From Saprospiraceae bacterium (lineage in GTDB: Bacteria; Bacteroidota; Bacteroidia; Chitinophagales; Saprospiraceae): DNA of 54,509 nucleotides. The notes below the pieces were generated by a model. The model did no database searches. It saw only the letters and a list, made by a program, of their open reading frames with translations, and had not been told where the DNA came from. Positions 1 through 54,509 of the stretch are shown here, in pieces. The stretch covers positions 1 to 54,509 of the forward strand of contig JAIYAP010000078.1 of NCBI GenBank assembly GCA_027488935.1, read 5' to 3'. A program made the translations under genes and the position numbers. Position 1 is the stretch's first letter, and each line of letters opens with the position of its first letter.

Positions 1-420
1 ACCTGGATGCTTGGGCTGGTAGCACCGTTGCTCCAAAGGAAGTTCTCTGCGCCCGTTGCGGTTAAGGTTGCGGTTTCGCCCGCGCAAATGCTTGCACTAT
101 TTACCGAAATTGCCGGAATGGGGTGTACCGTTACTTCGGTATTGACGAGGGTAGAAGTACAACCGTTGGTGGTGCCGCTTACGGTGTAGGTCGCGTTTGC
201 GTCGGGTATGACCTGGATGCTTGGGCTGGTAGCACCGTTGCTCCAAAGGAAGTTCTCTGCGCCCGTTGCGGTTAAGGTTGCGGTTTCGCCCGCGCAAATA
301 CTTGCACTATTTACCGAAATATTTGGAACCGGCGTAACCGTTACTTTTGCGGTTACCGGTGCAGCATCATATCCGGCGGTATTGCCAATGACGGTGTAGG
401 TGGTGGTGCTATCCGGACTA
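1..420 (-). repeat. 210-bp tandem repeat encoding 70-residue Ig-like domains
   Basis: The segment beginning at 1 recurs at 211, a period of 210 bp or 70 codons. Bases 1-109 and 211-319 differ at a single position (90 versus 300). The other half of the unit (110-210 versus 320-420) is clearly diverged. A third, older copy covers roughly 421-540. The array continues beyond the left edge, so copy number is unknown. Half-unit homogenisation suggests recombination or gene conversion between repeats. Confidence 0.85.
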
Positions 421-2759
421 ACTACAATACTATTGCCAGTTGCGCCATTGCTCCATTGGTAATACATTGCACCGCTGGCAGTCAGCGTTACCGTTTGACC
501 GGGGCAAATGCCGGCATCATTTACAGAAACCACCGGGGTAGGGGTTTCGACCGGGCAACCGCCTGGAAAATACAGGTCGATGATATTTTGCATGGCTTGT
601 TGCGCCAGGTTGCCGTGGCTGGCGTTATATTGCGGTAGCCAAATATTGTACCATCCCGAACCATAATCAGGGTCGCCGCCTGCAGGAACACTGCCGCCAA
701 AAAAGGTATTGGCGTGTATTACAAATTGGGCATTATTAAGTGGAATGATGGATTTATAATGGTTCAACCGCTCGCAAATGCGCTTGGAAGGCCCCAAATT
801 GGCCGCATCTAAATAGGTTTTAAGTTTTGCGGCGTTTTTGGGTTGAACACCCCAAAAATGAATCAAGGGCCGCATATCAATACCGGCCGCTTTTGAAAAC
901 CGATAAATTCGGCTATCCACCTCGCTCAAGCCGTCGGGAGGCGTTTGGGCGATGTAATCCAGTTGTTCTTTTTTGTAAAACGAATCGAGCACGCCCCAGC
1001 CAAACAGCGCCGCCATTTCCACATATTTTGCATAGCCACGTTGCTGGTAGCGTACCTCATCCTTGGTCGTATTAGAAATATCCATCGGGTTTCCTGCGCG
1101 GAAATTAGGGGTTACCATCCAGTTGAGCGCCGCCTGATCGCGGGTGACTTGTGGAATATTATTGAACGATTTACCCAGCGCAGTATCGATGTTTACCCCG
1201 TATTTACGGTTGTAAATGGCTGCGGCCAGCAAGTTGACTGCAGCTTCTCCTTCGCCTGGGAAACCGCTAAATAACTGTGCATGCCCTAATTCATGAAATT
1301 CCGTTTCCCAAAAATCGACCCCCGGTTGTAAAAACCAATGGTTTTTGTTGCCATTTTCTACGTTCAGTGGGTTATAGGTATTGTTGATCTGCGGGTTTCC
1401 GATGCCATAACCGCCAAACATGATATCCACATCAATTTGGAGGTATAAAATCGTATTGTTGCGAACGGCCGGGTATCCCAATAATTTGGAAACTACATCC
1501 ATGCGGTCGTCCCAGTCTTGCATCAAAGTGACCGGATCGGCGTAATTGTAAATCCAGCTGGTGGGAACCTGCATCATATATTTATCTGATTCAAAATCAG
1601 CCCAGGGTGCAGGGTTTTTGCGTTGCTCGGTCAGCCAGTTTTGCAGGGTCGTCTGGTCAAAACTTTTGGCCGAAAAGAAAGGTGCGGGCACAACGTTCGT
1701 CAGTTGAATTTCCGCAATGCCTTCATTCGCCTCATAAGGGGTGATGATGTAAATACCGCCGCCGAATGGATTGGCTATTTCGGTAAGCGTATCGGTAATC
1801 GGGAACGTATTGGTGACTCGGAAAAAGCGCCGCACCGGATTATTTCCAGTGCGCTCAAATGTGTGCGCGCCTACGAGGATTTTAAAGCCTTTGTTGACCA
1901 AATTGGTTGGAACATGCACTATTCCAATACTGCCAGGCGCAAGGTAGTACCCCGTTGGGCGTCGTGCAGGCGTAGAAGAAAAAGCCGTTCTTTTGCCGTA
2001 TTCCGTTGGCATAGAGGCATTTACCCTGGCGGTATAACTAGTTTGCGGATTGGTAGGAGCCGGACAAACACCCGGAAAGAAATTGGCCGTCTGAAATTTA
2101 CGACCGGTTAAAATGGTTTTGTACTTTTTAATTTTTTCGGGCGTATATATGTAGTCTTGAATGCCTTGTTGCACTTTAAACACCGCGCGAACCAGTTCAA
2201 ACCCGTCGTTTGCGCCTGGATTATTCGGAAAACCGCCTTTTGTGGGAGCACTTAAAAAAAAGGCACCTTGTTGGGTTTCATAAAATGAGACCAAATCGAA
2301 AGCGGTTAACACCACCGAACTGGAGTCGCCCATCACAAAAATATTATCTTGAATGGTATCCGCTACTAAATTAATGGCCGTGGGACTCAAGGTTGCCGTA
2401 CCATTGAGGTGTTTTTTTAGTTTTCGGATAGCTGCCTCCAGGATAGAGACCGATTCGGCATCATTGGCCAGTTTGTAGTAGCCCGATTTGTAGGTGCCAA
2501 AAATGGGATCCCCCCCAAATGTTTCATTGTCAAATGTGATGGTGCCGGTTTGGTTATAGAGGTATTTGAATTTATTGTCGGCCCCGTATGCTACATGGCT
2601 TTTGGCGGGTAACGTAAAGGTGCCGTTTTCGGGCGCGCAATAAATGTAACCAGCGGGGCCTTGGGAAAAACCAGTTGTGGTGTTTAAGCACAACAATACC
2701 ATCACCGAAAGCGCCCATGCATGACAGTTGCGCAGGGCAGGTAGTAAAAATTGAATCAT
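1..2759 (-). CDS. Secreted M60-type (enhancin-like) metallopeptidase with Ig-like repeats, 3' end outside window
   Basis: The reading frame is open from an ATG at 2759 to the left edge (919 codons, no stop), so the C-terminus is missing. Residues 1-33 are a signal peptide ending in GFSQ. The zinc-peptidase motif HELGH lies at residues 489-493, followed by a downstream glutamate in GEAAVN (E505). This HExxH...E arrangement with a following GE-xx-VN is what the M60/enhancin family shows, and family members cut mucin-like glycoproteins. From about residue 738 the protein carries Ig-like/PKD-like repeats of about 70 residues containing ICxGxTxTLTA and WSNGAT motifs, usual in Bacteroidota surface proteins. 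A T9SS sorting domain would be expected beyond the window but is not visible. The protease family is well supported; the substrate is not known. Confidence 0.85.
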   Translation of the reverse strand, partial: MIQFLLPALRNCHAWALSVMVLLCLNTTTGFSQGPAGYIYCAPENGTFTLPAKSHVAYGADNKFKYLYNQTGTITFDNETFGGDPIFGTYKSGYYKLANDAESVSILEAAIRKLKKHLNGTATLSPTAINLVADTIQDNIFVMGDSSSVVLTAFDLVSFYETQQGAFFLSAPTKGGFPNNPGANDGFELVRAVFKVQQGIQDYIYTPEKIKKYKTILTGRKFQTANFFPGVCPAPTNPQTSYTARVNASMPTEYGKRTAFSSTPARRPTGYYLAPGSIGIVHVPTNLVNKGFKILVGAHTFERTGNNPVRRFFRVTNTFPITDTLTEIANPFGGGIYIITPYEANEGIAEIQLTNVVPAPFFSAKSFDQTTLQNWLTEQRKNPAPWADFESDKYMMQVPTSWIYNYADPVTLMQDWDDRMDVVSKLLGYPAVRNNTILYLQIDVDIMFGGYGIGNPQINNTYNPLNVENGNKNHWFLQPGVDFWETEFHELGHAQLFSGFPGEGEAAVNLLAAAIYNRKYGVNIDTALGKSFNNIPQVTRDQAALNWMVTPNFRAGNPMDISNTTKDEVRYQQRGYAKYVEMAALFGWGVLDSFYKKEQLDYIAQTPPDGLSEVDSRIYRFSKAAGIDMRPLIHFWGVQPKNAAKLKTYLDAANLGPSKRICERLNHYKSIIPLNNAQFVIHANTFFGGSVPAGGDPDYGSGWYNIWLPQYNASHGNLAQQAMQNIIDLYFPGGCPVETPTPVVSVNDAGICPGQTVTLTASGAMYYQWSNGATGNSIVVSPDSTTTYTVIGNTAGYDAAPVTAKVTVTPVPNISVNSASICAGETATLTATGAENFLWSNGATSPSIQVIPDANATYTVSGTTNGCTSTLVNTEVTVHPIPAISVNSASICAGETATLTATGAENFLWSNGATSPSIQ

Positions 2760-2838
2760 GAAAAAAAGTAATTTTAATAAAAATAAGGGTAAATATATGG
2801 CGCTTTAGGTTTTGGTCGAAATAAAATTGCTTAGATGT

Positions 2839-3861
2839 TTACTTGGTAAGCTGCCGCACCATATCGCCCATAGTTTCTTCAAGAGGGCGATATTCCAAAC
2901 CCAACATTTGTTTACTTTTAGTATTATCAAAGCGCAAAGGGTAATTCACGTTTTTTTCTACAAATTCGGCAGTAATGCCAAACAGAAATCCAATCAGTTT
3001 GATCACAAATTTGGGTGCGATCATAGAGGGCAATCCCCGACCGGAACCGCGCACTTTTTTGATCATTTTTGATATTTCGAGCATGCTCACGGAGACGTTT
3101 GACAGGATGGTACGTCCTTCTGCATTTGGGTTTTCGGCCGCGCGTACATGCGCCAGCGCGACATCCCGCACATCCACCAATCCGAATTCAACATTGGGTA
3201 CACCGGTCGCAAATTTGCCTTTTAAATAGTCTTTCATCAGGGTGATGCTTTCCGAATCGCTGTTGTCGGTGAGCGAGGGGCCCATTACAAAACCGGGGTT
3301 CAAAACCACCAACTTCCATTGATCCTGCGCCTTGGCCATTTCCCAAGCCGCTTTTTCGGCTGTTACTTTTGAAAAGGCATAAGGCTGGTGGGTCAAAGAA
3401 CTGGTGGTATTCCAATTGGCTTCCGTAAATGCATTGAGTCCCAGGTCGGTCATTTCTTTGGCATCCCCGTAAATAGACACCACGCTGGAGGTCAGTACCA
3501 CTTTTTTAACTGTACCCGAACGATTGGCGGCCTCCAGGACATTGCGGGTACCCAACAAGGCCGGATCAACCAGGTCTTTTTGAGCATCTTTTACCTGAAG
3601 TATAAAAGGCGATGCCACGTGAAAAATGGTTTCACAGCCTGTAGCTGCTGCGTCGTATTGGCCGGATTGGAGCAAATCGGCTTCCCAAAATTCGAGGGCA
3701 CCTTGCGTACCCGTTTCGAGGGCTTTTAAGTGGGCAAATTTTTCAGGTTTGCCCAGGTCGCGCACGGTCACGCGCACGCGATAGCCCGCTTCGAGCAGGT
3801 ATTTACAAATCCAGGAACCGATATAGCCTGTTCCGCCAGTGAGGAGTACGGTTGGTTGCAT
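2839..3861 (-). CDS. NAD(P)-dependent extended SDR (epimerase / dihydroflavonol-4-reductase-like)
   Basis: The 340-residue product starts with a Rossmann glycine motif GGTGYIG (residues 9-15) and has the catalytic YAFSK (Y161, K165) with a preceding TSS serine pair near 125. This is the extended short-chain dehydrogenase layout. The closest recognised group is the NAD-dependent epimerase/dihydroflavonol-4-reductase family, cytosolic enzymes that reduce or epimerise carbonyl substrates with NAD(P)H. It lies between the M60 peptidase and the serine hydrolase genes, all on the minus strand, with about 80 bp on each side, so co-transcription is possible but not shown. The substrate cannot be deduced from the sequence. 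Confidence 0.85.
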   Translation of the reverse strand: MQPTVLLTGGTGYIGSWICKYLLEAGYRVRVTVRDLGKPEKFAHLKALETGTQGALEFWEADLLQSGQYDAAATGCETIFHVASPFILQVKDAQKDLVDPALLGTRNVLEAANRSGTVKKVVLTSSVVSIYGDAKEMTDLGLNAFTEANWNTTSSLTHQPYAFSKVTAEKAAWEMAKAQDQWKLVVLNPGFVMGPSLTDNSDSESITLMKDYLKGKFATGVPNVEFGLVDVRDVALAHVRAAENPNAEGRTILSNVSVSMLEISKMIKKVRGSGRGLPSMIAPKFVIKLIGFLFGITAEFVEKNVNYPLRFDNTKSKQMLGLEYRPLEETMGDMVRQLTK

Positions 3862-3940
3862 ATTTTTATTTTTTAATATTTACCCGTAAAGGTAAGGCAA
3901 TGCTGCTGTCAACCCAACCCGGAAAACCAAACTTTAAAAC

Positions 3941-5368
3941 TTATTTAATTTGTTTCAACACCTTTTTGCTTTGTAAAAGCTGCCCATCCACCGAGATTTC
4001 CAGGAGGTACATGCCGGGTGAAAGATCTGCAAGTCCATCCCAACGCAGGGTTTGAGTGCCCGCTGGCAAGGATGTAAATGTTTTGGCAGCACAATTTTGT
4101 CCCTGTTCATTGTACAATTGTACCCGCAGGGCAATAGTTGTTTGCGGCAAGTTTACATCCAGTTCGAGGTATTGTTGGAATGGATTTGGGTGCAAATTCA
4201 GTTTAATATCCGGCTTTTCTGGTCCATTTACGGCAACCAAGGCACAATAATCCATGTATCCTTTAAGCAGGGCCGTCACTACCGGGGCGAGTTTCCAGGA
4301 AGTTTTGGAGCCATCATTGGCCAAAACGGCGATGCTGATGTCTTTGCTCGGAAAATAAAAAACGGTGGATGAATAGGTCAGGTCTCCCCCATGTCCATAG
4401 CCTTTGATACCCAGATAGTTGCGCTCCATAACGCCTAAACCATACCGGGTGGGTCCGGGTAAATTGGTGGCTACGGTCGTTTTGGCTTCATTCAACATAT
4501 TGGCAGATACCAGGTTTTTACCTAAAAAAGTACGCATCCACACGGCCATATCGGCGGGTTTGGCAAAATAGCAGCCTGCCGGACCAGCCGCCGAGAACAA
4601 GGAGTTCCAGGTAACATAAATGTTGTGGATATCGTCGAGCTGACCATCGTTGTTGATGTCGAGCCAAACATGGGCTATTGTATCGGGCAGACCATCGAAA
4701 GGCGGGATTTTCAGGCTGTTTAATTGCAGCGGTTGGAAGAAGCGTGTTTTGAATTCCTCGTAATAAGGGTGCCCTGTCGCCTGTTCGATGATCATGCCCA
4801 GCAACATATAATTGGTATTACAATAAGCCCAAGTTGTACCCGGCTGTGAATTAGGTGCCAAAATAAAGGTGTTGACCACGTCCGATAAACTCCAGATATA
4901 ATTGGTGTTGGATTGAATGACACTGTTGAAATCGGGGTGATACAGTACGTCAAAAAGACCGCTTTGGTGCCGCAACAATTGCCGGATGGTGATATTGGGG
5001 TTGACGTATTCGATGGTATCGAGCCATTTGTGCAGGCTGTCGTTGAGCGACAACACGCCTTCGTCGACCAACTGTAGGATACAGGCTGAGGTGATTGTTT
5101 TCACCACACTGCCGATCAAATAGGCATGGTTGGTAGTGACACTGTCTAAGGGGTTCACGGTAGAGATGCCCGAAGCACCTGTCCATACGGCATCGTTGTT
5201 GAGTTGAACCGCAGCGCCCAATGATTTGATTTTCAATACCCCTTGCATGCTGTCGAGTATCTGATCAAATTTCATTTGCAGGGCGGGTGGTACATTTTGA
5301 GCATTTAGTTGGGGTTGCAGGCTCCATAAAGCCACGCCGAGCATCATCCATTTTACAAACTTCATCAT
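3941..5368 (-). CDS. Serine hydrolase of the beta-lactamase/PBP-like family with T9SS sorting domain
   Basis: This 475-residue secreted protein has a signal peptide at residues 1-24 (ends LNAQ). The class C beta-lactamase-type active site is visible: SVVK (S87, K90), YCN (Y182, N184) and HGG (326-328) in place of the KTG box. HGG is common in the esterase/D-aminopeptidase branch, so hydrolysis of a peptide or ester is more likely than antibiotic resistance. From about residue 393 a type IX secretion sorting domain begins (LHPNPF...) and ends in KKVLKQIK, so the enzyme should be exported across the outer membrane and anchored or released. Two ATGs are adjacent (5368 and 5365); the first is used. 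The AraC-type gene at 5429 is divergent, 60 bp away. Confidence 0.88.
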   Translation of the reverse strand: MMKFVKWMMLGVALWSLQPQLNAQNVPPALQMKFDQILDSMQGVLKIKSLGAAVQLNNDAVWTGASGISTVNPLDSVTTNHAYLIGSVVKTITSACILQLVDEGVLSLNDSLHKWLDTIEYVNPNITIRQLLRHQSGLFDVLYHPDFNSVIQSNTNYIWSLSDVVNTFILAPNSQPGTTWAYCNTNYMLLGMIIEQATGHPYYEEFKTRFFQPLQLNSLKIPPFDGLPDTIAHVWLDINNDGQLDDIHNIYVTWNSLFSAAGPAGCYFAKPADMAVWMRTFLGKNLVSANMLNEAKTTVATNLPGPTRYGLGVMERNYLGIKGYGHGGDLTYSSTVFYFPSKDISIAVLANDGSKTSWKLAPVVTALLKGYMDYCALVAVNGPEKPDIKLNLHPNPFQQYLELDVNLPQTTIALRVQLYNEQGQNCAAKTFTSLPAGTQTLRWDGLADLSPGMYLLEISVDGQLLQSKKVLKQIK

Positions 5369-5428
5369 AAAAAATGTTTTGGTCTATTAATTTAAGTCGT
5401 TTGCGCTGGCAGCAGATGGTGATCCTTT

Positions 5429-6475
5429 ATGTCGGATAACTTTGTCGAACAATACCAAACGTACCGCAAAACTATCACCCTTGTCCGCTCGAAATGGGGG
5501 CAAAAATTGCTTTGTTTATTTGTGAAAAACTATTTTAAAGGCGCTTTGATGCATGCGCATGCTACCCAGGGGGAACTGTCGTGGAGTAGTATGCCCAACC
5601 TGGCAGGCAATGAGATGAAACGGACCACTATTTCGGAAATATATCATCCGGTGAGTAGCCACAAGTTGCATATTAGTATCCCGATCAATGGTCCGGAGTA
5701 TTTTTGGGTGGATCAACAGCGGCATCAAGTGGCGGTGGGGCAATATATGGTGCATTTGCCCGGGCAGGAGGTGCTGGCGGAGGCACAATATGCCCGACCG
5801 GTGGATGGCTTGTGTTTGTTTTTGAGTGAACAAACGCTGACCGAAGTATACACGTCTGCAAAAGGGACGACTGAATTGGAAATTGGAAACAGCAAAAACC
5901 TGCCCTGGAATAAAAATCAGTTTGTTTTGCATAAATACAGCCAGGGCGGGCACAAACTGGGTAAGCACATCGAATGTATTTTGCACACCCTGCAATCGGA
6001 AACACTTCATCCGCAAGTGGAATTGGATACGCTTTTTTACGGGGTAGCCGAAGCCTTGGTGGAACAATTGTTTGCGGTACAAACCCAGTTAGATCAACTT
6101 CCTTTTGCCAAAAACACCACCCGGCAGGCGTTGTACCAGCGGGTAAGTAGCGCCCATGGGTACGTATTGGACCACTTTGCCGAGCCTTTATCGCTCAATG
6201 CTTTGGCCCAAATTGCCTGTATTTCGCCTTATCATTTGTTGCGTTTGTACAAACAAATTTATGGCATGCCACCCCATCAACATATTTTGCAATTGCGTAT
6301 GGAAAAGGCCCGAACAATGTTATCGGCACAATATTCCTGTTCGGAAATTGCCTTTGAATTGTCGTTTTCGGATCGGCGGGCGTTTTCGCGGGTGTTTCGT
6401 AAAATGGTTGGGGTTACGCCGGAAGTTTGGCGGAAGGGTGGGGGATTACTTCATTTGAATCTTTTGCACAAATAA
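5429..6475 (+). CDS. AraC family transcriptional regulator
   Basis: The 348-residue protein ends in a two-helix-turn-helix AraC DNA-binding domain (about residues 245-340), with LSLNALAQIACISPYHLLR as the first helix pair and a second ending FSRVFRKMVGVTPEVWR. The N-terminal part looks like an AraC-type ligand-binding cupin. An in-frame ATG at 5549 (MHAHATQGELSW) would remove 40 residues and cannot be excluded. The gene diverges from the T9SS serine hydrolase across a 60-bp gap, which fits local control of that hydrolase (inference). Its 3' end converges with the BNR protein gene, 7 bp away. Confidence 0.88.
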   Translation: MSDNFVEQYQTYRKTITLVRSKWGQKLLCLFVKNYFKGALMHAHATQGELSWSSMPNLAGNEMKRTTISEIYHPVSSHKLHISIPINGPEYFWVDQQRHQVAVGQYMVHLPGQEVLAEAQYARPVDGLCLFLSEQTLTEVYTSAKGTTELEIGNSKNLPWNKNQFVLHKYSQGGHKLGKHIECILHTLQSETLHPQVELDTLFYGVAEALVEQLFAVQTQLDQLPFAKNTTRQALYQRVSSAHGYVLDHFAEPLSLNALAQIACISPYHLLRLYKQIYGMPPHQHILQLRMEKARTMLSAQYSCSEIAFELSFSDRRAFSRVFRKMVGVTPEVWRKGGGLLHLNLLHK

Positions 6476-6482
6476 ATGGAAA

Positions 6483-8531
6483 TCAAGGTGCTTTTTTCAC
6501 CACTTTTTTCCCAAATACCTTCCCTTCTACTTCCCAAACCAAGAAATACACCCCCGGTTGCCAGGATTGAGTATCTACCGTAATACTTTGGCCCGGATTT
6601 TTTTGTTCCCAGCACAATACTCCTTGCGTACTGAATATACGCATTGCTTGTGGACCCGTGTTCTTTGGAAATTGTACATACAATTGGTCGCTCACTGGAT
6701 TTGGGAAAATCAGTATTTCCGGCTGTTCTTTAGGTGCTGTAGTGCTCACATAATTGGGATCATTGGTCCAGATATTCCCGAAATAATCTGGAATAAACAA
6801 ATAATCACCAATGCTGGCAACCCTTCCCGGGCCCAGGTTGGGCGGAAAATTAGGCAGGGAATCCCAAACTGTAGCGCCAGCGTTTTGGTAAAAGATTTGA
6901 CCATTACCATCATTGATATACAAAGCGGTGGGTGCTACCGTAACGGCCTGTAATTGCTGTGCCATTGTGGCGGGAAAGGGTATATCCTGCCAGCTTACTG
7001 CACCATCCGTTGAATATTTAATGCCTTGAAATCCAATAAAATACAATCGGTTGTCGTCACTGTATAATCCACCTCCAATGCCTGGGTTTGCTGCCTGCTG
7101 CCAGCTTTGGCCCCGGTTCGCACTTTTGTAAACCTTGAAATCGTCGGTTATATATAATACACTTTTGTGCACCACATAGCCCTTCGGAAAACAAGGAGGG
7201 TTCGTATTAACGGCATGAAAAACAAGGGGGTCGGTGTTGGTTTTTGTCCACCACATCGAGCTTTGGAATGGGTCCGTTTTATTGGTTAACAGGAGCAGGG
7301 TATCATTACTTGCAACTAAGCGTGTGTCCTGATAGTTTATTAATTCGGGAAATACAATTGGCGTCCATTGGCTAATATCGTCTTGCGAACGGTAAAGCGT
7401 TGGGCCCAGCACGCCGAAATATTCATTTTTTACCTGGGTTAGGCGAAATAAAAAAGTGGGTTCAACACAAGCTTTCCAGTTTTTGCCGTAATCGGAAGTA
7501 AAAGATTGAAAATATTCGTAAATTCCTCTGGTATAACTCGCAACTAAATAATCGCCCAGCGTGGTCAAACTGTAGCCGAAATCGGAGGGACCCATGCCGG
7601 TATTGCTGCGCTCCCAATGTGCACCATCATCGGTTGAACGGTAGCAACCATTTTCTCCAGCGCACAAAACATGCTTGTCATCTATTCGAAAGACATTGTT
7701 AATCCTTTCATTAAATAGGGTATCGTAACTTTGGAAAAAATCAGTAGACCTAAAAGTATGGTAAGGGGTGGTGATATATTGATACTTCCCATCATCGAAA
7801 AGTTCAGATATAGGTCCAAAAGGTGGCAGCGGCTCCCAATTTTGTCCCCCATTAAAACTGCGCTGAAATGGATAGGTAGTCATAAAGGTATCGCCTCGAA
7901 TGAGCATCCGATAACCCGAAAGTCGAAACGGTTTAGTCCAGGTCAAGCCACCATCCACCGATTTGTAAATACTATCTTGCGCTGGATTCTCGCTGTGCAG
8001 CCAAAGTGTTGTGCTTTGCGCGTAAGGGCGCAAAGGCTTTTTAAAAAGGGTATCCCATTGATTTTTTAGGGCATTGTACCGATAAGGGAATTGGCGATAT
8101 GTGAATATATTGCCTTTATGCACCAGTAAGGGTTCGTCAGTAATACCTTCCGGTGCTGGTTTGATTTCTTGCCAATTTTGACCCAAATCTTTGGTCAGGA
8201 AACAGCGCACCAGCCCGTTTTCATCTGTGCCATCTACAATAATAACCGAATCTTGTGCGCCATACCGCAAATCTCGTATGCCCGAATTGAGGGGTTCATT
8301 TAGCACGGCAAATGGACCGTTTAAGGGTTTCCAATGTTGGCCCTGGTCGTTGCTGATGAATAAATTTCTATTTTTATCTAAAATGCGCAGAATAGCGCCA
8401 TTGGTTACAGACTTTATACCCCTATTGGAGTAACTACTTGCACCAGGTAAAGGGATTTTGTACCAATTGGTTTGAGCCTTAAGCTGCAAGTTGATAAAAA
8501 GCAGGAGGGCACTTATAAGGTATGGCTTCAT
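6483..8531 (-). CDS. Asp-box (BNR) beta-propeller protein with T9SS sorting domain, copy 1
   Basis: The 682-residue exported protein has a signal peptide (residues 1-19, ends LKAQ) and repeated Asp-box motifs S-x-D-x-G-x-x-W: SNDQGQHW, SVDGGLTW, SFNGGQNW, STDDGAHW, TSDYGKNW, SANRGQSW and STDGAVSW. Such repeats build sialidase/VPS10-like beta-propellers. No sialidase catalytic set was recognised, so a binding or structural surface role is more likely than an enzyme. Residues from about 603 (ILIFPNPVSDQLYV) to the end (GKKVVKKAP) form a T9SS sorting domain. It is a tandem paralogue of the next gene, 41 bp away on the same strand. Confidence 0.88.
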   Translation of the reverse strand: MKPYLISALLLFINLQLKAQTNWYKIPLPGASSYSNRGIKSVTNGAILRILDKNRNLFISNDQGQHWKPLNGPFAVLNEPLNSGIRDLRYGAQDSVIIVDGTDENGLVRCFLTKDLGQNWQEIKPAPEGITDEPLLVHKGNIFTYRQFPYRYNALKNQWDTLFKKPLRPYAQSTTLWLHSENPAQDSIYKSVDGGLTWTKPFRLSGYRMLIRGDTFMTTYPFQRSFNGGQNWEPLPPFGPISELFDDGKYQYITTPYHTFRSTDFFQSYDTLFNERINNVFRIDDKHVLCAGENGCYRSTDDGAHWERSNTGMGPSDFGYSLTTLGDYLVASYTRGIYEYFQSFTSDYGKNWKACVEPTFLFRLTQVKNEYFGVLGPTLYRSQDDISQWTPIVFPELINYQDTRLVASNDTLLLLTNKTDPFQSSMWWTKTNTDPLVFHAVNTNPPCFPKGYVVHKSVLYITDDFKVYKSANRGQSWQQAANPGIGGGLYSDDNRLYFIGFQGIKYSTDGAVSWQDIPFPATMAQQLQAVTVAPTALYINDGNGQIFYQNAGATVWDSLPNFPPNLGPGRVASIGDYLFIPDYFGNIWTNDPNYVSTTAPKEQPEILIFPNPVSDQLYVQFPKNTGPQAMRIFSTQGVLCWEQKNPGQSITVDTQSWQPGVYFLVWEVEGKVFGKKVVKKAP

Positions 8532-8572
8532 GACAAAACGGAGCAGATTTTTAAGTTGTCTATATTTTTAAT

Positions 8573-10630
8573 TTAATTACCTTGTTTCACCACTTTTTTC
8601 CCAAATACCTTCCCTTCTGCCTCCCAAACCAAAAAATATACCCCTGGTTGCCATGCTTTAGTATCTACTACAAGACTTTGGCCCGGATTTTTTTGTTCCC
8701 AGCACAGTGATCCTTGCAAATTGAAGATACGCACGGCTTGTGGGTTGTTTTTTACAGGAAATTGTATATACAATTGATCGCTCACTGGATTTGGGAAAAT
8801 CAGTATTTCCGGCAGTTCTTTCGGTGCTTGGGAGCCCACGAAATTTGGATCATTGGTCCAGATGTTCCCGAAATAATCCGGAATAAACAAATAATCACCG
8901 ATGCTGGCGACCCTTCCAGGGCCCAGGTTGGGCGGAAAATTCGGCAGGGAATCCCAAACCGTAGCGCCAGCGTTTTGGTAAAAAATTTGACCATTGTTAT
9001 CATTAATATACAAGGCGGAGGGTGCTACCGTAACTGCCTGTAATTGCTGTGCCATCGTGGTTGGAAATGGTAGATCCTGCCAGCTTACGGCACCATCCGT
9101 TGAATATTTAATACCTTGAAATCCAATAAAATACAATCGGTTGTTGTCGCTATATAATCCACCACCGATGCCTGGTATAGTTGCCATTTCCCAACTTTGA
9201 CCCAGGTTATTTGTTTTCCGGATTTTGAAATCATCTGTGATATACAAAGCACCTTTATGCATTACGTAGCCCTTTGGTATGAAAGGTAAAGCAGGGCTAA
9301 TGGCATGAAAAACAAGCGGTTCGACACTGGTTTTTGTCCACCACATGCGGCATTGTAAAGGGTCAGATTGGTTAGCAAAAATCAGCAGGGTATCGTTGCT
9401 CGCTGCCAGACGCGGATCTGAATATGCCGCTAATTCGGGAAAATTGATAGGATCCCATTGACTAATGTCGCCCTGCGAACGGAAAAGCGCTGGGCCGTAT
9501 GCTCCAAAATACTCGTTTTTTACCTTTGTAAGCCGGTATAAAAAGGGATGTTCTATACTACCCTTCCATGTTTTCCCGTCATCTGAAGAAAAAGCCTGCA
9601 ACGACCGATTTCCATTAGTCCCAAAAAAGGTATAATTCCCAACCAGATAATCACCCACGGTGTTTACCCCATATCCATAATCGCTTGGTCCAATGCCAGT
9701 ATTGTTTCGTTCCCAATACAATCCATCATCATTTGAAAGATAACAACCATCGATGCCGGAACTTATTAGATGCTGGCCATCTAATCGAAAGATATTGGTA
9801 ATCAATTGGTTAAACAAGGTATCATAAGTTTGAAAAAAATCAGTGGATCGAAAGGTGTTACGGTCCGTGACGATATATTGATATTTACCGTCATCATACA
9901 ATTCATTGACGGGCCCAAAAGGTGGCAAGGGCTCCCAATTTTGGCCCCCATCGAAACTGCGCTGAAATGGGTAGGTGGTCATAAAGGTATCACCCCGAAT
10001 AAGCATTCGATTACCCGAAAGTCGAAACGGTTTTATCCAGGTCAAGCCACCATCCAATGATTTATAAATACTGTCTTGGGCCTCTGCCTGGCTGTGTAAC
10101 CACAACGTAGGCCCTTGCGCGTATAGGCGTAAGGGCTTATTAATAATTTTATCCCATTGATTATTAAATGTATTGTACCGATAAGGGAAATAGCCATATG
10201 TTAAGAGTTGGCCCTTTTGAACCATCAATGGGGCAGTGGTAATGCCTTCTGGCGCAGGTTTGATTTCTTGCCAGCTTTGGCCGAGGTCTTTGGTTAGGAA
10301 ACAACGCACCAGCCCGTTTTCATCTGTGCCATCCATGACGATGATTGAATCTTGTGAACCATACCGCAAGGCGCGAATTCCCGCATTGAGGGGCTCATTC
10401 AGCACGTCAAACGGGCCGTTTAAGGGTTTCCAATGTTGGCCCTGGTCGGTGCTGATGAAGATATTCCTATTTCCGTCTTTTGAGCGCAGAATGGCACCAT
10501 TTTTCACGGGCTGTATGCCCCAGTTGGAATAGGAACCTGAGCCGGGCAAGGGGATTTTATGCCAAGTGGTTTGGGCATATATTGACAGGTTCGTCAAAAG
10601 CAGGAAAGCAGCGATCAAGTAAGGCTTCAT
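8573..10630 (-). CDS. Asp-box (BNR) beta-propeller protein with T9SS sorting domain, copy 2
   Basis: This 685-residue protein matches its downstream neighbour over the full length, from the MKPYLI signal peptide to the GKKVV tail. Asp-boxes are STDQGQHW, SLDGGLTW, SFDGGQNW, SNDDGLYW, SSDDGKTW and STDGAVSW; TNNLGQSW is a degenerate one. Identity is uneven. The stretch around FIPDYFGNIWTNDPN and the preceding 100 or so residues is almost unchanged, while the middle (the fourth and fifth Asp-boxes) and one 2-3 residue insertion differ more. That pattern fits a tandem duplication with later gene conversion or local selection (inference). Function is likely surface exposure via T9SS with a binding propeller. 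Confidence 0.88.
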   Translation of the reverse strand: MKPYLIAAFLLLTNLSIYAQTTWHKIPLPGSGSYSNWGIQPVKNGAILRSKDGNRNIFISTDQGQHWKPLNGPFDVLNEPLNAGIRALRYGSQDSIIVMDGTDENGLVRCFLTKDLGQSWQEIKPAPEGITTAPLMVQKGQLLTYGYFPYRYNTFNNQWDKIINKPLRLYAQGPTLWLHSQAEAQDSIYKSLDGGLTWIKPFRLSGNRMLIRGDTFMTTYPFQRSFDGGQNWEPLPPFGPVNELYDDGKYQYIVTDRNTFRSTDFFQTYDTLFNQLITNIFRLDGQHLISSGIDGCYLSNDDGLYWERNNTGIGPSDYGYGVNTVGDYLVGNYTFFGTNGNRSLQAFSSDDGKTWKGSIEHPFLYRLTKVKNEYFGAYGPALFRSQGDISQWDPINFPELAAYSDPRLAASNDTLLIFANQSDPLQCRMWWTKTSVEPLVFHAISPALPFIPKGYVMHKGALYITDDFKIRKTNNLGQSWEMATIPGIGGGLYSDNNRLYFIGFQGIKYSTDGAVSWQDLPFPTTMAQQLQAVTVAPSALYINDNNGQIFYQNAGATVWDSLPNFPPNLGPGRVASIGDYLFIPDYFGNIWTNDPNFVGSQAPKELPEILIFPNPVSDQLYIQFPVKNNPQAVRIFNLQGSLCWEQKNPGQSLVVDTKAWQPGVYFLVWEAEGKVFGKKVVKQGN

Positions 10631-10663
10631 GGCAAATATTTTGAGTCAAATATAATAGACTTA

Positions 10664-11143
10664 TCACCAGTCATAAAATTTCACCCCACTCTCCAACCGT
10701 TCTATCGTTTTACAAATTCTATCAACCTTGGTTTCTAGGCGTTTTGCTGCTTCGATCCAGTCGATATAATATTTTTGATTACTGTCTGAGAGGGTTAAAA
10801 AAAACTGGTAGGCTTTTGGCGCATCCAATAAACAGATCAAAATATCATCAGGCACGACCACGGGCGACGCATCCGCATAAAGGGTAACGTGTACGGTATC
10901 GCCTTCTTTTTTGCCAATTTGCTTTCGGACGGCCGATTTTAACGGTAACATCATGGACCCATCCTTCATTGGCAGCAAATTGAATTGATTCAATGCATAC
11001 GCATCAATAAATCCGCTAACCCTGATTAATCCGAGTGCTTGTTTTTGAGCAGCCGGAATTTCTGAAATAACCACAAAAAACCAAGCTCCTTTTCCTGGTT
11101 GTTTTTGGACTAGATAGTCCTTGTCAATCAATGGGATTTCCAT
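10664..11143 (-). CDS. YdeI/OmpD-associated (OmdA-like) protein with DUF1905 domain
   Basis: This is a 159-residue soluble protein without signal peptide. The N-terminal half resembles DUF1905 (GAWFFVVISEIP... and MMLPLKSAVRKQIGKKEGD). The C-terminal half carries the YdeI/OmdA pattern PDDILICLLDAPKAYQFF followed by SNQKYYIDWIEAAKRLETK. Relatives in enterobacteria have been linked to outer-membrane protein levels and peptide or bacteriocin tolerance, but the biochemical role is poorly defined. It lies 38 bp downstream of the Rpn-like nuclease gene on the same strand, so the two may be co-transcribed. Confidence 0.8.
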   Translation of the reverse strand: MEIPLIDKDYLVQKQPGKGAWFFVVISEIPAAQKQALGLIRVSGFIDAYALNQFNLLPMKDGSMMLPLKSAVRKQIGKKEGDTVHVTLYADASPVVVPDDILICLLDAPKAYQFFLTLSDSNQKYYIDWIEAAKRLETKVDRICKTIERLESGVKFYDW

Positions 11144-11181
11144 TTTAGGGAGAACAGAAGTGTTGCTTTCGTTAAAGATCT

Positions 11182-12138
11182 TCAGGGCTTAATTTGCTTT
11201 TTCAATTCGTCCAGTTCCTTTTGAAGGGCAAGGTTTTTTTGAATTTCGGCTTCTGCTCTTTGTTTTTCGGCTTCCGCCCTTTGTTTTTCGGCTTCTGCTC
11301 TTTGTTGTTCGGCTTCTGCTCTTTGTCTCTCTGTTTCTGCCCTTTGTTGCTCTTCCATCAATTGGATGTCCTTTTCTGCGATAATTTCATCTTTTTTCTT
11401 CATAGCCCGTTCAAAAACCCGATCCACTTCATCCTCTACATCCATGATATTGCGGATTTCTTCATTGGCAATAGCACGCCCAAGTCGGTCTACCATCTTT
11501 TTTACCAAAGGATCGTCTGTTTCGCCTTGAAAGTCCAATTGGTGTACATCGGCAGTGGTTTGGTACAATGGACTAAAAATTTGCAACACGCGCTCCAACT
11601 TGGTGCGGGCTTGTTTAGGCAATTTTCGCACCTGAATCAAATAGGAATCATGCGTCAATAACTCCACAAAATCTTCTTTAATATCGAGCAGTTCCTGGGT
11701 AACCACATCCCGATATTCCCGGTTAATTTTCACGATTCCAGACTGAATACTATCCAACTGAAAGCCTAAAAAGTAAATAGTCAAAATGGGCAAGGGACGT
11801 TCTTCAATCTGGCCTTGCTCGTTCAGAATGGTATCTTCTTTTCGATAATTTTCGCCCAAATAACGCCGAAAACGCATCACATCGAAGGCTTTTTTGGCTT
11901 TTTGCAACTCAATGAGCACTTTGCGGGTTACTCCTGTTTTATTTTTGATAATTGCCTTAAAATCAAATCGCAATATACTGATGTTTCCGCCCGATCTTTC
12001 GGTGGCCGTCTCCTGTGGTTTTAACTCCAAACTTTGAATTTCTTCTCCCAGAATGGTCGACAGTAATTCTTTGGCTATGTCCAAATCCTCCAGCAGGTAT
12101 TTGAATACCACATCGTAAATAGGGTTGGCAATCAGCAT
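11182..12138 (-). CDS. Rpn / PD-(D/E)XK nuclease family (transposase-like) protein with heptad-repeat tail
   Basis: The 318-residue product begins MLIANPIYDVVFKYLLED, the start typical of the Rpn/PD-(D/E)XK 'transposase-like' family. Candidate active-site positions are D59 (RFDFKA) and E77-x-Q79 (LIELQKA). Family members are DNA endonucleases; some promote recombination and some are implicated in phage defence. Residues 266-300 are five consecutive 7-residue units of the RAEAExQ type, forming a charged coiled coil, followed by a further helix to the C-terminus (KKQIKP). No inverted repeats flank the gene, so there is no direct sign that it is currently mobile. Confidence 0.82.
   Translation of the reverse strand: MLIANPIYDVVFKYLLEDLDIAKELLSTILGEEIQSLELKPQETATERSGGNISILRFDFKAIIKNKTGVTRKVLIELQKAKKAFDVMRFRRYLGENYRKEDTILNEQGQIEERPLPILTIYFLGFQLDSIQSGIVKINREYRDVVTQELLDIKEDFVELLTHDSYLIQVRKLPKQARTKLERVLQIFSPLYQTTADVHQLDFQGETDDPLVKKMVDRLGRAIANEEIRNIMDVEDEVDRVFERAMKKKDEIIAEKDIQLMEEQQRAETERQRAEAEQQRAEAEKQRAEAEKQRAEAEIQKNLALQKELDELKKQIKP
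11239..11343 (-). repeat. 21-bp tandem repeat (5 units) inside the Rpn-like gene
   Basis: Five in-frame 21-bp units encode RAETERQ, RAEAEQQ, RAEAEKQ, RAEAEKQ and RAEAEIQ. The units differ mainly at the sixth codon and at silent positions (cct/tct, tcc/tct). A 21-bp direct repeat can gain or lose units by slippage without breaking the frame, so coiled-coil length may vary between strains. Confidence 0.9.
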
Positions 12139-12274
12139 AATGTTATCTTTTAAAGCATTTTATTTAACTTTTTTTACCCAATAAAGGGCTACTATCAAAT
12201 TTTGAGACACAAAAATAAAGGAAAGCAATGTAAATTACAAAATCTAATGCCATTTTTAACACATTTTGTTTTTT

Positions 12275-12733
12275 TTATTGAGCAGGCCGCCACAAAGGTC
12301 CAACGGCCAACAGAAGCACCAAAACATTAAACAAGGCATTCGAGGCATTTCCAGATGCAATCGACCCACTGCTGTCAAAAACGAACCAGCATAAAATACC
12401 AATTAATACGGTTTTACGCACCGCCTCCGGGGCTTTGTCATACACCCAGACTGATAATAACCAAATCATAACACCCCAGCCCATCAGAAAACCACCCGTG
12501 AGCGCCGATAAAAACCGGGTATCAGGCGATGCATACGTGGTTGCGCCATCGATGGGCCAACTCAATAAATCAAGGGTAAGGCGGGCGGGTTCCAAGGTGG
12601 CTGCCATGGTGCCTAAGAAGAATACCGGACCGAAAGATGCCACCACAATTGCGGTAACTTTTAGCCAAAATTTGTGAAATTGCTGGGTTTTGAACCTGTT
12701 TTGCGCTGTTTTCGATACTTGTTGCATGTGCAT
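12275..12733 (-). CDS. Small multi-pass membrane protein of unknown function
   Basis: The ATG at 12733 gives 152 residues; the longer frame to 12748 starts only at TTG, and a second ATG lies at 12727. After a basic N-terminus there are hydrophobic segments around residues 26-46 (VTAIVVASFGPVFFLGTMAA), 77-99, 106-123 and 130-146, predicting about four membrane helices. I do not recognise the family. It lies 81 bp downstream of a TetR gene on the same strand, an arrangement often seen when the regulator controls its neighbour. Confidence 0.7.
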   Translation of the reverse strand: MHMQQVSKTAQNRFKTQQFHKFWLKVTAIVVASFGPVFFLGTMAATLEPARLTLDLLSWPIDGATTYASPDTRFLSALTGGFLMGWGVMIWLLSVWVYDKAPEAVRKTVLIGILCWFVFDSSGSIASGNASNALFNVLVLLLAVGPLWRPAQ

Positions 12734-12814
12734 TGTTTTAAAATTCAATTAATACCACAAAAGTCGAAAGGATAAAAGGCACATTTTAGTCGGTACCGTA
12801 CAACAAGCCAATTT

Positions 12815-13354
12815 TTATGGATTGAAATTGGCAACGATGCGCGACAGGTTTTTAAAATAAGCCGATAACCAGGCTTGGGTTAAGGTATCGGGTGTGATTT
12901 GCAGGTAAAAATTTTCGAGGGCCAGTTCAAAAATCCCGTGCAGGATGTTTGGGGCAAGTTTAAGATTTAGATCTTTTGTCCAAACTTCTATAAAACCCAT
13001 CCCCACGATTTCATTCGATTTTGACAGACATTGCGCATACAATGGATTTTGCCGGTGTACCCGCAATTGCCGGTTGAAGAATAAATCCATCTTGTGTTCC
13101 AATAAAATAGATATTAATGCGGGATCAATATTTTCACAGTTTTGTTCTTTTTGCTCCATTTTACGCGCCTGCACCAAGTGGTGTGCAAGCAATAATTCCG
13201 TAAAAACCTCCAGGTCTGCGAAATAATGGTAAAATGACGATTTACTAATGCCCACCAACTTGGCCAACACTTCTATTTTCAAAGCCGAAGGGCCTTGTTC
13301 TGCAAATAATGCATAACCGGCTTGTATCCAGGTATCTTTTTTGTCGTTGTGCAT
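12815..13354 (-). CDS. TetR/AcrR family transcriptional regulator
   Basis: This 179-residue protein has a TetR N-terminal helix-turn-helix (about residues 8-55), including ALFAEQGPSALKIEVLAKLVGISKSSFYHYF, split here as ALFAEQGPSALKIEVLAK and LVGISKSSFYHYF. The C-terminal helical part is the variable ligand/dimer domain. It is encoded immediately upstream of the small membrane protein gene and diverges (98 bp) from the outer-membrane protein gene at 13453. Either could be its target; the ligand is unknown. Confidence 0.9.
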   Translation of the reverse strand: MHNDKKDTWIQAGYALFAEQGPSALKIEVLAKLVGISKSSFYHYFADLEVFTELLLAHHLVQARKMEQKEQNCENIDPALISILLEHKMDLFFNRQLRVHRQNPLYAQCLSKSNEIVGMGFIEVWTKDLNLKLAPNILHGIFELALENFYLQITPDTLTQAWLSAYFKNLSRIVANFNP

Positions 13355-13452
13355 GGCTTACATAAAGGCTGCTCGAATGGGTGTTGGCATGGTAAAACGG
13401 GTTGAACTTTTGGCAAAATTAAGGGTTTTGTAAGCATAATAAAACCAACACC

Positions 13453-14367
13453 ATGTTTACCCGCCAAAACCCAACTAAGTTTGTAATATACATCTTGCTC
13501 GCATGCGCACCTATTCGCGCAGCAGCCCAACAGTATGTAGATATTTTAAAAGTAGAGCACTTAGAAAGTTTAGGCCAAACTTTCGATTCCACCAATACCC
13601 GGGTCCCGCTGCAAGAAACTTCTATCGACTTAACCATCCCTATCCGGAAAGCCAATCTTACCCAAAAAGGCGTCGTGCTGCTCACCGGTTTTACCGCCGA
13701 ACGTAACCGCGTTTCCTTAAATCCAGGGGAACATCCTACTACCTTTTACAGCCTGATGGGCAAAATTGGCCTCGTCAAAAAACATGGCGCACACTGGAGC
13801 GGCACCTATATGTTGCTGCCTAAATTAAATTCAGACTTCCAATCTATCGGAAAAAACGATTTTCAAATGGGCGGTCTCGCAATCCTGAAACACGAAAAAA
13901 GCCCTACGCTAAATTATAAGTTTGGATTATATGCCAATACCGATCTATTTGGCCTATTTGTAGTGCCCATTTTCGGATTTTACCTTTTAAAAAACAACGT
14001 AGAAATCAATGCGAATTTGCCCTTAAACTTAGATATCAATTACCAACTCACCCGCAATGTAAAGGCGGGTGTGCGCTATTCCGGATTCAATAAAAGTTAT
14101 CATTTGCACACTGAAAAGCCAAGCTACGTTGAAAAAGCCACCAATGAAGGCGGTGCCTATATGCAGGTAAAAATTGGCCTTGCCCAGCTGCAATTGTTTG
14201 CGGGTACCAGTTTTTTGCGTCGTTTCCGCACGTATTCCATGGGGGATAAGGCTACGATGGCTTTTCCTTTGTACAAAATTGGCAATGACCGTACCCAACT
14301 AAATTCGGATTTTGGGAATGGGCTTGTTTTGAAGACAGTATTGGTCGTTCGAATTGATACGAAATAA
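13453..14367 (+). CDS. Outer-membrane beta-barrel-like protein (DUF6268-like)
   Basis: The 304-residue protein has a signal peptide (residues 1-26, ending AAAQQ). The mature part is rich in alternating hydrophobic/polar strands, for example GVRYSGFNKSYHL and LQLFAGTSFLRRF, as expected for a membrane barrel. The overall pattern resembles the DUF6268 family of Bacteroidota, whose role is not known. It converges with the CbpM-like gene, leaving 19 bp between stops. Family assignment rests on memory of the pattern and should be treated as tentative. Confidence 0.7.
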   Translation: MFTRQNPTKFVIYILLACAPIRAAAQQYVDILKVEHLESLGQTFDSTNTRVPLQETSIDLTIPIRKANLTQKGVVLLTGFTAERNRVSLNPGEHPTTFYSLMGKIGLVKKHGAHWSGTYMLLPKLNSDFQSIGKNDFQMGGLAILKHEKSPTLNYKFGLYANTDLFGLFVVPIFGFYLLKNNVEINANLPLNLDINYQLTRNVKAGVRYSGFNKSYHLHTEKPSYVEKATNEGGAYMQVKIGLAQLQLFAGTSFLRRFRTYSMGDKATMAFPLYKIGNDRTQLNSDFGNGLVLKTVLVVRIDTK

Positions 14368-14386
14368 TGGTTCAGGGTGTTTTATT

Positions 14387-14683
14387 TCAAGCATTTATAT
14401 ATAAACCTAGTTTGTTTTTAGCAACCAATAACTCACCTTGCAAGTCTTCAATTTTTCTCAATAAATGCGCGATTGCATCGACGCCCTCTACATTTATTTC
14501 AAGGTCCGTATGAAAAAAGATCAGGCTTTCCAGCGACTTTAATTGCTCCTCCAAAATGTAAGATTCATCACTTTCAACGATCAATGCTACATGCCCCAAA
14601 TCATTTAAGGAATGAATGAAAGATGCATCCACATGATAATGCGTAATTACTTGATCGATACGGACTAAGTTACTTGTCTTCAT
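14387..14683 (-). CDS. Chaperone modulator CbpM-like protein (MerR-like)
   Basis: This 98-residue protein starts inside the end of the J-protein gene (14-bp overlap), indicating translational coupling. It contains a short MerR/CbpM-like region (MKTSNLVRIDQVITHYHVD ... SFIHSLNDLGHVALI) and a C-terminal helix IAHLLRKIEDLQGELLVAKN. CbpM in enterobacteria binds the J-domain of CbpA and blocks its co-chaperone activity. Sequence similarity is low, as is usual for this family, and the assignment depends largely on the gene pairing. Confidence 0.75.
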   Translation of the reverse strand: MKTSNLVRIDQVITHYHVDASFIHSLNDLGHVALIVESDESYILEEQLKSLESLIFFHTDLEINVEGVDAIAHLLRKIEDLQGELLVAKNKLGLYINA

Positions 14684-15572
14684 AGGTTCTAATGGTTTTT
14701 AATTGCAACAGCAATGCTTTTTCTTCCTCCGTCAGCTGGGTGGGAAGTTTGACTTCATATTGAATGAATAAATCTCCGAAGTTGCCTTCCTTTTTGTAAA
14801 CCGGGAACCCCTTTCCTTTTAGTTTGACCGTCGTTCCCGTTTGTGTTTCTGGCGCAACCTTCAGTTTTACTTTACTGTCAAAGGTATCCACCTGAATATC
14901 GCCCCCCAACAAAGCGGTGTAAAGATCAATTTCCTGTTTTTTGTAAAGGTGATCGCCGTCTCGTTTAAAAGGGGTGTCATTATCAATGGTAAACGTAATG
15001 TACAAATCACCATTTGGGCCACCATTCACACCAGGTGCGCCATGTCCTGCGATTTTAATTACCTGGCCATTTTCAACGCCTGCCGGAATGGTCAGTCGAA
15101 TGCTCTTGCCATTGATGGTAATTTCTTGTTTTTGGGTTTCATATACTTCCGTCAATGCAAGGTGCAGTTCCGCATTGATATCTTGTCCTCGGAATCTTGT
15201 TTGACGATTTTGTCTGCCATTTCCCCCAAACATCGATTCAAAGTACGCCGAAAAATCATCGGTGTCTTCTGGTCGAAACTGACCACCCGTCCTGCGCCGG
15301 GATTGCTGCTCTTGTTGCTGTTGTTTTTGGGCTTCAAAAGCATCGGCATGCTCCCAGTCTTTTCCGTACAGGTCGTATTTTTTCCGATTTTCCGGGTTGC
15401 TCAGCACTTCGTTTGCCTCACTGATTTCCTTAAATTTGGCTTCTGCAGCTTTGTTGTTCGGGTTTAAGTCGGGGTGGTACTTGCGGGCAAGCTTGCGATA
15501 AGATTTTTTAATTTCTTCCGGTGTGGCTGTTTTGGATACATCTAATATTTTGTAATAATCTATAAATTCCAT
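14670..15572 (-). CDS. cbpA: CbpA-like J-domain co-chaperone (DnaJ type without zinc finger)
   Basis: The 300-residue protein has an N-terminal J-domain (residues 5-70) with HPD at 33-35, a Q/R-rich linker at about 83-105 (QKQQQQEQQSRRRTGG), and two DnaJ C-terminal beta-sandwich domains (about 125-290) including IPAGVENGQVIKIAGHGAPG. The DnaJ zinc-finger CxxCxGxG repeats are absent. This makes it a class II/CbpA-type co-chaperone that delivers substrates to DnaK and stimulates its ATPase. Length is close to E. coli CbpA. The downstream overlapping CbpM-like gene supports this identity. Confidence 0.88.
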   Translation of the reverse strand: MEFIDYYKILDVSKTATPEEIKKSYRKLARKYHPDLNPNNKAAEAKFKEISEANEVLSNPENRKKYDLYGKDWEHADAFEAQKQQQQEQQSRRRTGGQFRPEDTDDFSAYFESMFGGNGRQNRQTRFRGQDINAELHLALTEVYETQKQEITINGKSIRLTIPAGVENGQVIKIAGHGAPGVNGGPNGDLYITFTIDNDTPFKRDGDHLYKKQEIDLYTALLGGDIQVDTFDSKVKLKVAPETQTGTTVKLKGKGFPVYKKEGNFGDLFIQYEVKLPTQLTEEEKALLLQLKTIRTYEDK

Positions 15573-15729
15573 GATGGATTTTTTAGGATGGTGGCGGGAT
15601 GCCTGGAGTGTGGTTTAGTTTTTGAGGTTTTCAGTGTGTAATGTAAGGAAAAAAATTGGGGTTGGTTTTGTTGGGGTGGGATACTTGGGATTTTATTTGG
15701 GTTAATTCAAATCCTAAAACGTATTGGCC

Positions 15730-15769
15730 AAAATAAAATTGGGCTAAAAGCAGTGCTTTTAACCCAATT
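15730..15769 (-). terminator. Strong stem-loop, probable terminator
   Basis: Bases 15737-15769 form an inverted repeat, AATTGGG-TAAAAGCA paired with TGCTTTTA-CCCAATT, with a one-base centre and one mismatched pair. Read on the minus strand the stem is followed by TTTTATTTT (15738-15730). This fits a terminator for the SnoaL-like gene ending at 15846. On the plus strand CTCCCTTTTT follows, so it could act in both directions. The remainder of the 273-bp gap (15573-15845) shows nothing else I recognise. Confidence 0.6.
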
Positions 15770-15845
15770 GCTCCCTTTTTACAAGCGCCCTGAGGCTAAA
15801 AATGGATTGATACGCGGACTACTAAAGACAGATAAGGGATTGTCT

Positions 15846-16319
15846 TTATTGGGTCACCGGCGTAAGCGCGATCAATTCCGTGAGCCATTTACCATTGGTT
15901 TTGCGTAAAACCATGGCGGTTGTCAATTTTTCAACCTTGGTTTTATCGCCGAAATAAGTGGTATTCACTTCGGAGGACGTAGCCAATACCAAATCGGGCG
16001 ACAGGTAGCGGTATTGTTCGCTGGTTTTCTTTGATTCATAACGGTCGGGTTTAGGCTGGGTTTTGAGGTAACTCATGTAGGCACCCATTCCCGCTGCAAC
16101 ATTGGCTTTGCCGCGTACAATGGTTCCGTCGGGGACGATCTGTTCTACATTTTCACTGAACAAGGATGTCAAAATGGAAATATCCATTTTTTGAAATGCC
16201 GTTTGTCCAAGCGCCATTACTTCGTCGATGGCCTTTTGATCGGCTGCAGAAAGGCTTTGCGCACCTACGGAACCGAAGCTCAACGCAAGCAAAATGAAGG
16301 AAATTAGAATGTTTTTCAT
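15846..16319 (-). CDS. Secreted SnoaL-like / NTF2-fold protein (SgcJ/EcaC type)
   Basis: The product has 157 residues, with a signal peptide at 1-20 (ending SVGAQ). The body matches the SnoaL-like SgcJ/EcaC pattern: a first helix (DQKAIDEVMALGQTAFQKMD), then LTSLFSENVEQIVPDGTIVRGKANV and a C-terminal sheet (LATSSEVNTTYFG ... KWLTELIALTPV). These small cone-shaped domains bind ligands or catalyse simple reactions, but no catalytic residue can be assigned. It lies 49 bp downstream of the cytochrome c gene, possibly in one transcript. Confidence 0.8.
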   Translation of the reverse strand: MKNILISFILLALSFGSVGAQSLSAADQKAIDEVMALGQTAFQKMDISILTSLFSENVEQIVPDGTIVRGKANVAAGMGAYMSYLKTQPKPDRYESKKTSEQYRYLSPDLVLATSSEVNTTYFGDKTKVEKLTTAMVLRKTNGKWLTELIALTPVTQ

Positions 16320-16368
16320 GGATAATGAAGGTTTGAAATTTGTGAAATTGTTATTTGTTTTAGTTTTT

Positions 16369-17265
16369 TTACTTTTTGATCTCTGCCATTTCTAACTTTG
16401 GCAGCGACATCAAATAGGCATAAATAGCCTGCAATTGATCGTCATCGTAATGATTCATTTCTTTCCAAGGCATAAACACGTTGAGTTCCTTGCCGAAGGG
16501 CGTAGTGCCTGTGCGCATGGTATGTACAAAACCTGGTGCATCCCACTGCGCCAAACTGCCGCCGGGCGTCAGGTTTGGTCCTAAAGGGGCGTCGGGTTCA
16601 GGTGGTTTACCGCCATTTAATTGTTCCCCGTGGCAAACGCGGCAGCCATTAATGCGCACTAAATAATTGCCGTATTCAACCGTTGCCCCGCGCTTGGGCG
16701 CACTATGCGAAGGGGAGGTATGGTCAATCTTTTCGACGTTTAATTTGTCAAAAGCACCTAACTGGAAAATCAGGTTGCAGAAGAGTGTTGTCCGACGAGG
16801 CTCCCAGGTCTGTTCCACAGGAGCCACCGTTTTCAGGTAGGCTATCACCTGGCCGATATGCTCATCGCTCATGTATTTGAAGTTTTCGGAAGGCATGATC
16901 AGCAGCGGTCGACCGTCTTGGCCTACGCCATGGCGCAGCGCACGGTCCCAATCAAGGTTGGTGTAATTTTTAGCCACGCCGCCTGGGGTAATATTAGAGG
17001 CGCAAATCAAACCGAGCGCTGGGACGTCGAAAAACTTCGTACCGGCCAGGTTTATACCATGACATCCGCGACAAAGCACATCCACCCATTGTTTACCAGT
17101 TGCAATAGAGGCTGAATCGCTAGGAATAACGATTGGTTTGGGTTGCACTTCGTATTTTTTATCCAAACGGCTTTTGGCGGCACTGTTGAGATATAGTACG
17201 GTTCCGGCGAGGCAAAGCAGCATCAGGCCAAGGATGATTCCGGCCCATTTGAGCACTTTTTTCAT
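16369..17265 (-). CDS. Membrane-anchored di-haem cytochrome c
   Basis: The ATG at 17265 gives 298 residues beginning MKKVLKWAG; the frame is open 27 codons further to 17346, but that extension precedes a clear N-terminal signal anchor (residues 7-28). Two class I cytochrome c domains carry CRGCH (C65, C68, H69) and CRVCH (C208, C211, H212). Methionines in LLIMPSENF and VFMPWKEM are candidate distal ligands. The arrangement resembles the di-haem subunits that pass electrons from periplasmic dehydrogenases to oxidases. No dehydrogenase partner is adjacent, so the electron donor is unknown. Confidence 0.9.
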   Translation of the reverse strand: MKKVLKWAGIILGLMLLCLAGTVLYLNSAAKSRLDKKYEVQPKPIVIPSDSASIATGKQWVDVLCRGCHGINLAGTKFFDVPALGLICASNITPGGVAKNYTNLDWDRALRHGVGQDGRPLLIMPSENFKYMSDEHIGQVIAYLKTVAPVEQTWEPRRTTLFCNLIFQLGAFDKLNVEKIDHTSPSHSAPKRGATVEYGNYLVRINGCRVCHGEQLNGGKPPEPDAPLGPNLTPGGSLAQWDAPGFVHTMRTGTTPFGKELNVFMPWKEMNHYDDDQLQAIYAYLMSLPKLEMAEIKK

Positions 17266-17601
17266 AAAGGAATAGGAGGATTTGATGAGCAGTAGTTTGC
17301 TTAAATGATGCTGCAAGATGAACGCATCAACCACATAAGCACACACAGTTTCTAAGCATCGGCGAAAAATGACGGGTGAACGGTGAATTTTAATGGACCG
17401 ACCAATAATTTCCGAACGGCTAGTTAATTTTTCTACAAATGGCTAAAAAACCTGCCCTACCTTTCCGCTGAATCAATTCAATGCTACCAAACTCTAAGGC
17501 CAGCACCGCTTTTTTCACCATTCCACCCTTGTTTTCCACCGTTCCTTAGAAAACAAGAAGGCAGATACTCTACTGACAATACCTTGCAGCAAATCATTCT
17601 T
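17266..17601. other. Divergent intergenic region with a leader hairpin
   Basis: This 336-bp gap separates the cytochrome gene (minus) and the sensor kinase gene (plus) and must hold both promoters. I could not place a convincing -33/-7 pair. The one clear structure is a perfect 9-bp inverted repeat, CTTGTTTTC at 17528-17536 and GAAAACAAG at 17549-17557 with a 12-base loop. It ends 44 bases before the kinase ATG and could be a leader hairpin or an operator. Confidence 0.45.
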
Positions 17602-19665
17602 ATGTCTACTAGAAAAAAGAATACTGTTCGTTTGATTTTTTTAATACTCATCGGCCTGTCAGCCAGCATGCGTGGATATGCGCAAAGTAGCAGGATTGAT
17701 TCCATTCAAAATAAACTACTGACAGCAAAGCCGGACTCTAATAAGGTTAAATTATTGATTAAACTTTCAACTGAATATTTCTATCCTTTTAATAAAGGCC
17801 GGACTGACTTGGCTTTAAGTATTAATAAATCTGCTAAGTTATTGGCAGATTCAATCCATTACAAGGCAGGGCAATTGACAGCCCGGGAAAATGAGGCCTA
17901 CATTTATACCCTTAAACTACGCATAGACAGCGCCATCGTATTGTATAGACAGTTGTTGCCGGATGCCAGGCAATTTGGAGAACTTCGCCTGCTTGCGGAA
18001 GTGGAAAAAGGGCTTGGCACCTGCCTTGTAAAACACGGGGAAATGCAGGAGGGCCGGAAGTATTTATATGCTGCAATTGATCATGCCAGAGCATCGAAAA
18101 AAACAGAAATTGAAACGCGGGCCCTGCTAGATATTGGACTAAGTTACCTGTTTGATGAGCAATATAGCGAAGGATTCGATACCGTTTTGATTGCATACGA
18201 GCGCTTTAAACAAGCAAATAGTTTGAGAAACATGAGTTTTGCCAGCTCGGTGCTTGCTTCCCATTATTGCATCATAAAGCAATATAATCAAGCCCTTTTT
18301 TGGTCAAAAGCCGGTTTGTCAAACGCTTACAGCCTAAAGGACAGTTCGTTCATTGTAAATAGCCTGCTAGATGTGGGCGAGATATTTACTAGAATACAAC
18401 AGCCTGATAGTGCTGAATACTACCTGACAAAAGGTTTGCAATCGGCGCCAAAAGACGTTAGAACGGATCAACTTTTACTGGCATATTATAATTTGTCCCT
18501 CGTAGCAGCACTGCGAAAAGATGATGCAACGGAATTTAAATGGCTTTTAAAATATATTGACACAGAAAAAAACTTAAAAAGCAAGTTCCCTGTTCATTCA
18601 TTTGACGTAAAAATCTTATTGGGTTTATATTATTTGAAAAAAAATCGGCTTAGTGAGGCGCGTACTAATTTTGAGGAAGCCATCAAAATAGCGGAAAAAT
18701 GGCAGAATTGGCAAGCATTGTCGGAAGGGTATTCCGGCCTTTCCCAAATAGCCGAACGCACCGGACAAACCAAAGAGGCGTTTAAATATTACAAATTACA
18801 TATTGCAGCCCGCGATTCACTGTTCAATGAAGAAAATACCCGAAAACTCACGCAGGTAGAAATGACGCACGAGTTTTCACAAAAACAAGCCCTTGTTAAA
18901 GCGGCACAAGATCGTGAACTCGCCTTACGAGATGCTGGAAGTCAACAACAGCGGCTTATTTTTATGGTCGTGTTGCTGGGTTTGATGGGCGCGGTTGCGT
19001 TTGGCTTTTACACCTACCGTCAACGCCAGGAACGCCGCCGCACGGAATTGGAACTTGCCAATTTACGCGCGCAAATCAATCCGCATTTTATCTTCAATTG
19101 CCTCAATTCCATCTATCGTTATACCAAAGAACGCGATACCGATACCGCCGCCAAATACCTGCAAAAATTCAGCAGCCTGTTGCGCCTGGTGCTTGAAAAC
19201 AGCCGCACCGAAAAAATTACCCTCGCGCGCGACCTCGAAGCCCTGCAACTCTATGTAGACATTGAAGCGCTCCGTTTTAAGGAAAAACTTCAATTTTTCC
19301 TTGAAATCGACCCTGAAATCGACCCGACTTTTCTGCAAATACCCGGAATGCTCATTCAGCCGCATGTAGAAAATGCCATCTGGCACGGCCTCATGCACCG
19401 CGAATCGGGCGGTCGAATCGCCGTGCGCGTAACCCAACCCGCCGAAAACTTGCTCCGAGTTGAAGTGGAAGACGACGGGATTGGCCGTGCCGCAGCCGAG
19501 GAACTGGAAAGCAAAAGCGCCTTGACGAAAAAAAGCCTGGGGCAAAAAATTACGGCTGAACGTTTAAAATCAACCGGCAAATTAGCCCATATTGAAACCA
19601 TTGATCTGACCGAAGTAAACGGCCAGTCAGCAGGAACAAAAGTCGTCATGGAAATTCAATTATAG
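17602..19665 (+). CDS. TPR sensor histidine kinase, LytS/YehU type
   Basis: The ATG at 17602 (MSTRKKNTVRL) gives 687 residues; six extra codons upstream start only at TTG. A signal/anchor segment (about 10-27) is followed by a periplasmic region of TPR-like helical repeats (about 35-430), a coiled stretch, one membrane helix (RLIFMVVLLGLMGAVAFGFY) and a cytoplasmic His_kinase domain. The phospho-acceptor motif is AQINPHFIFNCLNSIYRY, and the ATP-binding N-box is IQPHVENAIWHGL. Such kinases phosphorylate a LytTR partner. The partner gene starts 15 bp downstream, so the two form an operon. The signal is unknown. Confidence 0.92.
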   Translation: MSTRKKNTVRLIFLILIGLSASMRGYAQSSRIDSIQNKLLTAKPDSNKVKLLIKLSTEYFYPFNKGRTDLALSINKSAKLLADSIHYKAGQLTARENEAYIYTLKLRIDSAIVLYRQLLPDARQFGELRLLAEVEKGLGTCLVKHGEMQEGRKYLYAAIDHARASKKTEIETRALLDIGLSYLFDEQYSEGFDTVLIAYERFKQANSLRNMSFASSVLASHYCIIKQYNQALFWSKAGLSNAYSLKDSSFIVNSLLDVGEIFTRIQQPDSAEYYLTKGLQSAPKDVRTDQLLLAYYNLSLVAALRKDDATEFKWLLKYIDTEKNLKSKFPVHSFDVKILLGLYYLKKNRLSEARTNFEEAIKIAEKWQNWQALSEGYSGLSQIAERTGQTKEAFKYYKLHIAARDSLFNEENTRKLTQVEMTHEFSQKQALVKAAQDRELALRDAGSQQQRLIFMVVLLGLMGAVAFGFYTYRQRQERRRTELELANLRAQINPHFIFNCLNSIYRYTKERDTDTAAKYLQKFSSLLRLVLENSRTEKITLARDLEALQLYVDIEALRFKEKLQFFLEIDPEIDPTFLQIPGMLIQPHVENAIWHGLMHRESGGRIAVRVTQPAENLLRVEVEDDGIGRAAAEELESKSALTKKSLGQKITAERLKSTGKLAHIETIDLTEVNGQSAGTKVVMEIQL

Positions 19666-19680
19666 CCCAAACATAGCATC

Positions 19681-20430
19681 ATGACCATGAAAGCCCTTAT
19701 CATTGACGATGAACCAGATGCCGTAGAAGCCCTTCACCTGACCCTCATGGAAATCTGCCCGGAAGTCGCTGTAGTCGGCAAATACACGAACCCAGGAAAA
19801 GGACTGGCGGCCATCCGCGACCTAAAGCCGGACCTGGTTTTTCTGGACATTGAGATGCCGATGATGAACGGATTTCAATTGCTGGAAGAACTGGGCGATA
19901 TACCTTTCGCCCTGGTTTTTGCCACGGCTTACGACCGTTTTGCGGTGAAAGCGTTTCGATATAGCGCCGTGGATTACCTGCTGAAACCTGTAAATCCCGA
20001 AGAATTGCGCAAAGCAGTAGACAAGGCTGCCGAAAAACAGCGGGTGGAAAAAGCACAATTAGACTTGTTGCGCCGCCAACTTTACGCACCGGATACTAAA
20101 CGTTTTGACAAAATTGCTTTGCCTTATGCCCACGGTTACACCTTTGTGGAACTGGCCGATGTTATGTATTGTGAATCAGACAGCAGTTATACCAAATTTT
20201 TCCTAACTTCTGGCGAAATGTACCTGATTACCAAGACCTTAGGCGATGTGGAAGAAATGTTGAGCGGTGGCGATTTTTTTCGCATTCACAAGCAGTTTTT
20301 GGTCAATATGCACCATATTCGAAGTTATATACGCGGAGACGGCGGGTATGTGGTCATGCCGAATAAGGTTAGTATTCCGGTTTCAAGGATCAAAAAGGAT
20401 GAGTTTACGGAGTTATTTACGCGGTTTTAG
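19681..20430 (+). CDS. LytTR family response regulator
   Basis: The 249-residue protein has a receiver domain (1-120) with acidic pocket IIDDEPD and phospho-acceptor D56 in LVFLDIEMP, the conserved lysine in YLLKPVNPEE, and a C-terminal LytTR DNA-binding domain (about 140-249) ending VSIPVSRIKKDEF. It is the partner of the TPR kinase immediately upstream. It ends 18 bp from the stop of the TamA-like gene, which is convergent. LytTR proteins bind direct repeats upstream of targets; no target can be named here. Confidence 0.93.
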   Translation: MTMKALIIDDEPDAVEALHLTLMEICPEVAVVGKYTNPGKGLAAIRDLKPDLVFLDIEMPMMNGFQLLEELGDIPFALVFATAYDRFAVKAFRYSAVDYLLKPVNPEELRKAVDKAAEKQRVEKAQLDLLRRQLYAPDTKRFDKIALPYAHGYTFVELADVMYCESDSSYTKFFLTSGEMYLITKTLGDVEEMLSGGDFFRIHKQFLVNMHHIRSYIRGDGGYVVMPNKVSIPVSRIKKDEFTELFTRF

Positions 20431-20448
20431 AACTGCAACTTATAACGC

Positions 20449-22773
20449 CTAAAACGGCAACCCAAACGAAAAATTCCAATTCAAATTCTCTTTCCGCCAC
20501 AACCCGCTGCCAAAACGCAACTGGTCACCTACCCAGCGCTCACCAGTCGGGAGGAAGGGTTTGGACAAGGGAAACGCCACATCCAGCCGCAAAACAAAAA
20601 AGCCAAGGTTGATCCTTAGTCCCATGCCGGAGCCGACCGCCAGGGCGCGGTAAAAACTGTTCACGTGAAATTGGGAGGCTTTTGTGGCATCCGGGCCTGC
20701 CGTTAGCCAGATATTCCCGGCATCTAAAAAAAACGCCAATTCGGGGTAGCGGCCTAAAGCAACCCGATATTCTATACTGCTCTCTATCAACAAATTACCG
20801 GTATAATTGCTTACCGAAAGGGTGTTGCGGCTCGTGTCGCGCGGCTGCGTACCCGGCCCGATGGTGCGCGGGGCAAACGCGCGTACGCTGGAGGCGCCAC
20901 CCACAATATAGCGGTCGAGCAAAGCGATGGTGCCGCCCGTGCGCAGGGGAATGCCAGCCCCAATGGCTAAGCGCATCGCTAATACGTGGTGCGCGGTGGT
21001 TTTTTGATACTGCCGGTAATCGGTTTCAATAAAGAAGTTGCGCGGACTGGCCAATTTGTAATCAGCGGGCAGGTACGGATTTCTTCTATAACCGCTGATT
21101 TGGCCTGCCACGCGCAGGCGTACAAAACGGGTTAATTGCCGATTTGGTCCTAAACGCTCATCCAAGGTGAACGTATAATTGGGTTTGTATTCCAAAAAAC
21201 TTAAGAGCGATGCCGTGGTGCCGGTGGTATCGGAAGGGATGTTTTCGAATACTTTTTGGCGCACCAGGGCTTTGTTGAAGGTCGAAAATTGCAATCCCAG
21301 GTTGATTGGATTGAATTCCTGGGTAATAGAGCCACTGCGCTGGTTTTTCCATGAATAACCGGCCTCGCCCGAAACCCGCTGTAAGCTCATCCGAAATGCC
21401 CCCAATTCCGGCAAATCGTATTTGAACCAGTTGGTTTCATGCCGCATGCCAAACGTGGTTTTGCTGAAAGAACGGCGGTCTTTGGGCTTGAAAAATACAA
21501 ACCGCGGCAAACTCATGCGCACAGAAGCATCGCTGACGATGAAATCCTGAAAATCGTAATTGTCATTGTTGGTGCGTAAATACGCGGCGTTCACCGCAAC
21601 GCGCAGCGCTACTGCTCCCCCAAACAGGTTGCGGTGGTTGTACGCTAGGCCTGTGCGGGCGCCGTAATAAAAACCGGCAGAAAAGATCCCTGAAACGGTG
21701 CTTTCTATCCGTTGCGGACGAAAGTTTGTCAGGTAAATGCGCGCATCAAGCAAGGTATCTTCCTTAGGTGACACCTCAAAACGAATGTTAATAAATTTAT
21801 ATATATTTAGGTTTAGCAGGCGATAAACGGTCGATTGATACGCTTCATTGGAATACAGGCTGCCACACCGGAGTTTTATCTGCTGGTTGAGCACGGACGG
21901 TTTGGTGTGCATATGATCATATATATAGGTGGGGCATTGTTGGGGGAGGGTATCTTTTGAATTTTGGGTTGCATCTTGTTCTTGGGCTAAATCGTAATTG
22001 GGGTAAACTACGATGGTATTGAGTGCGTACTGCTGGCGTTCCTGCGCACTGGTTTCCTGCTTCAAGCGCAAATGCAGGTTTAAGCTGCCGATCGGATGCA
22101 GGGTGTCTGCTTCAAAAATCAGGTTGTCAGGAGTAAAAAAGTACCGCCCGTGGTTGCGCAAGGTGTCGGAAATGCGCTGACGTTCGGCGATCAGGTTTTC
22201 GAGTTGGTAGTATGCGCCGGGTTTTAGCAGGGAGGTCGATTGTAACGCCGCAATGGCAGCAGTAATGCGGCTGGAATCGGCTGGATAATCGATGTAGTCT
22301 ACTTTTTTGCGGTCGGCCAGCACGGTAACCTGGTATCCGATGCTGGCTTTATGTTTTTTAAGGACGGCATTTGACTCCACTTTTACGCTGAAATACCCGT
22401 CGTTTCCGGCCCTTTCTTCCAATAGTTCCTGTTGTCGTTTAACAATATTGGGTTCGTAAAAAACGGGTTTTTCCCCTAATTTATAGGCAATAAAGGTTCC
22501 AAAACTCTTTTCCCTGCTGTTTTTAAAGAGTTCGTACAGCACCAATTTGGGTCGCATCCATAATATCTTTTTGTTGGGACGCGGAAGGATTACGGCTTTT
22601 TTCAAGTCTGACTTCAGGAGCTTGGTCGACCAATTTTTATCGGTTTTTTCGATTTTTATGTGTGCGCCAGTGTATAGGCGTTCTCCATCTGCCAGGCGAC
22701 CCGTACCGGTGCAGCCTGCTCCGATAACCAGCCAGGTACATGCAAACGCATAAGAGATCAACGGTGTTTTCAT
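20449..22773 (-). CDS. BamA/TamA family outer-membrane protein (lipoprotein form)
   Basis: This 774-residue Omp85-superfamily protein begins with a lipoprotein signal, IGAGC with C21 as lipidation site. Next come POTRA-like repeats (about residues 35-310, e.g. NDGYFSVKVESNAVL and YQLENLIAERQRISDTLRNHGRYFF). The C-terminal 16-strand barrel region includes GGASSVRAFAPRTIGPG (the conserved VRG(Y/F)-like segment) and a terminal strand NWNFSFGLPF ending in an aromatic residue. It starts 3 bp after the TamB stop, so both are co-translated. TamA-type barrels with TamB help insert proteins or move lipids to the outer membrane. Confidence 0.9.
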   Translation of the reverse strand: MKTPLISYAFACTWLVIGAGCTGTGRLADGERLYTGAHIKIEKTDKNWSTKLLKSDLKKAVILPRPNKKILWMRPKLVLYELFKNSREKSFGTFIAYKLGEKPVFYEPNIVKRQQELLEERAGNDGYFSVKVESNAVLKKHKASIGYQVTVLADRKKVDYIDYPADSSRITAAIAALQSTSLLKPGAYYQLENLIAERQRISDTLRNHGRYFFTPDNLIFEADTLHPIGSLNLHLRLKQETSAQERQQYALNTIVVYPNYDLAQEQDATQNSKDTLPQQCPTYIYDHMHTKPSVLNQQIKLRCGSLYSNEAYQSTVYRLLNLNIYKFINIRFEVSPKEDTLLDARIYLTNFRPQRIESTVSGIFSAGFYYGARTGLAYNHRNLFGGAVALRVAVNAAYLRTNNDNYDFQDFIVSDASVRMSLPRFVFFKPKDRRSFSKTTFGMRHETNWFKYDLPELGAFRMSLQRVSGEAGYSWKNQRSGSITQEFNPINLGLQFSTFNKALVRQKVFENIPSDTTGTTASLLSFLEYKPNYTFTLDERLGPNRQLTRFVRLRVAGQISGYRRNPYLPADYKLASPRNFFIETDYRQYQKTTAHHVLAMRLAIGAGIPLRTGGTIALLDRYIVGGASSVRAFAPRTIGPGTQPRDTSRNTLSVSNYTGNLLIESSIEYRVALGRYPELAFFLDAGNIWLTAGPDATKASQFHVNSFYRALAVGSGMGLRINLGFFVLRLDVAFPLSKPFLPTGERWVGDQLRFGSGLWRKENLNWNFSFGLPF

Positions 22774-22776
22774 GGT

Positions 22777-25700
22777 CTATTTTTTGCCAAATTCTTTGGT
22801 GAAAATCAAACCCGCGCCTGAGTTTCGCAGGTTGCCCGTAGAGGAATTGAGCAATTCAAACCCTTGTTCTGAAAACACGGTAACCTTCAAAACCCCATTG
22901 GGAGTTATAGCATATTCCACAGAGGCGTTTTCCAGGGCACTGCGGGTTTCGCCGGTGGTGTTGCCAACGGTGGTGCCGCCCGATATTTTGAAGGTCAGTC
23001 GGTCGCCAAAAAATGATTTTTGCAGCCGCAATTGGTAGTTGGTCGCTGCCTCGTCGGAGCTCGTTTTCTGGTTGGATGCATCGCCCGCCGATAAATCAAT
23101 GTCAATCCAGGTCAGGTATTGATCGGCGAGTGCATTGATTTGATTGGTCAAGAAATTGGTCAAACCTGCCTGCAATGGATTGCCGCCGCCGATGGAAGTT
23201 ACCGAAAAAGACGCATCACCAATGAAGTTGCGCAATAATAAAACGCCGAATACCTGCCGGGAAAGTTGATTTTTATCCTGGTTGACGTTGTTGAGGGCAT
23301 TTTCTACCAAATTGGTCTCCTGGTTGCCAAAATTTGCAGTCAAAGCACCCTGGGTATCGTCTTTTGGGTAAATAAATTGAAAACCAACATCTGGTTTGGT
23401 CACCGATCCGGCGATGGACGTTTGCAAAAAGAAGGTTTGGGATGTTCGATATTGCGCGGTTTCGTTCGCAGATGCTTCCGCTAACTGGTTGGCAACCAAG
23501 GGGAAAGGGGAGGCTTTAAAGCGGTACCGCGCTTTGATATCCAGTTCGGGCGCTTCGATGTCTCCGGTCCAGGTGATGCTGCTGCCCGTACTTACATTAA
23601 AACTGCGTTTCACAACAGATTGGTAGGCATAATTATAAATGCCGCGCACCAACTCCAGCCGACCAACCAAGGTCATTGCGCCATTCGATAGCACATCCAA
23701 TTGCAGTTTGCCGCTCGCTTTGCCGTTAAAATCATCGCCTGTAACCGGATTTACAACGCTGTTTACAATTAGATTGGAATCAATTTCGATGCTTGCGCTG
23801 AGGGTAAACGGCTGTTTATTGACCGGAGCATCATAAATCAGTGGTCGCACGTACGCGCGCGGGGGCTGGGTGAAATACACCACGCCTTCTCGTTGCAGGG
23901 CTTGGGTTGCTACATCGTACACGTAGGTAAACGTGGATGCTTTGGCCGTTTTGACCGACAGTCTCAGATCGGGCTGACTAATGGGACCTTGAATGGTACC
24001 GTCCAGCGAAACGAATAGTTTTCCGAAATACACCGGGTTTTGCTGCTTATTTGTATTCAAAACCTGCCATTGATCGGCATGCAGACTGAGTTTGGTTTGA
24101 ATGTCCAACCAATTGGAAGTTGCCAGGGAGCCATTGATTTTCAAGGATTTACCAAAGGGATCCACCAGGGTCAGGCCATCCAGGATGATGCCGGTTTCGG
24201 TAAATTCAAGCGGGGTTTCACTCAATTGATAGCGGACATTGGTCTGTTTTGGGGTAAAATACGTATCGTGTAATTGCATGGAGCCCCGCAGTTGCACCTG
24301 ATCCGTCGGACCTTTGATACTGACGTTTGCTTCCGCCCAACCGCCCAGATCGAGCAATACATCGGACAGGAAAATATCGAAATTGTTGTAGTTCAAACGA
24401 TTAATGTCTAAGGTAAAATCGAGCCCGATTTTGCCCCCGGGTAGGTTTTGGGTAGAACCGTTTAACACCAAAGATTGGCCCGCGCCGCTCAGGTTCAGTT
24501 GCTGTACCGCGATACCTGTTGGGTTTATTTTTATTTCGTTTTCGGGATCTACCGCCCATTCTTTAAAATCAATCAATTGACGGGGGGCGAGTTTTACGAT
24601 GGTTTTACGGGTGCTTTGGTCGATGGTGGCTGCTGCGGCCAGTAAAAAGCGTTCTTGTCCAGCCTGGTCGGTTGCCTTGAACGAAACAGTGGCGATATTG
24701 GCCAAAAATGCCCCGTTAAGCACCGCATTTTCAATAAAATCGGTATTTCCTTTTTTTACTTTGGGGGTGGTCAGCACAAATAAAGCAGCGGAATCTCCGG
24801 CATAAGAACGGACATTCATCGAATCCACAACCCATCCCAAGTACCCAATGCGGGGCGCTTTTATCAGCAGGTTAAAGTAGTTGCGCTGCCCGATCAAAGA
24901 CGCTTCCAGGTGTAAGGGGGCGAGTTCCGTCAGGCCGGGAATGAGTCCGGTGGTCAATACGTCCGATTGCAGCAAATCCAGTTCGACGGAAACAGAATCA
25001 CGGCTGACCCTGGGCACATAAGCCGTCCGATCCACTACAAAGTATTGCTCGAAAATATTGGACAAGGTTTTCGGCAAATCGGTCAAGGAAAAATAGCCTT
25101 TGATCGCGCCTTTTAACCAGTCGGAATTGATTTCCAGTTGGTTTTGGCGTTGATCCAGGCTGATATCCAGCGCCATGTCGCCCGGCGTCACATGCACAGT
25201 ATCATATTGTAAATCAAGGTTTTCAATGCGCACGCGGGCCTTTAGGGTATCCAACGACAGGCCTTCCGAATGGGATACAAGGTGCCCACACAAATGGGTA
25301 GGCCTATTACTCCATCCAAAGCTGCGAAGATCAATGCAATTGAGGCGAATATCGGCGTCGATCATGGGAATGGTAGTTTCAAAATCACCGGCAACCGTTG
25401 CGTTGATGGCCGCTCTTTCGTCGATGGATACCAATTTGGCCTGGAAGCGCTTTCCATCCACGTTTCCTTCGAGGCTAATATCCCGAAAAATAGCGTTGTC
25501 CCAAACCAAAGAGTCGATCTTGCCAGCAAGTTGCAGTTGGGCACTTTCCCATATTTTAAACCCGGTTCCGGTCAGTTGGGCGTGAAAACCCATGTTTTTA
25601 AGTGGTTGTAGGCTGCTGTCTTTTGCCAATTGATGCACTAACATGTTTTGGCCCACCATTTTAACCTGATAACTGCTGTCTTTTAGGGTTCCGTCTAAAT

Positions 25701-27543
25701 CCACAACGCCCCAACTGCCTAGGACAATTTGTAGATTAGCCATCGCATCTTGCACCGTGCCTTTTGCAACGCCTGTTACCTGAACCGATGCGGGCAATTG
25801 CACGGATTGACTTATACTCGGAACAAATCCCAGTATTTCGGCACGGGCCAGATCAGCCTGCAACTTGCCATCGAAGCCGAGTTGAGCTGGGTTTTGCAGG
25901 TTTTTGAGGAGCCCTTGAAACGTCATGTTACTGGTTGTTCCGCCCCGTAAAGCTTTGAAATTCAAATTCGTCTGCAAATTGGACAGGGTTCCTTTCAAGG
26001 TCCCGTTGGCCTGCAAAAGGTCGGGGAAAATGACGCCGTTTGGCGTTACCGCCGCAAAAAAGCCGGGTTGTGCATCGAGTTGTTGGATGCTTAGATCCAT
26101 GCCTAATTTATCCACATCACTTGCTGAAGTTAAGTTGCCGGATAGTTGGAAAGACAGCGGCAGGGTAACCGTTGTAGCACGGACCGTGTCGCTTGGCATT
26201 GCCCCTAAGGCGCCTTTCAGGTTCAACTGCATGTTTTCCAACCAACCTTTGATCTGGCCGGAAATTTCGAAAGGCAAGTTTTGCCATTGCGCCAAATCCT
26301 GGTTATCAATAGGCGGCGACAGGAGCAGTAAATCGCCTACAATGCCCTTGAGTTGCCGCAGTTGCACTTGCATGAAGCCATAATTAGCAGCGTCTTTTTT
26401 GAGGAGCAATGCCTCGCCGATTATTTGCGTTTGATTCAAGTGCGCCGTTACACGCTTCAGTGTTACCCCGCTTGGGGTCATTTGAATGGAAGCCTGCAGG
26501 GAATGGATGTTCACCCCACTTTTGTCAATACCGGACAGGGCATTTGCTTGTAGGTACAATGAATCTTTTTGGTAGGAAAATGCGGACAAATCGGCAAGGA
26601 GTTGTCGCAGGTCCAGGTCGCCCGCATTGAAGTGCCTGGGTGTAGGTGTTACCGTTGCATCGCGGTATAGGATCGCGCTGTTTGCTACCTCCATCGCTTT
26701 TGCCTGCACTAAAAGGTCGTTTTCGGTTGAATTCAAGTATAAATTGGCAAAATTGGCCTCCGCTAAGTCCGTTTCCAGGTATTGTTCGACGGTCGAATAT
26801 AAAACATGGGAATTGTTGATCGCGCCCGATTCCACGGAAAAACTGAAACGCTTGGAGCTTGTGGCGCTGGTATCTATGGGCTGCTTTAGGATGTATTGAA
26901 TGTTGGCATTTTCCAGGTATAATTTGCCCAACTGAAAATCCAGTTTATCCAGGTCCGATTTTTGCAAAACTGTTTCCAGCAATCCTATATCGGCCCGGGT
27001 AGTCGTGCCGCTGTCGGCATCTTGCATCAAAAAATGCACATTTTGAATTCGAATACTTGTCAGATCCGTTGCTATTGTCCACGGATTTCCTGTTGGCGTC
27101 GGTGATTTAGATGCGTTGGGATTTGAAAATGCGTTGAGGATGAAATCGTAATTATTTATACTGTCCTTTTGGTGTAGGTAAATGCTGGCATCCTTTAGTT
27201 GTATTTCGCGTACTACAATGCTGCGGTCTATCAGTTTCCACATGTCCAGGGAAACCGCTAAGTTGCCGATCCGAATAAGGGTATCTTGTTGTTGGTCTTC
27301 CAAGAGCAGGCCTTTTAAAGCAATATAATAAGGAAAACGCAGTCCAATAGACGCTATTTCCACCCGGGTATCCATTTTTTCCTGTAAAAAGGATTGCACT
27401 TCCCGGGTAATGCGCTGCTGTACGGGGGGCAGGGTGAGGGCAAAAATCGCCAGCAGGATCAGTAGCAGGAGGCTACCCAACGTGTAAATGGCAATGCGGA
27501 AAACTTTTCGCCAGGCACCTTTTGCAGTTTGGGGTTTATCCAT
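22777..27543 (-). CDS. TamB-domain translocation/assembly module protein
   Basis: This is the longest gene of the window, 1588 residues. An N-terminal membrane anchor (about 14-38, TLGSLLLLILLAIFAL) is followed by a very long beta-rich region with AsmA-like features at the start and the TamB (DUF490) C-terminal domain from about residue 1090 onward. The end, GLIFTKEFGKK, is the usual conserved TamB tail. TamB-family proteins span the periplasm as a hydrophobic groove and act in lipid transport or barrel assembly with a TamA-type partner. The TamA-like gene follows directly, supporting a two-gene operon. Confidence 0.92.
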   Translation of the reverse strand: MDKPQTAKGAWRKVFRIAIYTLGSLLLLILLAIFALTLPPVQQRITREVQSFLQEKMDTRVEIASIGLRFPYYIALKGLLLEDQQQDTLIRIGNLAVSLDMWKLIDRSIVVREIQLKDASIYLHQKDSINNYDFILNAFSNPNASKSPTPTGNPWTIATDLTSIRIQNVHFLMQDADSGTTTRADIGLLETVLQKSDLDKLDFQLGKLYLENANIQYILKQPIDTSATSSKRFSFSVESGAINNSHVLYSTVEQYLETDLAEANFANLYLNSTENDLLVQAKAMEVANSAILYRDATVTPTPRHFNAGDLDLRQLLADLSAFSYQKDSLYLQANALSGIDKSGVNIHSLQASIQMTPSGVTLKRVTAHLNQTQIIGEALLLKKDAANYGFMQVQLRQLKGIVGDLLLLSPPIDNQDLAQWQNLPFEISGQIKGWLENMQLNLKGALGAMPSDTVRATTVTLPLSFQLSGNLTSASDVDKLGMDLSIQQLDAQPGFFAAVTPNGVIFPDLLQANGTLKGTLSNLQTNLNFKALRGGTTSNMTFQGLLKNLQNPAQLGFDGKLQADLARAEILGFVPSISQSVQLPASVQVTGVAKGTVQDAMANLQIVLGSWGVVDLDGTLKDSSYQVKMVGQNMLVHQLAKDSSLQPLKNMGFHAQLTGTGFKIWESAQLQLAGKIDSLVWDNAIFRDISLEGNVDGKRFQAKLVSIDERAAINATVAGDFETTIPMIDADIRLNCIDLRSFGWSNRPTHLCGHLVSHSEGLSLDTLKARVRIENLDLQYDTVHVTPGDMALDISLDQRQNQLEINSDWLKGAIKGYFSLTDLPKTLSNIFEQYFVVDRTAYVPRVSRDSVSVELDLLQSDVLTTGLIPGLTELAPLHLEASLIGQRNYFNLLIKAPRIGYLGWVVDSMNVRSYAGDSAALFVLTTPKVKKGNTDFIENAVLNGAFLANIATVSFKATDQAGQERFLLAAAATIDQSTRKTIVKLAPRQLIDFKEWAVDPENEIKINPTGIAVQQLNLSGAGQSLVLNGSTQNLPGGKIGLDFTLDINRLNYNNFDIFLSDVLLDLGGWAEANVSIKGPTDQVQLRGSMQLHDTYFTPKQTNVRYQLSETPLEFTETGIILDGLTLVDPFGKSLKINGSLATSNWLDIQTKLSLHADQWQVLNTNKQQNPVYFGKLFVSLDGTIQGPISQPDLRLSVKTAKASTFTYVYDVATQALQREGVVYFTQPPRAYVRPLIYDAPVNKQPFTLSASIEIDSNLIVNSVVNPVTGDDFNGKASGKLQLDVLSNGAMTLVGRLELVRGIYNYAYQSVVKRSFNVSTGSSITWTGDIEAPELDIKARYRFKASPFPLVANQLAEASANETAQYRTSQTFFLQTSIAGSVTKPDVGFQFIYPKDDTQGALTANFGNQETNLVENALNNVNQDKNQLSRQVFGVLLLRNFIGDASFSVTSIGGGNPLQAGLTNFLTNQINALADQYLTWIDIDLSAGDASNQKTSSDEAATNYQLRLQKSFFGDRLTFKISGGTTVGNTTGETRSALENASVEYAITPNGVLKVTVFSEQGFELLNSSTGNLRNSGAGLIFTKEFGKK

Positions 27544-27671
27544 TTGCCAAAGGTGCGGGCTATTGGTGTTTATGGACTTACATAAATTGGGGAAATCGTT
27601 ACATTATTCACAGGTTGAGCATTTCAATGCATTTTAGCGCCAGGTATCTTTATCCAAATATATTTTTACTG

Positions 27672-28850
27672 CTATTCCTTTTCCCACGTAACCTTATCAA
27701 TTACGATTGATATTATTTCGCCGGTGCTTTTTTTAACATCCAATTTAGTATTAGCATTTCCTTTCAGAGATGGTTTCGTTAAGGCTTCACACATGGTCAT
27801 ATTTTCAACATTTACCCCATTGATTGAAACTATTTTATCACCAATGGTTACTTTTCCTGCTAATTCCTTGTTCCATATTTTGCCGATACAAAGGCTGTTG
27901 TTGATATAGTTGGGACTGATTTGCAATTGATCGTTTTTAAATTCGTTTGACGTTTCGTAGTTTTCAAAATAGCATTTTTTGTTTTTATAGTCGATGGTAA
28001 GTTTTCCATATTGCAGTATTTCTACGCCGATACTTGAATTTATGTCATTGTTAGATTCTGAGACGATGTGGTCGATTTGTACCCCATTTAGTTTTACAAA
28101 TGGAATATAAAGTAAAGCAGTTTCTTGATAATTCCCGACTCCTGTCATGCCCATTGTATTGGAGCCATTGGATTTAGCCATAATTTTGAAGTCTTTTGCT
28201 TTGATAAACTTTTCAATTTTTCCATGTGCCATCGAATAAAACTTATTTAAACCGGAATCAAATAAAGCAAATTCAGATATTTTCTTACCGATGTTAAACT
28301 TTAAATAAGGCGAACTTTGTTGATCCAGCATTAAATCGGTCCCATTGGTACCATCTACATTTAATTTTGAAAGGTCATTAGTGATTCTAATGGTTTCATT
28401 TTTGGCGTCAAATTGAATGATGGAATTGCGAAGCACATTGCTGCCAATAAATCCATCAATACCCAAACAGTCCATGATCACGTTGTTGTTTAAAACAACA
28501 GCGGGTATTCCGGTTAAGTAGTTGCTTCCTATTTTCAGGCTGTCTACGCGCACAAATAAGAGGGAGTCTTTCTTTTGGTTAATATCCGATACTGGTTGCT
28601 TTGACAGCACAGGACAATTTAACGTTTCAAACAAGGCTTTGGATAAAACCAGTGGTGCGCCCGTATCCACGATAAACTTCCTTTTTTTGCCCCTCAATTC
28701 TACTTCGATAATTATTTTATCATTGATATTTTGGTAGGGAAGTTCAATGAAATAGTCGTTGGCAATAAAATTTCCTTGGTTCAAATCAATGGTTTGGCCC
28801 TGCAAGCAAATTGCAAAGCACAGGAAACCTAGGACGAAAACATACTTCAT
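27672..28850 (-). CDS. Secreted retropepsin-like aspartyl protease with PDZ domain
   Basis: The ATG at 28850 gives 392 residues starting with a signal peptide (1-19, ends LQGQ); the upstream extension to 28874 starts at TTG. The active-site motif DTG is at 62-64 (FIVDTGAPLVLS), and a second DSG occurs at 197-199 (FALFDSGLNKFY), as in double-domain bacterial pepsin-like proteins. The C-terminus (about 320-390) is a PDZ domain with KVTIGDKIVSINGVNVEN. Related proteins are common and poorly characterised in Bacteroidota. It is followed upstream by GYF/SH3 and cyclase genes on the same strand. Confidence 0.87.
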   Translation of the reverse strand: MKYVFVLGFLCFAICLQGQTIDLNQGNFIANDYFIELPYQNINDKIIIEVELRGKKRKFIVDTGAPLVLSKALFETLNCPVLSKQPVSDINQKKDSLLFVRVDSLKIGSNYLTGIPAVVLNNNVIMDCLGIDGFIGSNVLRNSIIQFDAKNETIRITNDLSKLNVDGTNGTDLMLDQQSSPYLKFNIGKKISEFALFDSGLNKFYSMAHGKIEKFIKAKDFKIMAKSNGSNTMGMTGVGNYQETALLYIPFVKLNGVQIDHIVSESNNDINSSIGVEILQYGKLTIDYKNKKCYFENYETSNEFKNDQLQISPNYINNSLCIGKIWNKELAGKVTIGDKIVSINGVNVENMTMCEALTKPSLKGNANTKLDVKKSTGEIISIVIDKVTWEKE

Positions 28851-28958
28851 GCGATTCTGTATTTTTATTGACAATGGTTGGTTGTTATAAGATAATCAAA
28901 AATACAAAAACGCTGGAATTTTACTTTTCTATTTGCAAAATAAAGAAATTTGAAGTGT

Positions 28959-29687
28959 TTATCGAGGAAAATTTCCAGGAAAGTTCAAAAAATCGCCATG
29001 CACCCAGCCGATCACATCCGCATTTTCCATGGGCTGCACTTTGTACCAATAGTTTTCCCGTTCAATGCTTTTGACGATTACATTCGTTCTAAAATCTGTT
29101 TTTTCATTCAGGTACACTACTTCTTCGCCTTTGTTTAACTGGTATAAAACAGGTGCATTCATGTCTGGCGATTGCCGTACATTCACTTTGTTTCCATTTG
29201 AGTTTAAGATATAAGCGCCTTCTAGTTCGTCTTTTTTTACTTTTCTATATTGCTTTTGTTTTTTCTCTGTGGCTTTTGCCGTTACAGGCGGTTCGTTGGT
29301 GCTTATTTGCGTTAATGGAGTGTCCTGCTTTTGTGTAAAATACCAAATACCAAGCCCTGTCAGCAATAAAAGTATAAAGCCGATGGGCCAGTATTTCATA
29401 TTGTTTTGTGATCGTACCGGCTGGTTTTGCGGAAGTGGCATGTTGGTATAGATGGGAGGGGCTACATTTTCAGTAACTTGGGTGCCAGGGAAGGGCGGCG
29501 GTGTTACCAATTTAGGCGGCATCATCTCAAAAAGTGGTTTGAGTTCCTCCACCTGTTCTGCTTTGACCCAATTGTCTAAACCGTGGTACCAAACCATGGT
29601 ATTTCGGTTAATGTTCATTGATTTCAAGGCTTCGAAGGAGAAAGGTCCTTTTTCTGCGCCATTAATATGTATAAAATAGTTATTCAT
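28959..29687 (-). CDS. GYF_2 - transmembrane - SH3 domain protein
   Basis: The ATG at 29687 gives 242 residues (MNNYFIHINGAEKGPF); the longer frame to 29723 begins at TTG. Residues 3-52 form a GYF_2 domain (GPFSFEALKSMNINRNTMV and WYHGLDNWVKAEQ), a proline-rich ligand-binding fold. A Pro-rich linker follows, then one membrane helix (99-117, YWPIGFILLLLTGLGIWYF) and a C-terminal bacterial SH3 domain (about 165-240) with NVRQSPDMNAPVLYQL. The topology suggests a cytoplasmic GYF domain and an external SH3 domain that may bind cell-wall peptides. It lies 38 bp downstream of the cyclase gene. Confidence 0.88.
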   Translation of the reverse strand: MNNYFIHINGAEKGPFSFEALKSMNINRNTMVWYHGLDNWVKAEQVEELKPLFEMMPPKLVTPPPFPGTQVTENVAPPIYTNMPLPQNQPVRSQNNMKYWPIGFILLLLTGLGIWYFTQKQDTPLTQISTNEPPVTAKATEKKQKQYRKVKKDELEGAYILNSNGNKVNVRQSPDMNAPVLYQLNKGEEVVYLNEKTDFRTNVIVKSIERENYWYKVQPMENADVIGWVHGDFLNFPGNFPR

Positions 29688-29725
29688 TGTGTATTGATTT
29701 TTAGTTTTTTTAAAAAAGATCAATT

Positions 29726-31702
29726 TTAGGCGCCCAATTCCTCCACAAAATACATATCCATTTCGCCCTTATGTTTCGCCTGAATTTTGCCTCGGTAGCT
29801 GCATTCAAATTTGTCTTTCACCAATGCATAAGTGGTTTCACTAATGTTCACTTTCCCAATTTCTCCGCTGCTTTCCATACGACTTGCGGTATTTACCGTA
29901 TCGCCCCAGATATCATAGGAGAATTTCTTTACTCCAACAATGCCGGCCACCACGGGTCCGGTATGCACGCCGATGCGAATTTCAAAATATGAAGCGCCAT
30001 TTGCAATTCTTTTTGCTTTCCCGTTTTCTATAAAATTTCGAATTTCGATTGCTGCTTGCACCACATCCATAGCATGGGTGGGACTGGGCGTTGGTAATCC
30101 ACCGGCTGCCATATAGGAATCACCGATGGTCTTGATTTTTTCCAAACCATACTTTTGCATGATATTATCAAATGCGGTAAAACAGCCATTTAAATCCTTG
30201 AGTAGTTCCTTCGGGGTAAGTTTTTCACTCAATTCGGTAAATCCTTTAAAATCCGTAAACAATACGGTTACATCATCCATCAATTTTGCTTCTGCCTCGC
30301 CTTTGATTTTTAATTCTTCCGCTACTTCCTTGGGCAAAATATTCAGCAACAATGCTTCACTCCGTTTTTTCTCTTTCGATATTCTGTTGCGCTGTCGTAA
30401 AACCACAAAAGCAAACAAAAGTGCACCAATTAACGTAATAAAGGCTGCATTGCGAATAATCCGCTGCCGAATGTCTTTTTTCTCTTGTTCCGAACGAATC
30501 TGCGCCTCCTTTTTATCGAAGGCATATTGCATTTCCTTTTCCGCTATTTTTTTATCCTTTTCCAGGTTGAACAGCGAATCACTTAATAGCTGATATTGCT
30601 CAAAATAATTCAATGCATTTTCATAGTTCCCCAGGGCGCGTTCTGTTTTACTCAGCGCTTGTAGGGCAGTTTTCAGGTTTTCAAGGTCCTCATATTCCTT
30701 AAAAACTTTGATCGACCTTTCTATTAATTGTTGCGATGCAGCAAGGGCTTTGTTTTTATTGCCACCAAAATATTTTGTCAACCACCTGGAGTCGGCATCG
30801 AAGGCGATGTCGTAATAAAGCGATCCCTGGTTTTCCATCGTAATGGCGGCATCAAGCGCACGTTCTTCGCCTAATTCTATATTGGCTTTATAAGACTTTT
30901 GCAAATAATCATACGCTTCATCGTAACGGTGCATTTTCTGACAGGCTATACCCATTCCAAGGTAAACGGAGGGGAGCCAATCATTCATTTGCTGTGCTTC
31001 AGCAATATTTAAAGCCGTGTTGAACACGTCAAACGATTTTTGGTATGTACCAATAGCATAATAGAGGTTGCCCAAGGTTTGCAGACTCGAAAGCCAAACG
31101 AAATAATTTTTGTTATTGCTTAAGATTGGAATGGCACGCTCAAGCAGCTCAATTCCTTTTTGGTTATCGCCGATTTGTGCATAAACGATGGCAGCGTTGG
31201 AAAGCGCCAGGGCGACTGTACTACTATCGCCTTTTTTTTCAGCATCGGCCAATAACTCGTAAAAGGCACTCAATGCTTCCGGGTATTTCCCTTGTGCGGT
31301 CAAGCCATTGGCCATATCGCCTTTGATCGAAAGGATCATGGGTTGATCCTGCATTTGTACCGCTATGTCCAGTGCTGTTTGCCAATAAGATTCAGCCTGT
31401 TCGTAGTTACTTGTGTAATAATAAGAGTTTCCCAGCAAGTTGTAGGCCAGGGTTAGGCGCTTTTGGTTATTTTGAGTTTTAAGTAATTCGAGGGCTTTTT
31501 CTAAAAAGGGCCGTGCCTCCTTTCCCAAGCCTGCATCCAGGTAGTGGCTGCCCAATTTAATGTTTATTTTTGCCCGCGTGCTGTCTTCAATTTGCTGAGA
31601 AAGCTTTCGCTGCAGGGAATCGACAAACTTTGGGTCAATGGCCTGCGCACTTAGGATCGAAGTGAACAGGAAAAGTAAACTTAAAACGAAAAGATGTTTC
31701 AT
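29726..31702 (-). CDS. TPR-containing class III adenylate cyclase
   Basis: The ATG at 31702 (MKHLFVLSLLF) gives 658 residues with a signal peptide; the frame extends to a TTG at 31810, which would bury this signal. Several TPR repeats form an external sensor region (about 45-400), then a membrane helix (IIRNAAFITLIGALLFAFVV) and a class III cyclase domain (about 470-650). Metal-binding aspartates are in FTDFKGF and IGDSYM. The purine-selecting pair is K in IKTIGD and D in YDIWGD, which points to ATP rather than GTP. It probably converts an envelope signal to cAMP. GYF and protease genes follow on the same strand. Confidence 0.88.
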   Translation of the reverse strand: MKHLFVLSLLFLFTSILSAQAIDPKFVDSLQRKLSQQIEDSTRAKINIKLGSHYLDAGLGKEARPFLEKALELLKTQNNQKRLTLAYNLLGNSYYYTSNYEQAESYWQTALDIAVQMQDQPMILSIKGDMANGLTAQGKYPEALSAFYELLADAEKKGDSSTVALALSNAAIVYAQIGDNQKGIELLERAIPILSNNKNYFVWLSSLQTLGNLYYAIGTYQKSFDVFNTALNIAEAQQMNDWLPSVYLGMGIACQKMHRYDEAYDYLQKSYKANIELGEERALDAAITMENQGSLYYDIAFDADSRWLTKYFGGNKNKALAASQQLIERSIKVFKEYEDLENLKTALQALSKTERALGNYENALNYFEQYQLLSDSLFNLEKDKKIAEKEMQYAFDKKEAQIRSEQEKKDIRQRIIRNAAFITLIGALLFAFVVLRQRNRISKEKKRSEALLLNILPKEVAEELKIKGEAEAKLMDDVTVLFTDFKGFTELSEKLTPKELLKDLNGCFTAFDNIMQKYGLEKIKTIGDSYMAAGGLPTPSPTHAMDVVQAAIEIRNFIENGKAKRIANGASYFEIRIGVHTGPVVAGIVGVKKFSYDIWGDTVNTASRMESSGEIGKVNISETTYALVKDKFECSYRGKIQAKHKGEMDMYFVEELGA

Positions 31703-31887
31703 AGGTATGTTTTTTTGGAGGAAAGCAAGGGCTTTCGCTAAATTTTTGTTCCAATTTTTACCCATCCCAGAGCATGCATGCATCCCATAATTACCACCGT
31801 CCTTATCCAAAAAATCTCAAATTCCCGCCAGTAAATCAATTCCTTATTTAAAATCCCTAACCTTGTTCATTTGTGGTAATCTTTAGG

Positions 31888-31920
31888 CAAATATACTTCT
31901 GACTTTTTGCGTTGACCAAA
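31888..31920 (-). promoter_or_regulatory. Bacteroidota-type promoter upstream of the TPR-cyclase gene
   Basis: On the minus strand TTTG (31920-31917) is followed after 21 bp by TATATTTG (31895-31888), matching the Bacteroidota -33 TTTG and -7 TAnnTTTG consensus. Transcription would start near 31881, giving a leader of about 180 nt before the cyclase ATG at 31702. This motif pair is the clearest such site in the 500-bp gap 31703-32202. Confidence 0.45.
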
Positions 31921-32002
31921 ATTCACACAATCTTTTCATAAAGAAAAACAAATGTTCTACCACAAATTTGGAGCATTTACTCTAAAATTTACCATATAAA
32001 AC

Positions 32003-32062
32003 ATGAAAACCATTTTTATGACCGGTTGCTCCACCGGATTAGGGAAAGCCGCAGCACATTGA
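32003..32062 (+). pseudogene. N-terminal fragment of a short-chain dehydrogenase
   Basis: An ATG at 32003 opens 19 codons (MKTIFMTGCSTGLGKAAAH) and then a TGA. The peptide is the first strand and the TGxxxGxG cofactor loop of a classical SDR, which normally continues for about 250 more residues. Nothing resembling the rest was found downstream in any plus-strand frame before the next gene. It is best read as the remnant left by a deletion or replacement. It lies between two divergent operons. Confidence 0.65.
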
Positions 32063-32146
32063 CAGTTAAATTCCTGTTTTTGACCGGGATTTTTTTTGCC
32101 CTTTTCCGGTTGAACGATACATTTTACCCATTCATCGAGCTATCCG

Positions 32147-32175
32147 TTGGTTGGAGCGAACGTACCTTATGTTTG
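32147..32175 (+). promoter_or_regulatory. Bacteroidota-type promoter for the 32.2-44.0 kb cluster
   Basis: TTGG at 32147-32150 is followed after 17 bp by TATGTTTG at 32168-32175, matching -33 and -7 (TAnnTTTG). The -7 box ends 27 bp before the ATG at 32203, so the leader would be about 20 nt. It supports both the chosen start and the idea that the cluster is read from here. Confidence 0.5.
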
Positions 32176-32202
32176 TATCGTTTTTCATTTAAAACGGTCA
32201 TT

Positions 32203-33336
32203 ATGAGGGTTAAAACGGTCCTTTTTTCGATGCTATTTGCAGTGCAGGGTATGGCACAAATCACAGTCACTAACACCACTTTTCCCGGAATTGGGGATAC
32301 ACTGCGGTATAAAACAGATCCCAATCCGGCTGTTTTAAACCTTGGAACTACAGGTGGGGCCAATCAAATTTGGGATTTCACCGATTTGCAAGGTGGCCCA
32401 ACTCAAACTACGGTTTATTTAGATGCGGCTTCCGGCACCGGCTTTTCACAGTTTCCGAATGCCGGTTTGCGCACTGTAGGCCCCCTGAGCGAAACCTATT
32501 TAAGGAAAACAACCACCGTTTTTGAAGTGCTCGGCACAACGGGCGCGGATCAACTCAACCTGGGATTAAACACCACGGTGCGTTATCAACCACCGCTCCC
32601 GGAAAGACGTGCACCGATGCACTTTTTTGACATCAACAATTTTGAAACCGATTTAAATTACGCCTTGCCGACCGGTGCGCTGGCTGATTCATTGTTGGGG
32701 CAACTAGGGACCCTGGTCGATTCCTTTCGGATCCGCATACACACCAAGCGGCTCGACGTGGTAGATGCCTGGGGAACCTGCTCCATACCCGGGGGGACTT
32801 TCCCGGTTTTGCGTGAAAAACGCTCGGAAACGACCGAAACAGCCATTGATGTACACACCTTTTTGGGATGGGTAGATTTAAGTAGTTTGCTCGGCGGCGG
32901 TGGAAGTAGTTTACTTGGACAAATTGGCAAAGACACTACCCTCACGTTCCATTTTTTCAGCGCCACAGAAAAAGAGGAAATCGCCGTGCTGACGCTTGAT
33001 AATTCGGGCAGTGTGGTCACAGCTGCGCAATACAAGTTTATCCCGACCATCACGGCAATTGCTGATTTGACCGCGCCCAAGCCCTCCGTTTCACTTGCGC
33101 CCAACCCGGCTTCCCAATCCACCGAACTTCAGTTTAAAAACTTCCCGCCCGGTGGTAGTTTTTTATTAAAAATCAATGACTTACAAGGAAGATTGCTTTC
33201 CCAACAAGTCTTTTCAAATGCCAATACCGGTTTGTCCATCGACCTTGGCAAACTACCTGCCTCCGGCCTGTTCCTACTTCAAATTTTCAATGAAAACGGC
33301 ACCTTACTGGCCTCAGAGAAACTTTTAAAACAATAA
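32203..33336 (+). CDS. Secreted protein of unknown function with T9SS sorting domain
   Basis: The ATG at 32203 (MRVKTVLFSMLFAVQGMAQ) gives 377 residues with a proper signal peptide; the open frame runs back to a TTG at 32026, which passes through the SDR remnant region and is not credible. The central part (about 20-290) is beta-rich and contains FPGIGDTLRYKTDP and NQIWDFTDLQGG, a pattern seen in other Bacteroidota secreted proteins of unknown role. The last 75 or so residues form a T9SS sorting domain (SLAPNPASQSTELQF ... EKLLKQ). It is the first gene of a plus-strand cluster and lies 18 bp before the TonB receptor. Confidence 0.82.
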   Translation: MRVKTVLFSMLFAVQGMAQITVTNTTFPGIGDTLRYKTDPNPAVLNLGTTGGANQIWDFTDLQGGPTQTTVYLDAASGTGFSQFPNAGLRTVGPLSETYLRKTTTVFEVLGTTGADQLNLGLNTTVRYQPPLPERRAPMHFFDINNFETDLNYALPTGALADSLLGQLGTLVDSFRIRIHTKRLDVVDAWGTCSIPGGTFPVLREKRSETTETAIDVHTFLGWVDLSSLLGGGGSSLLGQIGKDTTLTFHFFSATEKEEIAVLTLDNSGSVVTAAQYKFIPTITAIADLTAPKPSVSLAPNPASQSTELQFKNFPPGGSFLLKINDLQGRLLSQQVFSNANTGLSIDLGKLPASGLFLLQIFNENGTLLASEKLLKQ

Positions 33337-33354
33337 TAAATTACCCTTTTTCGC

Positions 33355-35685
33355 ATGAAATTTAAAATATTGATTGCCCTCCTTTGCTGTGGGGCTAGTG
33401 CAATTTTTGCCCAAAACGAACCTAAATTTACCATCAGCGGTACCATTTCCGATAGATCGAATGGTGAAACGCTCATTGGCGCTACGGTACAACTGGCTGA
33501 GCGGCCACAATCGGGCGCAACTTCGAACGAATACGGATTCTTTTCTATTTCAGCACCACCCGGTACCTATACGCTGGTCATTCGCTACATCGGCTATGAA
33601 AATTTTGCCCAAAAAATAGATTTGACCAAAGGAAGTCAAAAACTGAATATCACGCTGACAGATGCGGCTGTGCTCAATGAAGTGGTCATCAAAGCCGAAA
33701 AAACCAATGAGAATATCGAAAAACCACTCATGGGTGTGGAAAAACTCAACATGGCGGACATTAAAACCTTGCCGATGTTGCTGGGCGAGCGCGATATTTT
33801 AAAAGCAATTCAACTGCTTCCGGGGGTGAAATCGGCTGGGGAAGGCAATGCGGGCTTTCATGTACGCGGTGGCGGCGCCGACCAAAATTTGATTTTGCTG
33901 GACGAAGCGCCGGTGTATAATGCAAGCCATTTGCTCGGTTTTTTCTCCACCTTCAATGCCGATGCGATTAAAGATGCAACGTTGTACAAAGGTGGGATGC
34001 CACCCCAGTACGGCGGACGTTTGTCTTCGGTGCTGGACATCAAAATGAACGAAGGCAATAACAAAGACTACGAAGTAAGCGGCGGTATTGGATTGATTTC
34101 CAGTAAGTTGAATATTGAAGGTCCAATTCAAAAAGGGCGTAGCTCGTTTTTGGTTACCGGACGTCGCACCTATGCCGACCTTTTCTTAAAAGCCTCCTCC
34201 GATACCACGATCAGCAGCAGCAAACTCTATTTTTATGATTTGAATGCGAAGGTCAATTATCAGATCAATGATAAGAATCGCATTTACGGTAGCGGGTATT
34301 TCGGGCGCGATGTGCTGGGTTTTGGCGATAATTTCACGGTAGATTGGGGGAATGCGACCGGGACTTTGCGTTGGAACCACCTGTTTTCGGACCGCTTATT
34401 TTCAAATACCTCGTTGATTTACAGCAGCTACGATTACAACATCAAGATTAAAAGCGGTTCGAATGATTTCAAGATTAAATCAGATATCAAAGACTGGAAT
34501 ATCAAACAGGATTTTCAGGCATTTCCGAACGACCGCAACACGGTTAAGTACGGAATCAATTTTATCCACCACACCGTAACACCCGGTAATGTGGAGGCCT
34601 CCGAAGGCAGCAGCATCAACGCCTTACCTGCCGATCCGCGCAAGGGGCTCGAATCTGCTGCTTATGTAAGCCATGAATGGAAAGCGTCCCAACGCCTTAA
34701 TTTGCTGTATGGACTTCGGTTTTCCATGTTCAATGTGCTGGGTGGGACGGAGTTTAAAACGTACGATGATGAAGGAAATGTGCTTTCGAGCGAAACACCT
34801 GCCAGCGGCGAAATTGTAGAAACTTACCTTAACCTCGAGCCGCGCTTTTCGGCCAGTTACCAGTTGACCGATCGTAATTCCTTGAAATTGAGTTTTAATC
34901 GCAATACGCAAAACCTGCACTTGTTGTCCAATGCCTCTACTTCTAATCCGACCGATTCGTGGGTATTGACCACAAAAAACATCAAACCGGAAGTTGCTGA
35001 CCAGGTAGCGATTGGCTTTTTCCAAAATTTTGGCCAAACCCAGAAATATGAGTTTTCGGCAGAAACGTATTTTAAAACCATGTCGAATCAAATCGACTAC
35101 CGCACGGGTGCAGAAGTACAGGGCAACCGCGATGTGGAGGCCGATTTGTTGAGCGGCATCGGGCGCGCCTATGGGGTGGAATTGTTGGTAAAAAAACAAA
35201 GCGGCAAGTTAACCGGCTGGATCGGGTACACCTTGAGCCGCACAGAACGCAAAATTGAAGGCATTAATGACGGCAAATGGTACGCTGCCAAACAGGATCG
35301 CACGCACGATGTAAGCCTCGTGGCGATGTACAAACTTTCAAATCGATGGAATTTATCAGCCAACTGGATTTGGTACACGGGTAATGCAGTCACTTTCCCC
35401 AGTGGAAAATATTCGGTAGACGGTGCGACCACCTACCTCTACACAGCGCGCAATGGCTACCGGATGCCCGATTATCACCGACTCGACATTGGCGCCACTT
35501 TTTTGGCAAAAGAAACCAAGCGTTTCAAATCGGAATGGGCATTTAGTATGTACAACGCCTACAACCGTAGAAATGCCTACACCATCACTTTCCGCGATTC
35601 GGAAACTACGCCTGGAACTACCGAGGCGGTAAAAACCGCGCTTTTTGGCATCGTTCCCAGCGTTTCCTGGAATTTCAAATTTTAA
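33355..35685 (+). CDS. TonB-dependent receptor with CarboxypepD-like N-terminal domain
   Basis: The 776-residue outer-membrane receptor has a signal peptide (1-20, ending IFAQ), a carboxypeptidase regulatory-like domain (about 23-110, ISGTISDRSNGETLIGATV), a plug domain (about 120-230, LPGVKSAGEGNAGFHVRGG) and a 22-strand barrel ending SWNFKF. Such receptors import ligands with energy from TonB/ExbBD, which is not encoded nearby. The following DUF4249 gene is a frequent partner of this receptor class. Here the pair sits at the head of an export-type ABC system, so uptake of the same molecule exported or sensed by the cluster is possible (inference). Confidence 0.93.
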   Translation: MKFKILIALLCCGASAIFAQNEPKFTISGTISDRSNGETLIGATVQLAERPQSGATSNEYGFFSISAPPGTYTLVIRYIGYENFAQKIDLTKGSQKLNITLTDAAVLNEVVIKAEKTNENIEKPLMGVEKLNMADIKTLPMLLGERDILKAIQLLPGVKSAGEGNAGFHVRGGGADQNLILLDEAPVYNASHLLGFFSTFNADAIKDATLYKGGMPPQYGGRLSSVLDIKMNEGNNKDYEVSGGIGLISSKLNIEGPIQKGRSSFLVTGRRTYADLFLKASSDTTISSSKLYFYDLNAKVNYQINDKNRIYGSGYFGRDVLGFGDNFTVDWGNATGTLRWNHLFSDRLFSNTSLIYSSYDYNIKIKSGSNDFKIKSDIKDWNIKQDFQAFPNDRNTVKYGINFIHHTVTPGNVEASEGSSINALPADPRKGLESAAYVSHEWKASQRLNLLYGLRFSMFNVLGGTEFKTYDDEGNVLSSETPASGEIVETYLNLEPRFSASYQLTDRNSLKLSFNRNTQNLHLLSNASTSNPTDSWVLTTKNIKPEVADQVAIGFFQNFGQTQKYEFSAETYFKTMSNQIDYRTGAEVQGNRDVEADLLSGIGRAYGVELLVKKQSGKLTGWIGYTLSRTERKIEGINDGKWYAAKQDRTHDVSLVAMYKLSNRWNLSANWIWYTGNAVTFPSGKYSVDGATTYLYTARNGYRMPDYHRLDIGATFLAKETKRFKSEWAFSMYNAYNRRNAYTITFRDSETTPGTTEAVKTALFGIVPSVSWNFKF

Positions 35686-35706
35686 CCACAAAATCAGCTC
35701 ATTTCC

Positions 35707-36501
35707 ATGAAAAAGCATATAAAATTTTTATTTTTTCTCTTGATCAGTGCCTTTGCGCTTACTTCCTGCGAGGAAGTGATTGACGTTGACCTCAATACAA
35801 CCGACCCCAAAATTGTCATTGAGGGTAGTGTAACCGACCAAACCGAGCCCTTCAAAGTGTCAATTAATAAAACGGTTAATTTCGATCAGGCGAACGAGTA
35901 TCCAGCCGTATCCGGTGCTTTAGTGACCATTTCCGACGGCACCCAAACATTTACCTTAAACGAAACAGCACCCGGCATTTACAAAACTTCCGACGCACAA
36001 AAAGGCGAACCCGGCCGTACGTATTACCTGCGCGTGGAGGCGGAAGGACAGATTTTTGAGGCCAATTCTGAAATGTTGGCGCTGGTCAAGTTTGATTCGT
36101 TGTGGCAGGATAAAATCAATTTGGGTGGAAGCGAGTCCCTCACCGTCGTGCCGGGTTACCAGGATCCCTTGGGTTTGGGCAATTACTACCGCTTTGTTTT
36201 ATGGAGAAACGGCTCTATTTTATCGGATATTGATGTTCGCGATGATAAGAACAGCGACGGGCGCACGATTTCCCAACCCATTTTTGTACTGAGTGAAGAT
36301 CTGGAGGTCAATGATACGATTCGGGTTGAAATGCAGACCATAGACAAACCGATTTATAAATATTTCTACGCCTTGGCCGCCTCTGCGGGCAATGGCCCCA
36401 ATGCCTCGGTGCCAGGCAATCCCGTCAGCAATTTGTCTGGAGGGGCATTGGGTTATTTTTCGGCGCATACTAGCCAAGAAAAAACGGTGATCATTCGATG
36501 A
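35707..36501 (+). CDS. DUF4249 family lipoprotein
   Basis: The 264-residue protein has a lipoprotein signal with C21 (SAFALTSCEE). The following stretch, IDVDLNTTDPKIVIEGSVT, is the characteristic DUF4249 opening. Predicted beta-sandwich segments follow. DUF4249 lipoproteins accompany CarboxypepD-type TonB receptors, and presumably help in ligand capture at the outer membrane. The gene begins 21 bp after the receptor and its stop overlaps the TolC start by 4 bp (ATGA), which ties the receptor pair to the efflux genes translationally. Confidence 0.88.
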   Translation: MKKHIKFLFFLLISAFALTSCEEVIDVDLNTTDPKIVIEGSVTDQTEPFKVSINKTVNFDQANEYPAVSGALVTISDGTQTFTLNETAPGIYKTSDAQKGEPGRTYYLRVEAEGQIFEANSEMLALVKFDSLWQDKINLGGSESLTVVPGYQDPLGLGNYYRFVLWRNGSILSDIDVRDDKNSDGRTISQPIFVLSEDLEVNDTIRVEMQTIDKPIYKYFYALAASAGNGPNASVPGNPVSNLSGGALGYFSAHTSQEKTVIIR

Positions 36502-37847
36502 ATATACAAAATTTGGGCAAACAAAATTGGAATGATCTAATGGGGAAATTATGTTTTATGGGATTTGTACTGTTGCTTTTTTCCACCGTTTTGAATGCTC
36601 AACAGACATTTTCCAATTTTCAGGAATTGCTTGCTTTTGCCGACCAACAAAACCTGGCGGCACAAACAGGGGAGATAAAAGTTTTGCAAGCCCAAAAGGC
36701 GAGGTTGGCCGCCATAGCCGCCATTCCAGATCCGGTGCTCAACAATGCACTCAATTTTACCAATAACACCAAGTTACCCGTCAATCTTTTCCCGGCGGAA
36801 GCGTTTGGCGGGCAAAAAGGCGAATATCGCGAGGTACAAACGGGGGTACAGTACAATACTGCAATTGCCACGAATCTGGATATCAAGTTGTTGAATTGGG
36901 AGGGCTGGCAAAACTTGAAACTTGCTAAACTGAACATTGTCATTTCACAAACCGATAAGTCGCTCAACCAAAGGAACTTATACGAGAATTTAGCCGGGGT
37001 GTATTTCACCATTGTCCAGCTGCAGGCACAACTCGAAATTACGCGCCGCAATTGGGAAACAGCCGACACGTTGTGCGCCATCGCGGAACGAAAATACCAA
37101 CAAGGCATTGCCAAACAGCAGGATGTGAATGACAGCAGGGTAAATCAAATCAATATCCAGGAAAATGCCCGACAAATGGAGTTTTTGATCAAACAGCAAT
37201 ATTTGGCGCTCAAAATTTTGGCGGATATTCCGGATGAAACTGCGATTGCCATTGTTGAAAAAAATGCTCTTGATGGGACGGCAGTACGGCCCGAAATACT
37301 GCCAGGAGATGTAAACGTGCGGCATTTTCAATTAAAGGAACAATCCAGCAAGTTATCGTTAAGAAAAACCAACCGAGCATTTTTGCCTACAGTTTCTTTC
37401 GTGGCCAATAATTCCTACAACTTGTATAATCCGGATTTTTCTGTTTTCAGCGGCAACTGGATTCACAGCCAGTATATCGGACTGCGCATGAATGTCAATT
37501 TGCCCAATGCTAACACGGTGGCAAACCGTTCAAATGCCCGGTTTGCCTTGCTATTAAGTCAAAAAGAGCGGGAACAGGCGCAAATCCAATCCACTTTAGA
37601 ACACCAACAACAGGTGACTGAATGGGATAAAGCGGTTTCTCAAAAACAGGCTTATGCCCAGGTTTTGAATTTGCAACGGGATACCTATTTGAAAAACAAA
37701 AATCTCTACGAGGAAGGTATTCAGGGGATTGACCGTACGCTGACCAGTTTTACGGCCATGCTCAATGCCGAATACAACCTCATTGCCAGTCAAGTAAGCG
37801 TAGCATTGGCAGCGGCAAAAATTGACATCAAGAATAAATTCCAGTAA
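36498..37847 (+). CDS. TolC family outer-membrane efflux protein
   Basis: The 449-residue protein has a signal-like N-terminus (about 15-34) and the two-fold repeated coiled-coil/beta pattern of the outer membrane efflux (OEP) family. AVSQKQAYAQVLNLQRDTYL and a preceding EHQQQVTEWDKA are helix segments of the second repeat. TolC-type trimers form the exit duct of tripartite pumps. The start codon overlaps the previous stop (ATGA), and the adaptor gene begins 1 bp after this stop. No lipidation cysteine is visible. Confidence 0.9.
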   Translation: MNIQNLGKQNWNDLMGKLCFMGFVLLLFSTVLNAQQTFSNFQELLAFADQQNLAAQTGEIKVLQAQKARLAAIAAIPDPVLNNALNFTNNTKLPVNLFPAEAFGGQKGEYREVQTGVQYNTAIATNLDIKLLNWEGWQNLKLAKLNIVISQTDKSLNQRNLYENLAGVYFTIVQLQAQLEITRRNWETADTLCAIAERKYQQGIAKQQDVNDSRVNQINIQENARQMEFLIKQQYLALKILADIPDETAIAIVEKNALDGTAVRPEILPGDVNVRHFQLKEQSSKLSLRKTNRAFLPTVSFVANNSYNLYNPDFSVFSGNWIHSQYIGLRMNVNLPNANTVANRSNARFALLLSQKEREQAQIQSTLEHQQQVTEWDKAVSQKQAYAQVLNLQRDTYLKNKNLYEEGIQGIDRTLTSFTAMLNAEYNLIASQVSVALAAAKIDIKNKFQ

Positions 37848-37848
37848 G

Positions 37849-38991
37849 ATGAGCCATCTATATATGATCCTTTTCCTTGTCGCGGTGCTGCTGTTTAGCT
37901 GCCAGCAACCGTCGATAGAAACCCTTCCTATTCGCCAGGATATCATTGAGACCATTTTTGCTCCCGGCGTATTGGAAGCCGAAAACACCTATAATTTGAC
38001 CGCCCTCAACGACGGTTACTTGGTTGAAGTAAACTTTAAAGAAGGCGATTTTGTAAAGAAAGGACAAATTATTGCGGTAATCGAAAATCGCGAAAATGCA
38101 CTAAATGCCGAAAGTGCCTCCAATTTATACAATTTCGCTTTAAAAAATGCCCAAAGCAATGCCCCAGCGTTGCTCCAGGCCCAAAGTTCGGTCGCCAACG
38201 CCAAGCAAAAACTGGAGCAAGACCGCATTCAGGAGCAACGCTACAAACGGCTGCTCGAAAGCAACAGCATTGCCCGCAATGAGTACGAAACGGCTTTGTT
38301 GAATTTTCAAACCTCCAGTAACAATTATGAAAGTGCGGTGCTGGCGGTCAAAAAACTGGAACAAGACGTCCAGCAACAAACCATTTCGCCCAAAAATCAA
38401 CAACGAATCAATGAAATCACCTTGGGAAAAAACACCATTCGGGCTGTAGAAAAAGGAAAGGTGTATCAAAAACTTAAAAGTGTGGGCGATTTTGTCCGCC
38501 GAGGAGATGTTATTGCGACGATCGGAGATCCCGATTTTATTTATGCAAAAGTAAAAGTAGACGAAAGTAGTATTTCGAAGGTAAAAGTTGGTCAGACTGC
38601 TTTGGTGAAACTGAATGCGCAAAAGGAAAAAGCGTATGAGGCCAGGGTGCTAGAGATCCTTCCTTCGTTCGATGAAAATCAGCAATCCTTTATCTGCAAA
38701 TTGAAATTTTCGGAAAAACTGGATTTTGCGATTGTAAAAACCCAGCTCCAATCCAATATTACGATCGATACGCAACGGAACGCCCTGCTGATACCGCGCA
38801 ATTTCCTGGAATACGGCGGTTTTGTTTATGTGAAAAATGGCAAGGAGCGGGAGAAAGTAAAGGTGGAAACCAATTTTATTTCCAGCGATTGGGTGCAAAT
38901 TTTATCAGGAATTGACGAAAAGTCGGTTTTAACCACCCACAATATCGAAGGCAGTTCGAAAGGAAATACTTTGCCTCAGAGCGAACTTTAA
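37849..38991 (+). CDS. HlyD/MacA-type periplasmic adaptor lipoprotein
   Basis: The ATG at 37849 gives 380 residues with lipobox LLFSC (C18); the frame reaches back to a TTG at 37822, inside the preceding gene. The layout is a beta-barrel/lipoyl half (NDGYLVEVNFKEGDFVKKGQ), a long coiled coil (about 90-180, LEQDRIQEQRYKRLLESNS), the second lipoyl half (GKVYQKLKSVGDFVRRGD) and a membrane-proximal part. Such adaptors connect an inner-membrane ABC permease with TolC. It is flanked by exactly these two partners. Confidence 0.9.
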   Translation: MSHLYMILFLVAVLLFSCQQPSIETLPIRQDIIETIFAPGVLEAENTYNLTALNDGYLVEVNFKEGDFVKKGQIIAVIENRENALNAESASNLYNFALKNAQSNAPALLQAQSSVANAKQKLEQDRIQEQRYKRLLESNSIARNEYETALLNFQTSSNNYESAVLAVKKLEQDVQQQTISPKNQQRINEITLGKNTIRAVEKGKVYQKLKSVGDFVRRGDVIATIGDPDFIYAKVKVDESSISKVKVGQTALVKLNAQKEKAYEARVLEILPSFDENQQSFICKLKFSEKLDFAIVKTQLQSNITIDTQRNALLIPRNFLEYGGFVYVKNGKEREKVKVETNFISSDWVQILSGIDEKSVLTTHNIEGSSKGNTLPQSEL

Positions 38992-39010
38992 CATCCAAAA
39001 TCAATTCAAA

Positions 39011-40249
39011 ATGGCCATCAACGTCAATCTTGACATCGCGCTTACGCATATTTTGACCCGAAAAAGGCAAACCCTGGTGGCCTCGCTTGGAGTAACCATT
39101 GGCATTGGAATGTACATTTTCATGAATTCGCTGATGGCGGGCTTCGGGCAATATTCGCGCAAAGAAATTTTTAAAACCAACCCCCACCTGCGCATTTTCC
39201 GGGAAGACGAACGCAGCGAACCAATTTATCCAAGTTCGGCTGGTGAAAAAATGAAACGTGTACTGATTAATCCCGCCCTTACAACCAGTTCCAAAGCACT
39301 CAATAATCCGGAAAAGTTGTTGGAAATGGTTCGAAATATGCCTTTTGTAACCACCGCTGCCCCACAAGTAAACGTAGACGTATTTTACAACAAAGGCAAT
39401 TCGCAGCGAAAAGGCATTACCAATGGAATTAATATTGACGCTGCCGATGCCATGTTTAATATTCGTTCCACCATGGTTTCGGGCAGTTTAGACAACCTGC
39501 AGGGCAATCTGGATGGCATTGTGATTGGCCGGGGCCTGGCCGAAAAACTCAGCCTCAACTTGGGAGAAAACCTCACCATTTCTTCTTCGAAAGGCGTTCT
39601 GAAAATCATGAAAATCGTGGGTGTTTTTTCGGCCAACAACAAAAACTCCGACGATACGAAATCATACATCAACCTTTCCGCCGCCCAACAATTGGCCCGA
39701 GAAGGCACCACCTTCGTGACCGATATTTACGCCAATACGATTGATCCCGATCGAGCAGCCGAGTTTTCCACGCAAATCCAAACCCTCACGCCCTACAAGG
39801 TGGATCCGTGGCAGGTGACCAATGCCGACTTGCTTTCGGGCGAAAAAATCCGGGATGTAATGGGTAATACGGTGACACTGAGTATCTTGTTGGTAGCGGC
39901 ATTTGGTATTTACAATATCATGAACATGACCATTACCCAAAAAATGAACGACATTGCCATCTTGAAAGCCATCGGTTTTAATGGGCGCGATATTGTCCGG
40001 ATATTCTTGACCGAATCCATCATCATGGGCACCCTGGGCGTATTGGCGGGCTTGTTGGTTGGCGGTTTATGTATTCATTTTTTAAGCAAGGTGTATGTAG
40101 GAGGGCCCTCCGGTTATTTCCCGATTTACTTTGAACCTAAAGTGTTTGGTCTCGGTGCATTTTTTGGGATTTTAGCGACGTCCCTCGCCGGTTATTTGCC
40201 AGCACGAAAAGCGGCAAATGTTGATCCGGTTACGATTTTCAGGCGATAA
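39011..40249 (+). CDS. ABC transporter permease of the FtsX/MacB family
   Basis: The 412-residue protein begins with one membrane helix (about 25-45, LGVTIGIGMYIFMNSLMAGF) followed by a large periplasmic MacB-like core (about 50-285) and three C-terminal helices forming the FtsX domain (TLSILLVAAFGIYNIMNM and IIMGTLGVLAGLLVGGLCIHF). It ends with the family's typical ARKAANVDPVTIFRR. This is the MacB/LolCE topology, which moves substrates from the periplasm by mechanotransmission rather than through the membrane. Its ATPase is encoded two genes downstream. Confidence 0.93.
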   Translation: MAINVNLDIALTHILTRKRQTLVASLGVTIGIGMYIFMNSLMAGFGQYSRKEIFKTNPHLRIFREDERSEPIYPSSAGEKMKRVLINPALTTSSKALNNPEKLLEMVRNMPFVTTAAPQVNVDVFYNKGNSQRKGITNGINIDAADAMFNIRSTMVSGSLDNLQGNLDGIVIGRGLAEKLSLNLGENLTISSSKGVLKIMKIVGVFSANNKNSDDTKSYINLSAAQQLAREGTTFVTDIYANTIDPDRAAEFSTQIQTLTPYKVDPWQVTNADLLSGEKIRDVMGNTVTLSILLVAAFGIYNIMNMTITQKMNDIAILKAIGFNGRDIVRIFLTESIIMGTLGVLAGLLVGGLCIHFLSKVYVGGPSGYFPIYFEPKVFGLGAFFGILATSLAGYLPARKAANVDPVTIFRR

Positions 40250-40296
40250 GCCCTTGCTGATTTAAGCACCCTGACGCAGTTCCTAAACAAAACACA

Positions 40297-41526
40297 ATGA
40301 AGCAATTATTTACTTTTTCTTTTTGCTGGCTATCACTTTGGCTTCAAGCGCAAACAACCTCAAAACTGCTGTTAAATTCCGGCATTAGCCAACCCTTGGT
40401 TATTTTGATGGATGAAAGTGAGCGGCCTGATGTTTTGTTGAAAAGTGTGGAGTCTCTTGCGCAAGAAGCATGGGAACAACCCCATTTCTTGTTAATATAT
40501 GGTGCAAAACTCGATACTACTTCGATTGCTAAAATGATTAATGATTTGTTGAATAGTTCTGAAAATGCGCGATTTTTCGATAAGAAAAAAATTTATTTAT
40601 TGATGCTTAAAACCGATCCGGTTGTTCGGAATTGCTTGACCAATAAATTGATTTTCGCAGATGTGGAAACTTATCCTGCCACGGAAAATGAGGCGCCCAT
40701 TCCACTTGCCCCAATTTTAGAAAGGTTCAGGAGCAAGTATCTTTGGCAAATCGATGTTTCCGATATTGAGATGAAAAATATAAAAATCACGGAAAAGACC
40801 AATAGACTTGGCCTTGGGTTGGTGTTTGGTAGTAATACACAAAATATTTTTAAAGAAGATACGGCTTTTCTTCCCGGTAAAATACTCAAATATGGCATAT
40901 TGTTAAATTATAAATTAACCAATCGAATTCAGTTGGCTGGAAAGTTAATGGGGAGTTTCAAAATACCCAACCAAAAAAAATTACAAAGCAGTGTGCTCAA
41001 TCAATTAGATATTTCAGCAGGTGGCGAACAGACCATCCGGGCAGAGATGGAATTCCACATGTACATCGAGGCAGCCCTCCAGGCAAACTATTTTTTTACC
41101 CTTAGAAAACGCTTCCAGGGTTTTGCAGGAATTGGTATTACCCAAATTTCTTTTAATTCTGCACGTTCGACTATAGAACAAACCATCGATGTTTCCAATT
41201 TTTCTCCAGGATCGGGCGGAGGAGCGCCAGATGGCTTGGATTTTAATAATGGCGGAGATGACTTCCCTAAATTGTCCCACAAGTTTGTGTATCCTTTTCT
41301 TTCTTGCGGACTTTCTTATGCGCTAACTCCGCGCATGAATGTTATTTTTAATGCAAATTATCAAATTACCAACCATGCAGGGGGCATTGTCAATGGCGTG
41401 GTGGTAAATCAAAAAATGAATCCAATCACATTTAACGTCGGCGTTCAGTTTAGTTTTAGAATATCCAAGGTTTATTATCAATATTTAAACGCAAATCGAA
41501 AAATCATCAAGTCAAAAGGCGCCTAA
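40297..41526 (+). CDS. Unrecognised envelope protein, C-terminal beta-barrel-like
   Basis: The 409-residue protein has a signal peptide (1-19, ending LQAQ). The N-terminal 160 or so residues are mixed alpha/beta (LVILMDESERPDVLLKSVES, HFLLIYGAKLD) and resemble no family I recognise. The remainder has outer-membrane-type strands (GLGLVFGSNTQ, FTLRKRFQGFAGIGITQISF, NPITFNVGVQFSFRIS). It sits between the permease and its ATPase genes, so it probably belongs to the transport system, for example as an accessory or sensory component. That role is inferred from position only. Confidence 0.75.
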   Translation: MKQLFTFSFCWLSLWLQAQTTSKLLLNSGISQPLVILMDESERPDVLLKSVESLAQEAWEQPHFLLIYGAKLDTTSIAKMINDLLNSSENARFFDKKKIYLLMLKTDPVVRNCLTNKLIFADVETYPATENEAPIPLAPILERFRSKYLWQIDVSDIEMKNIKITEKTNRLGLGLVFGSNTQNIFKEDTAFLPGKILKYGILLNYKLTNRIQLAGKLMGSFKIPNQKKLQSSVLNQLDISAGGEQTIRAEMEFHMYIEAALQANYFFTLRKRFQGFAGIGITQISFNSARSTIEQTIDVSNFSPGSGGGAPDGLDFNNGGDDFPKLSHKFVYPFLSCGLSYALTPRMNVIFNANYQITNHAGGIVNGVVVNQKMNPITFNVGVQFSFRISKVYYQYLNANRKIIKSKGA

Positions 41527-41538
41527 AATCTTACAATC

Positions 41539-42219
41539 ATGCCTGAACCAGAAGTTATCATCACTGCTCAAAAAATCGGCAAGTATTTTTACGAACCCGA
41601 AAAATTCAAGGTGTTAAATGATGTCAGTTTTGAAGCATATCGGGGCGAATTTTTGACGCTTGTGGGCAAAAGTGGCAGCGGAAAATCTACTTTGCTGTAT
41701 TGTTTGAGCACCATGGATACCGATTATGAAGGTGAACTTTTCATCGCAAGCGAAAAAGTTACCGGACAAACACCCAACCAATTGGCGGCCCTACGCAACC
41801 ACAGCATCGGCTTCGTTTTTCAATTCCATTATTTATTGCCAGAGTTTTCTTGCCTGAAAAACGTCATGATTCCTGCGCTTAAAATGGGAAAATATAAAGC
41901 GGCTGAAATTGAGGAACGCGCCTATCAACAATTAGATTTGCTCGGACTTAAAGACCAGGCCTTAAAACCGGCATCCAAATTGAGTGGTGGTCAGCAACAA
42001 CGTGTTTCAATTGCCAGGGCATTGATCAATGAACCCAAAATTGTGCTTTGTGATGAGCCAACGGGTAATTTGGACAGTAAAAATGCGCAAATTGTGTTCG
42101 ATATTTTCAAAAAATTAAGCACCGAAAATCAACAAACGATCATTGCCGTTACGCATGATGCCGATTTTGCCGCTGCGAGCGACCGAATCATTGAACTTGC
42201 CGATGGAAGTATTCTTTAA
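41539..42219 (+). CDS. ABC transporter ATP-binding protein, LolD/MacB type
   Basis: The 226-residue ATPase has all required motifs: Walker A GKSGSGKST (43-51), Q-loop VFQFHYLLPEF, signature LSGGQ (148-152), Walker B IVLCDEP (D172, catalytic E173) and the H-loop VTHD. Length and the FQFHYLLP segment place it in the MacB/LolD subfamily that works with FtsX-fold permeases, such as the one encoded at 39011. It begins 12 bp after the unknown envelope gene. Confidence 0.94.
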   Translation: MPEPEVIITAQKIGKYFYEPEKFKVLNDVSFEAYRGEFLTLVGKSGSGKSTLLYCLSTMDTDYEGELFIASEKVTGQTPNQLAALRNHSIGFVFQFHYLLPEFSCLKNVMIPALKMGKYKAAEIEERAYQQLDLLGLKDQALKPASKLSGGQQQRVSIARALINEPKIVLCDEPTGNLDSKNAQIVFDIFKKLSTENQQTIIAVTHDADFAAASDRIIELADGSIL

Positions 42220-42261
42220 TTTGCAGACTTCAAATCCAATTAAATCTGGGTATAAAACAAC

Positions 42262-43296
42262 ATGAGATTTTATTATACGATCTTTATTCAAATAGCGGTC
42301 TGGATGGTCATTATGTCCATTCCAGTTTATTTATTAGATTCCGTAGAAAAACCGCCAGGGTTAATATGGATGATTTTTTCCCGAATTGTCCTGCTTGCTA
42401 CATTCTTCAATTTAGTTTATTACGCGATCTCACCCTTATATTTTTCAGGGAAAAAACGTGCATTTTACTGGTTAGCCCCCCTTTTATATGCAGGGTATGT
42501 TGCGTTGTCAGTTATATCAGATTTATATATCCCGTCCGCCCAGATAAGAGAGGCTTTGGCATTGCCCAATCCCGAATTTGGAGGCGACAAAATGTTCGAT
42601 TTCACGTACTTACCCTCCATTTTATCGGGACTTTTAATTTTTGGGATCGCTTCAGCCTTACGCGGGTTTTCGGAGTTTGAAAAGAAAAAAAAGGATGAAG
42701 ATAATGCCAATCGCCGTCGCCTCGAAGCTGAACTTGCGCTTTTGAAATCGCAAATTAATCCACATTTTTTACTCAATTCACTCAATAATATATATGCACT
42801 TTCCCTCACCGATACAGAAAAAGTACCTTTAGCACTGCTCAAACTTTCGGATATGGTGCGTTATATTTTGTATGAATGTAATAAACCCAAAATAGAACTG
42901 GAAAAAGACCTCGAATTTGTACATAACTTCATAGCACTTCAACAATTACGCCTGCCCAAAAATGTTATGTTGCTGGTTGATTTGCCAACGGGAAACTTTG
43001 CCCGGGAAATTGAACCCATGATTTTAATTCCATTCATCGAAAATGCCTTCAAACATGGGCTCACGACCAAATACCCCTGCGTCATTTTTATTTCCATAAA
43101 AATTGAAGCCAACCGACTTGTTTTGGAAGTTGAAAACGACATTTTTCCTCAAAAAACGGAAGAAAATCGCACCGAATCAGGTATTGGTTTGGCCAATACA
43201 CGCCAGCGCCTTGAACGCGGCTACACCGGAAAGTATTTGTTAGATATTAAAAACAATGGAAAAAAACACCGTGTTGAACTTATAATCTACCTATAA
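42262..43296 (+). CDS. LytS-type sensor histidine kinase
   Basis: The 344-residue protein has four N-terminal membrane helices (about 8-27, 33-55, 65-85, 113-133), almost no extracellular domain, a coiled linker (FEKKKKDEDNANRRRLEAE), and a His_kinase domain with SQINPHFLLNSLNNIYAL as phospho-acceptor motif and LIPFIENAFKHGL as N-box. Kinases without a large sensor domain next to a MacB/Bce-like transporter often sense through the transporter itself. It ends one base before the LytTR regulator gene. Confidence 0.93.
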   Translation: MRFYYTIFIQIAVWMVIMSIPVYLLDSVEKPPGLIWMIFSRIVLLATFFNLVYYAISPLYFSGKKRAFYWLAPLLYAGYVALSVISDLYIPSAQIREALALPNPEFGGDKMFDFTYLPSILSGLLIFGIASALRGFSEFEKKKKDEDNANRRRLEAELALLKSQINPHFLLNSLNNIYALSLTDTEKVPLALLKLSDMVRYILYECNKPKIELEKDLEFVHNFIALQQLRLPKNVMLLVDLPTGNFAREIEPMILIPFIENAFKHGLTTKYPCVIFISIKIEANRLVLEVENDIFPQKTEENRTESGIGLANTRQRLERGYTGKYLLDIKNNGKKHRVELIIYL

Positions 43297-43297
43297 C

Positions 43298-43996
43298 ATG
43301 ACGCTCATTGCATTGGACGACGAGCCGCTGGCACTCCTTGTGATTGAAAAATTTACGCAAGATATTCCAGCCGTGCATTTGCTTGCCACCTTTAACGATG
43401 TGGCCGCTGCAGCCGATTTTTTGAAAAAAAATACGGTGGATTTATTGCTGACTGATATCAATATGCCCGATATGAGTGGCCTGCAATTTGTTCGCAGCCT
43501 GCCAGATGAACGCCCCATGGTCATTTTTGCAACCGCACACAAAGAGCATGCCTATGAGGGTTTTGACCTGGATGTCGTGGATTATCTCGTGAAACCCATC
43601 GCGTTCGAAAGATTCAAAAAATCGATGCAAAAAGCCATTGATTTGCTCGAATTGCGCCAAAAAGCAGAAAATGCTGTACCGATCCTCGAACCTTATTTTT
43701 TTGTATTTTCAGAATACCAGCAAGTAAAAATTACGATTCGTGAAATTTTATACATTGAAAGTATGGGCGATTATGTCAAGATTTACCTCGCTGGGGTAGA
43801 GCGACCGGTATTGACCCTTGAACGATTGAAAAACCTGACATTTCGACTTGAAAAACATGGCTTCCGACGTATACATCGCTCGTATTTGATCAATTTTGAA
43901 AAACTCGAGGCAAGACAAAAATCACAAGTACGTGTTGCTGGGGTCTGGTTACCCTTAGGGGATACCTATGTGGCCTCCATAGAGCATTTATTGTAA
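43298..43996 (+). CDS. LytTR family response regulator
   Basis: The 232-residue protein has a receiver (1-118) with ALDDEPLA, phospho-acceptor D53 in LLTDINMPD and K in YLVKPIAFER, then a LytTR DNA-binding domain (about 130-232; REILYIESMGDYVKIYLA, FRRIHRSYLINFEKLEA). It follows its kinase by a single base and closes the cluster. The simplest reading is autoregulation of the whole transport cluster from a promoter such as that at 32147, but no LytTR-type direct repeats were identified there. Confidence 0.93.
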   Translation: MTLIALDDEPLALLVIEKFTQDIPAVHLLATFNDVAAAADFLKKNTVDLLLTDINMPDMSGLQFVRSLPDERPMVIFATAHKEHAYEGFDLDVVDYLVKPIAFERFKKSMQKAIDLLELRQKAENAVPILEPYFFVFSEYQQVKITIREILYIESMGDYVKIYLAGVERPVLTLERLKNLTFRLEKHGFRRIHRSYLINFEKLEARQKSQVRVAGVWLPLGDTYVASIEHLL

Positions 43997-44091
43997 ATTA
44001 TATTGATATCTCCTATTTTTTAAACACAGGAAGTGTGCTCCAAGGCAACCCAACCCATACTTTCTGCACCAACCGTTTTTCAAAATCCGTG

Positions 44092-44099
44092 TACCTTTG
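44092..44099 (+). promoter_or_regulatory. -7 box upstream of the SnoaL lipoprotein gene
   Basis: TACCTTTG matches the Bacteroidota -7 element TAnnTTTG. It ends 32 bp before the ATG at 44132, a normal leader length. A -33 TTTG is not clear; the T-rich stretch at 44076-44081 may serve. Confidence 0.4.
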
Positions 44100-44131
44100 T
44101 CCGCCCCATACACACAAAAATCTTGCATTTT

Positions 44132-45115
44132 ATGAAAAAATATACCCTCTTTTTAGCCTTCGGGGCTGTTTTGTACTTGATGATAAACGCTTGTTCAAAG
44201 GAAACCTGCGGAACCACAGTTTGGTACGAGGATGTGGATGGCGACGGCCTGGGCAATGTGAATGTGACCACAACGGGTTGCGACCGGCCAGAAAACTATA
44301 CGGGTAATAAAACAGATGTAGATGACAACAACATCGACGTGGGGAATCAGCAAGATATGGCGGTGGCTGTATTGCGGAGCACCCAAACCAAAAAGGCCTA
44401 TGCACCGGTGACATATCTGAGTGGCACCAAATTTATTCAGCACGACCTGCGCCTGCCCGATGGCGCCAACGCTTTTGTCCAAGCGGTCCAAAATGGCCAA
44501 TTGTACGGCGATACCCTGACGATTCAACGGGTTTTTACGGATAGCAATGTAGTAGTGATGCACTCCCGGCGCGTCGTTGATACCGCAACGACCTGGATTC
44601 AATTTGACGTTTTCCGTTTCGAAGACGGCCGCATTGTAGAGTATTGGAACAACCGCACCAAGGAAATAAGTGATATGGACAGTACCACACAATTTAATGG
44701 CAACAAACTGATTTCGGCTTCGGTAAGTACAGCAGCGACCAAAAAATTAGTAGCGGGTGCCGCAGATGAATTATTTATTAAAGGTAACTGGAGTAAGGTG
44801 AGTAATTATTTTGACTTGACTAAATTTGCGCAACACCGCAATGGCTGGGGAACGAATGGTATCGCTTTCCGCGATTCAGTGGCACTCATTCCCGATGGCA
44901 CGCCTTATTATGAAAGCATTCGGTTTATTTACGCAAAAGGCGATTACGCGTTGGTGATGTCGCAAGGTTACCCCGATCCAGCGGCCGGTAATGGCCTGTT
45001 TGTAGCGCATTATGATTTGTTTAGGGTCGCCAATAATCGCATCGTGGAGCATTGGGATATTGTGGAGGAAATTCCGCCCATGGGGCAGTGGGCAAATCCC
45101 AATGGGAAGTGGTAG
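44132..45115 (+). CDS. Lipoprotein with two SnoaL/NTF2-like domains and a Ca-binding-like segment
   Basis: The ATG at 44132 gives 327 residues with lipidation site C21 (MINACSKE); the frame extends to a GTG at 44033 without plausible sequence. Residues 28-60 hold WYEDVDGDGLGN and TDVDDNNIDV, like the Asp-rich calcium loops common in Bacteroidota surface proteins. Two SnoaL-like folds follow, each with a TKFIQH/TKFAQH core: KFIQHDLRLPDGANAFVQA and KFAQHRNGWGTNG with a preceding FIKGNWSKVSNYFDL. The role is unknown; it stands alone between the transport cluster and ffh. Confidence 0.82.
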   Translation: MKKYTLFLAFGAVLYLMINACSKETCGTTVWYEDVDGDGLGNVNVTTTGCDRPENYTGNKTDVDDNNIDVGNQQDMAVAVLRSTQTKKAYAPVTYLSGTKFIQHDLRLPDGANAFVQAVQNGQLYGDTLTIQRVFTDSNVVVMHSRRVVDTATTWIQFDVFRFEDGRIVEYWNNRTKEISDMDSTTQFNGNKLISASVSTAATKKLVAGAADELFIKGNWSKVSNYFDLTKFAQHRNGWGTNGIAFRDSVALIPDGTPYYESIRFIYAKGDYALVMSQGYPDPAAGNGLFVAHYDLFRVANNRIVEHWDIVEEIPPMGQWANPNGKW

Positions 45116-45201
45116 GGATTTTTGATTTCCGATTTTTGCTTGGAAGCGTTGTTTCATAGATTCTCTTTTAGGAGGAATATGGATTAGCGCCTAATTTGCT
45201 T

Positions 45202-45209
45202 TATATTTG
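45202..45209 (+). promoter_or_regulatory. Possible -7 box for ffh
   Basis: TATATTTG (followed by C) matches TAnnTTTG exactly. It lies 131 bp upstream of the ffh ATG, leaving a leader of about 125 nt, and no good -33 was found. The rest of the gap 45116-45340 shows no RNA gene; in particular no SRP RNA core was seen. Confidence 0.35.
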
Positions 45210-45340
45210 CGGCCCGGCTGGATGCGCGCGTAGGCGTTTTGTGGTCGGGGTAAAAATCGCGGATGTTTTGGTTTTATAATTTATTTAAAATCAGGCATTT
45301 GTGGCGTTTTTTTGTAAAGTCATACTAATTACGATATCGC

Positions 45341-46690
45341 ATGTTTGAGAGTTTAAGCGACCGGCTTGATTCCGCGTTTAAGGTACTGCGCGGCAACAAC
45401 AAGATTACCGAACTGAATGTTGCTGAGAGTATTAAGGAGATTCGTCGCGCCCTGGTGGGTGCCGACGTAAACTATAAAATTGCCAAGGAATTCACGGATA
45501 AAGTGAAAGACAAGGCGTTGGGTTCGGAAAACGTGCTCAAAAACGTAAATCCGGGTCAGTTGATGGTCAAAATCGTCATGGACGAATTGGCCGAACTGAT
45601 GGGTGGACAAAGTGTGGGCATCAATACCAAAGGCAGTCCGGCGGTGGTATTGGTGGCGGGTTTGCAAGGTAGTGGTAAAACGACGTTTTGCGGCAAACTG
45701 GCGCGTATGCTGAAGGAGCAACGCAAACTTTCGCCTTTGTTGGTGGCTTGCGATGTTTACCGTCCGGCGGCGATCGACCAGTTGACGGTATTGGGCGATA
45801 GCATCAAAGTGCCGATTTATAAAGAAATAGAGAATAAAAATCCGGTGGAAATTGCGCAAAACGCGATCAAACATGCCAAAGCGCACGGATTTAATGTGGT
45901 CATTGTGGATACTGCCGGTCGTCTCGCTGTAGATGAAGCGATGATGGCCGAAGTAGAAGCGGTGAAAAAGGCAATCAATCCGACAGAAACGCTGTTTGTC
46001 GTGGATTCCATGACGGGTCAGGATGCGGTGAACACCGCAGAAGCGTTCAACCAGCGCATCAATTTCGACGGTGTCGTATTAACCAAATTGGATGGCGATA
46101 CCCGCGGTGGTGCGGCCCTGACGATCAAATACACGGTAGGGAAACCGATCAAGTTCGTGTCGATGGGTGAAAAACTCGACACCTTGGATGTGTTTTATCC
46201 CGATCGGATGGCGCAACGGATCCTCGGTATGGGTGACATCGTGTCGTTGGTGGAAAAAGCCCAGATGGAATTTGATGAGGAAGAGGCGAAACGGGTGGAG
46301 AAGCGGATCAAACAAAACAAGTTTGATTTTAATGACTTTTTGGGTCAAATGCAGCAAATTAAAAAGATGGGCGATTTAAAAAGCCTCATCAGTATGATAC
46401 CGGGCGTGGGCAAAGCCCTCAAGGATGCTCCCATTGATGATAAAGCCCTGGGTCGTGTGGAAGCCATCATCCACAGCATGACGCCAGATGAACGTGGTAA
46501 CCCGGATTTATTGAATTTGAGTCGCAAAAAACGCATCGCACGCGGGTGTGGTCAGACCTTGGAACAAATCAACCTGTTTATCAAGAATTTCCATGATATG
46601 CGGAAGATGATGCATCAAATGGCAAATTCTCCGATGGGTAAAATGGGATTGCCGGGCATGGGAGCACCTAAGGGCGGATTCCGTAGATAA
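45341..46690 (+). CDS. ffh: Signal recognition particle protein Ffh
   Basis: The 449-residue GTPase has the N domain (1-90), G domain and methionine-rich M domain in the standard order. G motifs are GLQGSGKTT (107-115), DTAGR (from D190) and TKLDGD (from T248). The M domain includes RKKRIARGCG, the RNA-binding helix region, and Met-rich FHDMRKMMHQM. Ffh binds the signal sequence and 4.5S RNA in the cytosol and delivers ribosomes to FtsY. Length is normal for the family. It converges with the flavoprotein gene over a repeat-rich gap of 180 bp. Confidence 0.97.
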   Translation: MFESLSDRLDSAFKVLRGNNKITELNVAESIKEIRRALVGADVNYKIAKEFTDKVKDKALGSENVLKNVNPGQLMVKIVMDELAELMGGQSVGINTKGSPAVVLVAGLQGSGKTTFCGKLARMLKEQRKLSPLLVACDVYRPAAIDQLTVLGDSIKVPIYKEIENKNPVEIAQNAIKHAKAHGFNVVIVDTAGRLAVDEAMMAEVEAVKKAINPTETLFVVDSMTGQDAVNTAEAFNQRINFDGVVLTKLDGDTRGGAALTIKYTVGKPIKFVSMGEKLDTLDVFYPDRMAQRILGMGDIVSLVEKAQMEFDEEEAKRVEKRIKQNKFDFNDFLGQMQQIKKMGDLKSLISMIPGVGKALKDAPIDDKALGRVEAIIHSMTPDERGNPDLLNLSRKKRIARGCGQTLEQINLFIKNFHDMRKMMHQMANSPMGKMGLPGMGAPKGGFRR

Positions 46691-46892
46691 AAAGGGTTCC
46701 ACAGAGGAGCTCGGAGGTACGGAGTTACACAGAGTTTTTATTTGTTCTGTGTCCTGCCCCGTTCCTCCGAACTTCTCATGAAACCCTTTTTCTCCGCGAA
46801 ACTCCATACCTCCGAGCTACTCCGCGGAACCCCTTTTTTTAAAATCTCTGTGTAACTCCGTACCTCCAAGCTATTCCGCGGAACCCTTTTTA
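46688..46892. repeat. Intergenic inverted-repeat element between ffh and the flavoprotein gene
   Basis: A 47-bp unit occurs at 46688-46734 and, inverted, at 46846-46892 with five mismatches. The inner 22 bp (46713-46734 and 46846-46867) are perfectly complementary. Two diverged copies in the second orientation lie between them, near 46747-46791 and 46792-46841; each unit ends in GAACCCTTTTT or a close variant. As RNA the region would fold into a long hairpin and could end transcription from both convergent genes. The right arm overlaps the last 22 bases of the flavoprotein gene; the left arm begins at the ffh stop codon. Confidence 0.8.
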
Positions 46893-48070
46893 AGCACTCC
46901 TACCCCAACGTAACTCCCCATCGCGAAACACCCCTGCAATAAAAAACCACCCGTAGGCGCATCCCAATCAAGCATTTCCCCGATCGCGTACACGCGTGGG
47001 TACTTGCGCAGGGAAAAATCAGCATTCAGTTCCTGCAAATCAATACCTCCCACCGTTGAAATCGCCTCTTGCACAGGCCGCAACGCATGCACATACAAAG
47101 GAACCTGTTTTAAGGCACGGGCAAATTTTAAAGGATCCAGAAAAGTAAATTTATCCAGCGCGTTTTTGACCAGCGCTAATTCCATGGTGTCCAGATTAAA
47201 GCGCTGTGCATAATCCTTTGAGGTACAAGGCTTTGTTCGTGCTTTTTCCAATAAACTTTCAAGCGTGTTATTCGGCTTTAAATCGAGCAAGAGCAGTGGT
47301 TCAGCTGCTTGGGCCAAAGCCTGCCGCACCGCAGGCACCAGCGGATAAATTGCATTGCCTTCCAATCCGTAGCGCGTCACCAACGCTTCCCCGCGCCGCA
47401 CTTCATTTCCTATTTGTAACTGAATGTTTTTCAGTGGTTTACCAGCGTGGTATTGAACAAAAGCATCAGGCCATTCAATATTGACCCCACAATTGGAGGC
47501 CTCGAATGGCAGCACCTTGATTTCTTTTCTGGCAAACATCTCAACCCAGTTACCATCCGAACCAGTCACCGGCCAGGAGCCGCCGCCGAGGGCAAAAATG
47601 CAATAATCGAAGGTAATGAAAGCTGATTTCCCCTGGTGTTCGATCACCAATTTATTTTGGTCGAAATCGGTACACAAGTGCTGGGTATGAAAAACGACAC
47701 CTTTGGATAAGAGTTTGTTTTTCAAGGCTTTCAATACTTCATAAGGCTTGGTAGGCGGGGTAGGAAACACCCGTCCGCTAGAGCCAATGTAGGTTGGAAT
47801 ACCGAGTTGGGCAAGCCAATCGCGGGTCGCTTCGGTATCAAAGGCTTGCAAGCATGCATTCATAAAACCGGTTGGGCGGTATTGTTGCAGCAACTCAGGT
47901 CCAGTTAGGCTATTGCTTAAGTTAAAACCGCCTTTTCCAGCTACTAAGAATTTGCGCCCGATGGTTTTGGCTTTTTCGTAAATAGCCACCTGGCAATGGG
48001 GCGTGAGTACATCTGCCGCCATCAGGGCTGCGGGGCCTCCACCTACGATGATGATCTTTTTACGTTCCAT
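46871..48070 (-). CDS. HI0933-family (BaiN/YhiN-like) NAD(P)/FAD-dependent flavoprotein
   Basis: The 399-residue protein starts with an FAD-binding Rossmann motif IIIVGGGPAALMAA (6-19) and the acidic end of strand two (YEKAK), followed by the family hallmark GRKFLVAGKGGFNLSN. Near the C-terminus there is GGIDLQELNADFSL and the FAD-contact segment YAIGEMLDWDAPTGGFLLQ. It fits the TIGR03862/HI0933 flavoproteins, whose physiological role is largely unknown, with some members acting as reductases. The final residues LKKGSAE and stop are encoded by the inverted-repeat arm at 46871-46892. The 28-bp palindrome array lies 48 bp upstream of the start. Confidence 0.92.
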   Translation of the reverse strand: MERKKIIIVGGGPAALMAADVLTPHCQVAIYEKAKTIGRKFLVAGKGGFNLSNSLTGPELLQQYRPTGFMNACLQAFDTEATRDWLAQLGIPTYIGSSGRVFPTPPTKPYEVLKALKNKLLSKGVVFHTQHLCTDFDQNKLVIEHQGKSAFITFDYCIFALGGGSWPVTGSDGNWVEMFARKEIKVLPFEASNCGVNIEWPDAFVQYHAGKPLKNIQLQIGNEVRRGEALVTRYGLEGNAIYPLVPAVRQALAQAAEPLLLLDLKPNNTLESLLEKARTKPCTSKDYAQRFNLDTMELALVKNALDKFTFLDPLKFARALKQVPLYVHALRPVQEAISTVGGIDLQELNADFSLRKYPRVYAIGEMLDWDAPTGGFLLQGCFAMGSYVGVGVLKKGSAE

Positions 48071-48117
48071 GGTTGCCGAAAGGTACGATGGAAGTGGATG
48101 TTTGGGGGATTATTTTG

Positions 48118-48342
48118 GAGGTGACACCTCGGGGAGGTGACACCTCAGATGGTTGATGTCGGAGGTGACACCTCTGGTGGTTGACGTTGGAGGTGACACC
48201 TCGGATGGTTGATGTCGGAGGTGTCACCTCGGGTGGTTGATGTCGATGGTGACACCTCGGGCGGTTGATGTTTGAGGTGACACCTCGGATGGTTGATGTC
48301 GGAGGTGTCACCTCGGGCGGTTGATGTTTGAGGTGTCACCTC
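48118..48342. repeat. Palindrome array A: nine 13-bp palindromes, 28-bp period
   Basis: Palindromes GAGGTGWCACCTC start at 48118, 48134, 48162, 48190, 48218, 48246, 48274, 48302 and 48330. From the second on, the period is exactly 28 bp, with a conserved 15-bp linker of the form GGRYGGTTGATGTYG. The first interval is 16 bp (linker GGG). The centre base is A in six copies and T in three; the copy at 48246 has a changed first two bases. Linkers are conserved, so this is not a CRISPR. The 28-bp period is not a multiple of three, and the open frames across it look like artefacts. It fills the 281-bp gap between ilvC and the flavoprotein gene. Confidence 0.93.
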
Positions 48343-48351
48343 CCCTACACC

Positions 48352-49422
48352 CTACACCTCCACATCCACCGGCGCCGGCTGGTTTTCCGGCCGCAAGCTG
48401 CGCACCGTTTTACCTGCTTGCCACATTTCGCTGTCGCGGAGTTCTTTCAGTTCTACTTCTAATTTTTCGCGGTAATCCGGTTGACTGTTAGAAGCAATAG
48501 AGCGGGCAGATTCATGCCCAGCAGCTACACTCTCATATAATTCGTTGAATACCGGCAAGGTAGCATCCCGGAATTTTTTCCACCAGTCCAAAGCGCCGCG
48601 CTGGGCCGTAGTGGAGCAGTTGGCGTACATCCAGTCCATGCCATTTTCAGCAACCAAAGGCATTAAGGATTGCGTGAGTTCTTCCACCGTTTCATTAAAA
48701 GCCTCGGAAGGTGTGTGGCCTTTTGAACGTAAAACTTCATATTGTGCGGCAAAAATGCCCTGAATGGCGCCCATCAAGGTGCCGCGCTCGCCGGTCAGGT
48801 CAGAATATACCTCTTTTTTGAAGTTGGTTTCGAACAAGTAGCCGCTGCCAATTGCGATGCCCAGGGCAATCACACGCTCGTACGCGCGACCCGTGGCATC
48901 CTGAAAAATGGCGTAACTGCTGTTCAAACCGCGTCCTTGTAAAAACATGCGGCGCAAGGAGGTACCTGAACCTTTAGGTGCCACCAAAAAAACATCCACA
49001 TCCGCGGGCGGGACAATTTCCGTTTGATGGTTGAAGGTGATGCCAAAACCGTGCGAAAAATACAAGGCTTTGCCCGGGGTAAGATGCTTTTTTACGGTTG
49101 GCCACATTTGAATTTGGGCAGCATCACTCAAAAGATAGCAGATGATGGTACCACGCTCCAAGGCTTCTTCAATTTCAAACAGCGTTTCACCCGGAACAAA
49201 TCCGTCGGCAATGGCTTTGTCCCAGGAACGGGAGTTAGAACGTTGACCTACAATAACATGTACGCCATTGTCGCGTTGGTTTAAAGCTTGTCCCGGACCT
49301 TGTACGCCATAACCAATCACGGCTACGACTTCGTTTTTCAGCACGGCTTGTGCTTTTTCCAAGGGAAATTCTTCGCGGGTAACAACTGGTTCTACCGTGC
49401 CACCAAAGTTGAGTTGTGCCAT
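48352..49422 (-). CDS. ilvC: Ketol-acid reductoisomerase
   Basis: The 356-residue class I enzyme converts acetolactate or acetohydroxybutyrate to the dihydroxy acid using NADPH and Mg2+ (valine/isoleucine pathway, second step). The nucleotide loop is GYGVQGPGQALN and the phosphate-binding segment GQRSNSRSW. The C-terminal knotted domain has the metal-binding DLTGERGTLMGAIQG. It is the last gene of the ilv operon, 46 bp after ilvN, and its stop lies 9 bp from the last palindrome of array A, which could therefore also mark the operon end. Confidence 0.96.
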   Translation of the reverse strand: MAQLNFGGTVEPVVTREEFPLEKAQAVLKNEVVAVIGYGVQGPGQALNQRDNGVHVIVGQRSNSRSWDKAIADGFVPGETLFEIEEALERGTIICYLLSDAAQIQMWPTVKKHLTPGKALYFSHGFGITFNHQTEIVPPADVDVFLVAPKGSGTSLRRMFLQGRGLNSSYAIFQDATGRAYERVIALGIAIGSGYLFETNFKKEVYSDLTGERGTLMGAIQGIFAAQYEVLRSKGHTPSEAFNETVEELTQSLMPLVAENGMDWMYANCSTTAQRGALDWWKKFRDATLPVFNELYESVAAGHESARSIASNSQPDYREKLEVELKELRDSEMWQAGKTVRSLRPENQPAPVDVEV

Positions 49423-49468
49423 ATTTTACACTTTAATTGAGTTGAAAGTTGAAAATGGATATTCCGTT

Positions 49469-50056
49469 TTACATGGAAAAAACGGCTTCTTGTTGATCCA
49501 AAAAGGCATTTGTGGAAACGCTTTCGCCAGGCTCCGCAGCCTCAAATTCGCGCAAACGTTCGTGAAAATCGTGGCTGCCTTTAATAATAGCAACCCGCGC
49601 ACTTCGTACAAATTCAATTAACCCGAAAGGCTCCAGCACTTCCAACAGTTTGTCGGTTTCTTCTCGGTGACCACTCACCTCAAAAACTGTGTAGTCGTTG
49701 CGAATGAGCACCGCGCGTGCCCCGTATGTCCGTAAAAGCCGCTCTACAACCACTTTTTCGGCAATAATATCGGTGGGGACTTTATACAGGGCCAGTTCTT
49801 GCCACACAATTTCATCGTTGGTGTTGAAATAAGCCTTCAGTACTTCTACCTGTTTTTCAATTTGCCGCACCAGTTTGCGCAACAGTTCTTCTGTTTCATG
49901 GACCACAATGGTGAACCGAAAAATATCTTCTACTTCGGAAGGAGAGCTGTTCATGCTCTCGATATTGATTTTTCGGCGGGTAAAAATCATGGCGATGCGG
50001 GCAAGCAATCCCACCTGATTTTCAGTATAAATGGTAATCGTATATTCCTGTTTCAT
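49469..50056 (-). CDS. ilvN: Acetolactate synthase small (regulatory) subunit
   Basis: The 195-residue protein has an N-terminal ACT domain (about 3-78; YTITIYTENQVGLLARIAMIF with NIESMNSSPSE) and a C-terminal regulatory domain (about 85-165). The subunit activates the catalytic subunit and confers feedback inhibition by valine. It starts 6 bp after the ilvB stop. The C-terminus beyond about residue 165 is an extension rich in acidic residues. Confidence 0.93.
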   Translation of the reverse strand: MKQEYTITIYTENQVGLLARIAMIFTRRKINIESMNSSPSEVEDIFRFTIVVHETEELLRKLVRQIEKQVEVLKAYFNTNDEIVWQELALYKVPTDIIAEKVVVERLLRTYGARAVLIRNDYTVFEVSGHREETDKLLEVLEPFGLIEFVRSARVAIIKGSHDFHERLREFEAAEPGESVSTNAFLDQQEAVFSM

Positions 50057-50062
50057 GGCCTG

Positions 50063-51838
50063 TTATTTTAGTCGGATTTCGGCCACCCCGCAACCCTGGG
50101 GCACCATGGGAAATACGTTGTTTTCTTTGCCCACCATGATGTTGAGCAAATATGCTCCATTGTGCTTGAGCATGGCATCCAGCGCTGGTTTTAGGTCTTG
50201 GCGCTCCGTAATGGTTTGTCCCTCAATGCTATATCCTTTCGCAATCGCTACAAAATCGGGGTTTTGCATATCCACAAAGGAGTAGCGCCGTTCGTGAAAT
50301 AATTCTTGCCACTGGCGCACCATTCCCAGGTAATTGTTATTGAGTATCAATATTTTAACATTTACCTTTTCTTGCATAATCACCGCAAGTTCCTGGATGG
50401 TCATTTGGAAACCACCGTCGCCGATTACCGCCACAACGGTGCGATCCGGGGCGCCATATTTTGCCCCAATTGCAGCCGGAAGGGCAAATCCCATCGTTCC
50501 CAAGCCGCCCGAAGTAATATTGCTGTTGGGTTGGTTAAATTGGGCGTATCGAATTGCCACCATTTGATGTTGACCTACATCTGTTACAATGATGGCCTCG
50601 CCCTGAGTAAGTTCATTGAGGTTGCGAATCACTTCACCCATGCTCAAAACCGGACCTTCCGGATGCAATTCAGGTTGAATTACTGTAGCAATTTCCTCCT
50701 GCATACAATCGTGAAATCGTTCAATCCAAGCCGAATGATCCCGTTTTTCAATCATTTGGGTCAATAAAGGCAAGGTTTCTTTGCAATCGCCCCAAACGCC
50801 TACCGTGGCTTTTACATTTTTGTCAATTTCAGACGGATCAATGTCTAAATGCACAATTTTGGCTTGTTTGGCGTACTTATCCAAACGGCCGGTCACCCGG
50901 TCATCGAAGCGCATCCCAATGGCAATCAACACATCGCACTGATTGGTGAGTACATTGGGTCCATAATTGCCGTGCATGCCCAGCATCCCCACATTTTGCG
51001 GATGGTCGGTGGGTAAAGCACTCACTCCAAGGATGGTCCAAGCCGCCGGAATGCCACTTTTTTCGACAAAATCTTTAAATTCCGATTCGGCGCGGCCTAA
51101 TAACACACCTTGTCCCCAAATAATAAACGGGCGCTCCGCCGCATTGATCAATTCGGCGGCTTGTTCAATAAATTCAGGCCGAACGATCGGTTTGGGCCGA
51201 TAACTGCGCAAACGGCGGCAAGGCTCGTAAGGTGTAAAATCGGTCAACTGCAATTGGGCATTTTTGGTCACGTCTATCAGTACCGGACCAGGCCGACCGG
51301 TTCGCGCGATATAAAATGCCTTGGCCATGGCCGCTTGTAGTTCACGAGCATCGGTTACTTGGCAATTCCATTTGGTAACCGGCGTAGTAATGTTCATCAC
51401 GTCAATTTCCTGAAATGCGTCGGTACCCAATAAGTGCGCAAATACCTGGCCGGTTATACACACCATCGGCGTGCTGTCGATCATGGCATCGGCCAATCCG
51501 GTCACCAAATTGGTGGCCCCGGGTCCGCTGGTCGCAAACACCACACCTACCTGTCCGGATGCGCGCGCGAAGCCTTGGGCAGCGTGGGTGGCCCCTTGTT
51601 CGTGGCGTACTAAAATGTGTTGTAATTGATCTTGATAGTCGTATAAATGATCATAAATTGGCATAATTGCACCGCCAGGATAACCAAAAATGGTTTTTAC
51701 CCCTTCTGCAATCAGGCATTTCATGATGATTTCGGCCCCGGTAAGTTGTTGAATATCAGGCGTTGCCGGACTAGGATGCGCGGAGTTATCAACGATCTGT
51801 GACACATCCCTCGCTGGCTGAGGAGACTTGTTTTGCAT
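50063..51838 (-). CDS. ilvB: Acetolactate synthase large (catalytic) subunit
   Basis: The ATG at 51838 (MQNKSPQ) gives 591 residues; the frame reaches a GTG at 51853. This start lies inside ilvD, a 50-bp overlap. The first 35 or so residues are a non-conserved extension before [15 protein letters not shown]. The ThDP enzyme motifs are present: [13 protein letters not shown], the activating Glu in [13 protein letters not shown], and [12 protein letters not shown]...NNNYLGM for cofactor binding. It condenses two pyruvates, or pyruvate and 2-oxobutyrate, as the first step of branched-chain amino-acid synthesis. The partner ilvN follows by 6 bp. Confidence 0.96.
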
Positions 51839-53456
51839 ATTTGTACAGGACACCGTTTTTAATTTTGAAATCTGGTTGTACCCAATTCCGGCGACGCCGG
51901 TTTATTTCGTCCTCGTTCAGGTGTGCATGGATCGAATTTTGCGAGGCATCAATCGTGATGCGGTCGCCATTTTCAATCAATGCGATCAATCCGCCATCAA
52001 AAGCCTCTGGTGTTACGTGCCCCACCACAAATCCGTGGGTGCCGCCCGAAAAACGACCATCGGTGATCAAGGCTACACTGGTTCCCAGTCCCGCGCCCAT
52101 AATGGCGGAGGTGGGTTTTAGCATTTCAGGCATGCCCGGGGCGCCTTTTGGACCTTCATACCGAATCACAACAACATGACCGGGTTTGACCAATCCATCG
52201 CGGACACCCTGAATACATTCAAATTCATTATCAAATACAATGGCCGGGCCATCAAATAATTCGCCTTCTTTTCCGGTGATTTTGGCGACCGAACCTTCTG
52301 TGGCAAGGTTGCCATATAAAATGCGCAAATGGCCGTGGGCTTGCAAAGGTTGGGTCGTGGGTGCGATTATGGTTTGTTCTGCTGGTAACCCAGAAAGTGC
52401 TAAAAGATTCTCTTTCAAGGACTTACCTGTAACCGTCAAACAATCGCCATGCAATAATCCTTCTTCCAACATATACCGCATCACGGCCGGAATGCCACCG
52501 ATTTGGTGAATATCTTCCATGTGGTATTTCCCGGAAGGTTTCATGTCGGCCAAAACGGGCGTACTCCTGGATATTTTTTGGATATCTGCCATAGAGAACG
52601 GAATATCTGCGGTGCGTGCAAGGGCAATTAAGTGCAAAACGGCATTGGTAGAACCACCCAATACGGTAATAACCCGCAACGCATTTTCAAAAGACTCCCG
52701 GCTTAAAATATCCAAGGGTTTCAGATCCAGTTCCAGCAAAAGCCGTATTGCCGCACCTGCTGCCGCACATTCTGCCTGTTTTTCAGGTCCAACCGCCGGA
52801 TTACTGGCACTATAAGGCAAAGACAAACCCAGTGCTTCAATGGCCGACGACATGGTATTGGCGGTGTACATGCCCCCGCATGCGCCCGGGCCTGGGCAAG
52901 CATGCCGGATAACGGCTTTAAAATCTTCCGGGGTAATGGTCCCTGCATATTGAGCGCCAAGGGCTTCGAAAGCGCTGACAATGTTTAATTTCTGTCCGTT
53001 GTATTCTCCAGTAGCAATCGTTCCCCCATACACCATAATAGCAGGGCGGTTGAGTCGGATCATGGCGATCAAAGCGCCGGGCATATTTTTATCGCAACCA
53101 GGGATGGCAATCAGTCCATCGTAATAATGGGCGCCCATGACTGCTTCGATGCTATCGGCAATAATTTCGCGTGAAACCAGGGAATAGCGCATGCCTTCCG
53201 TTCCATTCGCGATACCGTCCGAAACGCCAATCGTATTAAATTGTAAACCAACGAGTCCCGCTTGTTTTACCGAGTCTTTTACGGCCCCTGCCAACTGGTT
53301 GAGGTGCATGTTGCAGGTATTTCCTTCATACCAGTTGCTGACAATGCCCACAAACGGTTTGTCCATGTCCTCCGGCTGAAGTCCGGTGCCATACAACATG
53401 GCTAAACTAGCCGGCTGGGTATCATCTTGGGTTACGCGGTGACTATAATTTTTCAT
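51789..53456 (-). CDS. ilvD: Dihydroxy-acid dehydratase
   Basis: The 555-residue enzyme dehydrates the dihydroxy acids from IlvC to 2-oxo acids (third step). Cysteines for the iron-sulfur cluster are C48 (NTCNMH), C121 (PGCDKNMPG) and C193 ([12 protein letters not shown]), all conserved. Length and the C-terminal segment [14 protein letters not shown] are typical. It begins 3 bp after ilvE and its 3' end overlaps the ilvB start by 50 bp, consistent with a tightly coupled operon. Confidence 0.97.
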
Positions 53457-53459
53457 GTT

Positions 53460-54347
53460 TTACAAATAGGAATTCGTGACTACTTCATTGAGTACTTCTG
53501 CTTTGTACAGCATTTGCAGGGAATGCCCGAGGGTATTTTCCCATTTTTTCCGGAAAGGAATACGGTCCAAGCTCGCAATTCCGGTTACCTCTGCGGCGGT
53601 TCCGACAAAAAAGGCCCCGTCGGCATGGTGTACATCTTCGGTTCGGAAGCGCTTTTCTTCTACGCGCATACCAATGCGTTTGCATATTTGAAGCACGGTA
53701 CTGCGCGTGATGCCCGGTAAAATATTTCCTGTGGGTGGGGTATAAAGCACGTCATCTTTTTCGTAAAAGAAATTAGCGCCCGGACCTTCAGCTACATATC
53801 CGTCCACATCCAATAACAGCGCTTCATCAAAATTTTTCGCTTTGGCTTCGGTCGTTGCCAAAATAGAATTGGTATAATGCCCTACCACTTTGGCTTCCAC
53901 GAAACAAGATTTCGGATGTGGCCGACAAAAAGAAGAGGTCATGACATCCACCGTTTTGTCGCCCAAGAGTTTCCCCCATTTCCAGGCGCACATAAACAAA
54001 TGCGCTTTGTCGGGTGGCGTGAGCGACATATTCGGACTGGTATAAACCAAGGGACGGATATATGCGTCTTCCAATTCGTTTTTTTCAAGGAGCAAATAGG
54101 CCAGTTCGGTCATTTCCTCCAGGGTATAAGTAAGTGGAATATGCATTTTGCGCGCAGAATACAGCAAGCGCTCGAAATGCTCTTCTGCCTTAAAAATGCG
54201 CACTCCTGAAGTCGTCAAATAAGCCCGAATTCCTTCAAAAACGCCGTTTCCGTAATGAAGCGTTTGCGAATACGGGCTAATTTGTGCTGTTTCGGCCTTG
54301 ATCCATTGGCCGTCGAGGAATAGGATAGAATGTTCGTTGTAGTACAT
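53460..54347 (-). CDS. ilvE: Branched-chain amino-acid aminotransferase
   Basis: The 295-residue class IV PLP enzyme catalyses the final transamination to Val, Leu and Ile. The Schiff-base lysine is K153 (FVEAKVVGHYTNSILA); other family features are YGNGVFEGIRAY near residue 32, EGPGANFFY and the PLP-phosphate segment GNILPGITR. It is the first gene of the operon and starts 40 bp from palindrome array B, so the ilv promoter must lie within or beyond that array. No leader peptide rich in Val/Leu/Ile is visible in the 40-bp gap. Confidence 0.95.
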   Translation of the reverse strand: MYYNEHSILFLDGQWIKAETAQISPYSQTLHYGNGVFEGIRAYLTTSGVRIFKAEEHFERLLYSARKMHIPLTYTLEEMTELAYLLLEKNELEDAYIRPLVYTSPNMSLTPPDKAHLFMCAWKWGKLLGDKTVDVMTSSFCRPHPKSCFVEAKVVGHYTNSILATTEAKAKNFDEALLLDVDGYVAEGPGANFFYEKDDVLYTPPTGNILPGITRSTVLQICKRIGMRVEEKRFRTEDVHHADGAFFVGTAAEVTGIASLDRIPFRKKWENTLGHSLQMLYKAEVLNEVVTNSYL

Positions 54348-54386
54348 ATTTTTGCTTTTGGGTTGTATATCAATGGATTATGTTCC

Positions 54387-54509
54387 GTAGTGACACCTCG
54401 AGAGGTGTCATCTCCCAAGGTGTCATCTCGAGAGGTGTCATCTCCCCGAGGTGTCATCTCCCCGAGGTGTCATCTCCCCGAGGTGTCATCTCCCCGAGGT
54501 GTCATCTCC
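54387..54509. repeat. Palindrome array B: at least eight units, 15-16-bp period, upstream of ilvE
   Basis: Units of the form GAGGTGTCATCTC start at 54387 (variant GTAGTGACACCTC), 54402, 54417, 54432, 54448, 54464, 54480 and 54496. Spacing is 15 bp for the first three intervals and exactly 16 bp for the remaining four (linker CCC). Seven units carry CATCTC, one mismatch from a perfect palindrome. The junction of the first two units is itself a perfect 9-bp inverted repeat, TGACACCTC-GA-GAGGTGTCA (54391-54410). The array continues beyond the right edge. On the minus strand the unit reads GAGATGACACCTCGGG, matching the 16-bp unit at the start of array A on the plus strand. Confidence 0.92.

Follow-up and report, generated by a model that had tools for sequence, protein, structure and literature searches.

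Arrays A and B, the two runs of a short palindrome beside the ilv genes, are very likely two addresses of a REP/BIME-like family of dispersed intergenic palindromes in this Bacteroidota genus. They are unlikely to serve the branched-chain genes as a dedicated switch. The palindrome is dispersed through the genome and placed between genes, it shares addresses with a congener at which copy number or unit type has changed, and the examined flanks of RAYT genes are free of it (with one exception, see below).

The two arrays in the window

The window is an entire contig of 54,509 bp. Array A (48118..48342, no strand assigned) contains nine copies of the 13-bp palindrome GAGGTGWCACCTC, eight exact and one with two mismatches, at spacings of 16 bp and then seven times 28 bp. 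It occupies the gap that separates ilvC, whose stop codon is 9 nt away, from an HI0933-like flavoprotein gene, whose start codon is 47 nt away. The ilvC gene (48352..49422, minus strand; KARI_N, KARI_C) encodes ketol-acid reductoisomerase, and the flavoprotein gene (46871..48070, minus strand; HI0933_like) is downstream of the array. Array B (54387..54509, no strand assigned) has eight visible copies, mostly GAGGTGTCATCTC with CCC linkers, at spacings of 15/16 bp. It is located 39 nt upstream of the start codon of ilvE (53460..54347, minus strand; Aminotran_4), a class IV aminotransferase gene, and reaches the end of the contig. As the window is one whole contig, array B is cut by the assembly. 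Contig C68 most likely begins with its far side, ending 5 nt from the leuB stop codon. The position of array B corresponds to the leuB|ilvE gap, as leuB, the array and ilvE are assembled together in the congener G023 (L105).

The count of 17 copies in the first-pass annotation was reproduced on recounting, and the distances above agree with its placing of the arrays 40–48 bp upstream of minus-strand start codons. The arrays had also been described as bracketing an ilvEDBNC operon. Array A is beside ilvC and array B beside ilvE, but with array B between leuB and ilvE, and array A 9 nt after ilvC, the operon extends past array B. A single 16-bp unit with a GGG linker, running in opposite directions in the two arrays, had been proposed as well. 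Array B has 15/16-bp steps, and array A has mostly a 28-bp period. Only the first step of array A is the 16-bp/GGG unit, so the claim of opposite directions rests on a single unit there. The core itself is palindromic.

Exact plus-strand matches to GAGGTGWCAYCTC are found in 14 of the 17 cores, with one mismatch in one more and two mismatches in the remaining two. At a tolerance of two mismatches, 36 strand matches were found in the window, compared to a mean of 1.29 (largest 8) in shuffled sequence. The lone further match to the core in the window has one mismatch and is within an ORF, at 21765. That no comparable array exists elsewhere in the window is therefore correct for the core, although another iterated inverted repeat is present at 46688-46892.

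The core is a 13-bp palindrome with a one-base centre and the inner sequence AGGTGWCACCT. In 170 cores of the genome that carries the window (G000), conservation is at least 98% at the inner positions, except positions 4, 7 and 10. The centre differs between A and T in 17 of 140 adjacent pairs of units, compared to 1 of 428 linker positions (Fisher P 3e-10); the corresponding values in G023 are 12/79 and 17/687 (Fisher P 8e-6). Such swaps of the centre between adjacent units are unusual. They are a lead and not a proof, as position 1 is more variable than the centre (25/140) and A/T differences are also seen in the linkers of G023.

Distribution in the genome and in its relatives

The genome contains 203 sites for the core at up to one mismatch, compared to one site for a reversed control. 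Of 162 copies examined, 157 are intergenic, while intergenic bases amount to 17.5% by gene calls that come from a custom ORF and codon script and not from a standard caller; the copies are clustered and hence not independent of each other. There are at least 34 intergenic clusters. Four or more units are present in 18 of 38 clusters, and head-to-tail arrays reach 17 units, with periods of 15/16 or 27/28 bp. The context is half visible for 16 of the 38, which touch the edge of the examined stretch or contig. Arrays reach at least 14 of 176 contig ends and account for assembly breaks.

The neighbours are diverse, and include genes for CTP synthase, topoisomerase, a TonB receptor, malate:quinone oxidoreductase, an ABC-F protein, an RCC1-repeat protein and many others. 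By count, branched-chain or leucine genes are neighbours at three addresses, ilvC (array A), leuB/ilvE (array B) and leucyl-tRNA synthetase (L039).

The 18 clusters that could be classed by gap type are in co-directional (10), convergent (7) and divergent (1) gaps. Convergent gaps are enriched (7/18 clusters against 25/180 gaps, Fisher P 0.013), and the depletion of divergent gaps is not significant (1/18 against 42/180, P 0.13). Among the 34 non-gene clusters, 26 have a facing stop codon, and 12 of these are no more than 20 nt from it, whereas none of the 18 that face a start codon is that close to it (P 0.0005, the two sets of clusters overlapping). Against uniform placement within the gap, however, proximity to the stop codon is not significant for clusters with both neighbours, either in G000 (9/24 ends, 6.33 expected, P 0.06) or in G023 (6/14 ends, 4.47 expected, P 0.16). 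A preference for stop codons beyond gap filling is not supported.

A detailed comparison was made with G023, which belongs to the same genus. Its leuB|ilvE gap has closely matching flanks, and the units in it are 27/28 bp, compared to 15/16 bp in G000. The unit type (16 against 27-28 bp) differs between the two genomes at three further addresses as well (L038/L024, L041/L025 and L056/L101). At another common address (L050/L097) the copy number differs, one unit against at least five in the order G000, G023, and five sites with pairs or single copies have unchanged spacing. The common addresses were drawn from core-bearing loci only, which biases the sharing upward. No ilvC match was found in G023, leaving array A with no counterpart for comparison there.

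Among the genomes examined, only G000 and G023 have the core at leuB|ilvE. It is absent from this gap in 7/7 other congeners examined, and from the 3′ flank of ilvC in 8/8. The leuB|ilvE gap is short in four congeners (4, 21, 27 and 57 nt) and contains other repeats in three. With unrelated intergenic sites throughout the genome, and congeners that lack the core at the ilv and leu genes, the dispersed repeat family that the first-pass annotation gave as its alternative is supported and its operator reading is not.

In six congeners (G006, G013, G024, G033, G021 and G007), core-like arms are paired as inverted repeats or hairpins with a short loop, the paired copies spanning 35-39 bp. In G006, an element of about 160 bp, bounded by terminal inverted repeats, contains the core pair, and the distance between the searched ends is 159 bp in 6/6 copies measured. 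No terminal inverted repeats, leader or tail were recognised by eye around the printed arrays of G000.

At least one exact core was found in 22 of 60 relatives, but the reversed control matched 6 of 60, so that counts of one or two mean little. A two-core pattern searched in 395 Bacteroidota genomes, a sample with no other members of the genus, matched only the genome under study. A scan of contigs with a pattern with a 3-base linker gave no match, and a second scan gave four stretches, all in one MAG (taken as G023).

Relation to known repeats and alternative explanations

REPs, as described in PMC3733652, are intergenic, in co-directional or convergent gaps and close to 3′ ends. The core resembles the REPs and BIMEs covered there (GTAG and CGTC super-families) as a short, high-copy, mainly intergenic palindrome near 3′ ends, present as pairs, clusters and tandem reiterations with flanking DNA, with several families in one genome. 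The 203 sites here exceed the 100 genome copies expected of a REP, and the placement of REPs in co-directional or convergent gaps is seen in 17 of the 18 classed clusters. Palindrome clusters of variable copy number with a spacer, as in BIMEs, are represented by the 18 clusters with four or more units and by the address with one against at least five units. The 13-bp core, however, is shorter than the 20–40 bp REP stem-loop. It also differs from the REPs and BIMEs in that paper as a perfect, odd-length palindrome with a near-zero loop and no GTAG tag, in its head-to-tail arrays, the longest of which have 17 units, and in that the core does not adjoin the RAYTs examined. CGTC REPs reportedly lack an association with a transposase (same paper), and the core is like them in this respect. 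Against the CGTC/TGTC tag and AT-starting stem of 8-9 bp of CGTC REPs, the congener pairs, which read TGTC-ATCTCC..., are a possible match, and the G000 cores, with CACCTC, do not read this way.

Other systems show partial likeness. The six congeners carry inverted core-like arms with a short loop, as REPINs do (PMC3116915), but the copies in G000 and G023 are mostly direct tandem repeats, and no RAYT is associated with them. The BrickBuilt minisatellite, which Porphyromonas gingivalis carries within a MITE (PMC4596501), is also from Bacteroidota and intergenic, with short tandem units at many loci, and the G006 element with its terminal inverted repeats may be comparable to it. The G000 unit, however, is unrelated in sequence and period to the 23-nt BrickBuilt unit, and no such terminal structures were recognised around the G000 arrays. 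The TAACTGA direct repeats (PMC4679880; Beggiatoaceae, Cyanobacteria and Bacteroidetes) are likewise an iterated short intergenic motif whose neighbours have no functional theme, but those heptamers lie just upstream of start codons, whereas none of the 18 clusters here that face a start codon is within 20 nt of it. The string GAGGTGTCACCTC was not found in published full texts in PMC, a search whose scope excludes preprints and most subscription papers, and five further strings matched only four papers, human cancer or blood studies judging by title.

An RNA-level role, in which the core acts chiefly as a hairpin for termination, 3′ end protection or ribosome stalling and the arrays are selected for this, is unlikely, though it fares best among the alternatives. 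The transcript of array A folds far better than shuffled sequences (z -10.1), and the scores are z -4.1 for array B and z -6.5 for a G006 pair, but any palindrome folds and these scores are not independent evidence. A pair between convergent genes that resembles a bidirectional terminator, with A-run and T-run flanks, is kept in G023 (L043 14384 / L102 311). The 12 of 26 clusters close to a facing stop codon are consistent with such a role, and REPs of E. coli that are no more than 15 nt from a stop codon are reported to lower translation (PMC12306157). On the other hand, a T-run is missing from most arrays, and an Rfam search of the window gave no family match at the gathering threshold. Imperfect cores show no strand preference for G-U over A-C mismatches (7 against 6 arrays, one tie, P 1.0); with this orientation bias absent, RNA-level selection through G-U pairing was rejected.

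Mobilisation of the core by the tyrosine transposases of the genome, as a non-autonomous REP or REPIN moved by RAYTs, is improbable. Y1_Tnp genes are present (four in G000 and six in G023), the inverted pairs of the congeners resemble REPINs, and core pairs on contig C15 interleave with a RAYT-adjacent palindrome (L039 19527-19841). However, 25 of 26 RAYT-type loci in G000, G023, G006, G007, G013, G021 and five other genomes have no core in the flanks examined, and in the sole exception (L065 in G016) one exact core lies within the ORF, at chance level. No core was found near the four RAYT-type genes of G000. The gene on contig C81 has GACTTC-CGAAGTC palindromes with a GTAG end instead, as does its counterpart in G023 (8 and 6 matches), and the other three carry neither these palindromes nor the core. 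No constant GTAG is seen beside the cores in the printed clusters of G000 and G023, while in G006 GTAG is found four bases before the stem in most aligned elements. With the GTAG tag missing and RAYT flanks free of the core, assignment as a GTAG REP with a cognate RAYT was rejected.

Least probable by far is the operator reading of the first-pass annotation, a multi-site operator or structuring element through which branched-chain synthesis would be coordinated with the flavoprotein gene. In its favour, a biosynthetic operon is flanked by two arrays, and the core, nearly perfect as a palindrome and centred on A/T, looks like a dimeric binding site. Its inner positions are mostly conserved, and a leucyl-tRNA synthetase gene adjoins an array. 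However, the whole-genome search found the refuting pattern of many unrelated intergenic sites (about 200 copies), the congeners examined lack the core at leuB|ilvE and ilvC, and the unit spacing of array B is entirely different in G023. As the main reading it was rejected on the genome-wide dispersal and the core-free congeners.

Proposed growth of the arrays

As a dispersed family, the core is found for the most part in co-directional or convergent gaps, frequently no more than 20 nt from a stop codon, and single and paired copies appear to be stable between species. Some addresses may grow head-to-tail into 15/16-bp or 27/28-bp arrays by slippage or unequal exchange, and such arrays would be tolerated in the gaps between genes. 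Because linkers are similar at unrelated loci, some copying between loci probably occurs. Transcripts of the arrays would form strong hairpins, and any mild effects on transcript ends (read-through from ilvC to the flavoprotein gene and from leuB to ilvE) would likely be side effects and not the reason for the arrays. No tag or transposase was found that could mobilise the core.

The conservation of addresses together with swapped unit types is unusual. A more speculative idea, which we consider an outside chance, is a transposase-free palindrome system that keeps its addresses but rewrites its units by hairpin-mediated template switching in replication, with the stable singles and pairs as seeds and the arrays as transient outgrowths. 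Template switching of this kind would explain the frequent A/T swaps of the centre between adjacent units.

The view of two arrays in one contig is misleading, and the tempting operator story gives way to a genome-wide repeat family. Bacteroidota would thereby gain a REP/BIME-like family with no transposase in sight. Two sister genomes with identical intergenic addresses and differing unit types make a usable system for the amplification of short palindromes.

The core repeat family

Both arrays of the 13-bp palindromic core reported in the first-pass annotation are present. Array A (48118-48342), next to ilvC, contains nine cores, of which eight are exact and the other has two mismatches; the first spacing is 16 bp and the remaining seven are 28 bp. 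Array B, next to ilvE, has eight cores at a spacing of 15 or 16 bp and runs from 54387 to the final base of the window. The window is the entire contig C4 of a genome (G000) of 88 contigs and 6.28 Mb, which means that the assembly truncates array B. A scan of the window for the core, allowing two mismatches, gives 36 strand hits, against a mean of 1.29 in dinucleotide-preserving shuffles. In the same window a 21-bp unit is present five times in tandem (11244-11348) and a 210-bp repeat twice (1-455). An inverted repeat at 46688-46892, with 53-nt arms that are 89% complementary and CGGAGG/CACAGAG-like words, occupies the whole interval from ffh to the flavoprotein gene, which are convergent.

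The core repeats are a genome-wide family. The pattern GAGGTGWCACCTC has 50 exact sites in G000 and 203 with at most one mismatch, while the reversed pattern, as a control, has 0 and 1. The loci analysed in G000 (loci are given L numbers), which are the neighbourhoods of exact core sites and of CATCTC variants, cover 162 of the 203 copies, and 157 of these are in gene gaps. This supports the dispersed repeat that the annotation had offered as one of its two readings. An exception to the rest of the family is found in L040, where two exact cores, 30 bp apart (1375-1417), are within a called gene (140-2179, minus strand). The copies group into 38 clusters, 30 with at least two cores and 18 with at least four. 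Spacings of 16 (102 times), 28 (18 times) and 15 bp (15 times) are found, and 19, 24, 30, 32 and 36 bp once each. At least 14 contig ends have an array within 15 bases, and the measured array lengths are therefore underestimates.

Gene context of the arrays

The leuB gene is directly upstream of ilvE in all seven same-genus genomes yielding both genes, and array B most probably fills this gap. Contig C68 of G000 starts with the array-B unit and reaches leuB after 5 nt. In the sister genome G023 the junction is assembled: leuB is followed after 5 nt by eight cores spaced 27/28 bp apart, and these by ilvE. Over some 500 bases its two flanks show 89.8% and 93.2% matches to G000, and the bases adjoining the array on the leuB side are identical. 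Contigs C73 and C75 also terminate in the array-B unit, so we infer the C4-C68 junction from G023, as it is not assembled in G000.

The other reading in the annotation, an operator or structuring element for branched-chain synthesis and the flavoprotein gene, is not supported. Leucine or branched-chain genes adjoin the core at three addresses, array A (ilvC), array B (leuB and ilvE) and L039 (leucyl-tRNA synthetase). The genome has about 200 copies, however, with functionally diverse neighbours. A Pfam scan of 34 array neighbours, a subset of the total, finds CTP synthase, leucyl-tRNA synthetase, topoisomerase, a TonB receptor, malate:quinone oxidoreductase, hydroxyacyl-CoA dehydrogenase, an ABC-F protein, RCC1 repeats and dockerin proteins, among others. 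Moreover, the core is absent from the leuB-ilvE gap in seven of seven congeners and downstream of ilvC in eight of eight, so the ilv and leu genes exist without it.

The leuB-ilvE gap is 4 nt in G022, 21 in G015, 57 in G011 and 27 in G003. In G013 it has a different tandem palindrome (two full copies and one truncated), in G006 a long iterated inverted repeat (score 30.5, compared to 9 for the best of 20 shuffles), and in G005 a weaker one (15.5, compared to 11.5 in shuffles). The ilvC 3′ flank has long inverted repeats in six of the eight congeners (G015, G006, G011, G005, G022 and G013; L079, L080, L082, L083, L085 and L086), scoring 24.0 to 49.5 compared to at most 11 in shuffles; their iterated words are mutually unrelated, at the same gene end. 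None is found in G009 or in G003, where the flank is only 220 nt.

By our own gene calls, 34 core clusters are outside genes. A facing stop codon is at most 20 nt away in 12 of the 26 clusters having one, and a facing start codon in 0 of 18 (P 0.0005). Arrays are not significantly nearer to stop codons than uniform placement within the same gap would put them, in G000 (9 of 24 ends, 6.33 expected, P 0.06) or G023 (6 of 14, 4.47 expected, P 0.16). Where both neighbours are seen (18 clusters), 10 gaps are co-directional, 7 convergent and 1 divergent, and the 180 background gaps of at least 60 nt divide into 113, 25 and 42. Convergent gaps are over-represented (P 0.013); the deficit of divergent gaps is not significant (P 0.13).

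In a survey of gaps of 60-900 nt (L038-L064 and the window), a long inverted repeat (score at least 16) is present in 9 of the 21 gaps that are convergent, in 10 of the 106 that are co-directional and in none of the 41 that are divergent. With five mononucleotide shuffles for each gap, even the best one never has such a repeat. GTTAGTT and GAACACCGAATATCGAA are examples of the iterated words that make up several of the repeats.

Arrays A and B fold better as RNA than their shuffles (z -10.1 and -4.1), as palindromes must. Selection on the RNA is expected to orient imperfect cores toward G-U over A-C in the transcript, and no such preference is observed (informative arrays 7 versus 6, one tie). 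One conserved pair (L043 14384 and L102 311), between convergent genes, resembles a bidirectional terminator.

Relation to known repeats

The core family is new, and the kind of element is already known. A search of a PMC full-text collection did not find the repeat strings in its bacterial papers. According to Di Nocera and colleagues (PMC3733652), REPs are intergenic and mostly downstream of genes, are at most 20 bp from 3′ ends where the gap is convergent, and take in flanking DNA on tandem reiteration, and CGTC REPs have no dedicated transposase. The core family behaves like REPs in general. Unlike the GTAG REPs, it has neither the GTAG tag nor a link to REP-associated tyrosine transposases (RAYTs). 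As for the CGTC REPs, the paired copies in congeners read TGTC-ATCTCC, and the G000 cores with CACCTC do not. The nearest other comparisons are REPINs (PMC3116915), BrickBuilt (PMC4596501) and TAACTGA repeats (PMC4679880).

RAYT-type (Y1_Tnp) genes number four in G000 and six in G023. The core is missing at 25 of the 26 RAYT-type loci examined, the sole exception being one exact core within a RAYT ORF of G016. The RAYT on contig C81 and its G023 counterpart have a GTAG-ended repeat, several GACTTC-CGAAGTC palindromes (8 and 6 hits, respectively) followed by ATGCATTTGTAG; the palindrome has no hit at the other three RAYT loci of G000 and five of G023. This repeat clusters upstream of a RAYT (L063 1317-1796 for C81, L091 for the G023 counterpart) and also elsewhere (L039 1613-1930 and 19527-19841), and is interleaved with core pairs on contig C15.

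Six congeners (G006, G013, G024, G033, G021 and G007) have an inverted pair of core-like arms with a short loop. In G006 the pair lies within a roughly 160-bp element that has GGGCAATGTCGTTGACTTA as its terminal inverted repeats (L137-L148, L077). Six of the 17 aligned copies were measured, and in each the searched ends are 159 bp apart. A plausible candidate history is an inverted-pair ancestor whose copies later expanded in tandem in the lineage of G000 and G023.

Arrays at shared addresses

Addresses shared by G000 and G023 were identified by flank matches; the G023 loci were fetched for carrying the core, which biases the sharing rate. At four multi-copy addresses (leuB-ilvE, L038/L024, L041/L025 and L056/L101), the unit is 16 bp in G000 and mainly 27-28 bp in G023. 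The unit is 16 versus 15 bp at L047+L049/L022 and 28 bp in both genomes at L048/L100+L103; for three of the six multi-copy comparisons, just one flank was matched or the arrays are truncated. At L050/L097, G000 has one core and G023 at least five; at L040/L025, an array in G000 corresponds to a pair in G023. The spacing is unchanged at five pair or single sites (L043/L102, two in L050/L023, L058/L099 and L062/L104). The arrays are rewritten while their addresses stay fixed. Linkers of array A reappear at unrelated G023 loci, for example an identical 15-base linker in L101, which suggests copying between loci.

Among 170 G000 cores, from clusters of at least two, the base at positions 2, 3, 5, 6, 8, 9, 11 and 12 is the same in at least 98%, and positions 1, 4, 10 and 13 vary, mainly by transitions. 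In 169 of the cores the central base is A or T. It is swapped between A and T in 17 of 140 adjacent unit pairs, versus 1 of 428 linker positions (P 3e-10). In G023 the counts are 12 of 79 versus 17 of 687 (P 8e-6), the linkers there also showing A/T differences. These swaps are compatible with hairpin-mediated template switching or with a dimer site for which the central base does not matter. The conserved addresses with exchanged unit types, together with the centre swaps, are worth following.
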